A stretch of 64,000 bases of DNA from contig JAURYH010000035.1 in NCBI GenBank assembly GCA_030653975.1, positions 1 through 64,000 on the forward strand. The letters are read 5' to 3'. Below are positions 1 through 64,000 of the stretch, in pieces. Positions within the stretch are counted from its first letter, which is position 1. The number at the start of each line of letters is the position of its first letter. The DNA is from Hydrogenophaga sp. (GTDB lineage Bacteria > Pseudomonadota > Gammaproteobacteria > Burkholderiales > Burkholderiaceae_C). The position numbers were made by a program, and so were the translations under genes. The notes below the pieces were generated by a model that did no database searches, was not told the origin of the DNA, and saw nothing but the letters and a program-made list of their open reading frames with translations.

Positions 1-108
1 CAGCAGGGCCTGCATCGCTACATCCACTACTACAACCACCACCGAATCAAACTCAAACTAAAAGGCCTGAGCCCAGTTCAGTACCGGACGCAGGCCTTGA
101 GCTCCTAA
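1..108 (+). pseudogene. IS3-family transposase, C-terminal end (cut by window edge)
   Basis: The first 35 codons read as the extreme C-terminus of an IS3-family (IS150-like) OrfB transposase: [16 protein letters not shown], then GLSPVQYR, before a TAA stop. The N-x-x-R-x-x-x-x-L-x-G-L-S-P-V-x-Y-R pattern is the usual end of the integrase-core protein, just after its DDE domain. The rest lies outside the window, so whether the element is intact cannot be judged. The terminal repeat just downstream supports an IS boundary here. Confidence 0.85.
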
Positions 109-116
109 CCTTCAAC

Positions 117-141
117 TGTCCAACTTCTTGGGGTCAGTTCA
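117..141 (-). repeat. Right terminal inverted repeat of IS3-family element
   Basis: Read on the minus strand this begins TGAACTGACCCCAAGAAG, a typical IS150-group terminal inverted repeat ending in TG/CA. It lies 9 bp after the transposase stop. Its partner is outside the window, so no target duplication can be checked. Confidence 0.75.
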
Positions 142-293
142 TTCGGCCGGGTTTTTTCTTGCCCGCTGTGAGGCCGACACCTGGTAACAACAGCAGCACC
201 TGGTGACTGGCCGTGCGCCCGTCGCCGCGCTATGCTGAAACCCATGATCTCGCTGTCCCCCATGCGATTTGTGATGTACACCAAGGAGCCATC

Positions 294-530
294 ATGCCAA
301 ACGGCATCTACCGCATCGAAAGTGAACGCCCCATCGTGAGCGCCCTCCTGCACGTGGCCATGGGAAAGAGCTGCCTGCTGGATGATGGGGAACTCGCGGT
401 TGTGGTCGCGGCCAAGAGCCAGACGATCCCGCCGGGTCGGGAGATTCGGGTCGTCCACGTACCGACAGGCGAAATCGTGTTTCGCAAATCGGAGACCATC
501 CACGACAGGTTCAACGAGAGCCTGGGGTGA
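294..530 (+). CDS. Small hypothetical protein (78 aa)
   Basis: This 78-residue soluble protein begins MPNGIYRIES. The ATG at 294 is preceded by AAGGAG, which argues against the longer upstream frame. The sequence looks like a small all-beta protein (alternating hydrophobics, VVHVPTGEIVFRK) with no signal peptide, no cysteines and no membrane segment. I do not recognise the family. It lies alone between the IS end and a convergent glycosyltransferase gene. Confidence 0.6.
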   Translation: MPNGIYRIESERPIVSALLHVAMGKSCLLDDGELAVVVAAKSQTIPPGREIRVVHVPTGEIVFRKSETIHDRFNESLG

Positions 531-637
531 GCCGCCAGCGAGCGGGGAGAAATGGCGGTATGGCTGTACACAGCAGCACATCCCAAAGCGACGACAGCGC
601 GTGTGTCGCTGCGCTGAATGCCGATGAACGGAGCGTT

Positions 638-1873
638 TCAGTGCGCGGGCAGCGGCGGCGCAGACGGCATGGTGCGTCCGACGTGCTGCGCCATCACGCC
701 CGTGAACACGGCCTCGACCTGGGCGGCGATCTGCTGCCAGTCCAGCTGGACGACCCGCTGCCGCGCCCGGGTGCTGGCCAGGGTGATGTGCTGGGGCTGG
801 GCGGCCAGTTCGCGGGCCAGTGCGACATACGCTGAGGCATCGCCCGCCGGCGCCATCCAGCCGGTGACGCAGGGTTCCAGCCACTCGGCGGCGGCGGCTG
901 TGTCGAAGGCCAGCACCGGCAGCCCGCTGGACAACGCCTCCAGCGTCACGTTGCCAAAGGTCTCGGTCAGGCTGGGAAACAGGCACAGGTCGGCCGAGGC
1001 GTAACACGCGGCCAGTGCGTCCTGCCGCAGCTGCCCCACAAACACCGCCGACGGGCAGCGCTGCTGCAGGGTCTCGCGCTGCGGGCCGTCGCCCACGAAC
1101 ACGAGCCGCACATCGCGGTGCACCGCAGCCATCGCCTCGAAAGCGCGGATCGCAATCTCCAGGTTCTTCTCGGCGGCCAGCCGGCCCACCACCAGCAGCA
1201 CCAGGCTGGCTTCGTCGGCGCCCCACTGGGCGCGCAGTTCGCTGCTGCGGCACTCGGGCCGGAACAGCAACGTGTCCACGCCGCGCGCGACCACGCGCGT
1301 GTTCTCGAACCCGCTGGAGATCAGCTCGGCGCACAGCGCGCGCGTGGGCACCATGGTGCACTGCGTGAGGTTGTGGAACTTGCGCAGGTAGGCGACGATG
1401 GGTTTCTTCAGCCAGCCCAGGCCGTAGTGCTGGCTGTAGCTGTGGAAATTGGTGCGGAAGTCGGAGGTCACGGGCAGACGCAGGTGGCGCGCCGCCTGCA
1501 GCGCCGACCAGCCCAGCGGCCCTTCGGTGGCGATGTGCACCAGGTCCGGCCGCTGCAGCGCCCAGGACGAGATCAGGGCCTTCTTGCCCGGCAGGCCGAG
1601 CTTGAGCTGCGGGTAGCGCGGGATCGGCATGCCGCGCATCAGCACCTCTTCGAACCCGGCGTCGTGTGCGCCCAGGTCGGCCCGGGTCTGGCGCGGGCGC
1701 ACGAGCTGCACCTGGTGGTTGCGTTCACACAGGCCCTGCACCAGCCGCGCCAGCGTCAGCGCCACGCCGTTGACTTCGGGTGGCCAGGTCTCGGTGACCA
1801 CGGCCAGGCGCAGCGAGGGCCGGGCGGCCGGGAATTCCTGCACGAGGATGTGCTGTGAGGCGAGGTGGTTCAT
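638..1873 (-). CDS. GT4-family glycosyltransferase
   Basis: A 411-aa GT-B glycosyltransferase of the MgtA/PimB/SQD2-like type. The N-terminal acceptor domain has the WPPEVNGVA glycine-rich turn. The C-terminal donor domain has LLVVGRLAAEKN, FVGDGPQRE and the E-x7-E motif (ETFGNVTLE) that binds the nucleotide sugar. Such enzymes usually add a hexose to a lipid (diacylglycerol, phosphatidylinositol) on the cytoplasmic membrane face; the exact acceptor here is not readable. I chose the ATG at 1873, which has GGAAG upstream, over an ATG 33 bp earlier. It is divergent from the membrane protein at 2039 and close to three other lipid-type genes, so a role in polar-lipid synthesis is inferred. Confidence 0.8.
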   Translation of the reverse strand: MNHLASQHILVQEFPAARPSLRLAVVTETWPPEVNGVALTLARLVQGLCERNHQVQLVRPRQTRADLGAHDAGFEEVLMRGMPIPRYPQLKLGLPGKKALISSWALQRPDLVHIATEGPLGWSALQAARHLRLPVTSDFRTNFHSYSQHYGLGWLKKPIVAYLRKFHNLTQCTMVPTRALCAELISSGFENTRVVARGVDTLLFRPECRSSELRAQWGADEASLVLLVVGRLAAEKNLEIAIRAFEAMAAVHRDVRLVFVGDGPQRETLQQRCPSAVFVGQLRQDALAACYASADLCLFPSLTETFGNVTLEALSSGLPVLAFDTAAAAEWLEPCVTGWMAPAGDASAYVALARELAAQPQHITLASTRARQRVVQLDWQQIAAQVEAVFTGVMAQHVGRTMPSAPPLPAH

Positions 1874-1947
1874 GCCGCCATCTTCCGCAGCTTGCACAAC
1901 AGGCATGTGACAAACCAGCGTGGCTGCATGACGGCCCCGTGCCCGCG

Positions 1948-1972
1948 CGGTGACAGTGCGCTCCTGTCACCG
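1948..1972. promoter_or_regulatory. Perfect inverted repeat between divergent genes
   Basis: CGGTGACAG and CTGTCACCG are perfect 9-nt arms separated by 7 nt. The site lies between the divergent GT4 gene and the membrane-protein gene at 2039. The half-site CTGTCAC equals a PhoB half-box but is arranged head-to-head rather than in tandem, so another dimeric regulator, or a hairpin, is equally possible. Confidence 0.4.
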
Positions 1973-2038
1973 GCCTTTCATCGAGTCTGCGGATCATGTC
2001 GCCACACCGTGCCCATTCCCCACCCCCAGGAGACCCGC

Positions 2039-2647
2039 GTGACGACTTTCCGCCAAGCCCTCGATATCCAGCGCCAGGACGACCACCGCTACTACCACCA
2101 CCACCGCATCAACCAGGCGCTGCATTTCGTCAGCGCGATCAGTTTCCTGGTGGCCTACGCGTGGCTGCTGGTGGACCCGGTGGTCTCGGCCCTGATCGCC
2201 TGGCTGGTCTCCATGGCGACGCGCCAGGCCGGTCACTTCTTCTTTGAACCCAAGGGCTACGACCACATCAACCAGGCCTCGCACGAACACAAGGAAGCCA
2301 TCAAGGTGGGCTACAACCTGCAGCGCAAGATCGTGCTGATGGCCTTGTGGGCCGCCGCACCGGTGGCGCTGCTGGCCTCGCCCGACCTGCTGGGCCTGAT
2401 CGAGCCGCACACCGACTGGACCGGTTACGTGCGCGACGTCGGCGCGGCCTGGCTGGTGATCGGGGTCGGTGGCCTGCTGTTCCGCACCGTGCACCTGTTC
2501 TTCATCAAGGACGTGCAGACCGGCCTGGTGTGGATGACCAAGATCCTGACCGACCCCTTCCACGACATCGCGCTGTACCACAGGGCCCCGCTGCAGTTGC
2601 TGCGCGGCGAGCTGATCGACCCGGCCTATCACGGTCGCCGCGGCTGA
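2039..2647 (+). CDS. Multi-pass membrane protein, possibly DUF962/Mpo1-like
   Basis: A 202-aa membrane protein. The start is GTG at 2039, preceded by CAGGAG. The N-terminal region has HHHRINQALHF, then a hydrophobic pair, then TRQAGHFFFEPKG; two more membrane spans follow. Spaced histidines of the form HHR-x-N-x3-H and GH-x-F-x-E resemble the DUF962 family, which includes yeast Mpo1, an iron-dependent 2-hydroxy fatty-acid dioxygenase. The resemblance is by motif only. Its place next to glycosyltransferase, decarboxylase and aminotransferase genes suggests lipid modification. Confidence 0.6.
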   Translation: MTTFRQALDIQRQDDHRYYHHHRINQALHFVSAISFLVAYAWLLVDPVVSALIAWLVSMATRQAGHFFFEPKGYDHINQASHEHKEAIKVGYNLQRKIVLMALWAAAPVALLASPDLLGLIEPHTDWTGYVRDVGAAWLVIGVGGLLFRTVHLFFIKDVQTGLVWMTKILTDPFHDIALYHRAPLQLLRGELIDPAYHGRRG

Positions 2648-2672
2648 ACCGGCACCGTTCAACTTGACCCAT

Positions 2673-4334
2673 TCAGCCCGCGATCCGGCGCCCCAGCAGC
2701 GTGGCGATCACCTCGCGCAATATGCCGCGGCGGATGCCGCGGTTGCTCTGTCCTTTAACCGGTACCCACCAGCCCTGCGCCCGCATGTCGCGGCCGGCGA
2801 GCACGAAGCGCTGCAGCACCTGCTCGAAGTCGGCATCGCTGAAGTTCAGGCTGAAGATCAGGCGCCCCGTGCCCACCCAGCTCAGGGCCAGACCGTGCCA
2901 GCGCAGGTAATACTGCAGCAGCCAGTTGTAGCGCGAGGGCTCGGTGTAGCCGATGCTCCAGATACTGTGCAGGTTCGCCGCGCGCATGGGCAGGCCCTCG
3001 GCAGCCATGGTTTGATTGAAGCGCAGCGCGCGCGCGTTCCAGCGGTCCTCCTGCCCTTCGTAGATGGCCCGCACCTCGGGCGTGTCCAGACGGCGCAGGA
3101 AGGCGTTCATGCCGCCCATCACATACGGGTGGGCGTTGAAGGTGCCGCGCGCGAAACACAGGTCGGCCGGGCGCTCGGGGCGGTAGCGCTGCATCAGGTC
3201 GTGGCGGCCGCAGACCACGCCCACCGGGTAACCGCCGGCCAGGGTCTTGCCGTAGGTGACCATGTCGGACTTCACACCGAAATAGGCCTGCGCGCCGCCC
3301 GGCGCGAGCCGGAAACCGAGGAACACCTCGTCGAAGATCAGCACGATGCCGCGCTCGGTGCAGACCTGGCGCAGGCGCTGCAGCCAGGCGGTGTAGGCGG
3401 CTTTGTCGTAGCCCGCCTGGCGGCTGCTGTCGACCAGCGCCGAATCGGCTGGGGCGTTGCGGTTGGGGTGCAGGGCCTGCAGCGGGTTGACGAGCACGCA
3501 GGCGATGTCCTTGCGCGTGCGCAAGACCTGCAGGCTGCGCTCGCTCATGTCGGCCAGGGTGTGGGTTTCGCGCGGGGGCAGCGGGTTGCCCGGGCCGGGC
3601 TGCACGTCTTCCCACCAGCCGTGGTAGGCGCCGCAGAAGCGCACCAGGTGTTGGCGCCGCGTGTGGTAACGCGCCAGGCGCACGGCCTGCATCACCGCCT
3701 CGGTGCCCGACATGTGGAACGAGACGGCGTCCAGCCCCGAGATGGCACGCAACCGCTCGATGTTGTCGGCCACGCAGGGGTGGTAGGCGCCGAGCACCGG
3801 TCCGAGATCCTGCGCCATCGCCGCGCCCTCGGCCATGGTGGCTTTGTAGAAGTCCACGCCGAACACGTTGACACCGTAGGAACCCGTCAGGTCGATGAAG
3901 CGGTTGCCGTCCAGGTCGGTCAGGCTCACGCCTTCGGCCGACTGCACGAAGGCGCCCACCTTCAGCCGCGCGCTCACGATGGGGCTGAACTGGAAGGGCA
4001 CGCGGTATTGGCCGGTGAACTGCAGGTCGGCCAGGCCCTCGCGCGCCTGCGCGGTGAGCGCCAGGGTCCTGGCGTAGCGCTGGGCGAAACCGGCGCACAG
4101 CGTCTCGAAGGCGGCGCGGCGCTGCTGCGCGACCTCGTCGGACACACCGTCGCAGTTGAAAAACTGCGCCTCGTCGTAGGCGTAGCCCGGCAGCAGCCGC
4201 GCCAGCCGTTTGGCCATGCGCGAGTGTCCCGCGAGCGAACGGTGCTTGGCGCGCGAGAGGTCGAGGCGGCGCTTGAGCGCGGGCAGGCCCAGCGCGAGCG
4301 CGGCGGCCGGGAGGGCGTATTCGAAAAAGGTCAT
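2673..4334 (-). CDS. Class III aminotransferase (GSA-aminomutase-like) with N-terminal extension
   Basis: A 553-aa PLP enzyme. Residues 1-110 are an extra N-terminal region rich in helix and basic residues. The fold-type I domain follows, with SGTEA (209-213), FCGAYHGW (about 233-240), FDEV (334-337, the Asp that contacts the pyridine N) and catalytic Lys363 in YGKTLAGGYP. The closest family by motif is glutamate-1-semialdehyde aminomutase and related class III transaminases. At about 430 aa that family is shorter, so the extension is notable. The gene is divergent from psd by 59 bp. With psd and two glycosyltransferases around it, transamination or isomerisation of an amino headgroup is a reasonable inference; a haem-pathway role is unlikely here. 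Confidence 0.75.
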   Translation of the reverse strand: MTFFEYALPAAALALGLPALKRRLDLSRAKHRSLAGHSRMAKRLARLLPGYAYDEAQFFNCDGVSDEVAQQRRAAFETLCAGFAQRYARTLALTAQAREGLADLQFTGQYRVPFQFSPIVSARLKVGAFVQSAEGVSLTDLDGNRFIDLTGSYGVNVFGVDFYKATMAEGAAMAQDLGPVLGAYHPCVADNIERLRAISGLDAVSFHMSGTEAVMQAVRLARYHTRRQHLVRFCGAYHGWWEDVQPGPGNPLPPRETHTLADMSERSLQVLRTRKDIACVLVNPLQALHPNRNAPADSALVDSSRQAGYDKAAYTAWLQRLRQVCTERGIVLIFDEVFLGFRLAPGGAQAYFGVKSDMVTYGKTLAGGYPVGVVCGRHDLMQRYRPERPADLCFARGTFNAHPYVMGGMNAFLRRLDTPEVRAIYEGQEDRWNARALRFNQTMAAEGLPMRAANLHSIWSIGYTEPSRYNWLLQYYLRWHGLALSWVGTGRLIFSLNFSDADFEQVLQRFVLAGRDMRAQGWWVPVKGQSNRGIRRGILREVIATLLGRRIAG

Positions 4335-4393
4335 GGCGATGACGACTCCGTGAATGCAATCCCGCGTTTCTATTTCACCCCTATGACACCCGT

Positions 4394-5308
4394 ATGAACC
4401 TGCGAGCCGTCGCGCAGCGCCTGGCGCTGAACGAGGACCTGAATTTCCTGCTGACCAACCGCGTGCCGCGCATCGCGCTCACGCGCTTCATGGGCTGGTG
4501 GAGCCGCATCCGAAACCCGTGGGTGCGCGATGCGTCGATGGCGGTCTGGAAGACCTTTTCCGACCTCGACCTGAGCGAGGCCAAACAATCCCACTTCGAC
4601 AGCCTGCACGACTGCTTCACCCGCGAACTCAAGCCCGGCCTGCGCCCGCTCGATGGCCGGCCCGGTGTGCTGACCAGCCCGAGCGACGGCATCGTCGGCG
4701 CCTGCGGCCGCATCGAGGCCTTGCAGTACGGCACCGACGCCCAGCTGTTCCAGGCCAAGGGCTTCCCCTACCGGCTGCTCGACCTGCTGGGCGACGACGT
4801 GCCAGGGCGCGATCTGGCGCGGCAACTGCAGGGCGGCAGCTACGTCACGCTGCGGCTCACGTCCAGCATGTACCACCGCTTTCACGCGCCCTGCGACGCC
4901 ACGCTCGAACACGTCACCTACATCAGCGGCGACACCTGGAACGTCAACCCGATCGCGCTCCAGCGCGTGGAGCGCCTGTTCTGCCGCAACGAACGCGCCG
5001 TGCTGCGGCTGCGCCGGCCCGGCGGCGGCCTGCTGGTGCTCGTGCCGGTGGCGGCCATCCTGGTGGCCAGCATGCGCCTGCGTGCGCTGGACGCAGCGCT
5101 CAACCTGCGTTACCGCGGCCCCCACCAGCTGCCCTGCTCGGCCCGCTACCGGCAGGGCGAGGAGCTCGGCTGGTTCGAACACGGCTCGACCATCCTGGTG
5201 CTGGCGCCGCCGGGCCTGGCACTCGACCCCTCGCTGCGCGACGGCCACCGCATCCGCATGGGCGAAGCCCTGCTGCAAACCACCTCCCACACCAGAAACA
5301 CCCCATGA
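4394..5308 (+). CDS. psd: Phosphatidylserine decarboxylase proenzyme
   Basis: A 304-aa pyruvoyl-dependent decarboxylase converting phosphatidylserine to phosphatidylethanolamine at the inner membrane. Family marks are FTRELKPGLRPL (75-86), SPSDG with Asp98, YHRFHAP with His161 and His164, and the self-cleavage site His263-Gly-Ser265-Thr. Ser265 would become the pyruvoyl group of the alpha chain. The Asp-His-Ser autoprocessing set is intact. The stop codon overlaps the start of the downstream glycosyltransferase (ATGA), so the two are translationally coupled. An accessory role in specialised lipid synthesis is possible; whether the genome has a second psd cannot be seen. Confidence 0.9.
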   Translation: MNLRAVAQRLALNEDLNFLLTNRVPRIALTRFMGWWSRIRNPWVRDASMAVWKTFSDLDLSEAKQSHFDSLHDCFTRELKPGLRPLDGRPGVLTSPSDGIVGACGRIEALQYGTDAQLFQAKGFPYRLLDLLGDDVPGRDLARQLQGGSYVTLRLTSSMYHRFHAPCDATLEHVTYISGDTWNVNPIALQRVERLFCRNERAVLRLRRPGGGLLVLVPVAAILVASMRLRALDAALNLRYRGPHQLPCSARYRQGEELGWFEHGSTILVLAPPGLALDPSLRDGHRIRMGEALLQTTSHTRNTP

Positions 5309-6510
5309 CCACCGTCGACCTGATCTATTTCAACGCCGGTGGCGGCCACCGCGCCTCCGCACTCGCCCTGCAATCCGTGCTGCGCGAACAGGGGCGCCCC
5401 TGGGACGTGCGCCTGGTCAACCTGTTCGAGGTGCTCGACCCCTCGGGTCGCTTCAAGCGCCTCACCGGCAAGGCACCCGAGGACTGGTACAACCAGCGCC
5501 TCGCGCGGGGCTGGACCCTGGGCATGGCGCACGAACTCAAGATCCTGCAGGGCCTGATCCGGCTCGCCCACCCGACCCTGGTGCGCAAGCTGCGGCGCCA
5601 CTGGCAACGCACGCGCCCCGACCTCGTGGTCTCGCTGATCCCGAACTTCAACCGTGCCCTGTACCACAGCCTGACCGCCGCGCTGCCCGGTGTGCCCTAC
5701 GTCACCGTGCTGACCGACCTCGCCGATCTGCCACCGCATTTCTGGATCGAGCGCGACCAGCCGCAGCACTTCATCTGCGGCACACCGCGCGCGGTGCAGC
5801 AGGCCCACGCGCTGGGTCACAACGAAGACCACGTGCACACCACCTCGGGCATGATCCTGCGCCCCGAGTTCTACCGGCCCGCCACGCTCGACCAGGCCGA
5901 GGAACAGCGCCGCCTGGGGCTGGACCCGCAGCGCCCGACGGGGCTGGTGCTGTTCGGCGGTCACGGCTCCAGGGCCATGCTGGGCATCGCCGAGCGGCTG
6001 AGCGACACGCAGCTGATCCTGGTCTGCGGTCACAACCAGGCCCTCGCCGAGCGCCTGCGCGCCCAGCCCTCGACCGCGCGGCACGTCGTGGTCGGGTTCA
6101 GCAGCGACATTCCCGCCTGGATGCGGCTGGCGGATTTCCTGATTGGCAAGCCCGGCCCCGGCAGCGTGAGCGAAGCGGTGCAGATGGGTTTGCCGGTGAT
6201 CGTGGTGAACAACGCCTGGACCATGCCGCAGGAGCGCTACAACGCCGACTGGATCCGCGAGCAGCGGCTCGGCATCGTGCTCGGCAGTTTCCGCGGCGTG
6301 GACAGCGCGGTGGCGCAGTTGCTGGACGGGCTCGACGGATTTCGCGCCCGTGTGGGCCGGATTCAAAACCGGGCGCTGTTCGAGATCCCCGACATCCTCG
6401 CCCGGGTCCTGGCGGAGAACACACCCATCACCTTCACGTCACGCGCCAGCACGTCGAGCACGCGCAGCATGTCGTCCTCGGTCTTGATCGCCGAATCAAA
6501 GTCCCGGTAA
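5305..6510 (+). CDS. GT28-type glycosyltransferase (MGDG-synthase/MurG-like)
   Basis: A 401-aa GT-B enzyme beginning MTTVDLIYFNAGGGHRASALAL; the GGGHR-x-SA motif is the N-terminal signature of MGDG synthase and related diacylglycerol glucosyltransferases. The C-terminal donor site has LFGGHGS, FSSDIPAWM, and GKPGPGSVSEA followed by NNAWTMPQERYN. It probably transfers a sugar from a UDP donor to a lipid acceptor at the membrane. The ATG overlaps the psd stop. The last 24 residues (TFTSRASTSSTRSMSSS and on) are low-complexity and antisense to a coding-like minus frame, so the native C-terminus may have been replaced. Confidence 0.8.
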   Translation: MTTVDLIYFNAGGGHRASALALQSVLREQGRPWDVRLVNLFEVLDPSGRFKRLTGKAPEDWYNQRLARGWTLGMAHELKILQGLIRLAHPTLVRKLRRHWQRTRPDLVVSLIPNFNRALYHSLTAALPGVPYVTVLTDLADLPPHFWIERDQPQHFICGTPRAVQQAHALGHNEDHVHTTSGMILRPEFYRPATLDQAEEQRRLGLDPQRPTGLVLFGGHGSRAMLGIAERLSDTQLILVCGHNQALAERLRAQPSTARHVVVGFSSDIPAWMRLADFLIGKPGPGSVSEAVQMGLPVIVVNNAWTMPQERYNADWIREQRLGIVLGSFRGVDSAVAQLLDGLDGFRARVGRIQNRALFEIPDILARVLAENTPITFTSRASTSSTRSMSSSVLIAESKSR

Positions 6511-6644
6511 CAGAAGCCGTTGTTGCCATCGGCCAGGAGGTCCGAACGCTCCAGCGTCCAGGTGATGATGACCTGGCAGAAATGGCGGTCAGGCCCGGCA
6601 GGGCCAGGCCGAAAGTCAGGGCTCGCAGGAAAGTACCTCCAGGC

Positions 6645-6812
6645 TCAGCGGTTCCAGGTCGACTGGCTGCGTTCCCGGCGGGCGTTGAAACGAAAACGCT
6701 GCAGGGCCAGCAGCTCCAGCACGCCACCGACGACGCCGCAACCGATCGCGCCGAACAGCTTGAATGCGCGTAGCGGATCCCGTCTGCGGCGATGCTGGGA
6801 GTTCTTCATCAT
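6645..6812 (-). CDS. Small single-pass membrane protein (55 aa)
   Basis: A 55-residue frame too short for most gene callers: MMKNSQHRRRRDPL, then one membrane span of about 19 residues (LFGAIGCGVVGG onward), then a basic tail ending in STWNR. AAAGG lies just before the double ATG at 6812. High third-position GC and the basic-span-basic layout favour real coding. No family recognised. The same frame stays coding-like beyond its TGA down to 6363, so it may be the head of a gene broken by a nonsense codon. Confidence 0.45.
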   Translation of the reverse strand: MMKNSQHRRRRDPLRAFKLFGAIGCGVVGGVLELLALQRFRFNARRERSQSTWNR

Positions 6813-6996
6813 GCAAAGGCCTTTCTGGCCGACCCGTGATGCCGGCGAGCCACCTTAGCGTTTTCATGTGACGGTTTTGCGTCAACCTCCCGCTGTCGCA
6901 ACGACGTCCGACGGCACACCAATCCACACCCCCGGGCGTTATGCTCGACGCTGATCCAGCCACCACCTGCACCACCCCAAACCGTCGCTTCACACC

Positions 6997-8013
6997 GTGC
7001 CTGAAACCGCCCTGCCCGAGCTGCTGGCTCTGGAAAAGATCATGGAGCTGGGCGCGCCCCATCTTCAGGTGCAGGAGCCGTGCCGGATCACGCTGCCGTC
7101 GGGCCGCAGCTTTCCCGTTCATGCCATCAGCCTGGGCAACCCGAGCCTGGATGTGCCTGCGATGGGCTACTTCGGCGGTGTGCACGGGCTGGAGCGCATC
7201 GGCGCCCAGGTGGTCATCGCCTTCCTGCAGAACATCGTCACGCGGCTGTCGTGGGACAGCTCGCTGCACCGCCTGCTGGAAGGCGTTCGCCTGGTGTTCA
7301 TGCCCATCGTCAACCCCGGCGGCATGTGGGCCGCGACGCGGGCCAATCCACGCGGCGTCGACCTGATGCGCAACGCCCCGGTCGAGGCGCGGGAAAAGGT
7401 GCCTTACATGCTCGGTGGCCAGCGCCTGAGCGCGGGCCTGCCCTGGTACCGCGGGCGCCTCGGGGACCCGCTGGAAGCGGAGAGCCAGGCGGTCTGCGAC
7501 GTGGTGCACCGCGAGCTGCTGAGCCGCCGGTTCAGCATCTCGCTGGACTGCCACTCGGGCTTCGGCATCAGCGACCGCCTGTGGTTCCCCTTTGCCCACA
7601 CGCGCGAGCCCATCCACCACCTGGCCGAGGTGCACGCACTCAAGGCCATCTTCGAGCAGGCCCACAGCCACCACCCCTACATCATCGAACCGCAGAGCGC
7701 GCAGTACCTGACCCACGGCGACCTCTGGGACCACCTCTACCTGCAGGCCTGCACCACACACCCGGAGCGCACCTTTTTGCCGCTGACGCTGGAGATGGGC
7801 TCGTGGCTGTGGATCAAGAAGAACCCGCGCCAGCTGTTTTCGCGCCGGGGCATCTTCAACCCGCTGATAGGCCACCGCCAGCAGCGCGTGCTGCGCCGTC
7901 ACCTGGCGCTGCTGGACTTTCTCTCGCGCGCCGCGAGCAGCCACACGCGGTGGACTCCTGGCGCCGATCAACGCGGTCAGCGTCATGCGGATGCGCTGGC
8001 TGACTGGTATTGA
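6997..8013 (+). CDS. M14-family zinc carboxypeptidase-like protein
   Basis: A 338-aa protein with the zinc carboxypeptidase set: His63-x-x-Glu66 in GGVHGLE, the substrate-binding NPRGVDLMRN (117-126), His186 in LDCHSGFG as third zinc ligand, and Glu266 in LTLEMGS as general base. There is no signal peptide, so it is a cytoplasmic enzyme acting on a peptide or amide, as in the DUF2817/succinylglutamate desuccinylase side of the M14 superfamily. The start is GTG at 6997. It stands alone between the lipid locus and a repeat-rich spacer; the substrate is unknown. Confidence 0.75.
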   Translation: MPETALPELLALEKIMELGAPHLQVQEPCRITLPSGRSFPVHAISLGNPSLDVPAMGYFGGVHGLERIGAQVVIAFLQNIVTRLSWDSSLHRLLEGVRLVFMPIVNPGGMWAATRANPRGVDLMRNAPVEAREKVPYMLGGQRLSAGLPWYRGRLGDPLEAESQAVCDVVHRELLSRRFSISLDCHSGFGISDRLWFPFAHTREPIHHLAEVHALKAIFEQAHSHHPYIIEPQSAQYLTHGDLWDHLYLQACTTHPERTFLPLTLEMGSWLWIKKNPRQLFSRRGIFNPLIGHRQQRVLRRHLALLDFLSRAASSHTRWTPGADQRGQRHADALADWY

Positions 8014-8077
8014 AAACCGACCCTTCTCAATGCGCTTCTGTTGTGAACTTCCTGTCCCTTTCGTTGCTGCTCGCGAG

Positions 8078-8312
8078 CCAAGGCGTGTGCGGACAGGCCG
8101 CAGCGCTTCAGTGAGGCGGTCGGTGCTGCGCACCGACTTCCCTGCGATGCTCGCGACCGTGGCCCGTCGCACAACTCGCTGCGTTCGCTGCGCTCTCTCC
8201 GCTCAGACAGGTGCGACGAGTCAGATGACGAAGCGCGCTGCGCGCACGGCCACGGCCACTGCGCTTCTCGGCGCCTCACAGGCGCGCTGCGGCCTACCCG
8301 CACACGCCTTGG
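8078..8312 (+). repeat. Composite palindromic repeat, module A copy 1 (235 bp)
   Basis: Bounded by 29-nt inverted arms (8078-8106 and 8284-8312, two mismatches) starting CCAAGGCGTGTGCGG. Inside are a GTCGGTGC/GCACCGAC hairpin and a 33-nt core at 8173-8205. An inverted copy of the same length lies at 13704-13938. No supported gene lies in 8014-8697. Confidence 0.85.
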
Positions 8313-8360
8313 CAACCAAAGGTCTTGGCACGGCAACGGTGGAACACCCAAACGCTTCAT

Positions 8361-8682
8361 GCTGCGGCAGGCGCTGTCCGGTGGGGGCAATTTCTGGGGT
8401 GGCTGTGCACAGCAGCCTGGGGCCGGGCGCGCAAGTGCGCGCATCGTTGACTGACTCGCGGCCAAAGTGCCTTGAGCCCCCACGCTCCACCGCTGCACGG
8501 GTCGCTGCCCCCCGTGGGGGCTGTTTCGGCTTGGGGCGGTCCGGCGCCGAAACGGAGCGGAGAGAGCGCAGCGAACGCAGCGAGTTTGGCCGCGCCGGCC
8601 CCAGGCTGGTGGGCGCAGCGAAGTCGGCGCAAAGCGCCGACCGCCCCAGTATGAGCCCCCACCGGACAGCGCCTGCCGCAGC
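8361..8682 (+). repeat. Composite palindromic repeat, module B copy 1 (322 bp)
   Basis: Bounded by perfect 28-nt inverted arms (8361-8388 and 8655-8682) starting GCTGCGGCAGGCGCTGTCCG. It contains the same core as module A in the opposite orientation (8555-8587) and a GTCGGCGC/GCGCCGAC hairpin. The same arms bound a shorter copy at 13419-13656. Confidence 0.85.
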
Positions 8683-8697
8683 CGCGAGATGCAACCC

Positions 8698-9459
8698 ATG
8701 AACACCTGGATTTTCCTCAGGGGCCTGACGCGCGAAGCCGCGCACTGGGGCCGCTTCACCGCCATCTTCCAGCAGGCCCTGCCCCGCGCCCGCATCCACA
8801 CGCTGGACCTGCCAGGCAATGGTCAACACCACCGCCAGACCAGCCCGCTCTCGGTGGCCGGCATGGTGGCCGCCTGCCGCGACGAATGCGTGCGCCGCGG
8901 CATCGAGACCCCGGTATCCCTGCTCGCCATGTCGCTCGGCGCCATGGTGGCGGCCGAGTGGGCGCGGGTGGCGCCCGACGAACTGGACGGCTGCGTGCTG
9001 ATCAACACCAGCATGCGGCCGTTCAGCCCCCTGCACCACCGCCTGCGGCCCGCCAACTACCCGGCCCTGCTGCGCCTGGCCCTGGGCGGGGGTTCGGCCG
9101 AAGCCATCGAACAGACGGTGCTGCGGCTCACCAGCAACCAGCCGGGGCAACTGCGCGAGGTGATCCCGGACTGGACGTCCGTGCGTCGACAGCGCCCGGT
9201 GAGCGCCGGCAACACCGTTCGCCAGCTGATCGCGGCGGCCCGCTACCGCGCGCCACGGCAGGCACCCGGCGTACCCCTGCTGCTGCTGGCCAGCGAGCAC
9301 GACCAGCTGGTGGACAGCCGCTGCTCGCAGGCCATCGCCAGCGCCTGGCACTGCCCGCTGCTGATGCACCCGGCCGCGGGCCACGACCTGCCGCTGGACG
9401 ATCCACGCTGGGTGGTGGATCAGGTGCGGCGGTGGCTGCAGAGCGCGCCGGGCGCCTGA
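8698..9459 (+). CDS. Alpha/beta hydrolase
   Basis: A 253-aa alpha/beta-hydrolase-fold protein. The nucleophile elbow is AMSLG (Ser79), departing from G-x-S-x-G only at the first glycine. The acid is in SEHDQLVD and the histidine in AAGHDLPLDD, so the triad is complete. There is no signal peptide. An ATG 9 bp upstream is an alternative start; neither has a strong ribosome site. The gene begins 16 bp after a composite repeat and is convergent with phnE (13 bp gap). The substrate is unknown; an esterase serving the neighbouring phosphonate genes is speculation. Confidence 0.7.
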   Translation: MNTWIFLRGLTREAAHWGRFTAIFQQALPRARIHTLDLPGNGQHHRQTSPLSVAGMVAACRDECVRRGIETPVSLLAMSLGAMVAAEWARVAPDELDGCVLINTSMRPFSPLHHRLRPANYPALLRLALGGGSAEAIEQTVLRLTSNQPGQLREVIPDWTSVRRQRPVSAGNTVRQLIAAARYRAPRQAPGVPLLLLASEHDQLVDSRCSQAIASAWHCPLLMHPAAGHDLPLDDPRWVVDQVRRWLQSAPGA

Positions 9460-9472
9460 ACAGGCACCTGAA

Positions 9473-10282
9473 TCACAGAATCTTCTTGCGCAACACAGCG
9501 CTCAGCCGCTCCACCAGCACCACCAGCGCGAAGATGGCCAGAATGATGGTGGCGGCTTCGTCGTAGTTGAACAGGTCCATCGCCACCTTCAGCTCGATGC
9601 CGATGCCGCCCGCCCCGACCAGCCCGAGCACCACGGACGATCGGGTCGCCTTCTCCAGGCTGAACAGCGAGGTGTTGATGAACGAGGGCATGGCGGCCGG
9701 GAACACCGAACACATGATCAGCGACAGCCGGCCCGTGCCCATGGCCGACAGGGCCTCCTGCGGGCCCCGGTCCACCTCTTCCATCGCCTCGGCAAAGAAG
9801 CGGCCGCAGAAACCGATCTTGTCGATCACGATGGCCAGCGTGCCGGCGAACGGCCCGAGCCCCACCGACACCACGAACAGCAGCGCCCACACCAGATCGG
9901 GCACGGTGCGGAAGAAGGCGATCAGGTTGCGCGCCGCGTGGTAGACCAGCGGATGGGGCGAGAGGTGCGGCGTGGCCAGCACGGCGATGGGCACGCTCAG
10001 CAACACGCCGACCACCGTGCCCACGAACGCCATCTGGAAGGTCTCCAGCAGCGCCCAGCCCACGGCTTCGAGCCGGGCGGTGGACGGCGGCAGCATCTCG
10101 CCCACCAGGCGCGTCATCTGCGGGATGCCGCCCCAGAGGTCGCCGAACGAGACACCGGTCTTGTTGACCGACCAGGCGAAGAAACCGATCACCACCAGCC
10201 AGAGCATGAAGCTGGTCGGGCTGGTGCGTTCGAAACGGTCGGGCAAGGCGCGCGCGGCCGGCGCCGGGGGATGGCTATTCAT
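9473..10282 (-). CDS. phnE: Phosphonate-type ABC transporter permease (first set)
   Basis: A 269-aa inner-membrane permease of the PhnE family, with an N-terminal span (SFMLWLVVIGFFAW), several further spans and the EAA-type loop that couples to the ATPase (FFAEAMEEVDRGPQEALSAMGTG). VLGLVGAGGIGIELK is the conserved PhnE segment near the C-terminus. It overlaps the end of phnC by 8 bp and is last in a phnD-phnC-phnE unit that imports phosphonate, phosphite or a phosphate ester. Substrate range cannot be read from the permease. Confidence 0.9.
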   Translation of the reverse strand: MNSHPPAPAARALPDRFERTSPTSFMLWLVVIGFFAWSVNKTGVSFGDLWGGIPQMTRLVGEMLPPSTARLEAVGWALLETFQMAFVGTVVGVLLSVPIAVLATPHLSPHPLVYHAARNLIAFFRTVPDLVWALLFVVSVGLGPFAGTLAIVIDKIGFCGRFFAEAMEEVDRGPQEALSAMGTGRLSLIMCSVFPAAMPSFINTSLFSLEKATRSSVVLGLVGAGGIGIELKVAMDLFNYDEAATIILAIFALVVLVERLSAVLRKKIL

Positions 10283-11099
10283 ACAAAGACCTCAGTTCGG
10301 CCACGCTCACGGTGTGGCTCAGCGCGTCCAGGACGATCCGGCCCCGCTGCAGCGCGATCACGCGGTCGGCGTATTTCACGGCGTGCACCAGGTCGTGCGA
10401 GGTGAAGACCATGGTCAGGCCCTCGTCCTTCACGAGTCCGGAGAACAGCGCCATCACCTCGTCGCCGGCCACCGGGTCCAGGCTGGCCGCCGGCTCGTCG
10501 GCCACGATGAGGCGCGGCCGCTGCATCAGGGCGCGCGCCACCGCCACCCGCTGCGACTGCCCGCCGGAGAGCTTGTCGGCACGGCGCAGCGCGATGTGCG
10601 ACAGCCCCACGCGGTCCAGGCAAGCCAGGGCCTCACTGCGCAACGCGGCGGGCGCCAGCCCCTGGAACCAGGCTTGCGCCAGCGGGGCACGCGGCAAGGC
10701 GCCGTGCAGCACGTTGGACAGCGCCGAAAGGCGCGGCACCAGGTTGTGTTTCTGGAACACGAAGCCCACCTGCGAACGCAGCCGCCGCAGGGCTGGCGCG
10801 TCCAGCCCCGCCAGCGGCGTGCCGAACAGCCGCACCTCGCCGCCGTCGGGCGGGATCAGGTGCATGCAGCAGCGCAGCAGGGTGGACTTGCCGGCGCCGT
10901 TGGCACCGATCAGCGCCACGCGCTGCCCCGCCTTCACCTGGAAGGCCACGCCGTCGAGCACGGGGGTGGCGGCATCGAAGCTTTTGGTCAGGCCGCGTAC
11001 CCAGAGGTCGGCCGGCGGCGCGATGGCATCCAGGGCATCGACCCCGGACAAGGGGCTGCCGCCCACCAGCGTGGCGGTGGGTGCGAACGTGTTCAACAT
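10275..11099 (-). CDS. phnC: Phosphonate-type ABC transporter ATPase (first set)
   Basis: A 274-aa ATPase with Walker A GANGAGKST (Lys71), Q-loop FVFQKHN, signature LSGGQSQR (177-184), Walker B LIVADEPAASLDP and the switch histidine in FTSHD. It powers import through PhnE. About 30 extra residues precede the ATPase domain. It lies 21 bp downstream of phnD and overlaps phnE. It diverges in sequence from the second phnC at 17135, so the pair are paralogues rather than a recent duplication. Confidence 0.9.
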   Translation of the reverse strand: MLNTFAPTATLVGGSPLSGVDALDAIAPPADLWVRGLTKSFDAATPVLDGVAFQVKAGQRVALIGANGAGKSTLLRCCMHLIPPDGGEVRLFGTPLAGLDAPALRRLRSQVGFVFQKHNLVPRLSALSNVLHGALPRAPLAQAWFQGLAPAALRSEALACLDRVGLSHIALRRADKLSGGQSQRVAVARALMQRPRLIVADEPAASLDPVAGDEVMALFSGLVKDEGLTMVFTSHDLVHAVKYADRVIALQRGRIVLDALSHTVSVAELRSLYE

Positions 11100-11120
11100 G
11101 GTGGTTCTTCAGCCTCGGGA

Positions 11121-11996
11121 TCAATCGCCCACGAAGGCGGCGTACTGCGGCTGGCCGATGGTGGCGTACATCTTGCGCACGTAGTTGTAGTCGGCGTCGC
11201 TGATGCTGGGGATGAACTTCATGCCCTGGAACTTCTGGTTTTCGTCCGGGCCGAGCAACACGGCGGCGATGAGCGCTTCGGAGTTCTCGCTGAAGACCTT
11301 CTTCATGTTGGCGACCACAGCGTCCGGCACGTGGGTGCCGGCGAGCAACACGTCGTTGGGCAGGTCGCGGCCGCGGGCGATCACCTTGAACACCACATCA
11401 GGGTGCTTCTTGGACAGGCCGGGCAGATCGGTGCGGTTGATGCCGATGGCGGACACGTCGCCGCGCTTCATGGCCTCGACCGCCACGTTGCGGTTGATGT
11501 GCAGGATCTGCACGTCCTGCCCGGGCTTGAGGCCCAGGTCGGCGAGCACCTGGATCGGCGAGAGGTGGCGCGAGGTGGAACCGACGTCACCCAGGGCCAC
11601 CTTCTTGCCCTTGAGGTCTTCCACGCCATCGATGCCCGAGCCCACCAGCGTGACCACCGAGCCGTAGTACTCGGGGCGGCTGAAGCCCACCACCAGCTTG
11701 GCGTCGGTGCGCTTCTTGAACACCACGTACTCGGCCGGGCCGGTCAACACCAGGTCGATCTTTTTCGCGTTGAGCGCTTCCACCGCGGCGGTGCGGTTGG
11801 GCACGGGGAACAGCTCGACCTTCATGCCGGATTTTTCCGACAGGATCTTCTGGAAGCCGGCGTATTCGCGCTGCAGGTTTTCCAGCCCCACGATGTCGGT
11901 GACGGCCAGGCGCAGGGTTTGCGCCTGAACCGAGAAGGCGGTGGCGGTGAGGCCGATCACCGTGACGGCGGTGGCGAGGTGTTTGGTCCAGTTCAT
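11121..11996 (-). CDS. phnD: PhnD-family periplasmic binding protein (first set)
   Basis: A 291-aa exported protein with a Sec signal peptide (cleavage likely after SVQAQ, about residue 26). The mature part has the PhnD-family pattern: SEKSGMKVELFPVPNRTAAVEALNA, DLVLTGPAEYVV, GKKVALGDVGSTSRH. This subgroup also includes binding proteins for phosphite and hypophosphite, so the ligand could be a phosphonate or a reduced phosphorus oxyanion. A GTTTAGAC site lies 17 bp before the ATG and a GTGTAGAC site further up, shared with divergent phnM, suggesting control by PhnF. Confidence 0.85.
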   Translation of the reverse strand: MNWTKHLATAVTVIGLTATAFSVQAQTLRLAVTDIVGLENLQREYAGFQKILSEKSGMKVELFPVPNRTAAVEALNAKKIDLVLTGPAEYVVFKKRTDAKLVVGFSRPEYYGSVVTLVGSGIDGVEDLKGKKVALGDVGSTSRHLSPIQVLADLGLKPGQDVQILHINRNVAVEAMKRGDVSAIGINRTDLPGLSKKHPDVVFKVIARGRDLPNDVLLAGTHVPDAVVANMKKVFSENSEALIAAVLLGPDENQKFQGMKFIPSISDADYNYVRKMYATIGQPQYAAFVGD

Positions 11997-12012
11997 GAGG
12001 CAGCTCCAAGTG

Positions 12013-12020
12013 GTTTAGAC
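12013..12020. promoter_or_regulatory. Candidate PhnF operator upstream of phnD
   Basis: GTTTAGAC fits GTNTAGAC, seen before every phn unit in the window. It lies 17 bp before the phnD ATG, the same spacing as before the second phnC. Confidence 0.5.
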
Positions 12021-12056
12021 AACTTCGAGAGCGTGACTGCGTGCGATGACAAAGTT

Positions 12057-12064
12057 GTGTAGAC
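12057..12064. promoter_or_regulatory. Second candidate PhnF operator between phnD and phnM
   Basis: GTGTAGAC fits GTNTAGAC. With its flank (ACAACTT-type sequence) it forms an imperfect inverted pair with the site at 12013. It could serve both phnD and the divergent phnM. Confidence 0.45.
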
Positions 12065-12167
12065 GACATGAAGTTTTCATGACTTGCATGACACGGCCAT
12101 TTCGTCGTTCAGCTGTCACACAAATGGGGCACGCTGGACACCTTTTCGTCACCCTGGGACACCAGAC

Positions 12168-13370
12168 ATGAACACATTGGAACGGTTTGCGATCGCGGGC
12201 GGCAGCGCCTTGCTGCCATCGGGCTTTCAGGACGACGTGGTCATCACGGTGGACCACGGCGTCATCGTGGAGATCGGCAGCGAGGTCAACGCCACACCCG
12301 TGATGGACGCCCGCGGCCTGCGCGTGATGCCCGGCATCATCGACCTGCACGGCGACGCCTTCGAGCGCCAGATCATGCCCCGGCCGGGCGTGCATTTCGA
12401 CCTGCAGCTGGCCCTCGCAGAAACCGACCGGCAACTGGTGGCCAACGGCATTTCCACCGCCTTCCACGGCGTGACCTTCTCCTGGGAACCCGGCCTGCGC
12501 AGCCGCGAGACGCTGGTGCGCCTGATGGCCGCCATGGACGCCGCGGCCGGCCACCTCTCGTGCGACGCGCGCCTGCACCTGCGCCACGAGACCTACAACC
12601 TGGACGGCGAAGACGAGGTGCTGGCCTGGCTGGCACAAGGCCGTATCGCCCTGCTCGCCTTCAACGACCACACGCCCGACATCCTGCGCAAGCTCGGGCA
12701 CCCGAAAGACGCCATGACGGTGCTGCAGCGCACCGGCCAGAACGCCGCGGACCTGCAGGCGCTGGCCGAGCGGGTTGCGGCCCGGCACGACGAGGTGCCG
12801 GCCTCCATCCGCCGCCTGGCCGCCGCCGCACGGGCCGCCGGTGTGCCCATGGCCTCGCACGACGACCCCTCGCCCGAGGTGCGCACGGACTACCAGGCGC
12901 TCGGCTGCAGCATCTCGGAGTTCCCCAAGACCCGCGAGACCGCGACACTGGCCCGCGTGTATGGCAACCCGGTGGTGTTTGGCGCGCCCAACGTGGTGCG
13001 CGGCGGCAGCCACCTGAACAACGCGGTGTCGGCCTCGGTCATGGCGCGCGCCGGCCTGTGCACCGTGCTCACGTCCGACTACTACTACCCGGCCATGCTG
13101 CCGGCCGCCTTCCGCCTGAGCGAAGACGGTGTGTGCGATCTGCCCACCGCCTGGGCCATGATTTCCAGCAACGCCGCCGATGCCGCCGGTCTGTCTGATC
13201 GGGGCCGTCTGGCCGTGGGTCTGCGGGCCGACATCGTGCTCGTGCGCACGCCGGCCGGTCGGCCACCGAGCGTGGCGGCGCACGTCATCGGCGGTCATCT
13301 GGCGTTTGCGGCCAAGGGGGCTCCGCGTCTTCAGGTGCCATCAACAGCCGTTGCCCTGGAAACGCTCTGA
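12168..13370 (+). CDS. phnM: PhnM-family metal hydrolase (second copy)
   Basis: A 400-aa amidohydrolase-superfamily enzyme of the PhnM type (alpha-D-ribose 1-methylphosphonate 5-triphosphate diphosphatase). Metal-ligand motifs are His61-Gly-Asp63 in IIDLHGD, FNDHTPD, MASHDDPS, and NVVRGGSH followed by LTSDYYYP, all typical of PhnM. It is divergent from phnDCE and is a distant paralogue of the phnM inside the C-P lyase operon, having LHGD where that copy has VHTD. The start is ATG at 12168. It may process a different substrate or simply raise PhnM dosage. A composite repeat begins 49 bp downstream. Confidence 0.85.
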   Translation: MNTLERFAIAGGSALLPSGFQDDVVITVDHGVIVEIGSEVNATPVMDARGLRVMPGIIDLHGDAFERQIMPRPGVHFDLQLALAETDRQLVANGISTAFHGVTFSWEPGLRSRETLVRLMAAMDAAAGHLSCDARLHLRHETYNLDGEDEVLAWLAQGRIALLAFNDHTPDILRKLGHPKDAMTVLQRTGQNAADLQALAERVAARHDEVPASIRRLAAAARAAGVPMASHDDPSPEVRTDYQALGCSISEFPKTRETATLARVYGNPVVFGAPNVVRGGSHLNNAVSASVMARAGLCTVLTSDYYYPAMLPAAFRLSEDGVCDLPTAWAMISSNAADAAGLSDRGRLAVGLRADIVLVRTPAGRPPSVAAHVIGGHLAFAAKGAPRLQVPSTAVALETL

Positions 13371-13418
13371 ACTTTGGATGGTGGGCTGTTTGCCTGCCAA
13401 AAGGGGCAGCACCTCGCG

Positions 13419-13656
13419 GCTGCGGCAGGCGCTGTCCGGTGGGGGCTCATCCGGGGTGGTCGGCGCTTTGCGCCGACTTCGCTGTGTCCGCCCGTCTGGG
13501 GCCGGCGCGGCCAAACTCGCTGCGTTCGCTGCGCTCTCTCCGCTCAAACAGGGGCCGCGAGTCAGGCAACGAAGCGCGCACTTGCGCGCCCGGCCCCAGA
13601 CATGCGGACACAGCCACCCCGGAACATCGCCCCCACCGGACAGCGCCTGCCGCAGC
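13419..13656 (-). repeat. Composite palindromic repeat, module B copy 2 (238 bp)
   Basis: Carries the same 28-nt arms as the copy at 8361 (13419-13446 and 13629-13656, both perfect), a GTCGGCGC/GCGCCGAC hairpin and the shared core at 13514-13546. It is shorter internally than copy 1. The spacer 13371-13973 is filled by this and module A. Confidence 0.85.
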
Positions 13657-13703
13657 AAGAAGCGAATGGGTATTCCACCGCTGGAGTGCACAGACCTCTG
13701 TCG

Positions 13704-13938
13704 CCAAGGCGTGTGTGCTCAGGCTGCAGCGCGCCTTGTGAGGCGCCGAGAAGCGCAGTGGCCGTGGCCGCGCGCAGCGCGCTTCGTCAACTGACTTGTC
13801 GCACTTGTCTGAGCGGAGAGAGCGCAGCGAACGGAAGCGAGTTGTGCGACGGGCCACGGTCGCGAGCATCGCAGGGCAGTCGGTGCGCAGCGCCGACCGC
13901 CTCACCGAAGCGCTGCGGCCTGAGCGCACACGCCTTGG
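13704..13938 (-). repeat. Composite palindromic repeat, module A copy 2 (235 bp)
   Basis: Reverse complement of the module at 8078-8312: same length, highly similar throughout, with arms at 13704-13732 and 13910-13938. The core is at 13810-13843 with one added base. No gene supported inside. Confidence 0.85.
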
Positions 13939-13973
13939 CTCGCGAGGTGCAACAACGACGAGCCGCAACCCCG

Positions 13974-15167
13974 TTACCGCACCACCGAACCGCTGCGCTG
14001 CAGCCACACCAGCGCCGCCAGGCCAACCAGCCCCACCCCGGTGGACACCCACAGTGCATCACCGCCGAATTGGTCGATCGCCAGGCCAAAGACCAGCGGC
14101 GCAAAAGCCTGCGCCACACGCGCCGGCACCATCAGCAGCCCCTGGCGTGCCCCGTAGCCCTGCGGCCCGAAGATCACCAGCGGCAGCGTGCCCTTGGCGA
14201 TGGTGAGGATGCCGTTGCCCGCGCCGTGCAAGACCGTGAACAGCAGGGCAGCGGGACCACCCAGCACCATCAGCAGCACGGCGCCCACCGGGTGTGCGGC
14301 CGTCGCCATCTGGGCGGACAGCAGCGGGTGCACCTTGCGCAGAAAGCCGAACTCCAGCAGCCGGGCCGCCACCTGGGCCGGCCCGACCAGGGCCGCCAGG
14401 GCCAGCGCGGCGGCCAGCGTCAAGCCGTGGGCCTGCAGCAGACTCGGCAGGTGGGCCGCCATGGCGGTGCTGGTGAACCAGGTGACGGCGAAGACCAGCG
14501 ACAGCAGGACGGTGGGCCAGAACGTGGCACCCGGCGCCGTCACCGCCTCTGGCGCGGCACTGGGTGACACCGCCGCCGCCACCTGGCTCACGCCGGGTGC
14601 TGCCGCGCTGCGTGGCAAAGAGGCGTTGAGCGGCAGTCCGAGCAGCAGGTGCAGGCCCGCCCAGCACAGACAGGCGCCGCGCCAGCCGAATTCGAGCTCC
14701 AGCCAGGCCGTGAGCGGCCAGCCCACGGTGCTGGCAAAACCGGCGATCAGGGTGATGCCGGTGATGGCGCTGCGCGCGTCATGGCCGTAGAGGCGAACCA
14801 GTGTCGCGAAGGCGGCGTCGTAAAGGCCCGCCGCCATCGCTACGCCGATCAGGCCCCAGGCCAGAAACAGCAGCACCGGCCCCTGCGCCAACGCCAGGGC
14901 CACCAGCCCCGCGGCAAACAGCAAGTTGGTGCCGATCAGCACCGGACGGCCACCGTGGTGATCGATCAACTGCCCCGCCCAGCGGCCGAACACCGCCGAG
15001 ACGATCAGGGCAAACGAAAAGGCGGCAAAGACTGTTGTCACGGACACGCCCAGGTCCGCGGCCATCGCCGTGGCCAGCATGGCCGGCAGGTAGTAGGACG
15101 AGGCCCAGGCCAGGGTCTGCGCGGTGCCCAGGCGGGCAACCACCGAAGTTCGGTGTGAAATCAGCAT
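13974..15167 (-). CDS. MFS transporter
   Basis: A 397-aa major-facilitator protein with about 12 predicted membrane spans. GRWAGQLIDHHGGRP is the family's cytoplasmic loop 2-3 motif. It looks like an uptake or efflux carrier of the YbfB/OFA-like type, but the substrate is not readable. It follows phnE of the C-P lyase locus by 28 bp on the same strand, so it may be the last gene of that unit, perhaps exporting a by-product or importing an organophosphorus compound. Confidence 0.75.
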   Translation of the reverse strand: MLISHRTSVVARLGTAQTLAWASSYYLPAMLATAMAADLGVSVTTVFAAFSFALIVSAVFGRWAGQLIDHHGGRPVLIGTNLLFAAGLVALALAQGPVLLFLAWGLIGVAMAAGLYDAAFATLVRLYGHDARSAITGITLIAGFASTVGWPLTAWLELEFGWRGACLCWAGLHLLLGLPLNASLPRSAAAPGVSQVAAAVSPSAAPEAVTAPGATFWPTVLLSLVFAVTWFTSTAMAAHLPSLLQAHGLTLAAALALAALVGPAQVAARLLEFGFLRKVHPLLSAQMATAAHPVGAVLLMVLGGPAALLFTVLHGAGNGILTIAKGTLPLVIFGPQGYGARQGLLMVPARVAQAFAPLVFGLAIDQFGGDALWVSTGVGLVGLAALVWLQRSGSVVR

Positions 15168-15195
15168 GGTGCCGACTCTACGTCGGTCACAGGCC

Positions 15196-16002
15196 TCAAA
15201 TGAGGACTTTTCGGATACGCGAGGAAATCACGTCGATCACGCTCACCGTGACGATGATCATCAGCATCACGGCGCAGGTCTCGGCGTACTGGAAACCGCG
15301 GATGATCTCCCACAGCACGACACCGATGCCGCCCGCGCCCACCATGCCCACCACCGAAGCCGAGCGCACGTTGGACTCGAAGCGGTACAGCATGTAGGAA
15401 ATCCACAGCGGCATGACCTGCGGGATCACGCCGTAGACGATCTCGTGCAGCGCGCTCGCGCCGGTCGAGCGGATGCCCTCCACCGGCTGCGGATCGATCG
15501 CCTCCACCGCTTCAGAGAACAGCTTGGCGAGCACGCCCGCGGTGTGTATCCACAGCGCCAGCACACCGGCAAAAGGCCCCAGGCCGACCGCGACCACGAA
15601 CAGCATGGCGAACACCATTTCGTTGATGGCGCGGAACGCGTCCATCAGGCGGCGCACCGGCTGGTGCACCCACCAGGGCGTGATGTTGCTGGAGGCCAGC
15701 AGGCCCAGCGGGATGGCGGTGAGCACGGCCAGCGCCGTGCCCCAGAGCGCGATCTGCAGCGTGATGATGATCTCGCTCAGGTACAGCTTCCACTGCGAAA
15801 AATCGGGCGGAAAAAAATCGGCCGCGTAGGTGGCCATGTTGCCCGAGTCGCGGATCAGGTCGAGCGGGCGCATGTCGGCACCGTTCCACGAGCCCGCCAG
15901 CAGCAGCAGGAGCGCGGCCCACGACAGGTACCAGGTCAGGCTGCGTTTGGGAGCGGGCACCACGGCCGGCGTCAGGCGGTGGACATTGAGCGTGGTGGAC
16001 AT
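15196..16002 (-). CDS. phnE: Phosphonate ABC transporter permease (second set)
   Basis: A 268-aa PhnE-family permease. After an N-terminal span it has the coupling loop [25 protein letters not shown] and the conserved [24 protein letters not shown]. It probably forms the membrane channel for PhnD/PhnC of this locus. It is clearly distinct from the 9473 permease. The gap between it and upstream phnD is 117 bp, large enough for an internal promoter or processing site, though none is evident. Confidence 0.9.
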
Positions 16003-16119
16003 GGTCGTGGGCGAGGTAAGAGGATTCGGGAGCGCGCTTCAGGCGCAGACCGTCCGCGGCGGGGTGCCGCGAACGGTCCGGGTGGAAAACACCGGGGAAA
16101 GAACGCTGAGAGAAAGCGA

Positions 16120-17064
16120 TCAGTTCAGCGCGGCCAGCAGCTTGTCGATCTCTGCCAGCTTGGCCATCTTGTCGGCTTCGCTCAGCGCGGTGTCGGACTC
16201 GATCTTGTTGCGCTTGCCGAACAGGTCCAGCTGGCGGATCGGCAGCAGCTGGGCGTTGGACGATGGCTTGAAACCCGAGAGCTTGGAGATCTTCATCACC
16301 ACCTCTTTTTCGCGCGGGTCGGTCTTGGCGTAGTTGAAGAGGAAGTTCTTGATCTTGGCTTTGGTGGCTTCAGGCAGATCCTTGCGCATGACCAGCGGGT
16401 CGAGTGCGATCAGGGGCGAGGTCCAGATCACACGGATGTCCTTGCGCTTCTCGGGAAACTTCTCGGCGATCTTGCCCAGGTTCTCGCTGTTGTTGGTGGC
16501 CACATCGACCTGCTGGTTGGCCACGGCCAGGGCGTTGGTTTCGTGGTTGGCGGAACGCACGATCTTGAAGTGCGTGCGCGCATCGACCTTGTTCTTGGCG
16601 AACACATAGAAGCTGGGCACCACAAAACCGGAGGTGGAGTTCGGGTCACCGTTGCCGAAGCTGTAGCTCTTGCCGTTCTTCAGCACATCGTCCAGCGACT
16701 TGATCGGGCTGTCCTTGTGCACGATGAGGTGCGAGTAGTAGCCCTCGGTGCCGTCGGCGTTGACCATCTGGGCAAACACCTCGCCGCTGGCGCGGTCCAC
16801 CGCCTCGATGGCCGACTTGTTGCCGTACCAGGCCACGTGCACCTTGTTGAAGCGCATGGCTTCGATCACGCCGGCGTAGTCGGGCGCGAAGAAGGCCGTG
16901 ACCTTGAAGCCGGTCTGCTTGGCCATGTCGTCGAGCAGCGGCTGCCAGTCGGCCTTGAGGTTCTGCGACGACTCGGTCGAGATGATGCCGAAGTTGATGT
17001 CCTGCGCGAAGGCGCCGGTGAGGGTGAGGCCGAGCGCGAGGCCGGCCAGGGTTTTCTTGAGCAT
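16120..17064 (-). CDS. phnD: Phosphonate ABC transporter binding protein (second set)
   Basis: A 314-aa periplasmic protein with a signal peptide ending near GAFAQ (residue 21). The mature part shows INFGIISTESSQNLKADWQPLLDDM, then VHVAWYGNKSAIEAV and GDPNSTSGF, the pattern of E. coli-type PhnD, which favours 2-aminoethylphosphonate. It lies between phnC and phnE, 70 bp after phnC. A lysine-rich C-terminal helix is normal for the family. This copy is the canonical phosphonate receptor of the locus. Confidence 0.9.
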   Translation of the reverse strand: MLKKTLAGLALGLTLTGAFAQDINFGIISTESSQNLKADWQPLLDDMAKQTGFKVTAFFAPDYAGVIEAMRFNKVHVAWYGNKSAIEAVDRASGEVFAQMVNADGTEGYYSHLIVHKDSPIKSLDDVLKNGKSYSFGNGDPNSTSGFVVPSFYVFAKNKVDARTHFKIVRSANHETNALAVANQQVDVATNNSENLGKIAEKFPEKRKDIRVIWTSPLIALDPLVMRKDLPEATKAKIKNFLFNYAKTDPREKEVVMKISKLSGFKPSSNAQLLPIRQLDLFGKRNKIESDTALSEADKMAKLAEIDKLLAALN

Positions 17065-17134
17065 GAAAGACTCCGTCAGGAAGGGTGGGGAAACAGGGAA
17101 AGGTGGGATGAGAACTGGGGAAAGAACGCGGCTC

Positions 17135-17995
17135 TCAGGCCGCTTGCGCCAGGGGCGCGGGCCAGTGGCGCTCTGGCATCGGGGCCACTGGAATAGGTGC
17201 GTGGGCCTGCGGCTCGCCCATCAGCATTTCGTCGGCGTGCATGCCATAGAGCTCGCGCAACAGGGCCGGGGTGAGCGCCGACGCGGCGCCGTCAAACACC
17301 ACCTGACCCTGGTGCAGCGCGATCACGCGCGGGCAGTATTTCAGGGCCATGTCCACCTGGTGCAGCGACACCACCACGGTGGAGCCGTCTTCGCGGTTGA
17401 TGCGCGTGAGGATTTCCATGACCTTGCGCGAGGATTCGGGGTCGAGCGAGGCGATGGGCTCGTCGGCCAGCACCACCCTGGCGCCCTGCACCAGCGTGCG
17501 CGCGATCGCCGCGCGCTGCTGCTGGCCGCCCGAGAGCGTGGACGCGCGCTGCGCATGGCAGTCGGCAATGCCCACGCGGGCCAGCGCTTCAATGGCCATC
17601 GCCCGCTCCTGGGCGTTGAACCAGCGGGTCAGGCTGCGCCACAGCGGCATGCGGTGCAGGCGACCGACCAGCACGTTGGCCATCACCGGCAGGCGGTCCA
17701 CCAGGTTGAACTGCTGGAACACGAAACCGATCTGCGAGCGCACCTTGCGGATGTCGCGGTGCACACGGCCACCCTGCTGCACACACTGGCCGCCGATCTC
17801 GATCAGCGAGCCTTCGCCCGCATCGGCCACCACCAAGCCCGCCACATGGCGCAACAGCGTGGACTTGCCGGAGCCGGAAGCGCCGATCAGCGCCACCATC
17901 TCACCCTGCCGGATGTCCAGGTTGATGTCGCGCAGGGCGTGTTTGCCGTTGGCGAAATGTTTGTTCAGCTTGTGAATGCGCAGGGCGGTTGTCAT
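17135..17995 (-). CDS. phnC: Phosphonate ABC transporter ATPase (second set)
   Basis: A 286-aa ATPase: Walker [29 protein letters not shown] after it (typical of PhnC), signature LSGGQQQR, Walker [14 protein letters not shown], and VSLHQVD with the switch histidine. An unusual proline- and alanine-rich tail of about 35 residues follows the domain. The ATG at 17995 is chosen because GGAG precedes it; a TTG 12 bp upstream is unlikely. The 82-bp gap to phnM contains a PhnF-type site and a Pho-box-like site, so phnCDE probably has its own promoter. Confidence 0.9.
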
Positions 17996-18011
17996 GGGTG
18001 GCTCCAAAGTC

Positions 18012-18019
18012 GTCTAGAC
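18012..18019. promoter_or_regulatory. Candidate PhnF operator upstream of phnC
   Basis: GTCTAGAC, a perfect palindrome, lies 17 bp before the phnC ATG on the minus strand. It matches the motif before phnG and phnD. Confidence 0.55.
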
Positions 18020-18041
18020 ACGCTGAGTGTGGTTTTTCTCT

Positions 18042-18058
18042 GTGACAGTCGTTTGACG
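18042..18058 (-). promoter_or_regulatory. Pho-box-like site upstream of phnC
   Basis: On the minus strand this reads CGTCAAACGACTGTCAC. It has two GTCA half-sites 11 bp apart, as PhoB requires, and matches 14 of 18 positions of the consensus. It lies between phnM and phnC, upstream of the PhnF-type site. Confidence 0.45.
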
Positions 18059-18077
18059 GTTGCCGGAAGATTTCAGG

Positions 18078-19247
18078 TCAGAGCACCCTTTGCCCCTCGC
18101 GCCAGACCGCTCGCACCACGCCATGGCGAACGCCGTTGGGCATGTTCACCACGCGCACCTGCACCAGGTCGGCGCGCAGGCCGGGCTGAATGGCGCCGCG
18201 GTCGTGCAGGCCGGTGGCGCGGGCCGGGTTGCGGCTGACGATGGCCACGGCCTCGGGCAGGCTCAGGATCTCGTCGGCCACCAGCCGCAACACGGCGCTG
18301 AGCAGGCTGCCCGGCACGTAGTCGCTGGAGAGGATGTCGAGCAGGCCGTGGCGCGCCAGGTCGGCCGCGGCCACATTGCCCGAATGCGAGCCGCCGCGCA
18401 CCACGTTGGGACCGCCCATCACCGTCAGCAGGCCGCGCTCGTGCGCCGCCTGGGCGGCCGCCAGCGTGGTGGGGAATTCCGAGAGGCTGGCACCTTCGGC
18501 ATGGGCCTGCTCCACATGGGCGACGGTGGTGTCGTCGTGGCTGGCCAGCGCGATGCCGTGTTCGCGGCAGTAGTCCACAAAGTAGTCGCGGTGCGGCTCG
18601 GCGTACAACGCCTGCAGGCGTTCGGCGTGCGCCACCTGGTGCTCGAACTTTTCCTGGCTCCAGCCCTTCTTGCCGGTGTAGTAGATACGGGCGTGTTCCA
18701 GGTTCTCCCACTGGCGCTGGCCCGGCGTGTGGTCCATCAGCGAGATCAGCGAAAGACGCTGATGGCCGTGGAAAGGCTGGAACAGGTCGATGGTGTTGTG
18801 CGCCGGCAGCTCGCAGCGCACGTGCAGGTGGTGGTCGGCGCGCAGCACGTTTTCGGCGGTGCAGGCGTCCAGCGTCTGCAGCACCGCGTCCCATGCGGTG
18901 CCGCGCAGGCTTTCGTGGTCGGCGTCGCCCACGCCCAGCGCGTCAAAGACGGTGGTGATGCCGGCGGCGGCGATCTCGGCGTCGTGCGCGAGCAGCGCGG
19001 GCATCTCGGCCCACTGCACCTTGGGGCGCGGCATCAGGTGGCGCTCGAAGTTGTCGGTGTGCACCTCGATGAAGCCGGGCATGAGGAAGTCGCCTTCCAG
19101 GTCGATGGCCTGCGGCAGCGAACTGTTGCTGGCGCCGAACCCGGCAATGCGGCCGGCCTCGACCGACAGACTGCCGGTCTGCACCTCGTCGGGCAGGACC
19201 AGACGGGCGTTCTTGAACACGATGGGTGGGCTCACTGAGTGATTCAT
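18078..19247 (-). CDS. phnM: Alpha-D-ribose 1-methylphosphonate 5-triphosphate diphosphatase
   Basis: A 389-aa amidohydrolase. It removes pyrophosphate from the ribose-methylphosphonate triphosphate made by PhnGHIL, giving the substrate of PhnJ. Ligand motifs: His63-Thr-Asp65 in EVHTDNFERH, LMDHTPG, LASHDDTT, and NVVRGGSHSGN then LSSDYVPGS. The ATG overlaps the phnL stop (ATGA), so it is translated with the operon. This copy carries the canonical HTDN motif, unlike the copy at 12168. Confidence 0.93.
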   Translation of the reverse strand: MNHSVSPPIVFKNARLVLPDEVQTGSLSVEAGRIAGFGASNSSLPQAIDLEGDFLMPGFIEVHTDNFERHLMPRPKVQWAEMPALLAHDAEIAAAGITTVFDALGVGDADHESLRGTAWDAVLQTLDACTAENVLRADHHLHVRCELPAHNTIDLFQPFHGHQRLSLISLMDHTPGQRQWENLEHARIYYTGKKGWSQEKFEHQVAHAERLQALYAEPHRDYFVDYCREHGIALASHDDTTVAHVEQAHAEGASLSEFPTTLAAAQAAHERGLLTVMGGPNVVRGGSHSGNVAAADLARHGLLDILSSDYVPGSLLSAVLRLVADEILSLPEAVAIVSRNPARATGLHDRGAIQPGLRADLVQVRVVNMPNGVRHGVVRAVWREGQRVL

Positions 19248-19960
19248 GCTGCGCTCCTGAAATCACCGACGTTGATGCGCCGCGTGGCCACGGCGTCGCC
19301 CACATGGGCGTCGTGAAAGATGCCGACCAGCGCGGCGCCGCGCGCAGCGGCTTCCTGGATCAGCTCGATCACGGTCTGGGTGTTGGCCGCGTCCAGCGAG
19401 GCGGTGGGCTCGTCCAGCAGCATCAGCGGCCGGGGTTTGATCATGTTGCGAGCGATGTTCACGCGCTGCTGCTCGCCGCCGGAAAACGTGGCCGGCGGCA
19501 AGGCCCACAGGCGCTCGGGAATGCGCAACCGGGTGAGCCAGGCGCGTGCCTGCTCGCGCGCGGCCTCCAGTGCCGCCGGGTCGTCGCCACTGTCTTCCAC
19601 CAGCGCTTCGGCCACCACGTCGAGCGCCGAGACGCGGGGAATCACGCGCAGGAACTGGCTCACGTAGCCGATGCTCTCGCGGCGCAGCCGCACCAGCTCG
19701 CGCGGCGAGGCCTCGGTCACTTCCACCGGCGCGCTGCCAGGGGGCGCCACGGTGATGCGGCCTTCGGTGGCGCGGTAGTTGGCGTAGATGAGCTTGAGCA
19801 GGGTGCTCTTGCCCATGCCGGAGGGGCCGTCGAGCACCAGGCATTCGCCGGGCCGGACCTCCAGATCGACGTTGTGCAGCACCGAGAGTTCGGCGCCGTT
19901 CTGGTGGTGCAGGGTGAAGCGCTTGGCCACCCCTTTCATCTGAAGCAGGGGTGGGGTCAT
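19244..19960 (-). CDS. phnL: C-P lyase ABC-type subunit PhnL
   Basis: A 238-aa ABC ATPase that works with PhnGHI in attaching the phosphonate to ribose triphosphate rather than in transport. Walker A is GPSGMGKST, with GYVSQFLRVIPRVSALDVVAE after it (diagnostic of PhnL), signature FSGGEQQR, Walker B LMLLDEPTASLD and GIFHD. It overlaps phnK upstream and phnM downstream by 4 bp each. No membrane partner is encoded with it, as expected for PhnL. Confidence 0.93.
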   Translation of the reverse strand: MTPPLLQMKGVAKRFTLHHQNGAELSVLHNVDLEVRPGECLVLDGPSGMGKSTLLKLIYANYRATEGRITVAPPGSAPVEVTEASPRELVRLRRESIGYVSQFLRVIPRVSALDVVAEALVEDSGDDPAALEAAREQARAWLTRLRIPERLWALPPATFSGGEQQRVNIARNMIKPRPLMLLDEPTASLDAANTQTVIELIQEAAARGAALVGIFHDAHVGDAVATRRINVGDFRSAA

Positions 19961-20748
19961 GGTTGCAGTACCGAAGAGACGAGGAGCTGGGTGTAGGGGT
20001 GCTGGGGGTCGTCGAGCACCTGGTCGGTGAGGCCGGCTTCGACCACGCGGCCGCGCTGCATCACCATCATGCGGTGGGCCAGCAGGCGGGCCACGGCCAG
20101 GTCGTGCGTGACGATGATCGCGGCCAGGTGCATCTGGCGCGTGAGCTGGCGCATCAGGTCGAGCAGGCGGGCCTGCACCGACACGTCCAGCCCCGAGGTG
20201 GGCTCGTCCATGAAGATCAGGCGCGGCTGGGTGACCAGGTTGCGCGCGATCTGCAGGCGCTGGCGCATGCCGCCGGAGAAGGTGCGCGGCGCGTCGTCGA
20301 TGCGGATCGGGTCGATCTCGACGCGCTGCAGCCATTCCTCGGCGGTGCAGCGCAGCCGCCCGTAGTGGCGTTCGCCCAGGCCCATCAGGCGCTCACCCAC
20401 GTTGGCGCCGGCCGACACGTCCATGCGCAGACCGTCGGCGGCGTTCTGGTGCACGAAGCCCCAGTCGGTGCGCGCCAGCAGGCGCTGCTGCGCCTGCGAC
20501 ATGCCGTGCACGTCCTGCAACAGGCCGTCACGGCCGAGGAATTCAACGCTGCCGGCGTCGGGCGTGGTGCGCGCGGCGATGGCGTTGAGCAGGGTGGTCT
20601 TGCCCGAGCCGGACTCGCCCACCACGGCCAGCACCTCACCCGGCCAGAGATCGAAAGACGCGTCGTGCAGCGCGACGCGGTCGCCGTAGCGCTTGGCCAC
20701 GCCGCGCACGCGCAGCAAGGGGGTTGAAGAAGACAAAGGGGTGTTCAT
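19957..20748 (-). CDS. phnK: C-P lyase ABC-type subunit PhnK
   Basis: A 263-aa ABC protein that docks on the PhnGHIJ core complex. Walker A is GESGSGKTT, then LARTDWGFVHQNAADGLRM (the PhnK Q-loop region), signature FSGGMRQR, Walker B LIFMDEPTSGLD, and VTHD with the switch histidine. DDPQHPYTQLLVSSVLQ at the C-terminus is typical of the oligopeptide/PhnK subfamily. It overlaps phnL by 4 bp and is one base from the upstream GNAT gene. Confidence 0.93.
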   Translation of the reverse strand: MNTPLSSSTPLLRVRGVAKRYGDRVALHDASFDLWPGEVLAVVGESGSGKTTLLNAIAARTTPDAGSVEFLGRDGLLQDVHGMSQAQQRLLARTDWGFVHQNAADGLRMDVSAGANVGERLMGLGERHYGRLRCTAEEWLQRVEIDPIRIDDAPRTFSGGMRQRLQIARNLVTQPRLIFMDEPTSGLDVSVQARLLDLMRQLTRQMHLAAIIVTHDLAVARLLAHRMMVMQRGRVVEAGLTDQVLDDPQHPYTQLLVSSVLQP

Positions 20749-20749
20749 T

Positions 20750-21202
20750 TCAAGTCTCGATCACAAAACTCAGGCCGTGACGCTGGAAGCCCAGCGACTC
20801 GTAGAAGGTGTGTGCGGCCTGGCGTCTGGCGTTTGACGACAGGGCCAGCTTGTAGCAACCGGCTTCGCGGGCCTGTTCGATGGCATGCGCCATCAGCTGG
20901 CGACCGATGCCCAGGCCCTGGCGTTGCGGGTGAACAACCACGTCTTCGGCGATGGCCGAGGGCGCACCGCAGTGCGCCAGGTTGTGCATCACCAGCAAGG
21001 CGTAGGTGGCGATCACGCTGTCGGGAAACGCGGGCTCGCAAGCGACGAAGAGCCGGTAGCTGGGGTAGCGCGCAAACTGCTGGAACACCTCGCGCGCCTG
21101 CGCCACGGTGAGCACGGCGTCGTTGTCCAGGCCAGACTGCCCGTACAGCGCCAGCACGCCGGGCAGATCGGCCTCGGTGGCTTCGCGGATCAGCAGGCTC
21201 AT
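20750..21202 (-). CDS. GNAT N-acetyltransferase inside the C-P lyase operon
   Basis: A 150-aa GNAT-fold protein. Motif A is VVVHPQRQGLGIGRQLM (acetyl-CoA pyrophosphate loop Q/R-x-x-G-x-G/A); motif B is YKLALSSNARRQAAHTFYESLGF. The ATG overlaps the phnJ stop (ATGA), so it is cotranslated with the C-P lyase core. Its likely job is like PhnO, N-acetylating aminoalkylphosphonates, but position between phnJ and phnK and motif similarity alone do not prove the substrate. Confidence 0.8.
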   Translation of the reverse strand: MSLLIREATEADLPGVLALYGQSGLDNDAVLTVAQAREVFQQFARYPSYRLFVACEPAFPDSVIATYALLVMHNLAHCGAPSAIAEDVVVHPQRQGLGIGRQLMAHAIEQAREAGCYKLALSSNARRQAAHTFYESLGFQRHGLSFVIET

Positions 21203-22101
21203 GCCCCTGCCCCCGCAGCTGGCTGGCGCGACTGGCAATAGTCCGAGTCCGAGCACACGTGCATGCGCGCGCCGGCGTCGTCGGTGATCACCTCGTCAAG
21301 GAACGAATCCGTGGCGCCGCACAGGGCACAGGCGGCGTCCCAGCGCTGCACTTCAAACGGGTGGTCCTCGAAGCCCAGGCTTTCGACCGACGTGTAAGGC
21401 GGCACGGCGTAGATGCGCTTCTCGCGCCCGGCGCCGAAGAGCTGCAGGGCGGGGTTCATGTGCATCTTGGGGTTGTCGAACTTCGGGATCGGCGACGGCG
21501 CCATCACGTAGCGGCCGTTGACCAGCACGGGGTAGTCGTAGGTGGTGGCGATGTGGCCGTAGCGCGCAATGTCTTCGTAGAGCTTCACGTGCATGAGGCC
21601 GTATTCGGCCAAGCCGTGCAGGGTGCGGGTCTCGGTCTCGCGCGGCTCCAGGCGCTGCATCGGCTCGGGCATCGGCACCTGGTAGACCAGCACCTGGCCT
21701 TCGACCAGCGGGATCTCGGGGATGCGGTGGCGCGTCTGGATCAGCGTCGCCTCGGTGGTGCGCGTGGTGGTGGCCACGCCGGTGGTGCGCTGGAAGAAGC
21801 GCCGGATGTTGACCGCGTTGACGGTGTCGTCCGAGCCCTGGTCGATGACCTTCAAAGTGTCGTCCGGCCCGATCACCGAGGCGGTGACCTGGATGCCCCC
21901 GGTGCCCCAGCCGTAGGGCAGCGGCATCTCGCGCGAACCGAACGGCACCTGGTAGCCGGGGATGGCCACGGCCTTGAGGATGGCGCGGCGGATCATGCGC
22001 TTGGTGCGCTCGTCGAGGTAGGCAAAGTTGACCTCGGCCGCGCGTTCGACGGCTGGCTCGGGCAGGCGCTCCAGCGCCACGGCTTCATACGGTGCGTTCA
22101 T
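21199..22101 (-). CDS. phnJ: Carbon-phosphorus lyase catalytic subunit PhnJ
   Basis: A 300-aa radical-SAM enzyme that cleaves the C-P bond of 5-phosphoribosyl 1-methylphosphonate, releasing methane (or another alkane) and the cyclic phosphate. The non-canonical cluster motif C-x2-C-x21-C is present as Cys258, Cys261 and Cys283, with Cys289 nearby. PYGWGTGGIQVTASVIG (62-78) and the DQGSDDTVNAVNIRRFF block are family hallmarks. It overlaps phnI by 4 bp. All key residues look intact, so the pathway should be active. Confidence 0.95.
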   Translation of the reverse strand: MNAPYEAVALERLPEPAVERAAEVNFAYLDERTKRMIRRAILKAVAIPGYQVPFGSREMPLPYGWGTGGIQVTASVIGPDDTLKVIDQGSDDTVNAVNIRRFFQRTTGVATTTRTTEATLIQTRHRIPEIPLVEGQVLVYQVPMPEPMQRLEPRETETRTLHGLAEYGLMHVKLYEDIARYGHIATTYDYPVLVNGRYVMAPSPIPKFDNPKMHMNPALQLFGAGREKRIYAVPPYTSVESLGFEDHPFEVQRWDAACALCGATDSFLDEVITDDAGARMHVCSDSDYCQSRQPAAGAGA

Positions 22102-23219
22102 GCGGCGTCCTCTGCTTCGGTGATGGGCTGTGTGGCTGCCACGGCGCGCATCTTGCGCACCAGCTCCAGCTCGGCCTGGAAGTCCACGTAGTGCGGCAGC
22201 TTCAGGTGCTGCACAAAGCCCGAGGCCTCCAGGCTGTCGCTGTGCGAGAGCACGAACTCGGGCATCTGCGCCGGCGACAACACGGCCTCGCCGAGTTCGT
22301 CGGCGCGCAGGGCGCGGTCCACCAGGCTCATGGCCATGGCCTTGCGTTCGCTGTGGCCAAAGGCCAGGCCGTAGCCGCGCGTGAACTGCGGTGGCTCGGT
22401 CTTGCTGCCCGCGAACTGGTTGACCATCTCGCACTCGGTCAGCTCCATGTCGCCGATGGAAATGGCAAAGCCCAGCTCTTCGGGCACGATCTCGACCGCC
22501 ACCTGCCCGAGGCGGATTTCGCCGACAAAGGGGTGTGAATTCGCATAACCGCGCTGGGTCGAATAGGCCATGGCGAGCAGAAAGCCTTCATCGCCGCGCG
22601 CCAGGTTTTGCAACCGTGTGGCGCGGTCGGCGGGAAAGCGCAGTGGTTCGCGCGTCAGGTCCACCGGTGCAGGGTCGCCCGGCGGTACCGGGCGGGTTTC
22701 GATCAGGCCTTCCTGGTTGAGCAGGTCCACCACCCGCGGCGTGGCCTCGGGCTGGGCACGGCCCGCAGCGGCGGCGTCGCCGGCCATGTCATCGGCAACA
22801 ACAGGCGCGCCGCTGGCCAGCAAGGTGAAATCGAGCAGGCGCTGGGTGTAGTCGTAGGTGGGGCCGAGCACCTGGCCACCGGGCAGGTCCTTGAAGGTGG
22901 CCGAGATGCGGCGCTCCAGCGCCATGTGCGCGGTGTCCAGCGCGCAGGTGGTGCCCAGGCGCGGCAGCGTGGCGCGGTAGGCACGCAGCAGGAAGATGGC
23001 TTCGACCAGATCGCCCGAAGCCTGCTTGATGGCCAGCGCGGCAAGCTCGGGGTCGTACACCGAGCCTTCGGTCATGACGCGGTCCACCGCCAGCTTGAGC
23101 TGCTCGCGGATCTGCGCCACGCCCAGCTCGGGCTGGGTCGGGTCGCCCCGGCGCTGGTCGGCCAGCAGGCGGTAGCTGTTGAGGATGGCGGTTTCTCCGC
23201 CCTTGACGGCAACATACAT
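22098..23219 (-). CDS. phnI: C-P lyase core subunit PhnI
   Basis: A 373-aa subunit, the nucleosidase-type component of the PhnGHIJ core that exchanges the adenine of ATP for methylphosphonate. It begins MYVAVKGGETAI, and RRGDPTQPELGVAQI and YSTQRGYANSHPFVGEIR are characteristic. The start at 23219 sits 2 bp after the phnH stop; it overlaps phnJ by 4 bp. A long upstream in-frame extension is antisense to nothing useful and lacks family similarity, so I discarded it. Confidence 0.95.
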   Translation of the reverse strand: MYVAVKGGETAILNSYRLLADQRRGDPTQPELGVAQIREQLKLAVDRVMTEGSVYDPELAALAIKQASGDLVEAIFLLRAYRATLPRLGTTCALDTAHMALERRISATFKDLPGGQVLGPTYDYTQRLLDFTLLASGAPVVADDMAGDAAAAGRAQPEATPRVVDLLNQEGLIETRPVPPGDPAPVDLTREPLRFPADRATRLQNLARGDEGFLLAMAYSTQRGYANSHPFVGEIRLGQVAVEIVPEELGFAISIGDMELTECEMVNQFAGSKTEPPQFTRGYGLAFGHSERKAMAMSLVDRALRADELGEAVLSPAQMPEFVLSHSDSLEASGFVQHLKLPHYVDFQAELELVRKMRAVAATQPITEAEDAA

Positions 23220-23221
23220 GC

Positions 23222-23851
23222 TCAGGCCTCCAGAGCGGTGTGGGGGGTGTGGATGCGCGTGGTGCGCGGCAGGCCCACGAGCGCATCGCGGGTGGCGAGG
23301 AACAGGTCGACACCGCGCGGAAAACCCGCGTGGTTGTTGGCCCATTGCGCGGCAAAGTCAGCGGGCAGGCCGGTCACGCTGAGCAGCGCCTGCTCACGGA
23401 TGCCGGGACCGCTGAGCGTCCAGTGCTGTGCCTCGGCATCGGCGGAAAGGGAACCCACATCGACCACACAGGTGGCCGACTGGTCGGGGCATTCGTCGCT
23501 GCCCTGGCGCAGGCTCTGCAGCGCGGGCAGCGGATCGCCAGCGCCCACCCAGACGAACTGGGCCATCGCGGCGTGCTCCACCAGCTGGCAGCCGGTGTGG
23601 AACCGCAGCCACATGGCGGCGTCGCTGCCCTGCAGCGAGGGCGACAGCCAGAGGCCACAGTCGGCGTCGAGCATGGCGAGCAGGAACACCACCGCGGCGG
23701 CGTTGCCGTGGGCCGGCAGCTCGGCGTCGTGTTCCACCGGAATGCAGCGGCCGGGGTGCGACAGGGCCATCAAGGCCGAGCGGAACACCGCCTGGCTGCC
23801 GAAGGCCTCATGGGAAAAACCGGCCCCCACAGAAGACAGATCGTGGCTCAT
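23222..23851 (-). CDS. phnH: C-P lyase core subunit PhnH
   Basis: A 209-aa PhnH, a PLP-transferase-fold structural subunit without PLP. It includes FRSALMALSHPGRC, LLAMLDADCGLWLS, FHTGCQLV and GPGIRE (the P-G-I family turn). The ATG at 23851 overlaps the phnG stop (ATGA). It forms the hexameric or octameric core with PhnG, PhnI and PhnJ. Confidence 0.93.
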   Translation of the reverse strand: MSHDLSSVGAGFSHEAFGSQAVFRSALMALSHPGRCIPVEHDAELPAHGNAAAVVFLLAMLDADCGLWLSPSLQGSDAAMWLRFHTGCQLVEHAAMAQFVWVGAGDPLPALQSLRQGSDECPDQSATCVVDVGSLSADAEAQHWTLSGPGIREQALLSVTGLPADFAAQWANNHAGFPRGVDLFLATRDALVGLPRTTRIHTPHTALEA

Positions 23852-24360
23852 CAAGCGCCCTCCTCTTCGTCGTCGGCACCGCCCGACTCGCGCGCCACGG
23901 TGAAGAACTCCACCTTGGTGCGCTGCACTCGCTGCTGGCGCTGCAGTTGCTCATGCGCCAGGTGTTCGCGCACCGGCTGCAGCAGCTGCGCCTCCAATGC
24001 CGGCTGTTGCGACGGGTCCTGCAACAGCGCATCGGCCAGCGCAGCGAGCTGTGCGTGGCGGTGCGAGCGGCCCATCACATAGGCCACGCCCACCGGCGCC
24101 TGCGGCGTGGCGCCGGGCAGGCGCAGGGCGCAGCGGGTCACGGTGACTTCGCCGAGGTTGAAACGCTCGCCGGTGCCGCCCGCGCGGCCCTGCACCATCA
24201 TCAGGCCGGTCTCGGGGGCGCGCAGCCAGCGCGGGGGGGCCTGATCGTGTGGGCCGAGGGCGGCTTCGAGCACCTCCAGCGGGGCGCGGGCCAGCAGGGC
24301 CATCCAGCCCGGGCGACTCAATGTTCGCTCAGGGCCCGGATTGTCAAATGCGTGAAACAT
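23851..24360 (-). CDS. phnG: C-P lyase core subunit PhnG
   Basis: A 169-aa PhnG and first gene of the operon: RPGWMALLARAPLEVLEAAL, GLMMVQGRAGGTGERFNLGEVTVTRCALRL, GVAYVMGRSHRHAQLAALADALLQ. The ATG at 24360 faces the phnF promoter region; the much longer frame running upstream is antisense to phnF. The C-terminal tail is acidic (ADDEEEGA). A GTCTAGAC palindrome lies 22 bp upstream. Confidence 0.93.
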   Translation of the reverse strand: MFHAFDNPGPERTLSRPGWMALLARAPLEVLEAALGPHDQAPPRWLRAPETGLMMVQGRAGGTGERFNLGEVTVTRCALRLPGATPQAPVGVAYVMGRSHRHAQLAALADALLQDPSQQPALEAQLLQPVREHLAHEQLQRQQRVQRTKVEFFTVARESGGADDEEEGA

Positions 24361-24381
24361 GTCCGTGGTACCTTTTAAGAC

Positions 24382-24389
24382 GTCTAGAC
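24382..24389. promoter_or_regulatory. Candidate PhnF operator in phnG-phnF intergenic region
   Basis: GTCTAGAC palindrome in the 75-bp gap between divergent phnG and phnF, placed to repress phnG and perhaps autoregulate phnF. Confidence 0.6.
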
Positions 24390-24435
24390 AAATTGAGTCC
24401 AGGCCCCGAGCGTAGAGCCACCAAATGTCCCTTTC

Positions 24436-25197
24436 ATGACAAAACTTCTGACCCTTGCCACTTCCGTCCCGGACACCCCCCGCGAAAGCCAGAGCTTCTG
24501 GGCCCGCATCGCCAACGAACTCGCCGAGGCCATCGCGCGCGGCGTGTACGAGCCGGGCCAGCGCCTGCCCTCGGAGCACGTGCTCGCCGAGCAGTACGGC
24601 GTCAACCGCCACACCATCCGCCGCTCGCTCGCCAGCATGTGCCAGAAGGGGCTGGTGCGCATCACGCAGGGCAGCGGCACCTACGTCGAAGACTTCGCGG
24701 TCGACCTGATCATCGGCAAGCGCACGCGACACCGCCAGAACATGGCGCAGGCCGGTCTGCAAGGGCGTTTCGAAGTGCAGGACGCCCAGCGCACCCGCGC
24801 CACCGCCGCGATGGCGCAGGCCCTGCAACTGCCCGCGCGCAGCCCGGTGCTGCGCCTGCAGGTGCTGGGGGTGGGCGCTGGCCAGCCGCTGCACGTGAGC
24901 GACCGCGTGTTCCCCCTGCCCCGCTTCGACCGGCTGGAGGCGGTGTTGCGCGAGACCGGTTCCATCACCGACGCGTTCACCGCCCACGGCGTGACCGACT
25001 ACACCCGCAAGGAAAGCCGCATCACGGCGCAACTGCCCAGCCCGGAAGTGGCGGCCTTGCTCAAGCAGCCGGCCAGCCGGCCGGTGCTGTTCGTGACCAG
25101 CGTGAACGTCGACAGCGCGGGCGTGCCGATCGAGTTCGCCAGCACCTGGTTCGCGGGCGACCGCGTCAAGCTCACGGTGACCCACGATGACCGTTGA
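24436..25197 (+). CDS. phnF: GntR-family regulator PhnF (HutC/UTRA type)
   Basis: A 253-aa repressor-type regulator. The winged helix-turn-helix (about residues 22-90) has GVYEPGQRLPSEHVLAEQYGVNRHTIRRSLASMCQKGLVRITQGSGTYV-type spacing. A UTRA ligand domain follows, ending VPIEFASTWFAGDRVKLTV. PhnF binds a phosphorus-related small molecule and represses phn genes. It is divergent from phnG and overlaps the next gene by 11 bp. GTNTAGAC sites are its likely targets; the M. smegmatis PhnF site also contains GTATAGAC. Confidence 0.9.
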   Translation: MTKLLTLATSVPDTPRESQSFWARIANELAEAIARGVYEPGQRLPSEHVLAEQYGVNRHTIRRSLASMCQKGLVRITQGSGTYVEDFAVDLIIGKRTRHRQNMAQAGLQGRFEVQDAQRTRATAAMAQALQLPARSPVLRLQVLGVGAGQPLHVSDRVFPLPRFDRLEAVLRETGSITDAFTAHGVTDYTRKESRITAQLPSPEVAALLKQPASRPVLFVTSVNVDSAGVPIEFASTWFAGDRVKLTVTHDDR

Positions 25198-25903
25198 CCT
25201 CAGCCACGCCCACCGCTTTGCGGTCTACTTTGCCCCCGCGACAGACTCGGCCTGGTGGGACGCGGGCAGCCGCTGGCTGGGCCGTTGTGCGGCCACCAAC
25301 GAGGTGCTGCCCCAGCCCGCGATCAACGGCATCACGCCCGAACAACAACGGCAACTGACCGCCGATCCGCGGCGCTACGGCTGGCACGCGACGCTGAAGG
25401 CGCCTTTTTCGCTCGACGAGGGTGTGAGCCTGGACGGTCTGCGCAGCGCCCTGCAGGCGCTGGCCTCGACGCTCAGCCCTTTCGATCTGCCCCCGCTGCG
25501 TGTGCGCCGTCTGGGCGGCTTTCTGGCCCTGTGCGCCGACGGCAACCCGGAGGCCATCAACGCCGTGGCCCGCACCTGCGTCACCGGCCTGCAAACGCTG
25601 GCGGCGCCACTGTCGTCGGACGAACTGGCACGCCGTCGCCGCAAGGGCGCGCTGTCGATCCAGGAAGACGCGCTGCTGGTGCGCTGGGGCTACCCCTACG
25701 TGCTCGACCGCTACCGTTTCCACCTCTCGCTGACCGGCGACCTGAACGGCGTGGCGCTCGATACCGTGCAGCGGTTCGAACGCGCCGCGCGGGACACGTT
25801 CGAGCGCCTGCCCCCCTGCCGCTTCGACAGCCTGGCGCTGTACGCCGAGCCTGTGCCGGGCGGGGATTTTGTACAGCTCGAACGCATGGGGTTTAAAGGA
25901 TGA
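25187..25903 (+). CDS. DUF1045 phosphonate-metabolism protein (2H phosphoesterase-like)
   Basis: A 238-aa protein of the DUF1045 family, which is found almost only in phosphonate loci. Two H-x-T/S motifs (WHATLKAPF at about 67-75 and FHLSLTG at about 179-185) mark a 2H-phosphoesterase fold, suggesting action on a cyclic phosphate. In C-P lyase pathways the product is ribose 1,2-cyclic phosphate 5-phosphate, normally opened by PhnP; no phnP is visible here, so this protein could fill that step (inference). It overlaps phnF by 11 bp. Confidence 0.85.
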   Translation: MTVDLSHAHRFAVYFAPATDSAWWDAGSRWLGRCAATNEVLPQPAINGITPEQQRQLTADPRRYGWHATLKAPFSLDEGVSLDGLRSALQALASTLSPFDLPPLRVRRLGGFLALCADGNPEAINAVARTCVTGLQTLAAPLSSDELARRRRKGALSIQEDALLVRWGYPYVLDRYRFHLSLTGDLNGVALDTVQRFERAARDTFERLPPCRFDSLALYAEPVPGGDFVQLERMGFKG

Positions 25904-25964
25904 GCCTGCGCCGGGCCGTTCCCAAGCCGGTTCGCACCGCAGCCCGAAGGGCGGAGGTGTTCCA
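25901..25964 (+). repeat. Intergenic repeat with ribosome site, copy 1
   Basis: About 64 bp running from the stop codon of the DUF1045 gene to the phnN start, about 80% identical to the spacer at 26517-26581. Conserved blocks are GCGCCGGGCCGTTCCCAAGC, CGCACCGCAGCCC and GCGGAG. The last supplies the Shine-Dalgarno of the next gene. Confidence 0.7.
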
Positions 25965-26519
25965 GTGAGCCGGCGCCTGGTCTACGTGGTCGGCCCGTCG
26001 GGCGCTGGCAAGGACAGCGTGCTCGCCTGGCTGCGCCAGCACCTGCCGCACAGCCCGGCGATCCACTGGGCGCGGCGCACGATCACGCGGCCTATCCGCG
26101 CCGGCGACGAGGTGCACGAAGCGGTGGACCCGCCGCAGTTCCTGGCGCTGCGCGAGCGTGGCGCCTTTGCCCTTGCCTGGCAGGCCAACGGCCTGCACTA
26201 CGGCGTGCGCGCCAGCGAGCTGGCGCCCATCGAACACGGAGGCTGGGTGCTGGTCAACGGTTCGCGCGCCCACCTCGACCCCACCCGCAGCCGTTTCCCG
26301 GGACTGACCGTGGTGCACATCACCGCCAGCCCGGAAACCCTGCGCCAGCGCCTGCTGGCTCGGGGCCGCGAAAGCGTGGCCGAGGTCGAAGCGCGCATCC
26401 AGCGCACGCAGACCCTCCAGCTGCCACACGCCCTGCAGGTTCTCAACGATGGCGCGCTCGACGACGCAGGGCACCAACTGCGCCACCACCTTCAAACCCT
26501 GCCCGGATGGCCAGCATGA
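25965..26519 (+). CDS. phnN: Ribose 1,5-bisphosphokinase PhnN
   Basis: A 184-aa guanylate-kinase-like enzyme that phosphorylates ribose 1,5-bisphosphate to PRPP, closing the C-P lyase route. P-loop VGPSGAGKDS (about 8-17), ARRTITRP with acceptor-binding arginines, YGV, and RLLARGRES (lid) are present. The start is GTG at 25965, with GGAGG 8 bp before it. The preceding spacer is a repeated element that also precedes the next gene. Confidence 0.9.
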   Translation: MSRRLVYVVGPSGAGKDSVLAWLRQHLPHSPAIHWARRTITRPIRAGDEVHEAVDPPQFLALRERGAFALAWQANGLHYGVRASELAPIEHGGWVLVNGSRAHLDPTRSRFPGLTVVHITASPETLRQRLLARGRESVAEVEARIQRTQTLQLPHALQVLNDGALDDAGHQLRHHLQTLPGWPA

Positions 26520-26581
26520 GCGCAGCGCCGGGCCGTTCCCAAGCAAACTCGCACCGCAGCCCACAGGGCGGAGATTCTCCA
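26517..26581 (+). repeat. Intergenic repeat with ribosome site, copy 2
   Basis: Second copy of the 64-bp spacer, from the phnN stop codon to the next ATG. It shares TGAGC, GCGCCGGGCCGTTCCCAAGC, CGCACCGCAGCCC and GCGGAG with copy 1. Confidence 0.7.
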
Positions 26582-27229
26582 ATGACCTATACCCACATAC
26601 CGTCTTTCAACGTCGAGGCCCCCCGCAAGCTGTCAGAGGCGCCCAGCATCGCCCCCACCGCGGTCATCCAGGACTGCCGCTTCGGCCGCTACACCGATGT
26701 GGCTGACCATGCGCGTCTGGCCGACAGCCTGCTCGACGACTATTCGTACCTGGACCGCGGCTGCGACATCATGTCGGCCGACATCGGCAAGTTCAGCAAC
26801 ATCGCGTCCATGGTGCGCATCAACCCGGGCTTTCACCCCATGGAGCGCCCGACCCTGCACCACTTCACCTACCGCCGCTTCAAATACGGCATGGCGCCCG
26901 AGGACGACGCCACGTTTTTCGAATGGCGCCGCCGCCAGCGCGTGCACATCGGCCACGACACCTGGATCGGTCACGGCGCGGTGATCATGCCGGGCGTGCG
27001 CATCGGCAACGGTGCGGTGGTCGGCAGCAACACCGTGGTCACCAAGGACGTGCCGGCCTACGCCATCGTCGCCGGCGCACCGGCCAAAGTCATCCGCCAG
27101 CGCTTCCCGGCCTCGATCGCGGCCGCCATCGAATCCACCGCCTGGTGGGACTGGGACCACGCCACCCTGACCGAGCGCATGGACGATTTCTGCGACCTGC
27201 GGAGGTTCCTCGCGAAGCACGCCGCATGA
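26582..27229 (+). CDS. Phosphonate-locus hexapeptide (LbH) acetyltransferase
   Basis: A 215-aa left-handed beta-helix transferase of the family associated with phosphonate loci. It starts MTYTHIPSFNVEAPRKLSEAPSIAP, has hexapeptide repeats (VIQDCRFGRYTDV), the catalytic-type histidine in HHFTYRR and RVHIGHDTWIGHGAVIMPGVRIGNGAVVGS, and the end AGAPAKVIRQRF. It probably acetylates a small molecule; the substrate is unknown. The C-terminal helical part (WWDWDHATLTERMDDF) is typical of XAT enzymes. Last gene of the phnF-DUF1045-phnN unit. Confidence 0.85.
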   Translation: MTYTHIPSFNVEAPRKLSEAPSIAPTAVIQDCRFGRYTDVADHARLADSLLDDYSYLDRGCDIMSADIGKFSNIASMVRINPGFHPMERPTLHHFTYRRFKYGMAPEDDATFFEWRRRQRVHIGHDTWIGHGAVIMPGVRIGNGAVVGSNTVVTKDVPAYAIVAGAPAKVIRQRFPASIAAAIESTAWWDWDHATLTERMDDFCDLRRFLAKHAA

Positions 27230-27291
27230 CGAAGATCTCCGGCCATGTCCACGCCCCTGGCGGCGCTTGATGAAACGGGTTTTCACGACAA

Positions 27292-27308
27292 CGTCATATT
27301 TCTGTCAT
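27292..27308 (+). promoter_or_regulatory. Pho-box-like site
   Basis: CGTCATATTTCTGTCAT: tandem GTCAT half-sites 11 bp apart, matching 15 of 18 PhoB consensus positions. It lies about 100 bp before the small gene at 27410. TATGCT (27330-27335) could be a -10, although the 21-bp gap is longer than usual. Confidence 0.5.
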
Positions 27309-27409
27309 CAAACGCGGGGCCCCCGCCGGTATGCTCGGCCACAAGGGCATACCCTGATGCCTTGGGTATGCCAGCCGATTCACAAACCGTTGAGAGAGAG
27401 CGAGGTCCC

Positions 27410-27691
27410 ATGATTGCCCTAAAAAAAGCCCGCAAGCTGATCGAGAACCACGCCGGCAAGCCGAAGGCAGACATCCTGTCCCGGCTGGTGCTGGCGCTGG
27501 AATCGGAAGTGCCGTTCCAGCTGTCGGACCTGTACCGGCTCGACTACGACGACTTCCATCTCGCCATGGAGATCATGGCCGAGTGGCGCCTGGACCGTTA
27601 CTACACCAGCAAGGCCGTGCTGCTGGACCTGTCGATGCAGGTGAGCCAGCAACAGGAACAAACCACGGAAGCGGTGCCCCAGGCCGCCTGA
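27410..27691 (+). CDS. Conserved small protein (93 aa)
   Basis: A 93-aa soluble protein beginning MIALKKARKLIENHAGKPKADILSR-like, mostly helical: SRLVLALESEVPFQLSDLYRLDYDDFHLAMEIMAEWRLDRYY. The ATG at 27410 has GAGAGCGAGG upstream; an upstream frame start is less likely. I recall similar proteins in Comamonadaceae but no function. A Pho-box-like site upstream and an intrinsic terminator downstream make it a monocistronic unit, perhaps phosphate-responsive. Confidence 0.75.
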   Translation: MIALKKARKLIENHAGKPKADILSRLVLALESEVPFQLSDLYRLDYDDFHLAMEIMAEWRLDRYYTSKAVLLDLSMQVSQQQEQTTEAVPQAA

Positions 27692-27733
27692 CCCTCCCCG
27701 GCGGGTTGCGCCGGACGGGCCACAACCCCCAAG

Positions 27734-27767
27734 CCCCTGCCCGTGTTCGCGGGCAGGGGTTTTTTTT
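27734..27767 (+). terminator. Intrinsic terminator
   Basis: A perfect 10-bp stem CCCCTGCCCG/CGGGCAGGGG with a short loop, followed by eight T. It ends the small gene at 27410. Confidence 0.9.
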
Positions 27768-27778
27768 GTCGGCGGGCG

Positions 27779-27792
27779 GTCATGGCCATGAC
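27779..27792. promoter_or_regulatory. Perfect palindrome upstream of esterase gene
   Basis: GTCATGGCCATGAC, a perfect 14-bp palindrome 51 bp before the ATG at 27844. A candidate operator; the regulator is unknown. Confidence 0.35.
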
Positions 27793-27843
27793 ACATGCGG
27801 TCCCTAGGCTCGTGGGGTTTTTTCCACGACTTCCACCCTTCGC

Positions 27844-30069
27844 ATGAACACACTTCGCCTCTGCTCCCTGACCGCGGCGCTGGCCGCTTCCTTTGCCCTC
27901 ACCTCGCTCGCCCAGGCAGCGCCGCCGGCCGCAACGACCGGCCGCTTCGCCATGGTCCACCACCTGCCGGTGGAGGGCGTGGCCGAGATCGTGGCCGCCA
28001 CGCCCGACGGCATGACCCTGGTCTACACCAGCGCCGACACGGGCACGCTGGGCCTGGTGGACATCACGAAGCCGGAGCAGCCTGTGTTGCTGCCGCGTGT
28101 GGACGTGCAACTCATGGGCGTGGGCGAGCCCACTTCCGTGGCGATCACGCCCGATGGCCGCTACGCCGTGGTGGCCGTGCGCCTGGGCGACGATGTGGCC
28201 AACGCCCGCCGTGGCCTGGTGCGCGTGTACGACATCCGCCAGCCCGCCGCCGTGAAACACGTGAAGGACATCACCGTCGGCATCGGCCCCGATTCGCTGG
28301 CGCTGGCCGGCCAGGGCCGCACGCTGCGCGCCGTGGTGGCGATCGAAGACGAAGAGACCGATGCCGAGGGCGACGCCACGCTGGACGGCCAGCGCCCCGG
28401 TCGCATCGACGTGGTCGGTCTGCAGGACCTGTATGGCGGCGCCAGCAGCGGCGTGCAGTCGATCGAACTGGTGCAGGCGCTGCAGGCCGCGCCCGGTATC
28501 GTCTACCCGAACGACCCGCAGCCCGAGTTCGTGGCCATCGACGCGCGTGCCCAGAAAGCCGTGGTCTCGCTGCAGGAGAACAACGCGGTTGCCATCCTCG
28601 ACTTGAGCGACCCGCGGCGTGCGCGCCTGGAGCGCGTGTTCTCCACCGGCACCGTGACCCGCAACGGCAACGCCGACCTGAAGAAGGACAAGGAAGTCGC
28701 GTTCAAGGACAGCTTCACCGCGCGCCGCGAGGCCGACGCGGTGGCCTGGGTGTCCCCAGGCGTGTTCGCCACGGCCAATGAAGGCGACGGCAAGAAGGAC
28801 AAGAACGGCGTGCTGCCGGGTGCACGCGGCTTCACGCTGATGAACACCCGCGGCGAGGTGGTCTACGAAACCGGCGAACGCACCGAAGTGAATGCGCTTT
28901 TGCATGGCCACTATCCGGACGGGCGCTCGGCGTCCAAGGGCGTGGAGATGGAATCCGTGGCGGCCGGCCGCTTCGGCGGCAAGCCCTACCTGCTGGTCGG
29001 TTCGGAGCGTGGTTCTTTCGTCGAGGTCTACCGTGTGGACGACCCGAAACAGCCGCGCTTCGTGCAACTCCTGCCGACCGGCATGTCGCCCGAAGGCCTG
29101 ACCACCGTGACGCAGCGCCGCGACGGCCAGCAGCTGTTCGTGACCGCCAACGAGCGGGAGCATTCGCTCAACATCTTCCGCTTCCATGCGAAGGGTGCGC
29201 CGGCGCAGGCCGACGACCTGCAGCTCGTCGCCAAAGACGCGAGCATTCCCTGGGGCGCCCTCTCCGGCCTGAGCACCGACGGCACGCACCTGTACGCCGT
29301 GCCCGACAACGCCTTCGGCCAGTCGCGCATCTTCCGCATCGACCCGACGGATGCGGCGCAGGGTCGTTTGACCCTCGACCAGGTGACCCTGCTCACCGAG
29401 GCCGACGGCCAAGCGCTGAAGGTCGACCCGGAAGGCATCGCCAGGGTGGCCGACGGCTTCTGGATCGCCTCGGAGGGCAAGAACGTCGCCGACAACGAGC
29501 TCATCAAGGTGAACATGGCCGGCGTGGTGCAGCAGCGCGTGAAACTGCCCGCCAGTATCCAGGCCAGGTTCGCCAACCCAAAGATCAGCACGGGTTACGA
29601 GGGCGTGACCGCCAGCGCCGACGGCCAGACGCTGTACATGGCCGTGCAACGCGGCTTCGATCTGGCCAAGCCACAGGCCGCCATCCTCAAGCTCCATCTG
29701 CCCACCAACACCTGGACCACGGCGCTCTATCCGCTGGAGCAGCACAGCAGGGACGCGAAGAAATACTGGATGGGTCTGTCCGAAATCCAGCTCACCGACG
29801 ACGGCCGCCTGCTGCTGCTGGAGCGCGACAAGGGCGGAGGCGAAGGCTTTGCGATCAACGCCGAAGTCAAGCGCATCTACAGCGTGAAAGCCGCCGACGT
29901 CACCGAAGGCGCGGTGCTCACCAAGACCCTGGTACGCGATCTGCGCAAGGACTTCAACTACGTGCAGGAAAAGGCCGAGGGCATGGTGATCTTCAAGGGC
30001 GATCTCTGGGTCGTCAACGACAACGACGGCGCGGGCTGGACACGCTGGCTCAACGCCGGCAAGCCCTGA
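27844..30069 (+). CDS. Secreted esterase-like phytase-family protein
   Basis: A 741-aa exported protein with a Sec signal peptide (cleavage near SLAQA, about residue 26). The N-terminal half reads as a beta-propeller (VAITPDGRYAVVAVR, VAIDARAQKAVVSLQENNAVAILD). The C-terminal part matches the 'esterase-like activity of phytase' domain: SGLSTDGTHLYAVPDNA, VDPEGIARVADGFWIASE, GYEGVTASADGQTLYMAVQRG, GLSEIQLTDDGRLLLLERD. It is probably periplasmic and hydrolyses phosphate esters. It sits in the phosphorus block, before a porin. The assignment to phosphatase activity follows the family name, not visible catalytic residues. Confidence 0.75.
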   Translation: MNTLRLCSLTAALAASFALTSLAQAAPPAATTGRFAMVHHLPVEGVAEIVAATPDGMTLVYTSADTGTLGLVDITKPEQPVLLPRVDVQLMGVGEPTSVAITPDGRYAVVAVRLGDDVANARRGLVRVYDIRQPAAVKHVKDITVGIGPDSLALAGQGRTLRAVVAIEDEETDAEGDATLDGQRPGRIDVVGLQDLYGGASSGVQSIELVQALQAAPGIVYPNDPQPEFVAIDARAQKAVVSLQENNAVAILDLSDPRRARLERVFSTGTVTRNGNADLKKDKEVAFKDSFTARREADAVAWVSPGVFATANEGDGKKDKNGVLPGARGFTLMNTRGEVVYETGERTEVNALLHGHYPDGRSASKGVEMESVAAGRFGGKPYLLVGSERGSFVEVYRVDDPKQPRFVQLLPTGMSPEGLTTVTQRRDGQQLFVTANEREHSLNIFRFHAKGAPAQADDLQLVAKDASIPWGALSGLSTDGTHLYAVPDNAFGQSRIFRIDPTDAAQGRLTLDQVTLLTEADGQALKVDPEGIARVADGFWIASEGKNVADNELIKVNMAGVVQQRVKLPASIQARFANPKISTGYEGVTASADGQTLYMAVQRGFDLAKPQAAILKLHLPTNTWTTALYPLEQHSRDAKKYWMGLSEIQLTDDGRLLLLERDKGGGEGFAINAEVKRIYSVKAADVTEGAVLTKTLVRDLRKDFNYVQEKAEGMVIFKGDLWVVNDNDGAGWTRWLNAGKP

Positions 30070-30079
30070 ACGAGGCTTG

Positions 30080-30096
30080 TTGTTGCATTGCAACAA
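30080..30096. other. Short hairpin sequence after esterase gene
   Basis: TTGTTGCATTGCAACAA, palindromic apart from its centre, 11 bp after the esterase stop. There is no T run, so it is not a clear intrinsic terminator; it could be a protein-binding site. Confidence 0.3.
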
Positions 30097-30236
30097 TGAG
30101 AGCAAACCCGGCTTGTGTCACAAAGCTTTTATGGTCCTTCGATGAAATACACACACCTGCTTGCAAATGGCAACGGGTGCGGAAGTCGGCGGTCTCTCGC
30201 TGCCTTCCCATTCAACAAACCTCTGGAGAAAATTCA

Positions 30237-31205
30237 ATGAAAAAGAGCCTCATCGCTCTGGCCGTTCTGGCCGCTTCGGGCGCCGCCATGGCGCAATCTT
30301 CCGTCACCCTCTACGGCCGCGCTGACGTGGGCGTGGGTTCCGAAAAAGTCGACGGTGACAGCACCACCAAGATGATCAACGGTGGTCTGACCACCTCGCG
30401 TTGGGGCATCCGTGGCACCGAAGACCTCGGCGGTGGCCTCAAGGCCCATTTCAAGTTCGAGCAGCGCCTGGACCTGAGCACCGGTGAAGTGCAATCGCCT
30501 TCGTTCAAGGGCGAAGCCAGCATGGGCCTGATGGGTGGTTTCGGCAAGCTGACCCTGGGTCGCGGCTACACCGTCTATGACGATGCCCGTGCCTTGTCCG
30601 TCAGCAACGATGTGTTTGACTCGTCGTTCACCGCTGCCAACAACGGCGTGTTCAAGTCGGGTGGCGACTATGCGAGCCGCGCCAACAGCCAGATCCGCTA
30701 CGACCTGCCGAATATGGGCGGCGTCTACGGCGGCCTGTCCTACGCCTTCGACCAGAAGACCGACGTGGACAGCACGATCACGGCCTTGCTGCTGGGTTAC
30801 AAGAACGGCCCGATGAACTTCGCGCTGGGCTACCAGAACCAGAAGGAAACCGAGGACAAGTACCTGCAACTGGCCGGTGCCTACGACCTGGGCGCAGCCG
30901 CTCTGTCGATCGGCTACAACACCCGCTCGGGCACGGACGCCAAAGGCGACGACACCGAGCTGTCCCTGGGTGTGAACGTGCCCGTGGGCGCCTTCGACTT
31001 CTCGGTGGGCTACGCCACGAGCAAGACCGAAAAGGGCAACGCCACCAGCGCCAAGGCCAGCGGCCTGGGCCTGGGCGCCACCTACAAGATGTCCAAGCGC
31101 ACCAAGCTGTACGCCGGCCTGCGTGACATCGAGAACAAGGACGGCGCCGGCAAGAAGACCAGCGAAAACCGCCTGTACGCCGTGGGCATTCGCCACGACT
31201 TCTGA
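30237..31205 (+). CDS. Gram-negative porin (Burkholderiales trimeric type)
   Basis: A 322-aa outer-membrane porin. The signal peptide MKKSLIALAVLAASGAAMAQ is followed by SSVTLYGRADVGVG, the standard first strand. RWGIRGTEDLGGGLKAHFKFEQ is the second-third strand signature, and the protein ends in phenylalanine (IRHDF), as needed for BAM assembly. GGAG precedes the ATG at 30237. It may admit anions or organophosphates given the neighbours, but pore specificity is not readable. Confidence 0.92.
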   Translation: MKKSLIALAVLAASGAAMAQSSVTLYGRADVGVGSEKVDGDSTTKMINGGLTTSRWGIRGTEDLGGGLKAHFKFEQRLDLSTGEVQSPSFKGEASMGLMGGFGKLTLGRGYTVYDDARALSVSNDVFDSSFTAANNGVFKSGGDYASRANSQIRYDLPNMGGVYGGLSYAFDQKTDVDSTITALLLGYKNGPMNFALGYQNQKETEDKYLQLAGAYDLGAAALSIGYNTRSGTDAKGDDTELSLGVNVPVGAFDFSVGYATSKTEKGNATSAKASGLGLGATYKMSKRTKLYAGLRDIENKDGAGKKTSENRLYAVGIRHDF

Positions 31206-31294
31206 TGTGACCTGAAACGGCGTGCCTCGCGCACGCCGGTGCAGTTGCCAGGTTGCGCGGAGACATCAGTCAATCAGAGACCGCGTGATTTTTT

Positions 31295-31328
31295 GGCCGC
31301 GACAGGCTGTGCCTGTCGCGGCCTTTTT
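31295..31328 (+). terminator. Intrinsic terminator after porin
   Basis: A 13-bp stem GGCCGCGACAGGC/GCCTGTCGCGGCC followed by five T, 90 bp after the porin stop. Confidence 0.85.
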
Positions 31329-31361
31329 GCGCCCGTTCGCGGCCCAGGCGCCGCAGCCCCC

Positions 31362-33803
31362 TCAGTCGTCGACCGGTGTGAGCTTGGCCACACTCAGCGC
31401 CAGCCACTTCACGCCATGCCGCGTGAAGCTGACCTGCGCCCGCGCCTCGGCGCCCGCGCCTTCCAGCGCCAGCACCTTGCCTTCGCCGAACTTGTTGTGA
31501 AACACCTTCATGCCGGTCTTGATGTCGGTGCCGCGGTCGGGCTCGGGGTTGCTCTTGCCGCCCAGGCCTTTGGGGTCGCTGCCCGAGGCCCAGCCGGGTG
31601 ACCAGGCGGGTTGCAGCACGGCGGGCGCACCGGCACCGCGCGCGCCGTAGCCACCGCGACCGCCCTGCCAGCCCCCGCCACCGCCCGCGCCTGCAGCGCT
31701 GGGGTTCCAGGCCGGCTGCTGCGGCGTGAGCCATTTCAGGCAGGCCTCGGGCAGTTCTTCAAAGAAGCGGCTCTTGAGGTTGTAGCGCGTCTGGCCGTGC
31801 AGCATGCGCGTCTGCGAATGGCTCAGGTACAGGCGCTTGCGCGCGCGCGTGATCGCCACATACATCAGGCGGCGTTCTTCTTCCAGCCCGTCGCGGTCGC
31901 TCATCGAGTTTTCGTGCGGGAACAGGCCCTCTTCCATGCCGGTGATGAACACACAGTCGAACTCCAGGCCCTTGGCGGCGTGCACCGTCATGAGCTGCAC
32001 CGCGTCCTGCCCGGCCTGGGCCTGGTTGTCGCCGGATTCGAGCGCGGCGTGCGTGAGGAAGGCCGCGAGCGGGCTCATGGTTTCGCCGGTGTCGGCGTCG
32101 GGGGCCAGCGGTTCGTCCGCCACCGGCAGTGCCGGGTCCAACCCCTGGCTCACCGGACTCTGCGTGAGCGGCTTCCCCTGCGCATCCACCGTGCGCGCCA
32201 CCATATCGCGGCCAAAGCCTTCGATGCCGACAAAGCTCTTGGCGGCGCTGACGAGTTCCTCCAGGTTCTCCACCCGGTCCTGCCCTTCGCGCTCGGCGCG
32301 GTAGTGCTCGATCAATCCACTGTGCTCCAGCACCAGCTCGATGATCTCGGACAGCGTCATGCCCACCGAGCGCTCGCGCAGCACATCGAGCTTGGCCACG
32401 AAAACGCCGATGGCCGCGCCGGCCCTGCCGGTGACGGCGCTCACCGCGTCGTGCAACGAACAGCCCGAGCTGCGCGCCACGTCCTGCAGCTGCTCGATGC
32501 TGCGCGCCCCGATGCCGCGCGGCGGGAAGTTCACCACGCGCAGGAAACTGGTGTCGTCGTTGGCGTTTTCCAGCAGGCGCAGGTAGGCCAGCGCGTGCTT
32601 GATCTCGGCGCGCTCAAAGAAGCGCAGCCCGCCGTACACGCGGTAGGGCATGCCGGCGTTGAACAGCGCGGTTTCGACCACGCGGCTCTGCGCGTTGCTG
32701 CGGTAGAGCACGGCCATCTCGCTCTTGGGTATGTCTTCGCGCGCGAGCTGCTTCATCTCGTCCACCATCCACTGCGCCTCGGCGAAATCGCTGGTGGCCT
32801 CGAACACGCGCACCGGCTCGCCCGCGCCCGCGTCGGTGCGCAGGTTCTTGCCCAGGCGGTTGCTGTTGTGGCTGATGAGCTGGTTGGCCGAATCGAGGAT
32901 GTTGCTCACGCTGCGGTAGTTCTGCTCCAGCTTGATCTGGTGCTGGACGCGGAACTCGCGCACGAAGTCGGCCATGTTGCCCACGCGCGCGCCGCGGAAG
33001 GCGTAGATGCTCTGGTCGTCGTCGCCCACCGCAAACACCGCGTTGCCCGCACCCGGCAGGCCTTCCAGCGGCGGCGTGCTGAACATCTTGATCCACGCGT
33101 ACTGCAGGCGGTTGGTGTCCTGGAACTCGTCGATCAGGATGTGTTTGAAGCGCCGCTGGTAGTGCTCGCGCACCGGGTCGTTGTCGCGCAGCACTTCGTA
33201 GCTGCGCAGCATGAGCTCACCAAAATCGACCACGCCTTCGCGCTGGCACTGCTCTTCGTACAGCGCGTACAGCTCCACCTTCTTGCGCGTCTCTTCGTCG
33301 CGCGCCACGACGTCCATCGGCCGCTGGCCGTCTTCCTTGCAGCCGCTGATGAAATACTGGATCTGCTTCGGGGGATAACGCTCGTCGTCCACGTTGAACT
33401 GTTTGCACAGCCGCTTGATCGCCGAGAGCTGGTCCTGCGTGTCGAGGATCTGGAAGGTCTGCGGCAGGCTCGCCAGTTTGTGGTGCGCGCGCAGGAAGCG
33501 GTTGCACAGGCCGTGGAAGGTGCCGATCCACATGCCGCGCACGTTGATGGGCAGCATGGCCGATAGCCGCGTCATCATCTCCTTGGCGGCCTTGTTGGTA
33601 AAGGTCACGGCCAGCACGCCACCGGGCGTCACCTGGCCGGTCTGCAGCAGCCAGGCGATGCGGGTGGTGAGCACCCGCGTCTTGCCCGAGCCGGCGCCGG
33701 CGAGGATGAGCGCGTGTTCGGCCGGCAAGGTGACGGCCGCGCCCTGTTCGGCATTGAGGCCCGCAAGCAGCGGGGAGGAGGCAACGGGTTCTTCAAACAG
33801 CAT
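31362..33803 (-). CDS. uvrD: UvrD/Rep-type DNA helicase
   Basis: An 813-aa superfamily 1A helicase for nucleotide-excision and mismatch repair. Motif I is AGAGSGKT (Lys41), Ia VTFTNKAAKEM, II LIDEFQDTN, III VGDDDQSIYAFRGA, IV LEQNYRS, V TVHAAKGLEFD, VI RRLMYVAITRAR. A glycine-rich linker (AAGAGGGGGWQGG) precedes a C-terminal Tudor-like RNA-polymerase-binding domain (KVFHNKFGEGKVLALEG). Length and order fit UvrD/PcrA. It is convergent with the porin. Confidence 0.93.
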   Translation of the reverse strand: MLFEEPVASSPLLAGLNAEQGAAVTLPAEHALILAGAGSGKTRVLTTRIAWLLQTGQVTPGGVLAVTFTNKAAKEMMTRLSAMLPINVRGMWIGTFHGLCNRFLRAHHKLASLPQTFQILDTQDQLSAIKRLCKQFNVDDERYPPKQIQYFISGCKEDGQRPMDVVARDEETRKKVELYALYEEQCQREGVVDFGELMLRSYEVLRDNDPVREHYQRRFKHILIDEFQDTNRLQYAWIKMFSTPPLEGLPGAGNAVFAVGDDDQSIYAFRGARVGNMADFVREFRVQHQIKLEQNYRSVSNILDSANQLISHNSNRLGKNLRTDAGAGEPVRVFEATSDFAEAQWMVDEMKQLAREDIPKSEMAVLYRSNAQSRVVETALFNAGMPYRVYGGLRFFERAEIKHALAYLRLLENANDDTSFLRVVNFPPRGIGARSIEQLQDVARSSGCSLHDAVSAVTGRAGAAIGVFVAKLDVLRERSVGMTLSEIIELVLEHSGLIEHYRAEREGQDRVENLEELVSAAKSFVGIEGFGRDMVARTVDAQGKPLTQSPVSQGLDPALPVADEPLAPDADTGETMSPLAAFLTHAALESGDNQAQAGQDAVQLMTVHAAKGLEFDCVFITGMEEGLFPHENSMSDRDGLEEERRLMYVAITRARKRLYLSHSQTRMLHGQTRYNLKSRFFEELPEACLKWLTPQQPAWNPSAAGAGGGGGWQGGRGGYGARGAGAPAVLQPAWSPGWASGSDPKGLGGKSNPEPDRGTDIKTGMKVFHNKFGEGKVLALEGAGAEARAQVSFTRHGVKWLALSVAKLTPVDD

Positions 33804-33927
33804 GGTGTTGATTGTAGGAAGCCGGTGCCCGGCGATGGATCTATATGAGCAACCCTATGAGCGTCATACAGCCACCAACCGGCCAGCGGTCTGGGCGAGC
33901 GGCACCAGAGCGCCTAGAATCAATCAC

Positions 33928-33960
33928 CGGGCCCAAGATTCTTGCGCCCGGTTTCTTTTT
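33928..33960 (+). other. Leader hairpin with T-rich tail upstream of guaC
   Basis: CCGGGC and GCCCGG pair across a 12-nt loop and are followed by TTTCTTTTT, about 90 bp before guaC. A -10-like TAGAAT at 33914-33919 puts the hairpin inside the likely leader. It could be an attenuator; no known purine riboswitch core is evident. Confidence 0.4.
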
Positions 33961-34049
33961 GGCCGGATCACTCTCCGCCAGGCAGAAAGCCGGACCCAAG
34001 CCAAGCGCTCTCCCTGTTCATCCACAACAGTTTTCTGGAGCCTGGTTTT

Positions 34050-35027
34050 ATGGAAATTTTTGACTACGACAACATCCTGCTGCTGCCGCGCAAGTGCCGC
34101 GTGGAGAGCCGCTCGGAATGCGACGCCAGCGTGTCGCTGGGTGGCCGCACATTCCGCCTGCCGGCGGTACCCGCCAACATGAAGACGGTGGTGGATGAAA
34201 AGATCTGCCTCTGGCTGGCGCAGAACGGCTACTTCTACGTCATGCACCGCTTCGACCTGGACAACGTGCAGTTCGTGCGCGACATGCACGCGGCCAAGGT
34301 CTACGCCTCGATCTCGCTGGGCGTGAAGGCCCCGGACCGCGCCACGGTGGACACCCTGGCCGCCGAGGGCCTGGTGCCCGAGTACATCACCATCGACATC
34401 GCCCACGGCCACGCCGACAGCGTGCGCGACATGATCGGCTACATCAAGGCGCGGCTCCCGAGCAGCTTCGTGATCGCCGGCAACGTGGCCACGCCCGAAG
34501 CCGTGATCGATCTGGAGAACTGGGGCGCCGACGCCACCAAGGTGGGCGTGGGCCCGGGCAAGGTCTGCATCACCAAGCTCAAGACCGGTTTCGGTACCGG
34601 CGGCTGGCAGCTCTCGGCGCTCAAGTGGTGCGCGCGCGTGGCCACCAAACCCATCATTGCCGACGGCGGCATCCGCAGCCACGGCGACATCGCCAAGAGC
34701 ATCCGCTTCGGCGCCTCCATGGTGATGATCGGCTCGCTGTTCGCGGGCCACGTCGAATCGCCGGGCCAGACGGTGGAGGTCGACGGTGTGCTCTACAAGG
34801 AGTACTACGGCTCGGCGAGCGACTTCAACAAGGGCGAGTACCGGCACGTTGAAGGCAAGCGCATCCTGGAGCCGATCAAGGGCACACTGGCCGACACGCT
34901 GATCGAGATGGAACAGGATGTGCAGAGTTCGATCAGCTATTCGGGCGGCACCAAACTGCTGGACCTGAAAAAGGTGAACTACGTGATCCTCGGCGGCGAG
35001 AACGCCGGGGAACACCTTTTCATGTAA
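34050..35027 (+). CDS. guaC: GMP reductase
   Basis: A 325-aa IMPDH/GMPR-family barrel enzyme that reduces GMP to IMP with NADPH. Catalytic Cys173 sits in [37 protein letters not shown] and SLFAGH bind the nucleotide phosphate. CBS domains are absent, which separates it from IMP dehydrogenase. The length fits the bacterial GuaC2 group. The ATG at 34050 has CTGGAG upstream. A hairpin with a T tail in its leader suggests attenuation-type control. Confidence 0.93.
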
Positions 35028-35053
35028 ACCCCGCCGCGCAGCGCGGCGGGGTT
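35027..35053. terminator. Hairpin between convergent guaC and hydrolase genes
   Basis: AACCCCGCCGCGC and GCGCGGCGGGGTT form a perfect 13-bp stem starting in the guaC stop codon. The T runs are short on both sides, so intrinsic termination is plausible but not certain. Confidence 0.55.
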
Positions 35054-35057
35054 GGGC

Positions 35058-35942
35058 CTAAACCTTCAACAGCTGCCTGGCCAGCTGGTTCAGCCGGTGT
35101 CGTGGCTGCACCAGCGCTTCGAGCACGCTGAAATGGTTCAGGCCCGGCAGCGCTTCGGCCACCGGCACCACATCCCTGCCCCAAGCTTGCTGGATGAGCT
35201 GGTTCTGGCGCAGGAACTCGCTGCTCTCGTTGCCCCCGGCCACGCTGAACAGCGCACCCCGCCCTTCGCGCAGCGGTGGCGCGGGCAGCAGGGCCGGGCT
35301 GGCTTTTTTCACCTGCGCCGGTGTCAGGCGCAAGGAGTCGGCCACGAAGGGCGTGTGGCGCAGCGGCTCCAGATCGAACACGCCTGAAATCGAGAGCGCG
35401 TTCTTCACCAGGTCCGGCGGCAGATCGGCCGCCACCGCCGACCACTGGCAGGCCAGCAGCATGGCGGCCAGGTGCCCGCCCGCCGAATGGCCCACCACCG
35501 TGATGCGCCGGCGATCCCCGCCGTGCACGCCGATGTGGCGGTACACCCAGGCCAGCGCCTGCACCATCTGCAGGGTGATGTCGGGAATGGTCACCGCAGG
35601 GCACAGCGCGTAGTTCGGCACCACCACGCAGGCGCCCTGCTTCACGAACGCCGGCGCCAGGAAGCTGTGGTCCGCCTTGTCCAGGCTGCGCCAGTAGCCA
35701 CCGTGGATGAACACGAGCACCGGCGCCAGCGGCGCGCCGGGCTTGCGCTGCGCCGGAAAGACGTCGAGCTTTTCGCCCTCACCGTGACCGTAGGCCACGT
35801 CAAGCAGCCCGCCGAGCTGCTCGCGTGCGCGCTGCGAACCGGTTGTCCAGCGCTCGAAATGAACGCTGTGCTCGGGCACGAGGGCGCGGTTGTTGTACTG
35901 GCTGTCGAGCCAGGCGGGGTCTGGGCGGGCGGCGATTTTCAT
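35058..35942 (-). CDS. Alpha/beta hydrolase, arylformamidase-like
   Basis: A 294-aa hydrolase of the kynurenine-formamidase/HSL-like group. HGGYW (80-84) is the oxyanion motif, Ser153 in GHSAGGHLAAM the nucleophile, and LNHFSVLEAL carries the catalytic histidine. The ATG at 35942 is used; the upstream frame would read into the divergent regulator. The substrate could be N-formylkynurenine or another ester/amide; no tryptophan-pathway genes are nearby. It is divergent from a GntR regulator that may control it. Confidence 0.75.
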   Translation of the reverse strand: MKIAARPDPAWLDSQYNNRALVPEHSVHFERWTTGSQRAREQLGGLLDVAYGHGEGEKLDVFPAQRKPGAPLAPVLVFIHGGYWRSLDKADHSFLAPAFVKQGACVVVPNYALCPAVTIPDITLQMVQALAWVYRHIGVHGGDRRRITVVGHSAGGHLAAMLLACQWSAVAADLPPDLVKNALSISGVFDLEPLRHTPFVADSLRLTPAQVKKASPALLPAPPLREGRGALFSVAGGNESSEFLRQNQLIQQAWGRDVVPVAEALPGLNHFSVLEALVQPRHRLNQLARQLLKV

Positions 35943-35996
35943 GGTCGCGCATTGTGTCACGCAGGCGCGACGGTGACAGTCGCAAGCGAATCGTGT

Positions 35997-36012
35997 ATTC
36001 TGAATCCAGAAT
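35997..36012. promoter_or_regulatory. Palindromic operator candidate for GntR regulator
   Basis: ATTCTG-aatc-CAGAAT: perfect 6-bp arms 14 bp before the regulator ATG and about 55 bp before the divergent hydrolase ATG. Typical spacing for a FadR-type GntR dimer. Confidence 0.5.
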
Positions 36013-36025
36013 TCAAACAATCAGC

Positions 36026-36730
36026 ATGAGAGCTCAACTGCTTCAACTCGAATCGACGCCGGACCTGACCGATCAGGTCTACCGCGCCCTGCTTGACGCC
36101 ATCAGCGACGGCTCGCTGGCGCCCGGTCAGCGCATCACCCAGGAAGAACTGGCCGAACAGCTCGCGGTGTCGCGCCAGCCAGTCGTGCAGGCCTTGCGGC
36201 TGCTGAAGAAAGAAGGCTTCGTACACGATGCGCCGATGGCCAGCGGCCTTGGCGGACGCAGCCGCGGCCTGCTGGTGGCGCCGCTGGACGCGGACTGGAT
36301 CGCCCAGGTCTACGAGGTGCGTGGCGCGCTGGACCTGCTGGCCGCGCGGCGGGCCGCGGAAAGGCGCACCCGCATCGACCCGGCCGTTCTGGAGCGCGGG
36401 CGCGAAGCCGTGCGGCGCGCCGACATTCAGGCCATGATCGATGCCGACCTGGCTTTCCACCGCGCGCTCTACCAGGCCGCTGGCAACCCGCTGATCGAAC
36501 AGAGCGCGCTGCTGCACTGGCACCACATCCGCCGCGCCATGGGCGTCACGCTGCAGACCGCCAGCCTGCACGAGCCGGTATGGGACGAACACGAAGCCAT
36601 CGCCCACGCCGTCGCGGACGGCGATGCTGCGCTGGCCGAAACCCTGATGCGCCAGCACTGCGGCCTGGCCAGCCGCAATCTGGGCCACCACATGAGCCGC
36701 TCACCACACACCCTGGCGACAGCCACCTAG
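36026..36730 (+). CDS. GntR-family regulator (FadR/VanR subgroup)
   Basis: A 234-aa regulator. The winged helix-turn-helix (about 14-75) includes GSLAPGQRITQEELAEQLAVSRQPVVQALRLLKKEGF. The FCD domain follows with metal-ligand-type residues in DADLAFHRALYQAAGNP and EHEAIAHAVADGD. It probably senses a carboxylate. It is divergent from the arylformamidase-like gene with a palindrome between them, and is followed by a strong terminator. Confidence 0.85.
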   Translation: MRAQLLQLESTPDLTDQVYRALLDAISDGSLAPGQRITQEELAEQLAVSRQPVVQALRLLKKEGFVHDAPMASGLGGRSRGLLVAPLDADWIAQVYEVRGALDLLAARRAAERRTRIDPAVLERGREAVRRADIQAMIDADLAFHRALYQAAGNPLIEQSALLHWHHIRRAMGVTLQTASLHEPVWDEHEAIAHAVADGDAALAETLMRQHCGLASRNLGHHMSRSPHTLATAT

Positions 36731-36762
36731 AACAACTCCATGGTTCTTTTGAACCATTTGCA

Positions 36763-36799
36763 GCGGTTTTCAGGCCCGTCCTGAGAACCGCTTTTTTTT
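36763..36799 (+). terminator. Intrinsic terminator after GntR gene
   Basis: GCGGTTTTCAGG and CCTGAGAACCGC form a 12-bp stem with one G-T pair, followed by eight T. A smaller hairpin (ATGGTTC/GAACCAT) lies just before it. Confidence 0.9.
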
Positions 36800-36861
36800 C
36801 CGTCGGCAGACCGCCAACCCCTACAATTTTTCCCTTTGCCCTCGCAGAGGACACCCGAAAC

Positions 36862-37770
36862 ATGCCCGGCTCCACACCCCACACCGACCCCGTCATCCCG
36901 CTGTCCATCGCCGTGCTGGGCATCGGCCTGATGGGCTACCCCATGGCGCGCCGGCTGTGCGAGGCGGGTCACCAGGTGACGGCCTGGAACCGCTCGCGGG
37001 CCAAGGCCGAACGCCTGTTGCCCTTCGGCGCCCGGGTGTGCGACACACCAGCCCAGGCCGTGGCGCAGGTCGACTTCGTGATCACCCTGCTGGAAAACGG
37101 CGATGTGGTGGAAGACGTGTTGTTCCGCCAGGGTGCGGCCACCGCCGTGCGCCCGGGCACGCTGGTGGTGGACATGTCCTCCATCCTGCCGCGTCAGGCC
37201 CGCGATCACGCCGCGCGGCTGGCGGCGCTGGGGGTGATGCACCTCGACGCGCCGGTGTCGGGCGGCACGGTGGGTGCCGAGGCCGGCACGCTGGCGATCA
37301 TGGCGGGGGGTGAGGTGGCCGATTTCGAGCGCGCAGCCCGGGTTTTCAGCGCGCTGGGGCGCGCCACCCATGTCGGCCCACACGGCGCGGGCCAGCTCGC
37401 CAAACTGGCCAACCAGATGATCGTGGGCATCACCATCGGCGCCGTGGCCGAGGCGTTGCTGCTGTGTGAAAAAGGCGGCGCCGACATGGCCAAGGTGCGC
37501 CAGGCCATCGGTGGCGGTTTTGCCGACAGCCGCATCCTGCAGGTGCACGGTCAGCGCATGGTCGAGCGCGACTTCGCCAAGCGCGCGGCCATCACCGTGC
37601 AGCTCAAGGACATGCGCAACGCCCTGTCCACCGCCAGCGAGCTGGGCTTCGAAGCCCCCATCACCGGCCTGTTCGAGCAGTTGTTCGCCCAGGCCGCCGA
37701 ACACGGTCTGGCGGACATGGACCATTCCGCCCTGTTCGCCGAGCTCGCGCGGCGCAACGGCATGACCTGA
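36862..37770 (+). CDS. Beta-hydroxyacid dehydrogenase (HIBADH/tartronate-semialdehyde reductase family)
   Basis: A 302-aa NAD(P)-dependent enzyme. The Rossmann motif is VLGIGLMGYPMA (18-29), the substrate loop DAPVSGGTVGAE (129-140), the catalytic Lys181 in GAGQLAKLANQM, and KDMRNAL near the end. The family includes 3-hydroxyisobutyrate dehydrogenase and 2-hydroxy-3-oxopropionate reductase; motifs do not decide between them. It follows a terminator, so it is transcribed on its own. Confidence 0.85.
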   Translation: MPGSTPHTDPVIPLSIAVLGIGLMGYPMARRLCEAGHQVTAWNRSRAKAERLLPFGARVCDTPAQAVAQVDFVITLLENGDVVEDVLFRQGAATAVRPGTLVVDMSSILPRQARDHAARLAALGVMHLDAPVSGGTVGAEAGTLAIMAGGEVADFERAARVFSALGRATHVGPHGAGQLAKLANQMIVGITIGAVAEALLLCEKGGADMAKVRQAIGGGFADSRILQVHGQRMVERDFAKRAAITVQLKDMRNALSTASELGFEAPITGLFEQLFAQAAEHGLADMDHSALFAELARRNGMT

Positions 37771-37990
37771 AAGAAACGGCCATGTGGTGCAATACCCGCA
37801 GCGGCATCAAAGAACCCGTGGCCATCTCCCGCCTCTGGATCCAGGGCGAGCTGGCCGCCGTCCGGCCAGCAGCGACGCCGACACGCGCCCGATGGCCGCA
37901 CCGTGGAGGTTGCCTGGTCACACCGTCAGCCGCCCCGTCGAACTCACGATCAACACCCCCAAGGCACAGTCCCCCGCCGGAGCAGAAGGT

Positions 37991-38018
37991 TTGCCCAAGG
38001 GCATGGCGCTTTGATAAC
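37991..38018 (+). promoter_or_regulatory. Promoter of tRNA-Ala
   Basis: TTGCCC and GATAAC separated by 16 bp, ending about 15 bp before the tRNA. The preceding 220 bp (37771-37990) hold no gene I can support. Confidence 0.5.
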
Positions 38019-38032
38019 ATCCCATCCTCAAT

Positions 38033-38085
<53 letters not shown>

Positions 38086-38108
<23 letters not shown>

Positions 38109-38169
38109 TGTGAAATTCTCGGGAAGTCCCAAGACGTCCCACAAAGTTCAAAAAGCCCTTAGGAATCAA
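38086..38169 (+). repeat. Left island attachment repeat (attL)
   Basis: Starts in the T loop of tRNA-Ala and runs about 60 bp beyond it. The same sequence, at about 85% identity, recurs at 62412-62494. The tRNA-derived part TTCGATCCTCC, then GTCTCCACCATGTGAAAT, differs by one base between copies. Confidence 0.8.
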
Positions 38170-38187
38170 CGCATTGGGGCTTTTTTC
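38149..38187 (+). terminator. Terminator downstream of tRNA-Ala
   Basis: AAAAAGCCC pairs with GGGCTTTTTT across a loop of about 18 nt. The right-hand attachment copy has lost the second arm. Confidence 0.6.
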
Positions 38188-38245
38188 TTGCCCAGACGGT
38201 CCCAGAAAGTCCCATGCGATCCGAGATCACATTGCAGGAACTCGT

Positions 38246-38290
38246 GCAGTAACCAGAGAATCTTCTCAATTTTCTCGCAAAGGTTACTGC
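38246..38290. repeat. Integrase arm-type sites, left end
   Basis: GCAGTAACC (38246-38254) and its reverse complement GGTTACTGC (38282-38290) flank the integrase promoter region, ending at the ATG. The same 9-mer recurs near the right end at 62341. Confidence 0.55.
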
Positions 38291-39243
38291 ATGGCCCTGC
38301 ACCTGATCTCCTCTGCCGCCACCCTCAAGGCCATCAAACCGGGTGACCTTCGCCGCCGCCTCAGCGACGGGGGCGGTCTCTACCTGCTGCTCTTCGTCAA
38401 GGGCAGCGAGACGTGTTCCCGTGGATAGGCTCGCGGCCGATCACCTCCATTGCGCCCAAGGACCTGCTGGAACTGCTGCGGCGCGTCGAAGGACGCGGCG
38501 CCATCGAGACGACCCACCGGGTGCAACAGAACTGCGGCCAGGTGTTTCGCTACGCCGTGGCCACTGGCCTGATCGACAGTGACCCCAGCCGAGACCTGCG
38601 AGGCGCCCTGCCCCCGTGGCGCCCGGAGCACTACCCGGCTCTGACCGATCCGCGCCAGGTGGGCGCACTGCTGCGGGACATCGACGCCTACCAAGGTGGC
38701 TTCCTCACTCGCTGCGCTCTTCAGCTCTCGGCGTTGCTCTTTGTGCGGCCTGGCGAACTGCGGCGCGCCGAATGGAGCGAAATCAATCTGGACGCTGCCG
38801 AATGGCGCATACCCGCGCCCAAGATGAAAGGACGGGTGATGCACATCGTGCCGCTGGCGAAACAGGCGATGGCCGTGCTGCGCGAACTGGAGCCCCTGAC
38901 CGGTCCGAACGGCTGGGTGTTTCCGGGCAACCGGACCAACGGCGAGCCCATGAGCGAAAACACCGTCAACGCGGCGCTGCGGCGCCTGGGCTACAGCCGT
39001 GCCGTCATGACCGCCCACGGTTTCCGGGGCATGGCCTCGACCATGTTGCACGAGCTGGGCTGGCCGTCCGGCGTGGTCGAGCGGCAGCTTTCGCACGCCG
39101 AACGCAACACCGTGAAGGCCGCCTACAACCACGCGGAACACCTGCCGGAACGGCGGCGGATGATGCAGGCGTGGGCCGATCACCTGGACAAGCTCAGACG
39201 CGACCAGACACCCAAGACCGCTTTACACACAGCCACGAAGTGA
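38291..39243 (+). pseudogene. P4-type tyrosine integrase with internal deletion and frameshift
   Basis: Codons from 38291 give the integrase N-terminus (MALHLISS...AIKPGDLRRRLSDGGGLYLL) and stop at 38426. From about 38413, in another frame, the protein resumes at VFPWIGSRPITSIAPKDLLELLRRVEGRGAIE and runs to the end. The SAM-like segment normally between them (roughly 100-120 residues) is missing. The catalytic domain keeps RPGELRRAEW, HGFRGMAS and SHAERN followed by AAYNH, so the R-H-R-Y set is there. As it stands no full-length integrase can be made, so the island is probably immobile without help. Confidence 0.85.
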
Positions 39244-39251
39244 TATAAATA

Positions 39252-39278
39252 CTCGGATAAATTTAATTTTTATCCGAG
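39252..39278. promoter_or_regulatory. Palindromic promoter/operator of AbiE module
   Basis: CTCGGATAAA-N7-TTTATCCGAG, perfect 10-bp arms, 11 bp before the antitoxin ATG. AbiEi antitoxins autoregulate through inverted repeats, so this is the probable operator. Confidence 0.65.
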
Positions 39279-39288
39279 GTTTACCAAC

Positions 39289-39912
39289 ATGCTTGCCGCC
39301 CAACCGACCACACAACGCAGCCAGGCGCTGGCGCTGCTGCAGCGGCGGGGAATGGCGCGACTGGCGGAGTTCAACGCGGCGGGCATCACGGCCGCCACGG
39401 TCAGCCGCATGGAGCGGGCAGGCGACATCGTGCGCATCACACGGGGGCTCTACCAGCTTCCCGACGCGCCCCTCGATGCCCAGCAGTCGCTGGCCGAAGT
39501 GGCCCGACTGGTGCCCAAAGGCGTGATCTGTCTGGCCTCGGCCCTGGCCTTCCACGGGCTCACCGACCACATGCCGCCCAAGGTCTGGATCGCCATCGGT
39601 CGCAAAGACTGGCGTCCCCGCCTGACCTATCCACCCATCCACGTCGTCCGTTTCTCTGCAGAGCTGCTGGGACGCGGTGTTGAGTCGCAGCACATCGCCG
39701 GCACGCTGGTGCCGGTGTTTGGTGTGGCCAAGACCGTGGCCGACCTGTTCCGGTACCGCCGCACCGTGGGTGATGCCCTGGCCATCGAGGGCCTTCGTAA
39801 CGCGCTGCGGCGGCGCAAGGCCACGCCAGCAGAGCTGGCGCGCGAGGCGGAAGCCGGGGGTATCTGGCCCACGATGGAGCCCTATCTGATGGCGCTGACG
39901 AACGATGCCTGA
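39289..39912 (+). CDS. AbiEi-family antitoxin / transcriptional regulator
   Basis: A 207-aa protein: an N-terminal winged helix (RGMARLAEFNAAGITAATVSRMERAGDIVRITRGLYQLP-type) and a C-terminal antitoxin domain (GVICLASALAFHGLTDHMPPKVWIAI, VPVFGVAKTVADLFRYRRTVG). This is the usual AbiEi layout. It would repress its own promoter and neutralise the downstream nucleotidyltransferase. It overlaps that gene by 8 bp. It is within the island, just after the broken integrase. Confidence 0.88.
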   Translation: MLAAQPTTQRSQALALLQRRGMARLAEFNAAGITAATVSRMERAGDIVRITRGLYQLPDAPLDAQQSLAEVARLVPKGVICLASALAFHGLTDHMPPKVWIAIGRKDWRPRLTYPPIHVVRFSAELLGRGVESQHIAGTLVPVFGVAKTVADLFRYRRTVGDALAIEGLRNALRRRKATPAELAREAEAGGIWPTMEPYLMALTNDA

Positions 39913-40759
39913 TCACAAGCGCGACATCGGCGCCTCCGTGCGCCAGCGGCTGCTGAACCTGGCGCACGCGCGAGGTCAACCGATGGACTTGCTGCTGACC
40001 CGCTATGCGCTGGAGCGGCTGCTGCACCGCCTGAGCCTGTCACCGCACCGTGAGCGCTTCGTGCTGAAGGGCGCGATGCTGCTGGTGACCTGGTTTGACG
40101 AACCCCACCGCGCCACGCGCGATGTGGATCTGCTCGGTTTCGGCGACCCGGCAGACGACGCCCTGCTCACCACCTTCCGGGAGATCATGTCGATCGAAGC
40201 CGACGATGGCGTCAACTTTGACCTGACGAACCTGCGCATCGACGCGATTCGCGAAGGGCTCGAATACGGCGGATCGCGCCTGCGCACCACGGCGGCGCTG
40301 GCGGGCGCACGCATCCCGATCACGGTGGACATCGGCTTCGGCGACGCCATCGCACCCGCAGCCCAGGACGTGAACCTGCCTGTGCTGCTGGACATGCCTT
40401 CGCCCCACCTGCGCGCCTATCCGCCAGAGACCGTGATCGCAGAGAAGGTCCATGCGATGGTGGCCTTGGGGCGAGCCAACAGCCGCATGAAGGACTACTA
40501 CGACGTGTGGATGCTGACCAGCACGTTCGACCTGGACCCGGAGCGCATGCGACAGGCCCTCGCAGCGACCTTTGTACGCCGCAACACGGGGATCCCGAAC
40601 CAGGTGCCCGACGGACTCAGCGATGCGTTTGCAGACGACCCGGCGAAGAGGCGGCAATGGAACGCATTTGTGCGCGACCTCACGGGACCTGTTCAGCAAC
40701 TGGACCAAGTGGTTGCCGACCTCCGGGATCGTTTGATGCCCGTTCTGGCGACGAGGTGA
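39905..40759 (+). CDS. AbiEii-type nucleotidyltransferase toxin
   Basis: A 284-aa MNT-fold toxin. Motif I is FVLKGAMLL, motif II TRDVDLL (the D-x-D metal site), motif III AEKVHAM, and IV KDYYDVW. All AbiEii motifs are intact. Related toxins (AbiEii, MenT) transfer nucleotides to RNA or proteins and give phage exclusion or plasmid/island stability. Translationally coupled to its antitoxin. The next 287 bp (40760-41046) contain no supported gene. Confidence 0.88.
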   Translation: MPDHKRDIGASVRQRLLNLAHARGQPMDLLLTRYALERLLHRLSLSPHRERFVLKGAMLLVTWFDEPHRATRDVDLLGFGDPADDALLTTFREIMSIEADDGVNFDLTNLRIDAIREGLEYGGSRLRTTAALAGARIPITVDIGFGDAIAPAAQDVNLPVLLDMPSPHLRAYPPETVIAEKVHAMVALGRANSRMKDYYDVWMLTSTFDLDPERMRQALAATFVRRNTGIPNQVPDGLSDAFADDPAKRRQWNAFVRDLTGPVQQLDQVVADLRDRLMPVLATR

Positions 40760-41046
40760 AGTGGATCGCTTCTTGGTCCCAAACGTCTCTTGACGCCCCC
40801 GCGTCAGCTAAGGTTTGAGAAACTCCTTTCGCAGATGGCGCGCCTACGCCCCGGGCTGACCTCTGGTTGGGGACGTCGCACAAGCCTCTGTCAATTCACA
40901 CCGAGCAACCACGATCGACGGACAAGCCGATGACGGTCACGCACTGTCCATGGTCTCCGAATTCATTGAGCGGGCCATGATGAACAACGACATCCAATCG
41001 GTGCCTCTTGAGCCGGATGCGGGTCTAACGACATTGCAGCGCTTCA

Positions 41047-42021
41047 TCAGCCAGGCTTCTGTATTGAATCATTGGCTTGAGCGGCAAAGTCCACCACATT
41101 GCGCAAGGCGCCCGAGAAATACAACTCGTACCCTTTTTGCTCCACATAGCCCAGGTGCGGGGTGGCCAGCACGTTGTCCATCTCCAGCAGCGGGTCCTGG
41201 GGGTCGATGGGTTCGTGGTCGAACACGTCAAGGGCGGCAAAACCAGGCCTGCCCTGCTGCAAGCCAACCAACAGGGCGCCCGCTTCGATCAGCTCCGAGC
41301 GGCTGGTGTTGACCAGCAGCGCCGCCGGTTTCATCAGCGCGAGGTCGCTGGCTTTCACGATACCGCGGGTGGCCTCGTTGAGCCGCAGGTGCAAGGTGAG
41401 GACGTCGGCCTGCTCGAACAGGGCCTGTTGCGACCCGGCCACCCGACAGCCGTCGGCAAGCGCCTTGTCGCGACTGGCCTCCCGGCCCCAGACGAGCACA
41501 TCCATGTCGAATGCCCGGGCATAGCGTGCCATGCGCTGGCCGATCTTCCCGTAGCCCCAGATGCCGAGGACATCGCCTTTGACGGCCCGCCCGATGCCGT
41601 TGTGGGCAGGGTCGGCCGAACTCGTCTGCCAGAGGCCGGCCTTCATGTGCCCCACATACTGCGGAATGCGCCGGTAAGCGGCCATCATCAAGGCCCAGCT
41701 CAGCTCGGCCGGTGCGGTGGGGTCGCCCACGCCTTCCATCACGGTGACGCCACGCCGTTGTGCCGCCTCCATGTCCACGTTGCCGCTGACCTTGCCGGTC
41801 TGGGAAATGAGGCGCAAATTGGGCAGCCGCGCCAGCAGGGTGGCGGTCATGTGGCTTCTTTCCCGGATCAGCACCACCGCTTCATGTTCGACCAGGCGTT
41901 GCGCCAGATCATCCTCACCCATGGATTCGGTGAACACATCCACCGCATGGCCGTCGAGCAGGGCAAAACACGGCAGGTTGCGCACGGCGTCCTGATAGTC
42001 GTCGAGGATGGCGATTTTCAT
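41047..42021 (-). CDS. D-2-hydroxyacid dehydrogenase
   Basis: A 324-aa NAD-dependent enzyme of the SerA/hydroxypyruvate reductase family. The Rossmann motif is GIWGYGKIGQ; the catalytic residues are Arg in LVNTSRSEL, Glu in DVFDHEPI, and His in ATPHLGYVE. It is the last gene of the minus-strand catabolic cluster, 36 bp after the PrpF gene. It could reduce or oxidise a 2-hydroxy/oxo acid formed in the pathway; the exact substrate is unknown. Confidence 0.85.
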   Translation of the reverse strand: MKIAILDDYQDAVRNLPCFALLDGHAVDVFTESMGEDDLAQRLVEHEAVVLIRERSHMTATLLARLPNLRLISQTGKVSGNVDMEAAQRRGVTVMEGVGDPTAPAELSWALMMAAYRRIPQYVGHMKAGLWQTSSADPAHNGIGRAVKGDVLGIWGYGKIGQRMARYARAFDMDVLVWGREASRDKALADGCRVAGSQQALFEQADVLTLHLRLNEATRGIVKASDLALMKPAALLVNTSRSELIEAGALLVGLQQGRPGFAALDVFDHEPIDPQDPLLEMDNVLATPHLGYVEQKGYELYFSGALRNVVDFAAQANDSIQKPG

Positions 42022-42057
42022 CGAGGGTGTTTCCGGCTGGTTGGATGGGGCACGGTT

Positions 42058-43320
42058 TCACAGTGATTCATGCTGGCCCAGCGCGCACACCGCGTCCACA
42101 AGCGCATCGGAAGGTCGGTGGATGCGAAAGAAGCCGTCCATGAGGAGCTGCGCGTTGCGTTCGTAGGCGACCCAGGGAAAAGCAGGTTCCCCCTCGGCCA
42201 CGTGGCGACCAAACACACGCGCCCGCAGAATGCCCGCCGGATTTTCCATGGCCACAGCGCGCTCGGCGGCGTGTGCTGTCAGCGGCTCCAGGCCCTCGGC
42301 GATATCGTTCGCGGTGGTGCCTGCGATCAGGCAGGCAGCGGCGAGGCAGCATCCGCCCGTCACGGCCAGCGAGGCGTGCGACTCCTGGGGCGTGAAATAA
42401 CGTGCCGAGATGTGCCCACCCTGGGTGGGTGGCGACACCAGACATATCTTGGGCACGGTTTCACTGGCGGCGAGCTCGTCCGCGGTCATGGCCACACCCT
42501 TCTTCTTGAGTTGCATGGCCAGGCCGGCCTGCACCCAGATCGCGCGCAACCGCGACCTGAGCGGCCCGTTGGCATTCAGGCTGGCCACCGACTCGTCACC
42601 CCGCAGACCCACCGCGTCGGCACGCAGGATCACCATCGGCACGGCCACGTCGATGCAGCTGACTTCGATGCCATCGAACACGTCACGCACCCGACCGGTG
42701 GGCAGCAGCAGACCGGTCTTGGCACCCACTGGATCCCGCAGGCTCAGCTCAACACCCGGAAACCGGCCATGGACCCCCGGAATCTCGGTGTCGGCCGGAA
42801 CCACCGGCACACCGCCCGGGGTGCGCACCTTGCAGTCCGTCACCACGGCGGTGTTGGTGTTGAAGATCCGGACGTCGGTGCTCGGGTCGCCCGCACGGAG
42901 CAAGCCGTTGTGCAGCAGGAACATCGGAATGGCCGCCGACATGTTGCCGCAGTTGACGCTCCAGTCGATGGCGGATTTTTCTGCGGCCAGCTGGGCCAAT
43001 GTGCTGTTGAAGTCGGCGCGTACGCCGTCGCCCGGCTCGATGATGAACACCTTGTTGCTGGTGGCCGGGCCGCGCCCCAAGCCGGTGATCTGCTTGTTGC
43101 CCTTGAACTCGCCCGACTCGGGCACTCCCATGATTTTTCGGATGATCTCTTCTCGCAGTTCACCGAACGGTGCCAGGTGCGCGCCCCAGAGGAGCACACC
43201 GGTGGACGTGCCGCCCCGCATGTGGCTCACCGGGAAGTGCAGAACGCCGTCCTGCAGGAATGGACCGGTGTCCAGCCATCTGGAGTGGCCCGAAACCGGG
43301 GGAGGCACGGTGTTGTTCAT
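42058..43320 (-). CDS. PrpF-family isomerase (aconitate/oxalomesaconate type)
   Basis: A 420-aa member of the PrpF/DapF-like fold family, which includes 2-methylaconitate isomerase, 4-oxalomesaconate tautomerase and aconitate delta-isomerase. Features: MRGGTSTGVLL near the N-terminus, VNCGNMSAAIP with the catalytic-type cysteine, and PQESHASLAVTGG. Full length for the family. With TcuAB upstream it is likely to move the double bond of an aconitate. It follows the two CHR-transporter genes by 57 bp and is one of two PrpF domains in the cluster. Confidence 0.8.
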   Translation of the reverse strand: MNNTVPPPVSGHSRWLDTGPFLQDGVLHFPVSHMRGGTSTGVLLWGAHLAPFGELREEIIRKIMGVPESGEFKGNKQITGLGRGPATSNKVFIIEPGDGVRADFNSTLAQLAAEKSAIDWSVNCGNMSAAIPMFLLHNGLLRAGDPSTDVRIFNTNTAVVTDCKVRTPGGVPVVPADTEIPGVHGRFPGVELSLRDPVGAKTGLLLPTGRVRDVFDGIEVSCIDVAVPMVILRADAVGLRGDESVASLNANGPLRSRLRAIWVQAGLAMQLKKKGVAMTADELAASETVPKICLVSPPTQGGHISARYFTPQESHASLAVTGGCCLAAACLIAGTTANDIAEGLEPLTAHAAERAVAMENPAGILRARVFGRHVAEGEPAFPWVAYERNAQLLMDGFFRIHRPSDALVDAVCALGQHESL

Positions 43321-43377
43321 GTGGGATCTCCTGCGAACAAGCGTGGGGATGGGAACGGAACTGGCGCCGACACCCAG

Positions 43378-43944
43378 TCACATCCAGCCCAGCCCGCCGA
43401 CCACCGCACCGGCGGCCAGCATCCAGAGCAAGTGGATGGACGTGCGCCACAACACCAGGGTGGCCCCCAGCACCAGCAAGGCAGCGGCCAGGGCGTTGCC
43501 GGCCGTCAGGCTGGGCGCCAGCAACAACCAGGCGGTGGATGCCAGGAGTGCCACCACCAGCGGCGTCAAGCCGGCCTTGAAGGCACGAACACCGGGGCGA
43601 GTCTGGTTGCGATGGGCCCAGCGGGTGGCCAGCAGCGTGAGCAGGGAGCTGGGAATCACCAAGCCCATCAGGCACAGCGCGGCCCCCAGAACGCCCAGAA
43701 CCACACTGCCCGCGTTCACGCCCACGTTCCAACCCATCAGCGCCACAAACAACACGTTGGGGCCGGGCGCGATCTGTGCCAGAGCCACCGACGAGGTGAA
43801 CTGCGGGTGCGTCAACCAGCCTTGTTCAACAACCAGGTAGCGGTGCATGTCGGGCACCACGCTGATGCCCCCACCCACTGAGAGCAGAGACAGCACACCG
43901 AAGTGCAGCAACAGACTCAGCCAGTCGGTTGGGGAGAGTGTCAT
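43378..43944 (-). CDS. Chromate-transporter-family protein, second half
   Basis: A 188-aa membrane protein of the short CHR family: SVGGGISVVPDMHRYLV and LAQIAPGPNVLFVALMGW are the CHR-domain signature (A-x-x-x-PGPN). It is normally paired with a partner half to make a two-subunit carrier. The ATG overlaps the stop of its partner (ATGA). It sits in a tricarboxylate operon, so it may carry an organic anion or sulfate/chromate; chromate resistance is not implied. Confidence 0.8.
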   Translation of the reverse strand: MTLSPTDWLSLLLHFGVLSLLSVGGGISVVPDMHRYLVVEQGWLTHPQFTSSVALAQIAPGPNVLFVALMGWNVGVNAGSVVLGVLGAALCLMGLVIPSSLLTLLATRWAHRNQTRPGVRAFKAGLTPLVVALLASTAWLLLAPSLTAGNALAAALLVLGATLVLWRTSIHLLWMLAAGAVVGGLGWM

Positions 43945-44585
43945 CACGGGCCGCCCCTTTCTGCCATCCCGCTGCGGACGATGCGGCGGTAGGTCCACAC
44001 ACACGATAGGCCACCGATGACCAACAGCACCCAGGCCAAGGGAAAGCGCATGACTGCGATGGCCACAAAGGTCGAGACAACGGCAAGGGCACAGAACGTC
44101 ACCCCACCGACGTGGGCTCGCAGCGCCGGGATGAGCTTGATGGCGGTCGTCAGGATCAGCGCCACGACCACCAGCCCCATGCCTTTGAGCGCTCCTTGCA
44201 CCACCGGCAGGTGCTGGAAGCTGGTGAAGGCCAGCGCCAGCAATCCAACAATGATCAGGGGAAACAGAAACAGGCCGAGCAAACACACCAGGGCGCCCCG
44301 GGTACCGAAACAGCGGTCGCCAATGATGACCCCCAGGTTCGCGACATTGGGCCCGGGCAGGACCTGGGCCACCGCCCAGTCCTCCAGAAAGGCCTCTTTG
44401 GCCATCCACCGCCGCCGCTCGATCAGCTCTCGCTGCGTGACCGCCATCACGCCACCAAAGCCCTGCAGCGACAACATGCTGAAGCCCCAGAACAGTTCTC
44501 TCAAACTGCGGGGCGGTGTGCAGGACGGATCGTCACCGATGATTCGGCTGTGGGCGCTGCTCATGTCGTGGACCCGCTCGCTCAC
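43944..44585 (-). CDS. Chromate-transporter-family protein, first half
   Basis: A 213-aa short CHR protein: LSLQGFGGVMAVTQRELIERRRWMAKEAFLEDWAVAQVLPGPNVANLGV holds the CHR-domain signature. About 5-6 membrane spans. The GTG at 44585 overlaps the stop of the upstream fusion gene (GTGA); an ATG at 44564 is the alternative start. Together with the next gene it forms the usual tandem pair. Confidence 0.8.
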   Translation of the reverse strand: MSERVHDMSSAHSRIIGDDPSCTPPRSLRELFWGFSMLSLQGFGGVMAVTQRELIERRRWMAKEAFLEDWAVAQVLPGPNVANLGVIIGDRCFGTRGALVCLLGLFLFPLIIVGLLALAFTSFQHLPVVQGALKGMGLVVVALILTTAIKLIPALRAHVGGVTFCALAVVSTFVAIAVMRFPLAWVLLVIGGLSCVWTYRRIVRSGMAERGGP

Positions 44586-46618
44586 TCCGGCACCGCTTCG
44601 GGCTGAAGGCCGGCCTGCAGCACCACCGCCTGCCAGCGCTCGGACTCGGCCATCAGCAGGTCGTGCAGTTCACCCGGCGTGGATGGCTGGATGTGGGTGC
44701 CGGCGGCCTCCATGCGGGCCGCAATCCCGGGGTCACGCAGCGCGTCGTTGAGTGCGCCGTTGAGCTGGCGAACCACCGCAGCGGGTGTCTTGGCCGGCGC
44801 AAACAGGGCATACCACTGGCTCATTTCCACACCGGGCACCCCGGCTTCCACCAGGGTCGGCACTTCGGGGAGGAAAGACAGGCGCTGCGGGCCGGCCACC
44901 GCCAGCGCCTTGAGGCGGCCCGAACGCAGGTAAGGCAAGGCGGTGAAGGCACTGGGGAACATGAGCTGCACCACCCCATGGGCCACTTCGGCGATGGCGG
45001 GAGCCGCTCCGGAGAACTCCAGGCGACTGAGGCGGGTGCCGGTCTGTAACTGGAACAGTTCGGCGGCGAAATGAGGCACCGTGCCTTCGCCGGCTGATGC
45101 GTAGGACAGGCGCGGCATCGATTCCCGCAGCAAGCGCACCAGTCCGGCAACATCGCTCACCGGCAGCTCCGCCGGTACCACCAGCAAGGTGGGCGAACTG
45201 CCGATCATTCCGATGGGCGAAAAATCGGCCAAGGGGTCGTAACGCAGCTTCTGCAGAGCCGGGTGGGTGCCGTGGGTGGCGATGTAGCCGAACAGCAAAC
45301 TGTGACCGTCGGGCCGGGCCGCCGCCACGTATTCGCAGGCGACCGAGCCGTTGGCGCCGGCACGGTTGTCCACCACCACCGGCTGGCCCAGTCGCTGGCC
45401 GAGATGACGGGTCAGCGCCCTGGCCATGGTGTCGTTGCCACCGCCCGCGCTGGTGGGCACGATGATGGTCACCGCGCGGTTCGGGAACACCGAGCCCATC
45501 GGAGTGCCCGCGCTGGGCACGTCCCGGCCATCCACCGTCTTGGGTGGGAACACGTAGCCCGGCAGGTGCAGCACCCCTTGCATGATCTTGCGCGCGGTGC
45601 GCACCAGCGCGGCACTTACCACCTCGCAGGCTTCGCCCTGGCCCTGCAGTTGCACCTCGACATCGATCTGGCCGGCGGGATGCAGCACCGTCAGCGGATG
45701 CCCACCCGGCTCGCGCGCCACGCCACTGGCCACCGTGCCGGGCAAGGCAAAGGCGGTGCTCACCCCGATGGCACCGGTCACAGCGTGCGACGCATGGCAT
45801 TTGTGCGGTGTGAAGTAACGCGAGGTGATGCTGTTGGACGAATCGCCGACGCTCACCAGCACCGGCTTGGGCACCACGCTGCCGCTCACGTCGCCCAGGC
45901 CCATGCGGCGCCCAGCCTCGAGACGCATCGCCTCGATGCGGGCCAGCAAAGTGGTGTTGGCGTCGAGCTCGGCCGGTCGCTCCCTGCCGCTGAGGCCGAG
46001 GTCGCTGGCGCGCACCACCATGAGCGGCATGGCCGCGTCGATGCAGGTGGCTTCCACGCCCTGGATCAGGTCGATGCGCTGTCCTGTGGGAAACAGCTGA
46101 CCGGTGACCGCACCCCAGGCATCCAGAAAATTCAGCAGAACCGGCGCAGCGGTGCCGGCCACGCCGTCGATACGGGCCACACCCTCAAAGGTCAGCTTGC
46201 CGCCCGGGGTACAGACCGTGGCCTCGATCTTGGCGCCGGTGTTGACGTTGTGGATGCGCACGGTGGTGGTGCCCTCCTGCGCAGGAATCAGTCCTTGGTC
46301 GATCGCAAACGGCGCCACCCCGGCCAGCATGTTGCCGCAGTTGGGGCGGGTGTCGACCGACTGGTGGCCCACCCCGACCTGGGCAAACAGATAGTCCAGA
46401 TCGCAGTCGGGCTGAGTTGACCTGGAAACAATGGCCACCTTGCTGTTGAGTGTGCTGCCACCGCCCAGCCCATCGAGCTGCAGCGGGTCGCTGGCCCCGA
46501 TGGCGCCGATCAGGGCCTGGTTGCGGTCGGTCTCGTCTTGCGGCAGCCAGTCGCTCAGAAAGAAGGGGCCACGCGAAGTGCCTGCACGCATGAGAACACA
46601 GGGAATGGACAGCATCAT
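44582..46618 (-). CDS. Fusion protein: PrpF-family isomerase + TctC/Bug solute-binding domain
   Basis: A 678-aa continuous frame. Residues 1 to about 358 are a PrpF-family isomerase: VLMRAGTSRGPFF, PNCGNMLAG (Cys94) and HKCHASHAVTGA (272-283). Residues about 376-678 are a Bug/TctC solute-binding domain: FPNRAVTIIVPTSAGGGNDTMAR, VVDNRAGANGSVA, PDGHSLLFGY, and LPEVPTLVEAGVPGVE. There is no signal peptide at the N-terminus or at the junction, so the binding domain would be cytoplasmic. An internal Met374 could start a separate binding protein, still without a signal. I know of no described precedent for this fusion. It is coupled to the CHR genes downstream. Confidence 0.85.
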   Translation of the reverse strand: MMLSIPCVLMRAGTSRGPFFLSDWLPQDETDRNQALIGAIGASDPLQLDGLGGGSTLNSKVAIVSRSTQPDCDLDYLFAQVGVGHQSVDTRPNCGNMLAGVAPFAIDQGLIPAQEGTTTVRIHNVNTGAKIEATVCTPGGKLTFEGVARIDGVAGTAAPVLLNFLDAWGAVTGQLFPTGQRIDLIQGVEATCIDAAMPLMVVRASDLGLSGRERPAELDANTTLLARIEAMRLEAGRRMGLGDVSGSVVPKPVLVSVGDSSNSITSRYFTPHKCHASHAVTGAIGVSTAFALPGTVASGVAREPGGHPLTVLHPAGQIDVEVQLQGQGEACEVVSAALVRTARKIMQGVLHLPGYVFPPKTVDGRDVPSAGTPMGSVFPNRAVTIIVPTSAGGGNDTMARALTRHLGQRLGQPVVVDNRAGANGSVACEYVAAARPDGHSLLFGYIATHGTHPALQKLRYDPLADFSPIGMIGSSPTLLVVPAELPVSDVAGLVRLLRESMPRLSYASAGEGTVPHFAAELFQLQTGTRLSRLEFSGAAPAIAEVAHGVVQLMFPSAFTALPYLRSGRLKALAVAGPQRLSFLPEVPTLVEAGVPGVEMSQWYALFAPAKTPAAVVRQLNGALNDALRDPGIAARMEAAGTHIQPSTPGELHDLLMAESERWQAVVLQAGLQPEAVPE

Positions 46619-46661
46619 GGCTCACCCTACTTTTGGAACGAAGTCAGTGCAACGCGAAAAC

Positions 46662-46686
46662 TAAAAATGGCCGCCCGAAGGCGGCC
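46662..46686 (-). terminator. Intrinsic terminator after porin
   Basis: On the minus strand GGCCGCC-TTCG-GGCGGCC followed by ATTTTTAG, 25 bp after the porin stop. It would insulate the porin from the downstream fusion gene. Confidence 0.75.
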
Positions 46687-46710
46687 TGAAACCTTGGAAC
46701 AGCTGATGGA

Positions 46711-47631
46711 TCAGAAGTTGTGGCGCATGCCGATCAGTGTCGCGTTGACATCGGTCTCGGCTTTGCCCTTGCCGTTGCGCACATGTGCGGCATACAAGAA
46801 GGTGCGCTTGGAAAGGGGATACCGTGCTTCCAGCAACAGGTCGGTATCCTTGTTTTCGGTGTCCCGCGCCACATCCAGGATGAGGCTGACCGGGCCTGCC
46901 GGGATGGAACCACCCAAAGTGAACCCTTTGCCACGCCCTGCACCCGTGGCGTCCTGATAGCTCGCCGCGACACGGGCTTGTCCAAAACTGTAGGCGGCTC
47001 CCACCATGTGGTTGGCGTCCTTGTTGCTCAACTTGTTATAGGCCAGGCTGGCCGAAAGCGGACCGCCCCGGTAGATGACGTTGAACTCGGTCTTGGAAAC
47101 ATCGTCCGCGTTGTTGCCTTTGAGCACATGCGCGACGGTCGCGGTCACGCCGCCGAAGCTGGGCGTGGTGTAGGTGATCTGGCTGTTGTTGCGGGAGTTG
47201 ACACCGACGTAAGAGAACTGACTGCTGACAGGGTTGTAGTTGGCTGCACCGGTCAACTCCCAAGCGGTGACTGCTCGGAAGCTCGGACTCAGAGTCCGTC
47301 CCAACAACACCGAGCCAAAACCACCGCTGAGCGACAGGTTGGCTGCCCGTCCGAAGAACGGATCAGCTGCTGCGCCGGTCTCGGGATTCACCTGGGCCTC
47401 GAAATTGAACGAGGCTTTCAGACCGCCGCCCAGATCTTCGGTCCCGCGAAAGCCGATGCGCGAACTGCCGTTGGTCAACGGGGACGCACCAGCCAGCCGC
47501 AAAGACTGACCAGTGACCTTCGCCAGCGCCATGTCCGCCACACCGTAGAGCGACACGGAGGATTGGGCACTGGCTGCGCCAGCACAGGCCAGCGCGGTGA
47601 TGGCGACGAGGGAGTGGGTGGTTTTTTTCAT
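46711..47631 (-). CDS. Gram-negative porin
   Basis: A 306-aa outer-membrane porin with signal peptide MKKTTHSLVAITALACAGAASAQ, then SSVSLYGVADMALA, SRIGFRGTEDLGGGLKASFNFEAQ, and a C-terminal IGMRHNF. It is distinct from the porin at 30237. Within the catabolic cluster it probably admits the tricarboxylate. A terminator follows it. Confidence 0.92.
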   Translation of the reverse strand: MKKTTHSLVAITALACAGAASAQSSVSLYGVADMALAKVTGQSLRLAGASPLTNGSSRIGFRGTEDLGGGLKASFNFEAQVNPETGAAADPFFGRAANLSLSGGFGSVLLGRTLSPSFRAVTAWELTGAANYNPVSSQFSYVGVNSRNNSQITYTTPSFGGVTATVAHVLKGNNADDVSKTEFNVIYRGGPLSASLAYNKLSNKDANHMVGAAYSFGQARVAASYQDATGAGRGKGFTLGGSIPAGPVSLILDVARDTENKDTDLLLEARYPLSKRTFLYAAHVRNGKGKAETDVNATLIGMRHNF

Positions 47632-47765
47632 GGTGTCGATGTCTCCGGAACAAAAAAAATGAAGGTCAAAAAATGGCGCAGCAGCTACCGAGATAAAGCC
47701 GCTGCCCGGCTGGATTCTGGACATGCATGCAGGGACTGCAAAGCAATCATTCGGCACGGACTCCA

Positions 47766-48728
47766 TCACTTTTCAAGAAGGCAACTCACTTGCTGAGGCG
47801 TTTGAATGGCCGAGGTGCGCTCCAACAGATGGGCCAGCAACTTGCGCGCGGGCAGCGACAAGGTTTCAGCAGATCGAACGCAAATCACGAACTGCTGCTG
47901 AGCCCAGGCATCGCTCAAGGGAACCAGATGCAGTCCCAGCTCACGCGCATGGTTTCGCGCCGCCTCGATGGGCAGTATCGACACCGCGTGAGACCCGCTC
48001 AACAACCGCAGGGCCGCGTAATAGCTTGCAACCTGGATGCGGCAGGTGGGATCGCAACCCAGCGCAGCCGCCTTCTTCTGCATCAGGGCCTGCATGGAGT
48101 CGCCCTGTTGTGTGTCGCAGGTGAGGCCGATGCGGTCGTATTGCAGGGTTTGCTCGAACCACAGCTCGGGAAACCGGGCCAGCGGGTGCCCAGGATCCAT
48201 GGCGACTGCGAAGTGGTCGTAGCGGTAGGGGAAGGATTCCAGGCCTTGCAGGTCCAGAAAGGCCCGGCTGATGCCAATGTCGGCGGCACCGTCTTCGATG
48301 CCACGCACCACGTCCGCGCTGCGCCGCTCTTCCAGACTGATCGCGATGTCGGGATTCGCCTGGACAAAGGTCTGGATTTCCTCCGGCACGAATTCGGCCA
48401 TCGACGACATGTTGACCAGCAGGCGCACATGACCGCGCAGGCCATCGCTGTAGTCGGAGAGCTCCGCCTGCAGTTCGCGCATGCTGCGCAGGATCTGGCG
48501 CGCATGGCGCAACAACGCGATACCGGCGGCCGTGGGCTGTACGCCGCGTTGCCCTCGATGCAGCAGCGGGGTTCCGACCCAATACTCCATCTCGGCCACG
48601 CGCTTGCTGATGGCCGACGCCGTGATGCACTCCCGCTCGGCCGCCGCCGCGATGGTCCCTTGATCACACACCGTCACGAACAGGCGCAAACTCACCGGGT
48701 CCACGCGTCCATTCAGGCCGGTGCTCAC
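47766..48728 (-). CDS. LysR-family regulator (likely of tricarballylate genes)
   Basis: A 320-aa LysR protein. The helix-turn-helix is in residues about 14-75 (VSLRLFVTVCDQGTIAAAAERECITASAISKRVAEMEYWVGTPLLHR-type); the ligand domain follows. The start is GTG, with GAGG about 10 bp upstream. It lies 9 bp after tcuB on the same strand, so it is probably cotranscribed with tcuAB, in the position a TcuR-like regulator would take. Confidence 0.85.
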   Translation of the reverse strand: MSTGLNGRVDPVSLRLFVTVCDQGTIAAAAERECITASAISKRVAEMEYWVGTPLLHRGQRGVQPTAAGIALLRHARQILRSMRELQAELSDYSDGLRGHVRLLVNMSSMAEFVPEEIQTFVQANPDIAISLEERRSADVVRGIEDGAADIGISRAFLDLQGLESFPYRYDHFAVAMDPGHPLARFPELWFEQTLQYDRIGLTCDTQQGDSMQALMQKKAAALGCDPTCRIQVASYYAALRLLSGSHAVSILPIEAARNHARELGLHLVPLSDAWAQQQFVICVRSAETLSLPARKLLAHLLERTSAIQTPQQVSCLLEK

Positions 48729-48737
48729 GCCATCACC

Positions 48738-49910
48738 TCATTCGTCGCCCAGCGCCAGCGAACTGGGCTGGCGCTTTTCCACGGCGTAGCGCAACAACGA
48801 TGCACTGCGGAAAATGCCGTGGGCAAACTTGCCATAAGGCAAGGTGGCGAACAGCGCCATCACCACACCCAGGTGCAGCGCCAGCATCAGGGCCAGTGCA
48901 TCGGTGCCACGCAGCCACCACAGCAACAGCCCGGTCAGGCTGGTGAGGAACAGGAGTGCGATGAAGCCGTAGTCCATGGGTTTCTGGGCAGCGTCGCCGT
49001 GCAGCGGGTGCCGCGACCATTTCAGGCGAAACAGCCCGGCCGTCCCGAGCAACAGGCTCACCCCGCCCACAGCGCCCAGGATCTTGGGCAGGCTGGGCAG
49101 GTCGTAAGGTGCTTCCCAGCCAAACACGTAGTGGTACACCGTGGCCAGGCTGGTGGCGGCAAAACACAGCATGAAACCGTAGAAGGTCAGGTGGTGGTCG
49201 CGTCGACGCGACAGGGTGTAGGCATCGTCCTCGTTGTGACAGCCTTCCCCGTGACCACCGTCCAGGTACTTGAGCGTCGCCACATCGCGCGCAGCCTGCA
49301 CCGCATCACCACCGGCCACCGCTTGCCCCGTCGTCGCGGGTGACACATCGCGCAGGAAGCGCGTGACGCCGATGCCCAGCGCCAGCACAGCCCAGAGAAA
49401 CACGGGCGCGAACATCAACACCAGCAGGTTATGCGGAAACAGGTTGTAGAAGTTTCCGCCCAGGTCCCCTCCCCACACGGTGCCGTTCAGCGCCAGGGCC
49501 AGCACCAGGAACAGCGCCAGTCCAACGGCCAGTGCGAGTGACATGGTCAGGCCATTGCGCTCGTAAAGCGCGCCCAGCGGCTGGGGCCAGGCATAGGCAA
49601 CATAGGTCTCACCCCGGACCTTCGCCATGGCCTGCGGCACATTGACCGCGAACTCGTGGGGAGGTGCGTATTGACACGCGTGCAGGCAGGCGCCGCAGTT
49701 GTGGCACAGGTTGGCCAGGTAGTGGATATCGGCTGGGCCGAATTCGAGCCGACGGGTCATGGCCGGGAACACCGCGCAGAAGCCTTCGCAGTAGCGGCAG
49801 GCGTTGCAGATGGCCATCTGCCGCGTCACCTCGTCCACCGAGGCCGATGAGGCGTTCGCCCCGGAAGCGAGTGACCGGGCGTCCTGCACCAGTGAATCAA
49901 GCGGCGACAT
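48738..49910 (-). CDS. tcuB: Tricarballylate utilisation iron-sulfur membrane protein
   Basis: A 390-aa TcuB/CitB protein. Two 4Fe-4S motifs near the N-terminus: [11 protein letters not shown] (about 35-45) and [11 protein letters not shown]. Several membrane spans with histidines follow. In Salmonella TcuB passes electrons from the reduced flavin of TcuA to the quinone pool. It overlaps tcuA by 14 bp. Confidence 0.9.
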
Positions 49911-51333
49911 GCCGACCCTCCTTGAGGCTCATCGCCGAGCGAGCAGCTTCAGAGCCGGCAATGCGGCCGAAGGCGGTTCCAATGGACATGCCGACCCCGG
50001 CGGTGTAGCCCTTGCCCAGCACATTGCCCGCCATCATCTCGCCCGCCACAAAGAGGTTGGGGCTGGGCGCACCACCGAAACGCACAGCGGCGGTTTCATC
50101 GGTCTTCAGGCCCAGGTAGGTAAAAGTCACACCCGGCTTCAGCGCATAGGCATAGAACGGGGCTGTGTCGATGGGTCTGGCCCAGTGGGTTTTCGCGGGC
50201 GTGAGGTCTTCTGTGAAGCAATCGTCCAGCGCGGTGTGGTCAAACGTGCCGACGCGGCAGGCGTTGTTGTAATCGGTCAAAGTTTGCATGAAGGTGTCTC
50301 TGTCCAGGCCCAGTTGCTCGGCCAACTCGGGCAGCGTATTGGCCTGCACGCCGGGAAACACCGGCGGCATGAAACGGCCAATGGCCTTGGCATCGATGAT
50401 GGAATAACCAATCTGCTCCGGCTGCTGAGCCACCAGGCGACCCCAGATGGCATAGCGCTTGGGCCAGAAGTCTTCGCCCTCGTCGTAGAAGCGCAGCGCA
50501 TCGCGGTTGACCACCACACCCAGCGAGACGCAGTCGATGCGGGTGCAGATGCCACCGTCGTAAAGCGGTGCGCGTGCGTCGATCGCCACCATGTGCGCCT
50601 GGGTCGGGTCGCCGATCGCATCGGCGCCGTGGTCGTCGAGCAAATGGCGCAGCAGCACGCCCTGGTTGAAACGGGTACCCCGGATCAGGAAGTTGTCGGA
50701 CGGCGTCTCGCCACGCTCGTTGATGCCCCAGGCTTCGCGCAACCATTCGCGGTTGGACTCGAACCCACCGGCCGCCAGCACACAGCTGCGTGCAGTGATG
50801 CGCTCGGGGCCGACGTACGCGGCGACAAAATGCCCATCGCGCAACTCCAGCCGGTCCACCGGTGCCTCATACCGGACCCGAACCCCCAGGCGCTCGGCGC
50901 TGCGGAAATAGGCGTTCACCAGCGCCTTGCCACCGCCCATGAAGAAGGCATTGGTGCGGGCCGTGTGCAGCGCGCCCGACAGCGACGGCTGGAAATGCAC
51001 GCCGTGGCTGCGCATCCAGGGCCGGCAGGTGCTGGAGTCGCGGATCACGCGGCGCGCCAGCATCTCATTGGTCAAGCCACCGGTGACCTTGAGCAGGTCT
51101 TGCCAGAATTCTTCTTCCGGATACGCGTCCACCAGCACGTCTTGCGGTGCGTCGTGCATGCAGCGCAGGTTGCGGGTGTGGGCCGAGTTCCCGCCGCGCC
51201 ATTCTTGCGGTGCGGATTCCAGCAGCAAGACGCTGGCGCCGGCTTCGCGCGCCATCAGGGCGGCGCAGAGCGCGGCGTTGCCACCGCCGATCACCAGCAC
51301 GTCGACCGCTGGACTTTCTTCTGTTCTTGGCAT
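49897..51333 (-). CDS. tcuA: FAD-dependent tricarballylate dehydrogenase
   Basis: A 478-aa flavoprotein of the fumarate reductase/TcuA family. FAD motif [43 protein letters not shown] is the TcuA-type active-site entry; [12 protein letters not shown] and [30 protein letters not shown] bind FAD. It oxidises tricarballylate to cis-aconitate. It lies 7 bp after the PcaB-like gene. A related substrate such as a methylated tricarballylate cannot be excluded. Confidence 0.88.
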
Positions 51334-51339
51334 GATGAT

Positions 51340-52692
51340 TCAGCGCCCCTGGCGAGCGGCCAGCACACGGTCCACCATCACACCGGCCTGGCCCAGGTGG
51401 TTCACCGGGTCACACAAGGATTCGAGCTGGGGGCGGGTCAGGTGCTGCTTGATCTCCGGGTGCGCTTCCAGGATGTCGATCAAAGGCCGGTTTTCGGCCA
51501 GCGCCTGACGGCACAGGTCGTACACCAGGTCGTGCGCATATTCACGGCCCAGGTAAGGGCCCAGGCCCATCATCACGGCTTCCGACATGACCAGCCCGTG
51601 GGTGATGTCCATGTTGGCGCGCATGCGGGTGGCGTCCACCTCCAGGCCCTGCAGCACGAACTTGGTCTGTTTCAGCGCACCCGACATGAGGCAGAAGATC
51701 TCGGGCAACGACACCCACTCGATTTCCCAAGGGCCTGTGGAGCGTTCGTGGTCGGCCACCATGGCGTCCATCAGTGCAGCGGCGTGCTGACGCGCCACCG
51801 AGATGTTGGCGTGGATGTAGAGGCAGGAAATCGGATTGCGCTTTTGCGGCATGGTGCTCGACGAGCCACGACCGGGGGCATAGGGTTCAAACACCTCGCC
51901 CACTTCGGTCTGCATCATCAGCTTCACGTCCATGGCGATCTTGCCCAGCGACCCGCCCACCAGACCGAGGAAAGCACCGACTTCGGCGATGGTGTCGCGC
52001 ACGGTGTGCCAGGAGATCAGGGGTTGCGCCAGGCCCAGTTCTTTCATGAGCGCCGCCTGGGTTTCCATCGCGCCCTTGTCCAGCGACGACAGCGTGCCCG
52101 AAGCACCACCGAACTCACCCATGAACACGCGCGGCTTGAGCTGCTGCAGACGTTCGCGGTGGCGCTCGATGCCGGCCAGGATGCTGGCCATCTTGTAGCC
52201 GAAGGTGATGGGTGTGGCCTGCTGGAGGTTGGAGCGTCCGATGACGGGTGTGTCGCGGTACTTCTGTGCCAGCGCCGCCAATGCGTCGGAAATGTCCTTG
52301 AGGTCCTGCTCGACCAGCGCGAGACCCTCGCGCATCTGCAGCACCGCGGCGGTGTCGGTGATGTCCTGTGTGGTCGCGCCCCAATGGCAGTACTCGCCCA
52401 GGCGGTCGCGGCAGTTGGCGTTGATCTGGTTGACCACCGCGATGATCGGATAGCCGATCTGCTCGGTCTTGGCCTTGAGCTGGTCCCAGTCGATCATGGA
52501 CAGCTCGCAGTGCTGGACGATCTCGTCGGCGGCTTCCTGGGGGATGATGCCCAGTTCGCCCTGGACCTTGGCCAGCGCGCGCTCGATGTCCAGGTACTTG
52601 GCGGTCCGGTTCTCGTCCGACCAGACTTGGCGCATGCGGCTGTCGCTGAAAATGTCGCCGAAGATGCGTGAGTCGATGATGGTGGCAGCCAT
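51340..52692 (-). CDS. Class II fumarase/aspartase-superfamily lyase (PcaB-like)
   Basis: A 450-aa lyase-superfamily protein nearest the 3-carboxymuconate cycloisomerase (PcaB) branch. Conserved regions are HWGATTQDITDT (103-114), GRSNLQQATPITFG (152-165) and the signature GSSSTMPQKRNP (276-287) whose flexible loop holds the catalytic serine. No other protocatechuate gene is near. The fungal trans-aconitate decarboxylase Tad1 belongs to this same branch, so in a cluster that makes aconitate upstream and consumes itaconate downstream, an aconitate decarboxylase role is a good hypothesis. The ATG at 52692 is used; upstream reading is antisense noise. Confidence 0.85.
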   Translation of the reverse strand: MAATIIDSRIFGDIFSDSRMRQVWSDENRTAKYLDIERALAKVQGELGIIPQEAADEIVQHCELSMIDWDQLKAKTEQIGYPIIAVVNQINANCRDRLGEYCHWGATTQDITDTAAVLQMREGLALVEQDLKDISDALAALAQKYRDTPVIGRSNLQQATPITFGYKMASILAGIERHRERLQQLKPRVFMGEFGGASGTLSSLDKGAMETQAALMKELGLAQPLISWHTVRDTIAEVGAFLGLVGGSLGKIAMDVKLMMQTEVGEVFEPYAPGRGSSSTMPQKRNPISCLYIHANISVARQHAAALMDAMVADHERSTGPWEIEWVSLPEIFCLMSGALKQTKFVLQGLEVDATRMRANMDITHGLVMSEAVMMGLGPYLGREYAHDLVYDLCRQALAENRPLIDILEAHPEIKQHLTRPQLESLCDPVNHLGQAGVMVDRVLAARQGR

Positions 52693-52718
52693 GGTGATCC
52701 TCAAAAAGTACTGGGGGT

Positions 52719-53540
52719 TCAGAAAGGTAGGCCCGCCAGGGCCAGAATGCGTTGGGCGCGCAGCACCACGGGCTTGTCGACCATGCGGCCGTCGACCTGT
52801 ATGGCCCCCTGGCCACTCCCGGTCTGCCAGGCACTGTTCACACGGGATGCCCATGCCAGCGTCTGGGCATCGGGTCGCAAGGCTTCGCGCACCACACTCA
52901 CTTGCGTCGGATGGATGCAAAGCTTGGCGGTAAAACCCAGGGCGCGGGCGTGCAGGATGTCGGCATTCACGCGCTCGATGGCAAGTTCGGGGGTGACCCC
53001 AGCCACCGGTGACGGCAGCTCGGCGGCACGCGAGGCCATGGCAATGGCCGTGGCGGCCGCATCGAGCGCGAAGCCGGGTCCGGGCAGGTCGAGGTCCAGC
53101 AGGTAGTCGATGGAGCCGAAGGCCAGGCGCGACACATGGGGCGCACGGGCGATGTCGTTCAGGCCCATCACGCCGAGCACGGTCTCGATCAGGGGCAACA
53201 CCTGCGCGCTGGGGGCCATCCGCGCATGAACCGCGGCGACCTGAGCCGCTGACTCGCATTTGGACAACATCACCTCGCGTACCGGTTGGGCCAACAGCCA
53301 CTCCAGATCGTCCGCGTGCCAGGGACTCAGGGCATCATTGAGACGCACGAGGATGGCGTCGAGCGCGGCTTTGTCCAGCGTAGCGAGCCAGGCGCCGATG
53401 GCTTTGCGGGCCTGCGGCTTGTCGGCGGGCGACACCGCGTCCTCCAGATCGAGAATTACCCGATCCGCACCGCTGGCCAGCGCCTTCGCAAAACGGTCGG
53501 GGCGGTTGCCCGGCACAAACAGGTAGGTGGTCGGGATCAC
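52719..53540 (-). CDS. CitE-like lyase (probable citramalyl-CoA lyase)
   Basis: A 273-aa HpcH/HpaI/CitE-family barrel enzyme: YLFVPGNRPDRFAKAL, ILDLEDAVSPADKP (metal-binding acidic motif), LPLIETVLGV with catalytic-type Glu, GSIDYLLDLD, and AKLCIHPTQV. Citramalyl-CoA lyase cleaves citramalyl-CoA to pyruvate and acetyl-CoA. The start overlaps the CoA-transferase stop by 4 bp. Malyl-CoA or another beta-hydroxyacyl-CoA is the alternative substrate. Confidence 0.85.
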   Translation of the reverse strand: MIPTTYLFVPGNRPDRFAKALASGADRVILDLEDAVSPADKPQARKAIGAWLATLDKAALDAILVRLNDALSPWHADDLEWLLAQPVREVMLSKCESAAQVAAVHARMAPSAQVLPLIETVLGVMGLNDIARAPHVSRLAFGSIDYLLDLDLPGPGFALDAAATAIAMASRAAELPSPVAGVTPELAIERVNADILHARALGFTAKLCIHPTQVSVVREALRPDAQTLAWASRVNSAWQTGSGQGAIQVDGRMVDKPVVLRAQRILALAGLPF

Positions 53541-54718
53541 ACCGCCCCCTCTTCGCGCAAGGCCTGAACCTGCATGGCGCTGTAGCCGAGGCCGCTCAGG
53601 ATGCTGTCGGTGTGCTGACCCAGTGCAGGCACGGCGTCCATGCGCGGTGCACCCTGGCTCCAGGAACCCGGCGGCAACAGGGCCGGAACCGTCCCCACCG
53701 AGGTGCCCACCTGGGTCCAGCGCTGGCGCGCCTGCAACTGAGGGTGTGCCCAGACCTCGGCCATGGTGTTCACCTGGGCGTTGGCGATCTGCGCCGTTTC
53801 CAGACGCAGCACCACGTCGGCGGCGCTGAGGCCTGCAAAGGCGTTCACGATGATGTCGTAGAGGGACGCACGCGCGGCCACACGCAGCGGGTTGCTCGCG
53901 AAGCGATCGTCAGTGGCCAGCGCCGGCTGCAACAGCACCTGTTCGCAAAAGGCCTTCCACTCGCGCTCGTTCTGCAGGCCCAGCATCACGGTCTTGCCAT
54001 CCCCGGCGGGGAAGGGGCCGTACGGGTAGATGGTGGCGTGGCTGGCGCCGGTGCGCTTGGGCGGCGCCGCGCCGTCGATGCTGTAGTACAGCGGGTAGCC
54101 CATCCATTCCGTCAGGGATTCCAGCATCGAGATGTCGATGTGCTGGCCCTGCCCGGTCTGCAGGCGGTGCAGCAGCGCGGCCAGGATGTTGGTGTACGCG
54201 TACATGCCGGCGGCGATGTCGGCAATCGACGGTCCGGCCTTGGACGGCGTGTCTTCGGTCCCCGTGACCGATACAAACCCCGCCTCGCTCTGGATCAGCA
54301 GGTCGTAGGCCTTCTTGTCGCGGTAGGGCCCGCTGTCGCCATAGCCGGAGATGTCGCAGACAATGATGCCCGGCTTGGCGGCGCTCAGGACTTCGTAAGA
54401 AAGGCCCAGGCGAGCGGCGGCACCGGGCGCGAGGTTCTGCACCACCACGTCGGCCTCTTCTTCAATGATCCGTTTGAGAATGGCCTGCGCCTCGGGGTTC
54501 TTGACGTCCAGCGTCAGGCTTTCCTTGCTGCGGTTGGTCCAGACGAAGTGCGAGGCGATGCCCCGCACGCGGGTGTCGTAGCCGCGCGCGAAATCGCCCA
54601 CGCCGGGGCGCTCAATTTTGATCACGCGAGCCCCAAGGTCGGCGAGCTGGCGGGTGGCGAACGGCGCCGCGATGGCGTGTTCGAGTGTGACGACGGTGAT
54701 GCCTTGAAGCGGTTGCAT
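53537..54718 (-). CDS. Class III CoA-transferase (CaiB/BaiF family)
   Basis: A 393-aa family III CoA-transferase: MQPLQGITVVTLEHAIAAPF, RQLADLGARVIKIERPGVGDFARGYD with the catalytic Asp, and SGYGDSGPYRDKKAYDLLIQSEAG. It would move CoA from succinyl-CoA (or another donor) to the dicarboxylate, giving itaconyl-CoA or mesaconyl-CoA. Flanked by the MaoC-type hydratase and the CitE-like lyase, the same three-enzyme set as known itaconate-degradation clusters. Confidence 0.88.
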   Translation of the reverse strand: MQPLQGITVVTLEHAIAAPFATRQLADLGARVIKIERPGVGDFARGYDTRVRGIASHFVWTNRSKESLTLDVKNPEAQAILKRIIEEEADVVVQNLAPGAAARLGLSYEVLSAAKPGIIVCDISGYGDSGPYRDKKAYDLLIQSEAGFVSVTGTEDTPSKAGPSIADIAAGMYAYTNILAALLHRLQTGQGQHIDISMLESLTEWMGYPLYYSIDGAAPPKRTGASHATIYPYGPFPAGDGKTVMLGLQNEREWKAFCEQVLLQPALATDDRFASNPLRVAARASLYDIIVNAFAGLSAADVVLRLETAQIANAQVNTMAEVWAHPQLQARQRWTQVGTSVGTVPALLPPGSWSQGAPRMDAVPALGQHTDSILSGLGYSAMQVQALREEGAV

Positions 54719-54728
54719 GGTGTGTCCT

Positions 54729-55592
54729 TCAGCGCAACGTGGCCACGGCGTCCATGGTCAGCCAGCCCTCGTGGTCCTGGGCCCAGAGCTTCACCGTCTT
54801 GCCGTCGGCTTGCGGCGCGCCGTTGACACGGAACGGGTGCAGATCGAACGTGGGCCGCACCGCCTTGAAGCTGAAGCTCGCCACGTCGGCGCCCGGCAGA
54901 TGGCGGCGAATTTGGTCCATCAGCAGCGTGGCAATCAACGGGCCGTGCACGATCAGGCCGGGGTAACCTTCGACCTCCGTCACGTACTGGCGGTCGTAGT
55001 GGATGCGGTGGCCGTTGAACGTGAGCGCGCTGTAGCGGAACAGCAGCACGTCGTCCGGCACGATCTCCAGCTGCCAGGGCGCACCGGTGGGTGCGGCCAC
55101 GGGTGGTGGCTCCACATCGCTCGCCTGTTTTGCCTCGCGGTAGACGATGTCGTGAAACTCGACGACGGCAGGATCAGACGCTTCGTTGCACCGCAGTTCG
55201 TGGCGCACCTTCACGAACACCAGCTTGCCCGTGCGCCCAGCCTTCTCGGTGACATTGGCAATGGTCGAGGTGCGCTGCACGTCGTCGCCCACACGGACCG
55301 GCGAACGGAACTCGAACTGGCTGCCCGCCCACATGCGGCGCGGCAAAGGCACCGGCGGCAGAAAGCCGCCGCGCTTGGCGTGACCGTCGGCGCCAATCTC
55401 GCTCTGGCGATGCAAGGGCAGGAAGTACAGCCAGTGCCACAGCGGCGGCAGCGGGGTACCGCTGGCCACCGCCATGTCGGGGTGGTCCAGGGTGGCGTTC
55501 AATGCCTTGATCGGCGTGGCGCCAATGAGGTCGTTCAGGATTTCTTGACGACCGATCCAGTCGGCAAGCGGGTTGGGAATGGACATGGTCAT
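54729..55592 (-). CDS. MaoC-like mesaconyl/itaconyl-CoA hydratase
   Basis: A 287-aa double hot-dog protein of the mesaconyl-C4-CoA hydratase / itaconyl-CoA hydratase group. The N-terminal half has MWAGSQFEFRSPVRVGD; the C-terminal half has FRYSALTFNGHRIHYDRQY and YPGLIVHGPLIATLLMDQ, the hydratase-2 motif with the Asp/His pair. It would hydrate the unsaturated dicarboxyl-CoA to citramalyl-CoA. GGAG precedes the ATG at 55592; an in-frame ATG 6 bp later is possible. Confidence 0.87.
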   Translation of the reverse strand: MTMSIPNPLADWIGRQEILNDLIGATPIKALNATLDHPDMAVASGTPLPPLWHWLYFLPLHRQSEIGADGHAKRGGFLPPVPLPRRMWAGSQFEFRSPVRVGDDVQRTSTIANVTEKAGRTGKLVFVKVRHELRCNEASDPAVVEFHDIVYREAKQASDVEPPPVAAPTGAPWQLEIVPDDVLLFRYSALTFNGHRIHYDRQYVTEVEGYPGLIVHGPLIATLLMDQIRRHLPGADVASFSFKAVRPTFDLHPFRVNGAPQADGKTVKLWAQDHEGWLTMDAVATLR

Positions 55593-55643
55593 GTCAGCTC
55601 CTGCGAGCGATTTGAAAGAGTGGGAGAGGTTGAACCCAGTGCA

Positions 55644-57659
55644 TCACTTCAGCGGCCAGGGGAGTTCGACAAAGCGTTGCAAGACACCGGCCGGGAAGTC
55701 CAGCGTGAGAAAGTGACCCAGGGTGACCATGAAGCCGATACACGCCCCCGCATACACCAGGCTCTTGATCCAGCCGATCTTGGTACGCGTGACGAGAAAG
55801 GCGGTGATGAAGATCGCCAGGGACAGGATGAATCCGATCAGCGCGTTCATGCCGAAGAGAAAGGCGAACCAGCCCACCGACGGCCAAACGCTGCTGCCGT
55901 CGTGACTGTTGCCAACCCGCGCGGCAATTTCCTGGTCACAGTGGGTCGAATGCCCAGGCGCGCCACTGGCCAGCTTCCAGACGATGAAGCCGGTGAAGAA
56001 CAGCATCAGCAGCGAAGTGGACAGCGGAAACACCGCGCCCAGGAACGACAGCGGGTAGCTGCTGGCTGCGCCGTAGCCAAACAGAATCAGCACGATCACG
56101 GCGAACACCAGCTGGGGCATACGCTCGGACAGCGTGCGACCACCAGCGGGCTCGGTGGGGGCCTGCACGCCCGACTGTGCACCCGTGGCCAGAGCGCCGT
56201 CTTCCGACACCCGGCTGCGCACCGCCATCAGCAAGGAAGCCACCGCCAGCGCCCCGATGATGAGCACACCCGGTCGCTGCAGGAAGCCCCAGCCGTAGAA
56301 CTGCAGCGCCTGATAGAGGTAGTTTTCCACCTGGCCCGAGAGCACGAAGCCGATCAGGAAGGCGGGGCGTGGCCAGCCAAAGCGGCGCAGGAAGATGCCG
56401 AGGATGCCGATGGCAAACAGCACCAGCAGGTCCGTCAGATCGCGTCGGGCCTGAAAGGCGGCAAAGCAGATCAGCATGATCATGGCCGGCGCGATCAGGT
56501 TGAACGGCACAAAGGTTAGGCGCGCGATGGGGGCGGCCAGCAGGAAACAGATAAAGGCGCCCACGATGCTGGCGATCGCCAGCGTCCAGGCAATCGTGTA
56601 GGTCAGTCCCAGGTCGGTGGTGACCATGTTCGGGCCCGGCTGCAGACCGAGCAGCACCATGCCCCCGAGGAACACAGCCATGGAACCGGAACCCGGAATG
56701 CCGAACAGCAGCGTGGGCATCAGCGCGCCACCTTGCAAGGCGTTGTTGGCCGACTCCGGCGCTATCACGCCGCGGATGTCGCCCTTGCCAAACTGGCTGC
56801 TGTCTTTGCTCGACTGCACCACGTGGCCGTAGGCGATCCAGTCGACCACGCCGCCCCCAAGGCCAGGAATCGCACCGATGAAGGTGCCCAGGGCCGAACA
56901 GCGCAACACGAGAAACCAGTGCTTGAACGTGTCTTTGACACCCTGCAGCCAGCCCGATCCCAGCGTGGCCTCCGAAGCGATAGGGCGGTGCCGGCGCATG
57001 AGTTCGGCCAGCTCGGGAATCGCAAACAGGCCCAGACCGATGATCACGAGGGGAATGCCGTCCTGCAGGTAATCCAGCTTGAGGTCAAAGCGGCTTTCAC
57101 CGGTGGCTGGGGCCGCACCGATGGCGCCAAACATGATGCCCAGGCCGCAGGCGGCCACACCGCGCACGATGCTGGCACCCGCCAGCACCCCCACCACCGA
57201 CAGCCCGAGCACGGCAAACATGAAGAGTTCAGCCGTGGAGAACATCAGGATGAGGGGCTTGGCCACCACCACGAAACCGGTGAGCAGGATGGCCCCGAAC
57301 ACACCCCCCATGAGGGAAGCCGAGAAGGCTGCACTCAGCGCGCGCGCTGCCTGACCCTTCTTGGCCAGCGGATAGCCATCCAGCACGGTGGCCTGGCTGG
57401 CACTGGAGCCGGGTATGCCCATCAGCACCGACGTGAAGGTGTCGCCTGTGGGTATCACCGCCACCATGCCCACCAGCATCGCGATGGCCGACACCGGGTC
57501 CATGCCGTAGATGAAGGGCATGAGCAAAGACATGCCGGCGATACCGCCCAGGCCGGGAAGAATGCCGACGCCAAGACCCACCACGATGCCCAGCAGCATG
57601 TAGGTGAGGTGCTGCAGGCTCATGAGGCCGACGAAGGCGCTCTGCATGGTTTCGAGCAT
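55644..57659 (-). CDS. Tripartite tricarboxylate transporter, fused large and small membrane subunits (TctA-TctB)
   Basis: A 671-aa membrane protein. Residues 1 to about 500 are TctA: GILPGLGGIAGMSLLMPF, GIPGSSASQATVLDGYPLAKKGQ, IGAIPGLGGGVVDWIAYGH and LFGIPGSGSMAVFLGGM, the paired P-G-L-G-G/G-I-P-G-S loops. Residues about 515-671 are a TctB-like four-span domain. TctA and TctB are usually separate genes; here they are one. It works with the TctC protein encoded 123 bp upstream. Confidence 0.88.
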   Translation of the reverse strand: MLETMQSAFVGLMSLQHLTYMLLGIVVGLGVGILPGLGGIAGMSLLMPFIYGMDPVSAIAMLVGMVAVIPTGDTFTSVLMGIPGSSASQATVLDGYPLAKKGQAARALSAAFSASLMGGVFGAILLTGFVVVAKPLILMFSTAELFMFAVLGLSVVGVLAGASIVRGVAACGLGIMFGAIGAAPATGESRFDLKLDYLQDGIPLVIIGLGLFAIPELAELMRRHRPIASEATLGSGWLQGVKDTFKHWFLVLRCSALGTFIGAIPGLGGGVVDWIAYGHVVQSSKDSSQFGKGDIRGVIAPESANNALQGGALMPTLLFGIPGSGSMAVFLGGMVLLGLQPGPNMVTTDLGLTYTIAWTLAIASIVGAFICFLLAAPIARLTFVPFNLIAPAMIMLICFAAFQARRDLTDLLVLFAIGILGIFLRRFGWPRPAFLIGFVLSGQVENYLYQALQFYGWGFLQRPGVLIIGALAVASLLMAVRSRVSEDGALATGAQSGVQAPTEPAGGRTLSERMPQLVFAVIVLILFGYGAASSYPLSFLGAVFPLSTSLLMLFFTGFIVWKLASGAPGHSTHCDQEIAARVGNSHDGSSVWPSVGWFAFLFGMNALIGFILSLAIFITAFLVTRTKIGWIKSLVYAGACIGFMVTLGHFLTLDFPAGVLQRFVELPWPLK

Positions 57660-57782
57660 GGGTGTCTCCAGACATGACCGTCGAACGCGGCCTGTTCACA
57701 TAACGACTGAAATAGGTCCACCTCTCCGCCGACACAAGAACGACCGGCGGGTCGGAAAACCGAGGAAGAGAAACGCCGAACG

Positions 57783-58895
57783 TCAGAAGGCGACGTTGTA
57801 GTTCTTGCTCAGGTGGTAACGCACCCAGTCGCGTGCGTGCGGCGCGATGGTGGTGGCTTCGCGGAACAGGGCGTCGCCCGCCTTGTCGGTCACCTGCTCA
57901 TACCCACCCAGTGCGGCCTCCTTGCCGGCCTGGTAGGCCGGGTCCTTGATCATCTTGCGCACGGCATCGCGGTAGGCTTCCACAATTTCCTTCGACGTCC
58001 CTTTAGGGAGAACCAGCAGTTTCTGGGCCGGGAAACCGGCAATCAGAAACGCCTTGAAGGCCTCCCATTCGCCGCCCGATGGCGCCTTGCCTGTGGCCAT
58101 CTGGATCGCCTCGCCGATGTGCGGCAGGTCGGGGAAGGCCGGATCACGGATGATGTTGCCGTTCTCGTCGGTCACACCCCAGCTGAACAGCGGCACGGCC
58201 TTGCCTTCCTTCACCAGCGGCAGGGCGTTCTTGATGTAGGCCGAGCTGGTCTGGTAGTCGATATTGGCCTCGCCACGCTCGAACGCCAGACGACCCTCAC
58301 CTCGGCTCTTCATGCCGAAGACATGCTGGACGTCCAGTCCCAGTTGCCGAAAACCCAGCAGCGGAACCAGATCCAGCGAAGTGGCGCCCTGACTGCCGTA
58401 CACCAGCTTCTGGCCCTTGAGCTTGCCCAGATCCTTGGCCGACTTCACGCCAAACTTGGAGCTGATGTAGGCCACGCCCCCCGTGGGCGCAGCCATGACC
58501 ATCTGCCAATCCTTGTACTCGTAACGCACCCGAGGGTCACCCAGCAGGTAGGGAAACTGGGTCGAGCCCGAAGTCCCGAGCACACTGAGTCCGTCAGGCT
58601 TGGCGTTCGACGCAAACTGGTTGGTACCCGTGATGGAGCCCCCGCCCGGCACGTTCTTCACCACCACGTTGGGGTTACCAGGCAAGTACTTGGACAGGAA
58701 AGGCGCATTGAAGCGCGCCCACACATCGGAGCCGCCACCAACACCAAAAGGGATGACAAATTCGACCGTTTTCCCGGCGAAGCTGACGTTCTGCGCCATC
58801 GAAACCGTGGGCAGGAACAAAGCCGAGGCTGCCAGCGAGGCGCCCAGGACAAAAGTGGAGGACGCGAACGCCCGGCGGTTGGTGTTGATAGTCAT
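57783..58895 (-). CDS. TctC/Bug-family periplasmic binding protein
   Basis: A 370-aa exported binding protein with signal peptide (RRAFASSTFVLGASLAASALFLPTVSMAQ-type, possibly Tat-independent) and mature start NVSFAGKTVEFVIPFGVGGGSDVWARF. VVVKNVPGGGSITGTNQFA and GQKLVYGSQGATSLDLVPLL follow. It differs from short Bug proteins by an insert and tail. It supplies the substrate to the TctAB fusion. The start at 58895 has CAGGAGAC upstream; longer frames have no signal. First gene of the minus-strand cluster. Confidence 0.88.
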   Translation of the reverse strand: MTINTNRRAFASSTFVLGASLAASALFLPTVSMAQNVSFAGKTVEFVIPFGVGGGSDVWARFNAPFLSKYLPGNPNVVVKNVPGGGSITGTNQFASNAKPDGLSVLGTSGSTQFPYLLGDPRVRYEYKDWQMVMAAPTGGVAYISSKFGVKSAKDLGKLKGQKLVYGSQGATSLDLVPLLGFRQLGLDVQHVFGMKSRGEGRLAFERGEANIDYQTSSAYIKNALPLVKEGKAVPLFSWGVTDENGNIIRDPAFPDLPHIGEAIQMATGKAPSGGEWEAFKAFLIAGFPAQKLLVLPKGTSKEIVEAYRDAVRKMIKDPAYQAGKEAALGGYEQVTDKAGDALFREATTIAPHARDWVRYHLSKNYNVAF

Positions 58896-59038
58896 GTCAT
58901 GTCTCCTGGCTCGTTCTGAGGGGGTGCCGAACGGTTTCGGCGATTCAGCCCGACCAGTCTTCTTGAACGTAGACCTTCGTCGGCTGGGGTGAATGATCAC
59001 GGAACAACGGTCTTCTGTGAATTGCATGTTTCTGATAG

Positions 59039-59061
59039 ATTGATGCGTTTGACGGATCAAT
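59039..59061. promoter_or_regulatory. LysR-type operator between tctC and lysR
   Basis: ATTGAT-N11-ATCAAT, perfect 6-bp arms with a T-N11-A core, 48 bp before the LysR ATG. This is the classical recognition-site pattern of LysR regulators in a divergent promoter. Confidence 0.65.
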
Positions 59062-59109
59062 CCAGGCCAACTGTCATTCGGCCTTTCTCAACCTGAGCCG
59101 GGAGTCATC

Positions 59110-60027
59110 ATGGCCATCAACTTCGACCTCAACGACCTGCTGGCCTTTCGGGCTGTGGCGGAACTCAACAGTTTTCGCAAGGCAGCGGAGTCGGTCCACA
59201 TCTCGCAGCCGGCGTTCAGCCGGCGCATCGACAAGCTGGAAAGCGCGTTGGGTACACGCCTGCTGGAGCGCACCACGCGACGCGTCAGCTTGACCGCGGT
59301 GGGACGCGATTTCGACCGACAGCTGCGCCAGATACTGGATGCGCTGGACACCACGCTGCTGGGCATCCGAGGCGTTGCGGCGACCCAGATGGGCGAAGTC
59401 ACGGTGGCGTGCGTTCCCTCAGCGGTGAACTACTTCCTGTCGGGCGTGATCGCGCTCTACCACGAGCGCTATCCCCGAACCCGCGTGAAGATCATGGACG
59501 ACAGCGCCAACGAGGTCTTGCTCGCCGTCGCTCGCGGTGAGGCCGACTTCGGCCTGAACTTCATCGGCTCGCAAGAAAACGACGTGGAGTTCGAACCCCT
59601 GCTGGAAGAGCAGTTCGTTGCAGCCTGTCGACGCGACCACCCCTTGGCGAAAATGAAGCAAGTACGTTGGTCGGACCTGGCCAACTACGACTACATCTCG
59701 GTAGGCAAGACCTCAGGCAATCGCCTGTTGCTGGATCAAGCCCTGTCAGGATTGACCGAGATACCCCAAACCCTGTACGAAACTCAGCACGGCACCACGA
59801 TGGTGGGTCTGGTCGAAGCAGGTCTGGGCGTGGCAGCAGTACCTGCAATGGCCATGCCAGGACCAGACCACCCGCTGCTGGTCAGCGTACCGTTGGTAGA
59901 CCCGGTGGTCAAACGCAAGATGGGCTTGATCAAGCGACGGTCCAGGGTACTCACGCCCGCCGCTCAGCAGCTCTACGACCTGTGTTCAGAACAGCAGGTG
60001 AAGTCCAAACGTAGAAGAGCTCGATAG
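59110..60027 (+). CDS. LysR-family regulator of the tricarboxylate cluster
   Basis: A 305-aa LysR protein: DLNDLLAFRAVAELNSFRKAAESVHISQPAFSRRIDKLESALGTRLLERTTRRVSLT-type helix-turn-helix at residues 6-65, then the ligand domain (VACVPSAVNYFLSGVIALYHERYPRTRVKI). It is divergent from tctC, with a T-N11-A palindrome in the gap, so it likely activates the cluster when the substrate is present. A basic tail (KSKRRRAR) ends it. Confidence 0.87.
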   Translation: MAINFDLNDLLAFRAVAELNSFRKAAESVHISQPAFSRRIDKLESALGTRLLERTTRRVSLTAVGRDFDRQLRQILDALDTTLLGIRGVAATQMGEVTVACVPSAVNYFLSGVIALYHERYPRTRVKIMDDSANEVLLAVARGEADFGLNFIGSQENDVEFEPLLEEQFVAACRRDHPLAKMKQVRWSDLANYDYISVGKTSGNRLLLDQALSGLTEIPQTLYETQHGTTMVGLVEAGLGVAAVPAMAMPGPDHPLLVSVPLVDPVVKRKMGLIKRRSRVLTPAAQQLYDLCSEQQVKSKRRRAR

Positions 60028-60111
60028 CAACCTTGGTCATGTCCACATAAGTCGTTCGGAAACCATGAACTTGTCTGGGTGTCGCGCGGTGTCAATACGG
60101 TACGCGTCTTC

Positions 60112-61055
60112 TCACATGATCCCGATGTGTTGATGAATCCGGGCCAGCAGCACCTCGAAATCCGGCTGCCCGTGGTAATACAGCGCTTGGGTTTTTCGGT
60201 ATTCCCTTGCAAAAAGCTCACGCTGCATCGGGTCGGCAAGGACGAACGCGGGGTTCTGGGCGATCACCTGCTCGTCGCCACTTCGAAAGCGCTGGGCTTT
60301 GCGTTCCTGGTAGGCGGACTCCCGCATGAAGGCCTGCACTTCCTCCAAGCCGAGTAGGCAGTAGACGTCGTAGTAGTGCCTCAGGAAGTTGCCAGGGAAC
60401 GTCTGCGCTTCTCCCAAACGGCGAAATTTGGTGGAGATCGTCTGGAGCTTCTCGACGAAGGTATGGGTCGGCGCGTAGCAAGGCACGGCCACGGCCCTGT
60501 TGTCGAACAACTGGAGACCGCGGTCACGAGCCAGATCCAGAGCCCACGACGACATGGTGACCGGCCGGTTGGGCGCCGTGTCGTCAAACCCCAGCTCCAG
60601 CAAGATGCCGTCTTTGACCCCTGTCACTGCAGCTATGCGCGAGGCACAGATCAGGCGGATGCCTGCGCTGCGCATCTTGTCGTCGTCGAACTGCGTGTCG
60701 CGCTCCACACTCTCGACACCCGGGATCGCGATGCGATCTGCCAGTTCGTCGTAGTAAGCGCGGCGCGAAGCGATGTGTGCCGGCTTGTCATGGTTGCACC
60801 CCGACATCACATGCATGCCGTCGGGCGGATCAATGCGAATGTCGATGTCTTCAGAGAAGCGGTGGATGACCCCAAAGCCCTTGGACAAGGAGGTGCCTCC
60901 CTTCAACTCGAACTGGAAGCCCTGGGCTTGCAAGCCCCACAGGCAATGCATGATCCAGTAGTCTTTTTCGACCAACATGGGTCGAGTCCGCGCTCATCGG
61001 CCACCACGGCGAGCAGTTGGTCAGAGTCCCGCCGATCGTGCAGGAAGTCAGGCAC
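60112..61055 (-). pseudogene. AbiEii-type nucleotidyltransferase, frameshifted near the N-terminus
   Basis: The main frame from ATG 60978 gives 288 aa with the toxin motifs ELKGGTSLSKG, SEDIDIRI, FVEKLQTIS and YYDVYCL. Upstream, in another frame starting at GTG 61055 inside the antitoxin stop region, about 25 residues (VPDFLHDRRDSDQLLAVVAD and on to GLDP) match the usual N-terminus of this family. The two parts would join at GLDP-MLVEKDYW if one base were added near 60980. So a 1-nt deletion seems to have broken the gene. A shortened protein from 60978 has no ribosome site. Confidence 0.7.
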
Positions 61056-61659
61056 CCATCCACTGCCGCAGGCGCTTGCGCGTCGCCACGCTGCCAAAGT
61101 TGTCCACCGCCCGCTGCAGGCGGGCCGTGTCAAACGTCGGCAGCTTGTTGCGCGCCTGAGCCAGCACCGCACTCCGGTCTTCCGTCAATTCGTCCAGGTT
61201 GTTCAAAAGATCGACATACAGAAACTCCGGTGTCAGTTTTTTGGGAAAACGTGGCTTCATCCGGAAATCGAACTGCCGGTTGCCCAGGCGAAAGACGCCG
61301 TGGCGCTTGTGGTTGTAGACCAGCGTGCGGTTGTAGAGTTGCGTCGTACCCAGGCCCACGGCGTTGTAGGCCGAAGGAGAGAACACGAGAAAGTCCTTGT
61401 CGCGCAGAAAGCCACCCACCAGTTCTTCATCGGCAGGCGGCAGTGGACCGAAGCTGGACTGTTTGGGCGCGTGGTACAGCCCCTGGGCCAGCTTCTTCAG
61501 CTTCCCGGTGGCCACCAATTCGCGCAGGTGTCGGTCCACCGCAGTGGACAGGCGTGCAAGGTCCTCACGCCGGTAGACACGACCGGCTTGCAACCCGTCC
61601 GCGAGGTACGCAGCAGCGCCTCGCAAGGACGTGCTAGACAGTTCGCCCGTGGTTCTCAT
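61048..61659 (-). CDS. AbiEi-like antitoxin (winged-helix)
   Basis: A 203-aa protein with an N-terminal winged helix (RVYRREDLARLSTAVDRHLRELVATGKLKKLAQGLYHAP-like) and a C-terminal domain typical of antitoxins paired with AbiEii toxins (DKDFLVFSPSAYNAVGLGTTQLYN, FPKKLTPEFLYVDLLNNLDEL). It overlaps the toxin's likely GTG start. A TGAAATTTCA palindrome lies 14 bp upstream. Unrelated in detail to the antitoxin at 39289. Confidence 0.8.
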   Translation of the reverse strand: MRTTGELSSTSLRGAAAYLADGLQAGRVYRREDLARLSTAVDRHLRELVATGKLKKLAQGLYHAPKQSSFGPLPPADEELVGGFLRDKDFLVFSPSAYNAVGLGTTQLYNRTLVYNHKRHGVFRLGNRQFDFRMKPRFPKKLTPEFLYVDLLNNLDELTEDRSAVLAQARNKLPTFDTARLQRAVDNFGSVATRKRLRQWMGA

Positions 61660-61673
61660 GATCGCTTTTTCAT

Positions 61674-61683
61674 TGAAATTTCA
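61674..61683. promoter_or_regulatory. Palindrome in promoter of second AbiE module
   Basis: TGAAATTTCA, a perfect 10-bp palindrome 14 bp before the antitoxin ATG in an AT-rich stretch. A probable autoregulatory site. Confidence 0.4.
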
Positions 61684-61823
61684 TGCATTTTATCATTTTA
61701 GGCACGCGTCTGAGCAACCCATCGTGCTCGTGACTGCATCGTGTCGACGGTCAACAAATTCCAGGTGTTCGCTGCAATAGACTCGCAGTAGGCGCCACAG
61801 TCAGGCGGTTGATATCTGCACCA

Positions 61824-62135
61824 ATGATGAGTTCCAAACAGACGATTCTGGACCGCGAGTTGTTCATTCAAGCCCTGCGCCACATGGGGGAGGAAGACCT
61901 GCTCTACCTCAACCGGATGGTGGTCGAGCGATTGAACCTGCTGGCGCAGGCCAAGAGCACGGTGGAGTTGGCGCAGTTCGCCGAGGGGGACCGTGTCCAG
62001 TTCACCGCCAGCGACGGCCGCGTCAAGTACGGTGTTGTGCTGCGCCTGAACAAGAAGACCGCCAGCGTGCGCACCGACGAAGGCCAGAACTGGAAGGTCT
62101 CCCCTGGCCTGCTGCGCAAGGTGGTCACCCCATGA
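61824..62135 (+). CDS. Small protein with SH3/KOW-like domain (103 aa)
   Basis: A 103-aa protein. The N-terminal helix pair (ILDRELFIQALRHMGEEDLLYLNRMVVERLNLL) precedes a small beta-barrel (FAEGDRVQFTASDGRVKYGVVLRLNKKTASVRTDEGQNWKVSPGLLRKV), which suggests nucleic-acid or protein binding. The start is one of two ATG codons at 61824/61827. Function unknown. Last gene of the island; the following 275 bp hold arm-type sites but no gene. Confidence 0.7.
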   Translation: MMSSKQTILDRELFIQALRHMGEEDLLYLNRMVVERLNLLAQAKSTVELAQFAEGDRVQFTASDGRVKYGVVLRLNKKTASVRTDEGQNWKVSPGLLRKVVTP

Positions 62136-62340
62136 ACGATGCGGCCATCTCGACTTTTTTTGTTTGAAACTGAATCGCGGTCAGGCACTCCGGCAACGCG
62201 CCTTGAAAGGCGTTCAAGGCCGCGGCAGGCGACTAGGGATTCAAGACCACTGCGCTCATGCTTTTCCTGCAGAATCGCATGACATTGCCCACAGAAAAAA
62301 GAGAGCAACGGAACCGAACGCCCGTCACATTCTTTTCGAT

Positions 62341-62361
62341 GCAGTAACCCGATCAGTAACC
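62341..62361 (+). repeat. Integrase arm-type sites, right end
   Basis: GCAGTAACC at 62341-62349 and TCAGTAACC at 62353-62361, direct repeats 12 bp apart. They match the 9-mer flanking the integrase promoter at the left end, 50-70 bp inside the right attachment repeat. Confidence 0.55.
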
Positions 62362-62411
62362 GAAAAACGACTCTCAAATAACCCAGAATTCATGCGCCCT
62401 GCAGAAGGGTA

Positions 62412-62494
62412 TTCGATCCTCCTTGTCTCCACCATGTGAAATTTCCAGGATGTCCCAAGACGTCCCACGAAGTTCAAAAAGCCCTTGGGATCAA
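62412..62494 (+). repeat. Right island attachment repeat (attR)
   Basis: Direct repeat of 38086-38169, including the 3' end of tRNA-Ala (TTCGATCCTCC, then TGTCTCCACCA) without the rest of the tRNA. Marks the right boundary of the island. Confidence 0.8.
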
Positions 62495-62550
62495 GGCCGG
62501 CAACCCGCGCCGCCGTCTCAGCGACGGGGGTGGCCTCTACCTGCTCCGGA
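62495..62550 (+). pseudogene. Integrase N-terminal fragment
   Basis: Next to the right attachment repeat a short stretch reads NPRRRLSDGGGLYLL, the same block as in the integrase at 38291. No catalytic part follows. It looks like debris of an earlier integration at this tRNA site. Confidence 0.55.
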
Positions 62551-62607
62551 ACTCAGGCCGGTTCAAACGCATCAACAATTTCTTGCCAACTGGGGGCAAC
62601 TGCACAG

Positions 62608-62645
62608 CGAAAAATACACCCGCCCGTATCAAACCGGGCGTGTTT
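62608..62645 (-). terminator. Probable terminator of the MobA-like/XdhC unit
   Basis: On the minus strand CGCCCG and CGGGCG pair, extended by ACA/TGT past a 2-nt bulge, followed by ATTTTT. It lies about 60-95 bp after the MobA-like stop. Confidence 0.5.
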
Positions 62646-62703
62646 TGCTTGATGGAAATACCGTGCCGGCTTGAAACGAGGTACGTGGACTCTAGCCGGA
62701 GAT

Positions 62704-63384
62704 TCACATGGGGTCCTGCAGGTCGATTGGCCAACGCAGGCGAAGCCCGGTGAGCACCGCCAAGGACTCAAGGTCTTGCGGACTGTCGACATCGACACGG
62801 TAGTGCGGGTTGTTGCTGGTCCACCTATGGACCTTGCACGGGTTGTCCACTTGCCACTGCTTGCAGCCGACCACTGCATTGCTGCCAAGGATCTCCTCGC
62901 GAACCTTGGAGCAGAAAACGACTGGATTGCCAGGCAAGCCCTCCACGTGGGGCTGCACCACAAGCGTCCCCTCAGGCCGCATCCGGTAGGCGTCGAGCAG
63001 ATCGACGATGTCCGGGGCGTCGAGCAGCGGCAAGTCGGTCAGCGCGATCAACACCGTGTCGACCTTTGATGAAAGCGCCCGCAGCCCGAGTCGCAGTGAT
63101 GAGACTTGCCCAGCGTCAGGAACTGCGTTTCGAACCACGTTGACGGTGAAGTCACGTACCGCAGGTTCGATACGCTCCGCGTGATGACCCAGCACCAGCA
63201 CATGCTCATCGATGCCCGCCACCGAGAGCGCCATCAACAGTCGCTGGATCAAAGGCACGCCATTGAGCTCGAGCAGGCACTTGGGGCGGTGCCCCATCCG
63301 CGAGCCAGCGCCTGCAGCAAGTACCACGGCGCCCACCGTTCCTGGACTGACAAGGCAACCGCCAGCTCTATTCTCTTCAGGCAT
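62704..63384 (-). CDS. MobA-like NTP transferase (molybdenum cofactor type)
   Basis: A 226-aa nucleotidyltransferase: VVLAAGAGSRMGHRPKCLLELNGVPLIQRLL is the NTP-binding motif (G-x-G-x-R-M-G-x-x-K), and LTDLPLL and GLPGNPVVF complete the site. Such proteins (MocA/PaoD type) add CMP to molybdopterin for xanthine-dehydrogenase-family enzymes. The start at 63384 overlaps the XdhC stop by 8 bp, pairing it with that maturation factor. Outside the island. Confidence 0.82.
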   Translation of the reverse strand: MPEENRAGGCLVSPGTVGAVVLAAGAGSRMGHRPKCLLELNGVPLIQRLLMALSVAGIDEHVLVLGHHAERIEPAVRDFTVNVVRNAVPDAGQVSSLRLGLRALSSKVDTVLIALTDLPLLDAPDIVDLLDAYRMRPEGTLVVQPHVEGLPGNPVVFCSKVREEILGSNAVVGCKQWQVDNPCKVHRWTSNNPHYRVDVDSPQDLESLAVLTGLRLRWPIDLQDPM

Positions 63385-64000
63385 ACCCTGTTCCCAAAAA
63401 GTGGCCCCAAGGGTCAGGTTCCAGACTTGGGCAGCAACTCTCGCCATCCAACCGAGACCGATCATGCGGTGGCGCCGGATCTGTAACGATGGATCCGAGT
63501 TCGACGAGGCTGTGCCGCTTGGTGACCAGATGGTCCTTGGCGGCCGCTACCACCATGCTGTGAGGCAGACGAACACCGTTTTTGACCGCGAGAATCTCAG
63601 CCATCACGCTGACAGCGATCTCAGGTGGCGTCTTGCTGCCAATATAGAGACCAATGGGTCCGCGCAATTTCGACAGTGTCTCATCATTGAGGTCAAAGTG
63701 GGTCTTCATGCGTTCACGCCGGGCATCGTTGTTGCGGCGAGAGCCAATGGCGCCCACATAGAAAGCTTCGCTGGTCAAGGCCTCCAGCAGGGCCAGATCG
63801 TCCAGCTTGGGGTCGTGCGTCAGTGCGATCACACAACAGCGCCGGTCGGGCATGAAGGCTCGCACCACGTCGTCCGGCATCCCGGTTTCCAGTCGCACGT
63901 TCGGTACCGACCAGGCGCGCCGGTATTCTTCCCGCGGGTCGCACACCGTGACCGCGAAACCGCTGAACACAGCCATGGTCGCCAGGTACTCGGTCAGTTG
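63377..64000 (-). CDS. XdhC-family molybdoenzyme maturation protein (partial)
   Basis: The last 207 residues of an XdhC/CoxI-type protein; the N-terminal part is beyond the window edge. The Rossmann-type region LATMAVFSGFAVTVCDPREE, then VIALTHDPKLDDLALLEAL, YVGAIGSRRNNDARRERM and RGPIGLYIGSKTPPEIAVSVMAEILAVKNG is the XdhC C-terminal domain. It delivers the sulfurated molybdenum cofactor to a xanthine dehydrogenase/CO dehydrogenase-like enzyme. A tail of about 45 residues after the domain ends WGHFLGTGYA. Confidence 0.85.
   Translation of the reverse strand, partial: QLTEYLATMAVFSGFAVTVCDPREEYRRAWSVPNVRLETGMPDDVVRAFMPDRRCCVIALTHDPKLDDLALLEALTSEAFYVGAIGSRRNNDARRERMKTHFDLNDETLSKLRGPIGLYIGSKTPPEIAVSVMAEILAVKNGVRLPHSMVVAAAKDHLVTKRHSLVELGSIVTDPAPPHDRSRLDGESCCPSLEPDPWGHFLGTGYA

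Follow-up and report, generated by a model that had tools for sequence, protein, structure and literature searches.

A prpF-bug fusion gene of Burkholderiales and the apparent move of its solute-binding domain into the cytoplasm

A gene of Hydrogenophaga sp. joins a PrpF isomerase domain and a Bug/TctC solute-binding domain in one reading frame, and sequence comparison strongly supports that the binding domain has moved into the cytoplasm. The gene lies in the window, which here means the whole stretch of 64,000 nucleotides that was analysed. We lean towards the explanation that its product is a cytosolic aconitate delta-isomerase with a tethered solute-binding domain, which derives from a periplasmic Bug protein and works inside the cell. 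As judged from its distribution among genomes, the fused gene is an established Burkholderiales family. Both domain families are already known, each by itself; as far as the titles of the open-licence literature show, the prpF-bug architecture, the nested two-start relatives and the relocation are new. The separate exported gene, the fusion with a nested signal and the signal-less fusion would be living intermediates of a change of compartment, with a shift in charge where the signal is gone, and they make it testable why a binding protein would act inside the cell.

The fused gene and its occurrence

The fused gene (44582..46618, minus strand) is a single open ATG frame of 678 amino acids. 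Pfam PrpF covered residues 2-353 (45560..46615, minus strand; E 1.4e-107, 360 bits, profile positions 1-371 of 371), and Pfam TctC covered residues 399-670 (E 6.9e-58), which bears out the original prediction of two domains in one uninterrupted frame. The PrpF part also scored above the cut-off of NCBIfam NF033377 (4-oxalomesaconate tautomerase). The Bug/TctC domain as a whole, assigned from the Pfam match and a BugE fold match, spans residues 388-670 (44609..45457, minus strand) and begins with the putative carboxylate-binding loop PTSAGGGND (residues 388-396, 45431..45457, minus strand). The TTT loop motif is given as P-F-x-A-G-G-x-x-D in the excerpted text of PMC5812351; its P, A, G, G and D are present in the window, whereas T replaces the aromatic F in all rows of the alignment and throughout the clade.

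Between the two domains lies a linker (residues 354-387, 45458..45559, minus strand) which contained no signal-like stretch. Signals were called by our own rule, a 12-residue Kyte-Doolittle mean of at least 1.45, and not by a signal-peptide predictor. By this rule the window protein lacks the export signal of Bug/TctC proteins, as had been proposed, since the best mean before its Bug domain was 1.26, compared with 1.50-2.64 in signal-bearing relatives.

The solved structure nearest to the PrpF domain was E. coli YbhH (6otv, E 4.3e-117), followed by LigU (6p3h/6p3j/6p3k). In the fold search the whole isomerase domain was alike, with 53% identity to YbhH and 44-45% to LigU, and both share a Lys and Cys pair with the window protein; however, their solved chains are the isomerase alone (350-365 amino acids), to which the window protein adds the Bug domain. 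The putative catalytic pair K60 and C94, corresponding to LigU K66 and C100, showed no variation among the 63 sequences of alignment A1 (the window plus 62 of the kept loci, 80 in all, described below); K60 was aligned with K66 (Met in the 6p3h sequence) and C94 was placed by the same offset. For the second domain the fold search returned BugE, AdpC, terephthalate-binding and MatC structures, with a TM-score by target length of 0.93 to BugE (2dvz) for the predicted model. This domain has the two-lobed fold of BugE, MatC, AdpC and TphC and a loop that resembles their carboxylate loop, but these are periplasmic single proteins, whereas the window domain has no signal, is joined to an enzyme and carries T in place of F. 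The AlphaFold model, built with the 63 sequences, had a mean pLDDT of 81.2 and a pTM of 0.51, with pLDDT <50 in the linker at residues 358-375. The model therefore suggests that both domains fold, and it leaves their mutual placement unpredicted.

A contig scan of genomes yielded 127 relatives, and the best 80 of them were retained. In 80/80 kept loci one open frame contains both the end of PrpF and the Bug domain, and sequencing error is therefore excluded as the cause of the fusion. Together with the occurrence in 45/399 genomes and the dN/dS values given below, the open junction also rules out a recent pseudogene. One locus (L063) has a frame break farther upstream in PrpF and two (L016 and L055) are truncated at the edge of their contigs, the latter being the only one of the 80 in which the Bug part is cut. 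In the GTDB family of the window, a single match covered at least 620 of the 678 residues in 45/399 genomes, its own included, and in the 41 of the 44 other genomes from which the gene was retrieved it proved to be a single frame. G583, which showed two matches in the family search, proved to hold one frame (L139). Both searches answer the earlier question of whether the same two-domain architecture exists in other genomes.

In the order-level search with NF033377 over 399 genomes, 3 of 12 places examined were fused (L115, L117 and L118). In the class-level search over 369 genomes, no two-domain match outside the window's own genome was found at E 1e-60 among the matches listed. Among plasmid matches, that of Cupriavidus oxalaticus was fused and those of two Rhizobiaceae records were unfused; a fusion in the Rhizobium and Sinorhizobium plasmids was rejected, because prpF terminates there at a stop codon. 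G357:C4, for which a long open frame had suggested a fusion, was rejected on account of a stop after 375 amino acids. In the open-licence PMC text nothing was found on PrpF together with tripartite tricarboxylate and fusion, and no title on a PrpF-Bug fusion stood among the matches listed. The RefSeq record WP_162571173.1 gives such a protein no other name than 4-oxalomesaconate tautomerase, and its second domain is thereby overlooked.

Three states of the locus and their order

The 120 loci were sorted into three states: 17 with separate prpF and exported bug genes, 34 of type B and 69 of type A, the window included. Examples are Hydrogenophaga taeniospiralis NBRC 102512 (L003) for type A and Roseateles or Ideonella species for type B. 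L016, L055, L063 and L155, which were damaged or partial, and 20 duplicates had been dropped before the tree was built; L153 and L154 were without a downstream Bug gene. In the separate state prpF ends at its own stop codon, and the bug gene behind it has a start codon of its own. A Shine-Dalgarno match of at least 5 bases was present in 16/17 of these loci, and 15/17 passed the hydropathy rule for a signal; the two that failed (L148 and L149) appeared Tat-like by eye.

In type B, which was defined by the presence of the hydrophobic stretch, there is no prpF stop and the open frame runs through a nested Shine-Dalgarno sequence, a start codon and a signal peptide. GGAG preceded the nested start in 34/34 loci, with a spacing of 8 nt in 32 of them and of 5 nt in the other 2. 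The Gly codon within this element was GGA in 34/34, and GGA makes up 4.1% of the Gly codons in these frames, a figure that counts those 34 codons and ignores kinship among the loci. The spacer from PrpF to the nested start had seven different lengths of 8-21 codons, all in frame. The constancy of GGAG and GGA and the in-frame spacers of seven lengths indicate that the open frame and the nested start both appear to be kept. The Bug part of type B relatives is accordingly predicted to be exported, either from the nested start or by cleavage of the fusion protein at its signal peptide. In type A the signal is absent by the hydropathy rule, and the window has neither nested start nor signal. When the same stretch was compared, 11/69 type A rows had a start codon with a match of at least 5 bases, and none of these precedes a signal-like segment.

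In the two-domain tree, rooted on two separate-gene loci from another family of the order, the separate genes branched first, type B formed a grade and type A lay inside this grade. Type A had three origins on this tree (a clade of 67 rows, L069 and L079) and two on the Bug tree. Both are quick trees without bootstrap in which many branches are weak (30/117 open in the two-domain tree and 53/160 in the Bug tree), and the two outgroup rows have long branches that meet directly. Separate-gene loci also lay inside the B grade, namely L137 and L138 on the two-domain tree and additionally L148 and L149 on the Bug tree, which suggests either a reversal of the fusion or more than one origin of it.

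The sequence comparison shows the following order of states. The outer branches have an exported bug gene directly downstream of prpF. In the B grade the stop codon of prpF has been lost, which leaves one frame that retains the nested Shine-Dalgarno sequence, start and signal peptide. Within this grade the signal has been lost as well, 2 to 3 times, giving type A and thus the state of the window, with a domain of cytosol-like charge that retained most of the mapped ligand-contact residues. A recent copying of the fused domain into the separate Bug genes of type A loci was not supported by the Bug tree, in which, weakly resolved as it is, 39/44 of these genes lay outside the fused group and 5 beside it. 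The window's own genome held no close periplasmic paralogue, the best other match having 35% identity.

Charge, selection and the ligand pocket

With L118 excluded from the comparison of composition, the median pI of the Bug domain was 5.87 in 68 type A loci, compared with 9.06 in 34 type B loci, 9.06 in 17 separate loci and 9.19 in 44 separate Bug genes located in type A loci. The ratio K/(K+R) was 0.23 in type A, 0.73 in type B, 0.62 in the separate loci and 0.77 in the separate Bug genes of type A loci. The PrpF domains had median pI values of 5.7 to 6.2. Since the 44 basic Bug genes stem from type A loci, genome base composition alone fails to explain the charge shift. In L061, L069, L075 and L079, among which are the additional origins of type A, the pI of the Bug domain was 6.4 to 7.0. 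At least one cysteine was found in the Bug domain of 28/68 type A loci, 2/34 type B loci and 0/44 separate Bug genes; this sign is weak, because 8/17 separate loci carry one as well and cysteine content fails to separate type A from the separate state (p 0.91). The original prediction had placed the signal-less domain in the cytoplasm, and the nested position in the tree, the pI and the Lys/Arg ratio all agree with such a placement.

The Bug/PrpF distance ratio was 1.00 in the separate state, 0.83 in type B and 2.65 in type A (66 rows, with L118, L079 and L069 excluded), which indicates that the Bug domain sped up about threefold relative to PrpF in type A. For pairs hand-picked among close relatives (12 of type A and 6 of type B), the median dN/dS of the Bug domain was 0.108 in type A and 0.102 in type B; the respective values for PrpF were 0.059 and 0.072.

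Ligand contacts of TphC, taken from the part of PMC8556258 that describes them, were transferred by manual counting along the alignment to a related terephthalate-binding protein. In the 69 type A rows, 11/14 of the contact positions mapped in this way were at least 97% one residue, compared with 57/276 other positions (p 1.2e-05). The corresponding fractions were 13/14 against 129/276 in type B and 11/14 against 62/276 in the separate state. The stronger conservation of contacts is found in these two states as well, so it shows that the pocket was kept and is no sign of a new use. Against this, type A varied at position 514, the counterpart of a residue in direct contact with the ligand in TphC, and positions 534 and 536 were changed. 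On the whole, these comparisons support the view that the Bug domain of type A, its putative binding site included, is still under selection.

Gene neighbourhood, substrate and competing explanations

On the minus strand the fused gene is preceded, in this order, by genes for TctC-like, TctA, MaoC-like, CoA-transferase, CitE-like, lyase, TcuA, TcuB, LysR and porin proteins. The TctA gene lies at 55644-57659 (minus strand) and is accompanied by a TctC-like gene of its own. The MaoC-like protein (54729..55592, minus strand) had an itaconyl-CoA hydratase as its closest solved structure (8khg, E 5.2e-71). The family III CoA-transferase (53537..54718, minus strand) and the CitE/RipC-like CoA-ester lyase (52719..53540, minus strand), whose best solved match was an acyl-CoA lyase beta chain, scored below the NCBIfam cut-offs. 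The fumarase-superfamily lyase (51340..52719, minus strand, with its true start within this span) was Tad1-like: the trans-aconitate decarboxylase Tad1 (9h3i) matched with E 3.5e-165, ahead of 3c8t, 'Fumarate lyase' (8.1e-140), and the best cycloisomerase, 1re5 (2.1e-114). Two lyases were tested in this way, and for the second, from the type B locus L170, Tad1 again ranked first among solved structures. TcuA, an FAD-dependent tricarballylate dehydrogenase (49897..51333, minus strand; NF006130), and TcuB, a tricarballylate utilisation 4Fe-4S protein (48738..49910, minus strand; NF011607), both scored above cut-off. Enzymes of the CoA-transferase, itaconyl-CoA hydratase and citramalyl-CoA lyase types, as in itaconate degradation, therefore stand side by side in the window, but they miss the NCBIfam cut-offs and are relatives rather than confirmed members.

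Several of these genes recurred in the fetched flanks of the other loci, counted with the window left out and with some flanks ended by contig ends. A Tad1-like lyase with at least 45% identity to that of the window was found at 40/68 type A and 29/34 type B loci, CaiB at 37/68 and 29/34, CitE at 35/68 and 21/34, and MaoC at 20/68 and 26/34, each at 0/17 separate-gene loci. The absence of the Tad1-like gene from all 17 indicates that the context differs there. TcuA or TcuB was present at 15/68 type A, 3/34 type B and 9/17 separate-gene loci. TctA with at least 35% identity to that of the window was near 0/68, 0/34 and 0/17 relatives in the fetched flanks. A Variovorax record carries CoA-transferase, CoA ester lyase and adenylosuccinate-lyase-family genes, followed by a Bug gene and the fused gene.

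The recurrence of Tad1-like and itaconate-degradation-like neighbours and the tricarballylate dehydrogenase genes in the window make aconitate the likely substrate. In Ustilago maydis, the PrpF-family isomerase Adi1 and Tad1 convert cis-aconitate via trans-aconitate to itaconate, and trans-aconitate inhibits aconitase and fumarase, according to the excerpted text of PMC4720413. The window likewise pairs a PrpF-family isomerase with a close Tad1 homologue. The same excerpt describes Adi1 as a 443-amino-acid member of the PrpF superfamily whose gene cluster includes an itaconate exporter, whereas the window holds degradation-type genes; the likeness to Adi1 is one of description. The PrpF domain would be an allylic isomerase, most likely for the interconversion of cis- and trans-aconitate. 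We infer that the ligand of the tethered domain, bound in the cytosol, is (trans-)aconitate or a related tricarboxylate. On its flexible linker the domain would hold the toxic, aconitase-inhibiting intermediate near the isomerase and hand it on, or else it may be a reservoir or sensor for the isomerase. Channelling and sensing had both been offered in the original prediction and are plausible.

A further-reaching version of this explanation, which we put forward as tentative and on balance doubtful, is that a receptor became an intracellular enzyme domain by way of a two-compartment gene. The type B frame would yield a cytosolic or membrane-tethered PrpF-Bug protein and a periplasmic Bug protein; after loss of the signal, a cytosolic trans-aconitate trap or allosteric sensor would feed a route from trans-aconitate via itaconate to pyruvate and acetyl-CoA. 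Such a bacterial trans-aconitate/itaconate catabolic route is a prediction of the analysis, and among the matches listed in open-licence PMC text no title named a bacterial trans-aconitate decarboxylase.

The aconitate role is opposed by evidence that the enzyme could be a 4-oxalomesaconate isomerase, with the GalD/LigU role in the protocatechuate 4,5-cleavage or gallate pathway and a Bug domain that binds that substrate or an aromatic acid. Besides the NF033377 score and the LigU structures among the closest, there are two LigA matches elsewhere in the genome, whose only PrpF-family genes are the two that lie in the window. However, the neighbours in the window are of Tcu, Tad1-like and itaconate type and not ring-cleavage genes, Tad1-like, CaiB and CitE genes recur beside the relatives, and the second, unfused PrpF-family gene (42058..43320, minus strand, identified by profile matches) could perform that step; we consider this role unlikely. 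Much the same standing is given to a cytosolic sensor, in which the Bug domain, on binding its ligand, would chiefly control the isomerase or some other partner and would not feed the isomerase. Bug proteins can signal, as does periplasmic BctC, which works with a sensor kinase in the excerpted text of PMC5812351, and the contact residues were retained while much else changed. Against this stand the lack of an identified partner and a model with a low-pLDDT linker and a pTM of 0.51, by which no docked arrangement is predicted.

It is less probable still that the Bug part is a functionless passenger, i.e., a tolerated leftover of a lost stop and a lost signal. Its acceleration in type A and the variation at 514, 534 and 536 would fit such a leftover, but the dN/dS of the hand-picked type A pairs is near that of type B, most mapped contacts are nearly invariant, the Bug part is cut among the 80 loci only at a contig end, and the domain stayed through 2 to 3 losses of the signal. 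The original prediction had also regarded the gene as coupled to two membrane-transporter halves and conceived of a substrate-delivery complex, in which the Bug domain binds the transporter from inside. The coupling itself exists in the window, where the gene for one CHR half (chromate transporter family; 43944..44585, minus strand) overlaps the fused frame by four bases and a second CHR half (43378..43947, minus strand) was identified by a profile match; the two CHR genes are found at the same position in L004. The pair is not conserved, though: in the fetched flanks a ChrA-like gene stood beside 1/68 and a ChrB-like gene beside 2/68 type A loci, with 0/34 in type B and 0/17 in the separate state. 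The fast change outside the contact set also speaks against a conserved docking surface, and the delivery complex is highly improbable.

For the favoured explanation of an aconitate isomerase with a tethered binding domain, LacI-type regulators offer a parallel in which a binding-protein fold is active in the cytoplasm within a fusion; theirs is another binding-protein family, fused to a DNA-binding domain. Both the series from separate genes through a nested signal to no signal and the trans-aconitate/itaconate-type gene set had been overlooked when the fusion was first noticed.

Separate Bug genes and apparently re-split loci

A separate Bug gene was found immediately upstream of the fused prpF-bug gene in 39 of the 68 loci, not counting the window, that carry the fusion in one frame without a signal peptide (type A; for example L009, L010, and L033). 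Such a directly upstream gene was present in none of the 34 type B loci, where the single frame has a nested start and a signal peptide, and in none of the 17 loci with prpF and bug as two genes. The exported role of Bug may have been taken over by this upstream gene in type A loci. The genome of the window was searched for a close separate Bug copy of this kind, and none was found. In L137 and L138, which are placed within the type B grade, prpF and bug are separate genes and mutually out of frame; the fused gene was apparently split again in these loci.

Other proteins of the catabolic region

The Tad1-like lyase of the window (51340-52719, minus strand) matched PDB 3c8t, an entry titled Fumarate lyase, second best after the trans-aconitate decarboxylase Tad1. 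The protein of this entry is possibly a trans-aconitate decarboxylase of bacterial origin. Besides the fused gene, the window has another PrpF-family gene, which is unfused (42058-43320, minus strand; 420 aa). It scored under the NCBIfam cut-off, and its product is a candidate enzyme for the oxalomesaconate step. The TctA protein (55644-57659, minus strand; 671 aa) consists of a Pfam TctA domain and a C-terminal extension, and the approximately 235 residues C-terminal of the domain matched no Pfam family. It is possibly a TctA-TctB fusion.

AbiE genes at the flanks

The catabolic region is flanked by AbiEii nucleotidyltransferase toxin genes, one per side (39289-40759, plus strand, and 60112-60978, minus strand). 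The former is preceded by a 207-aa frame which, judged by position only, looks like a candidate AbiEi partner. This putative AbiE pair adjoins a frame (38413-39243, plus strand) that, by eye, looks similar to tyrosine recombinases in their C-terminal portion, and the region may be a mobile island.
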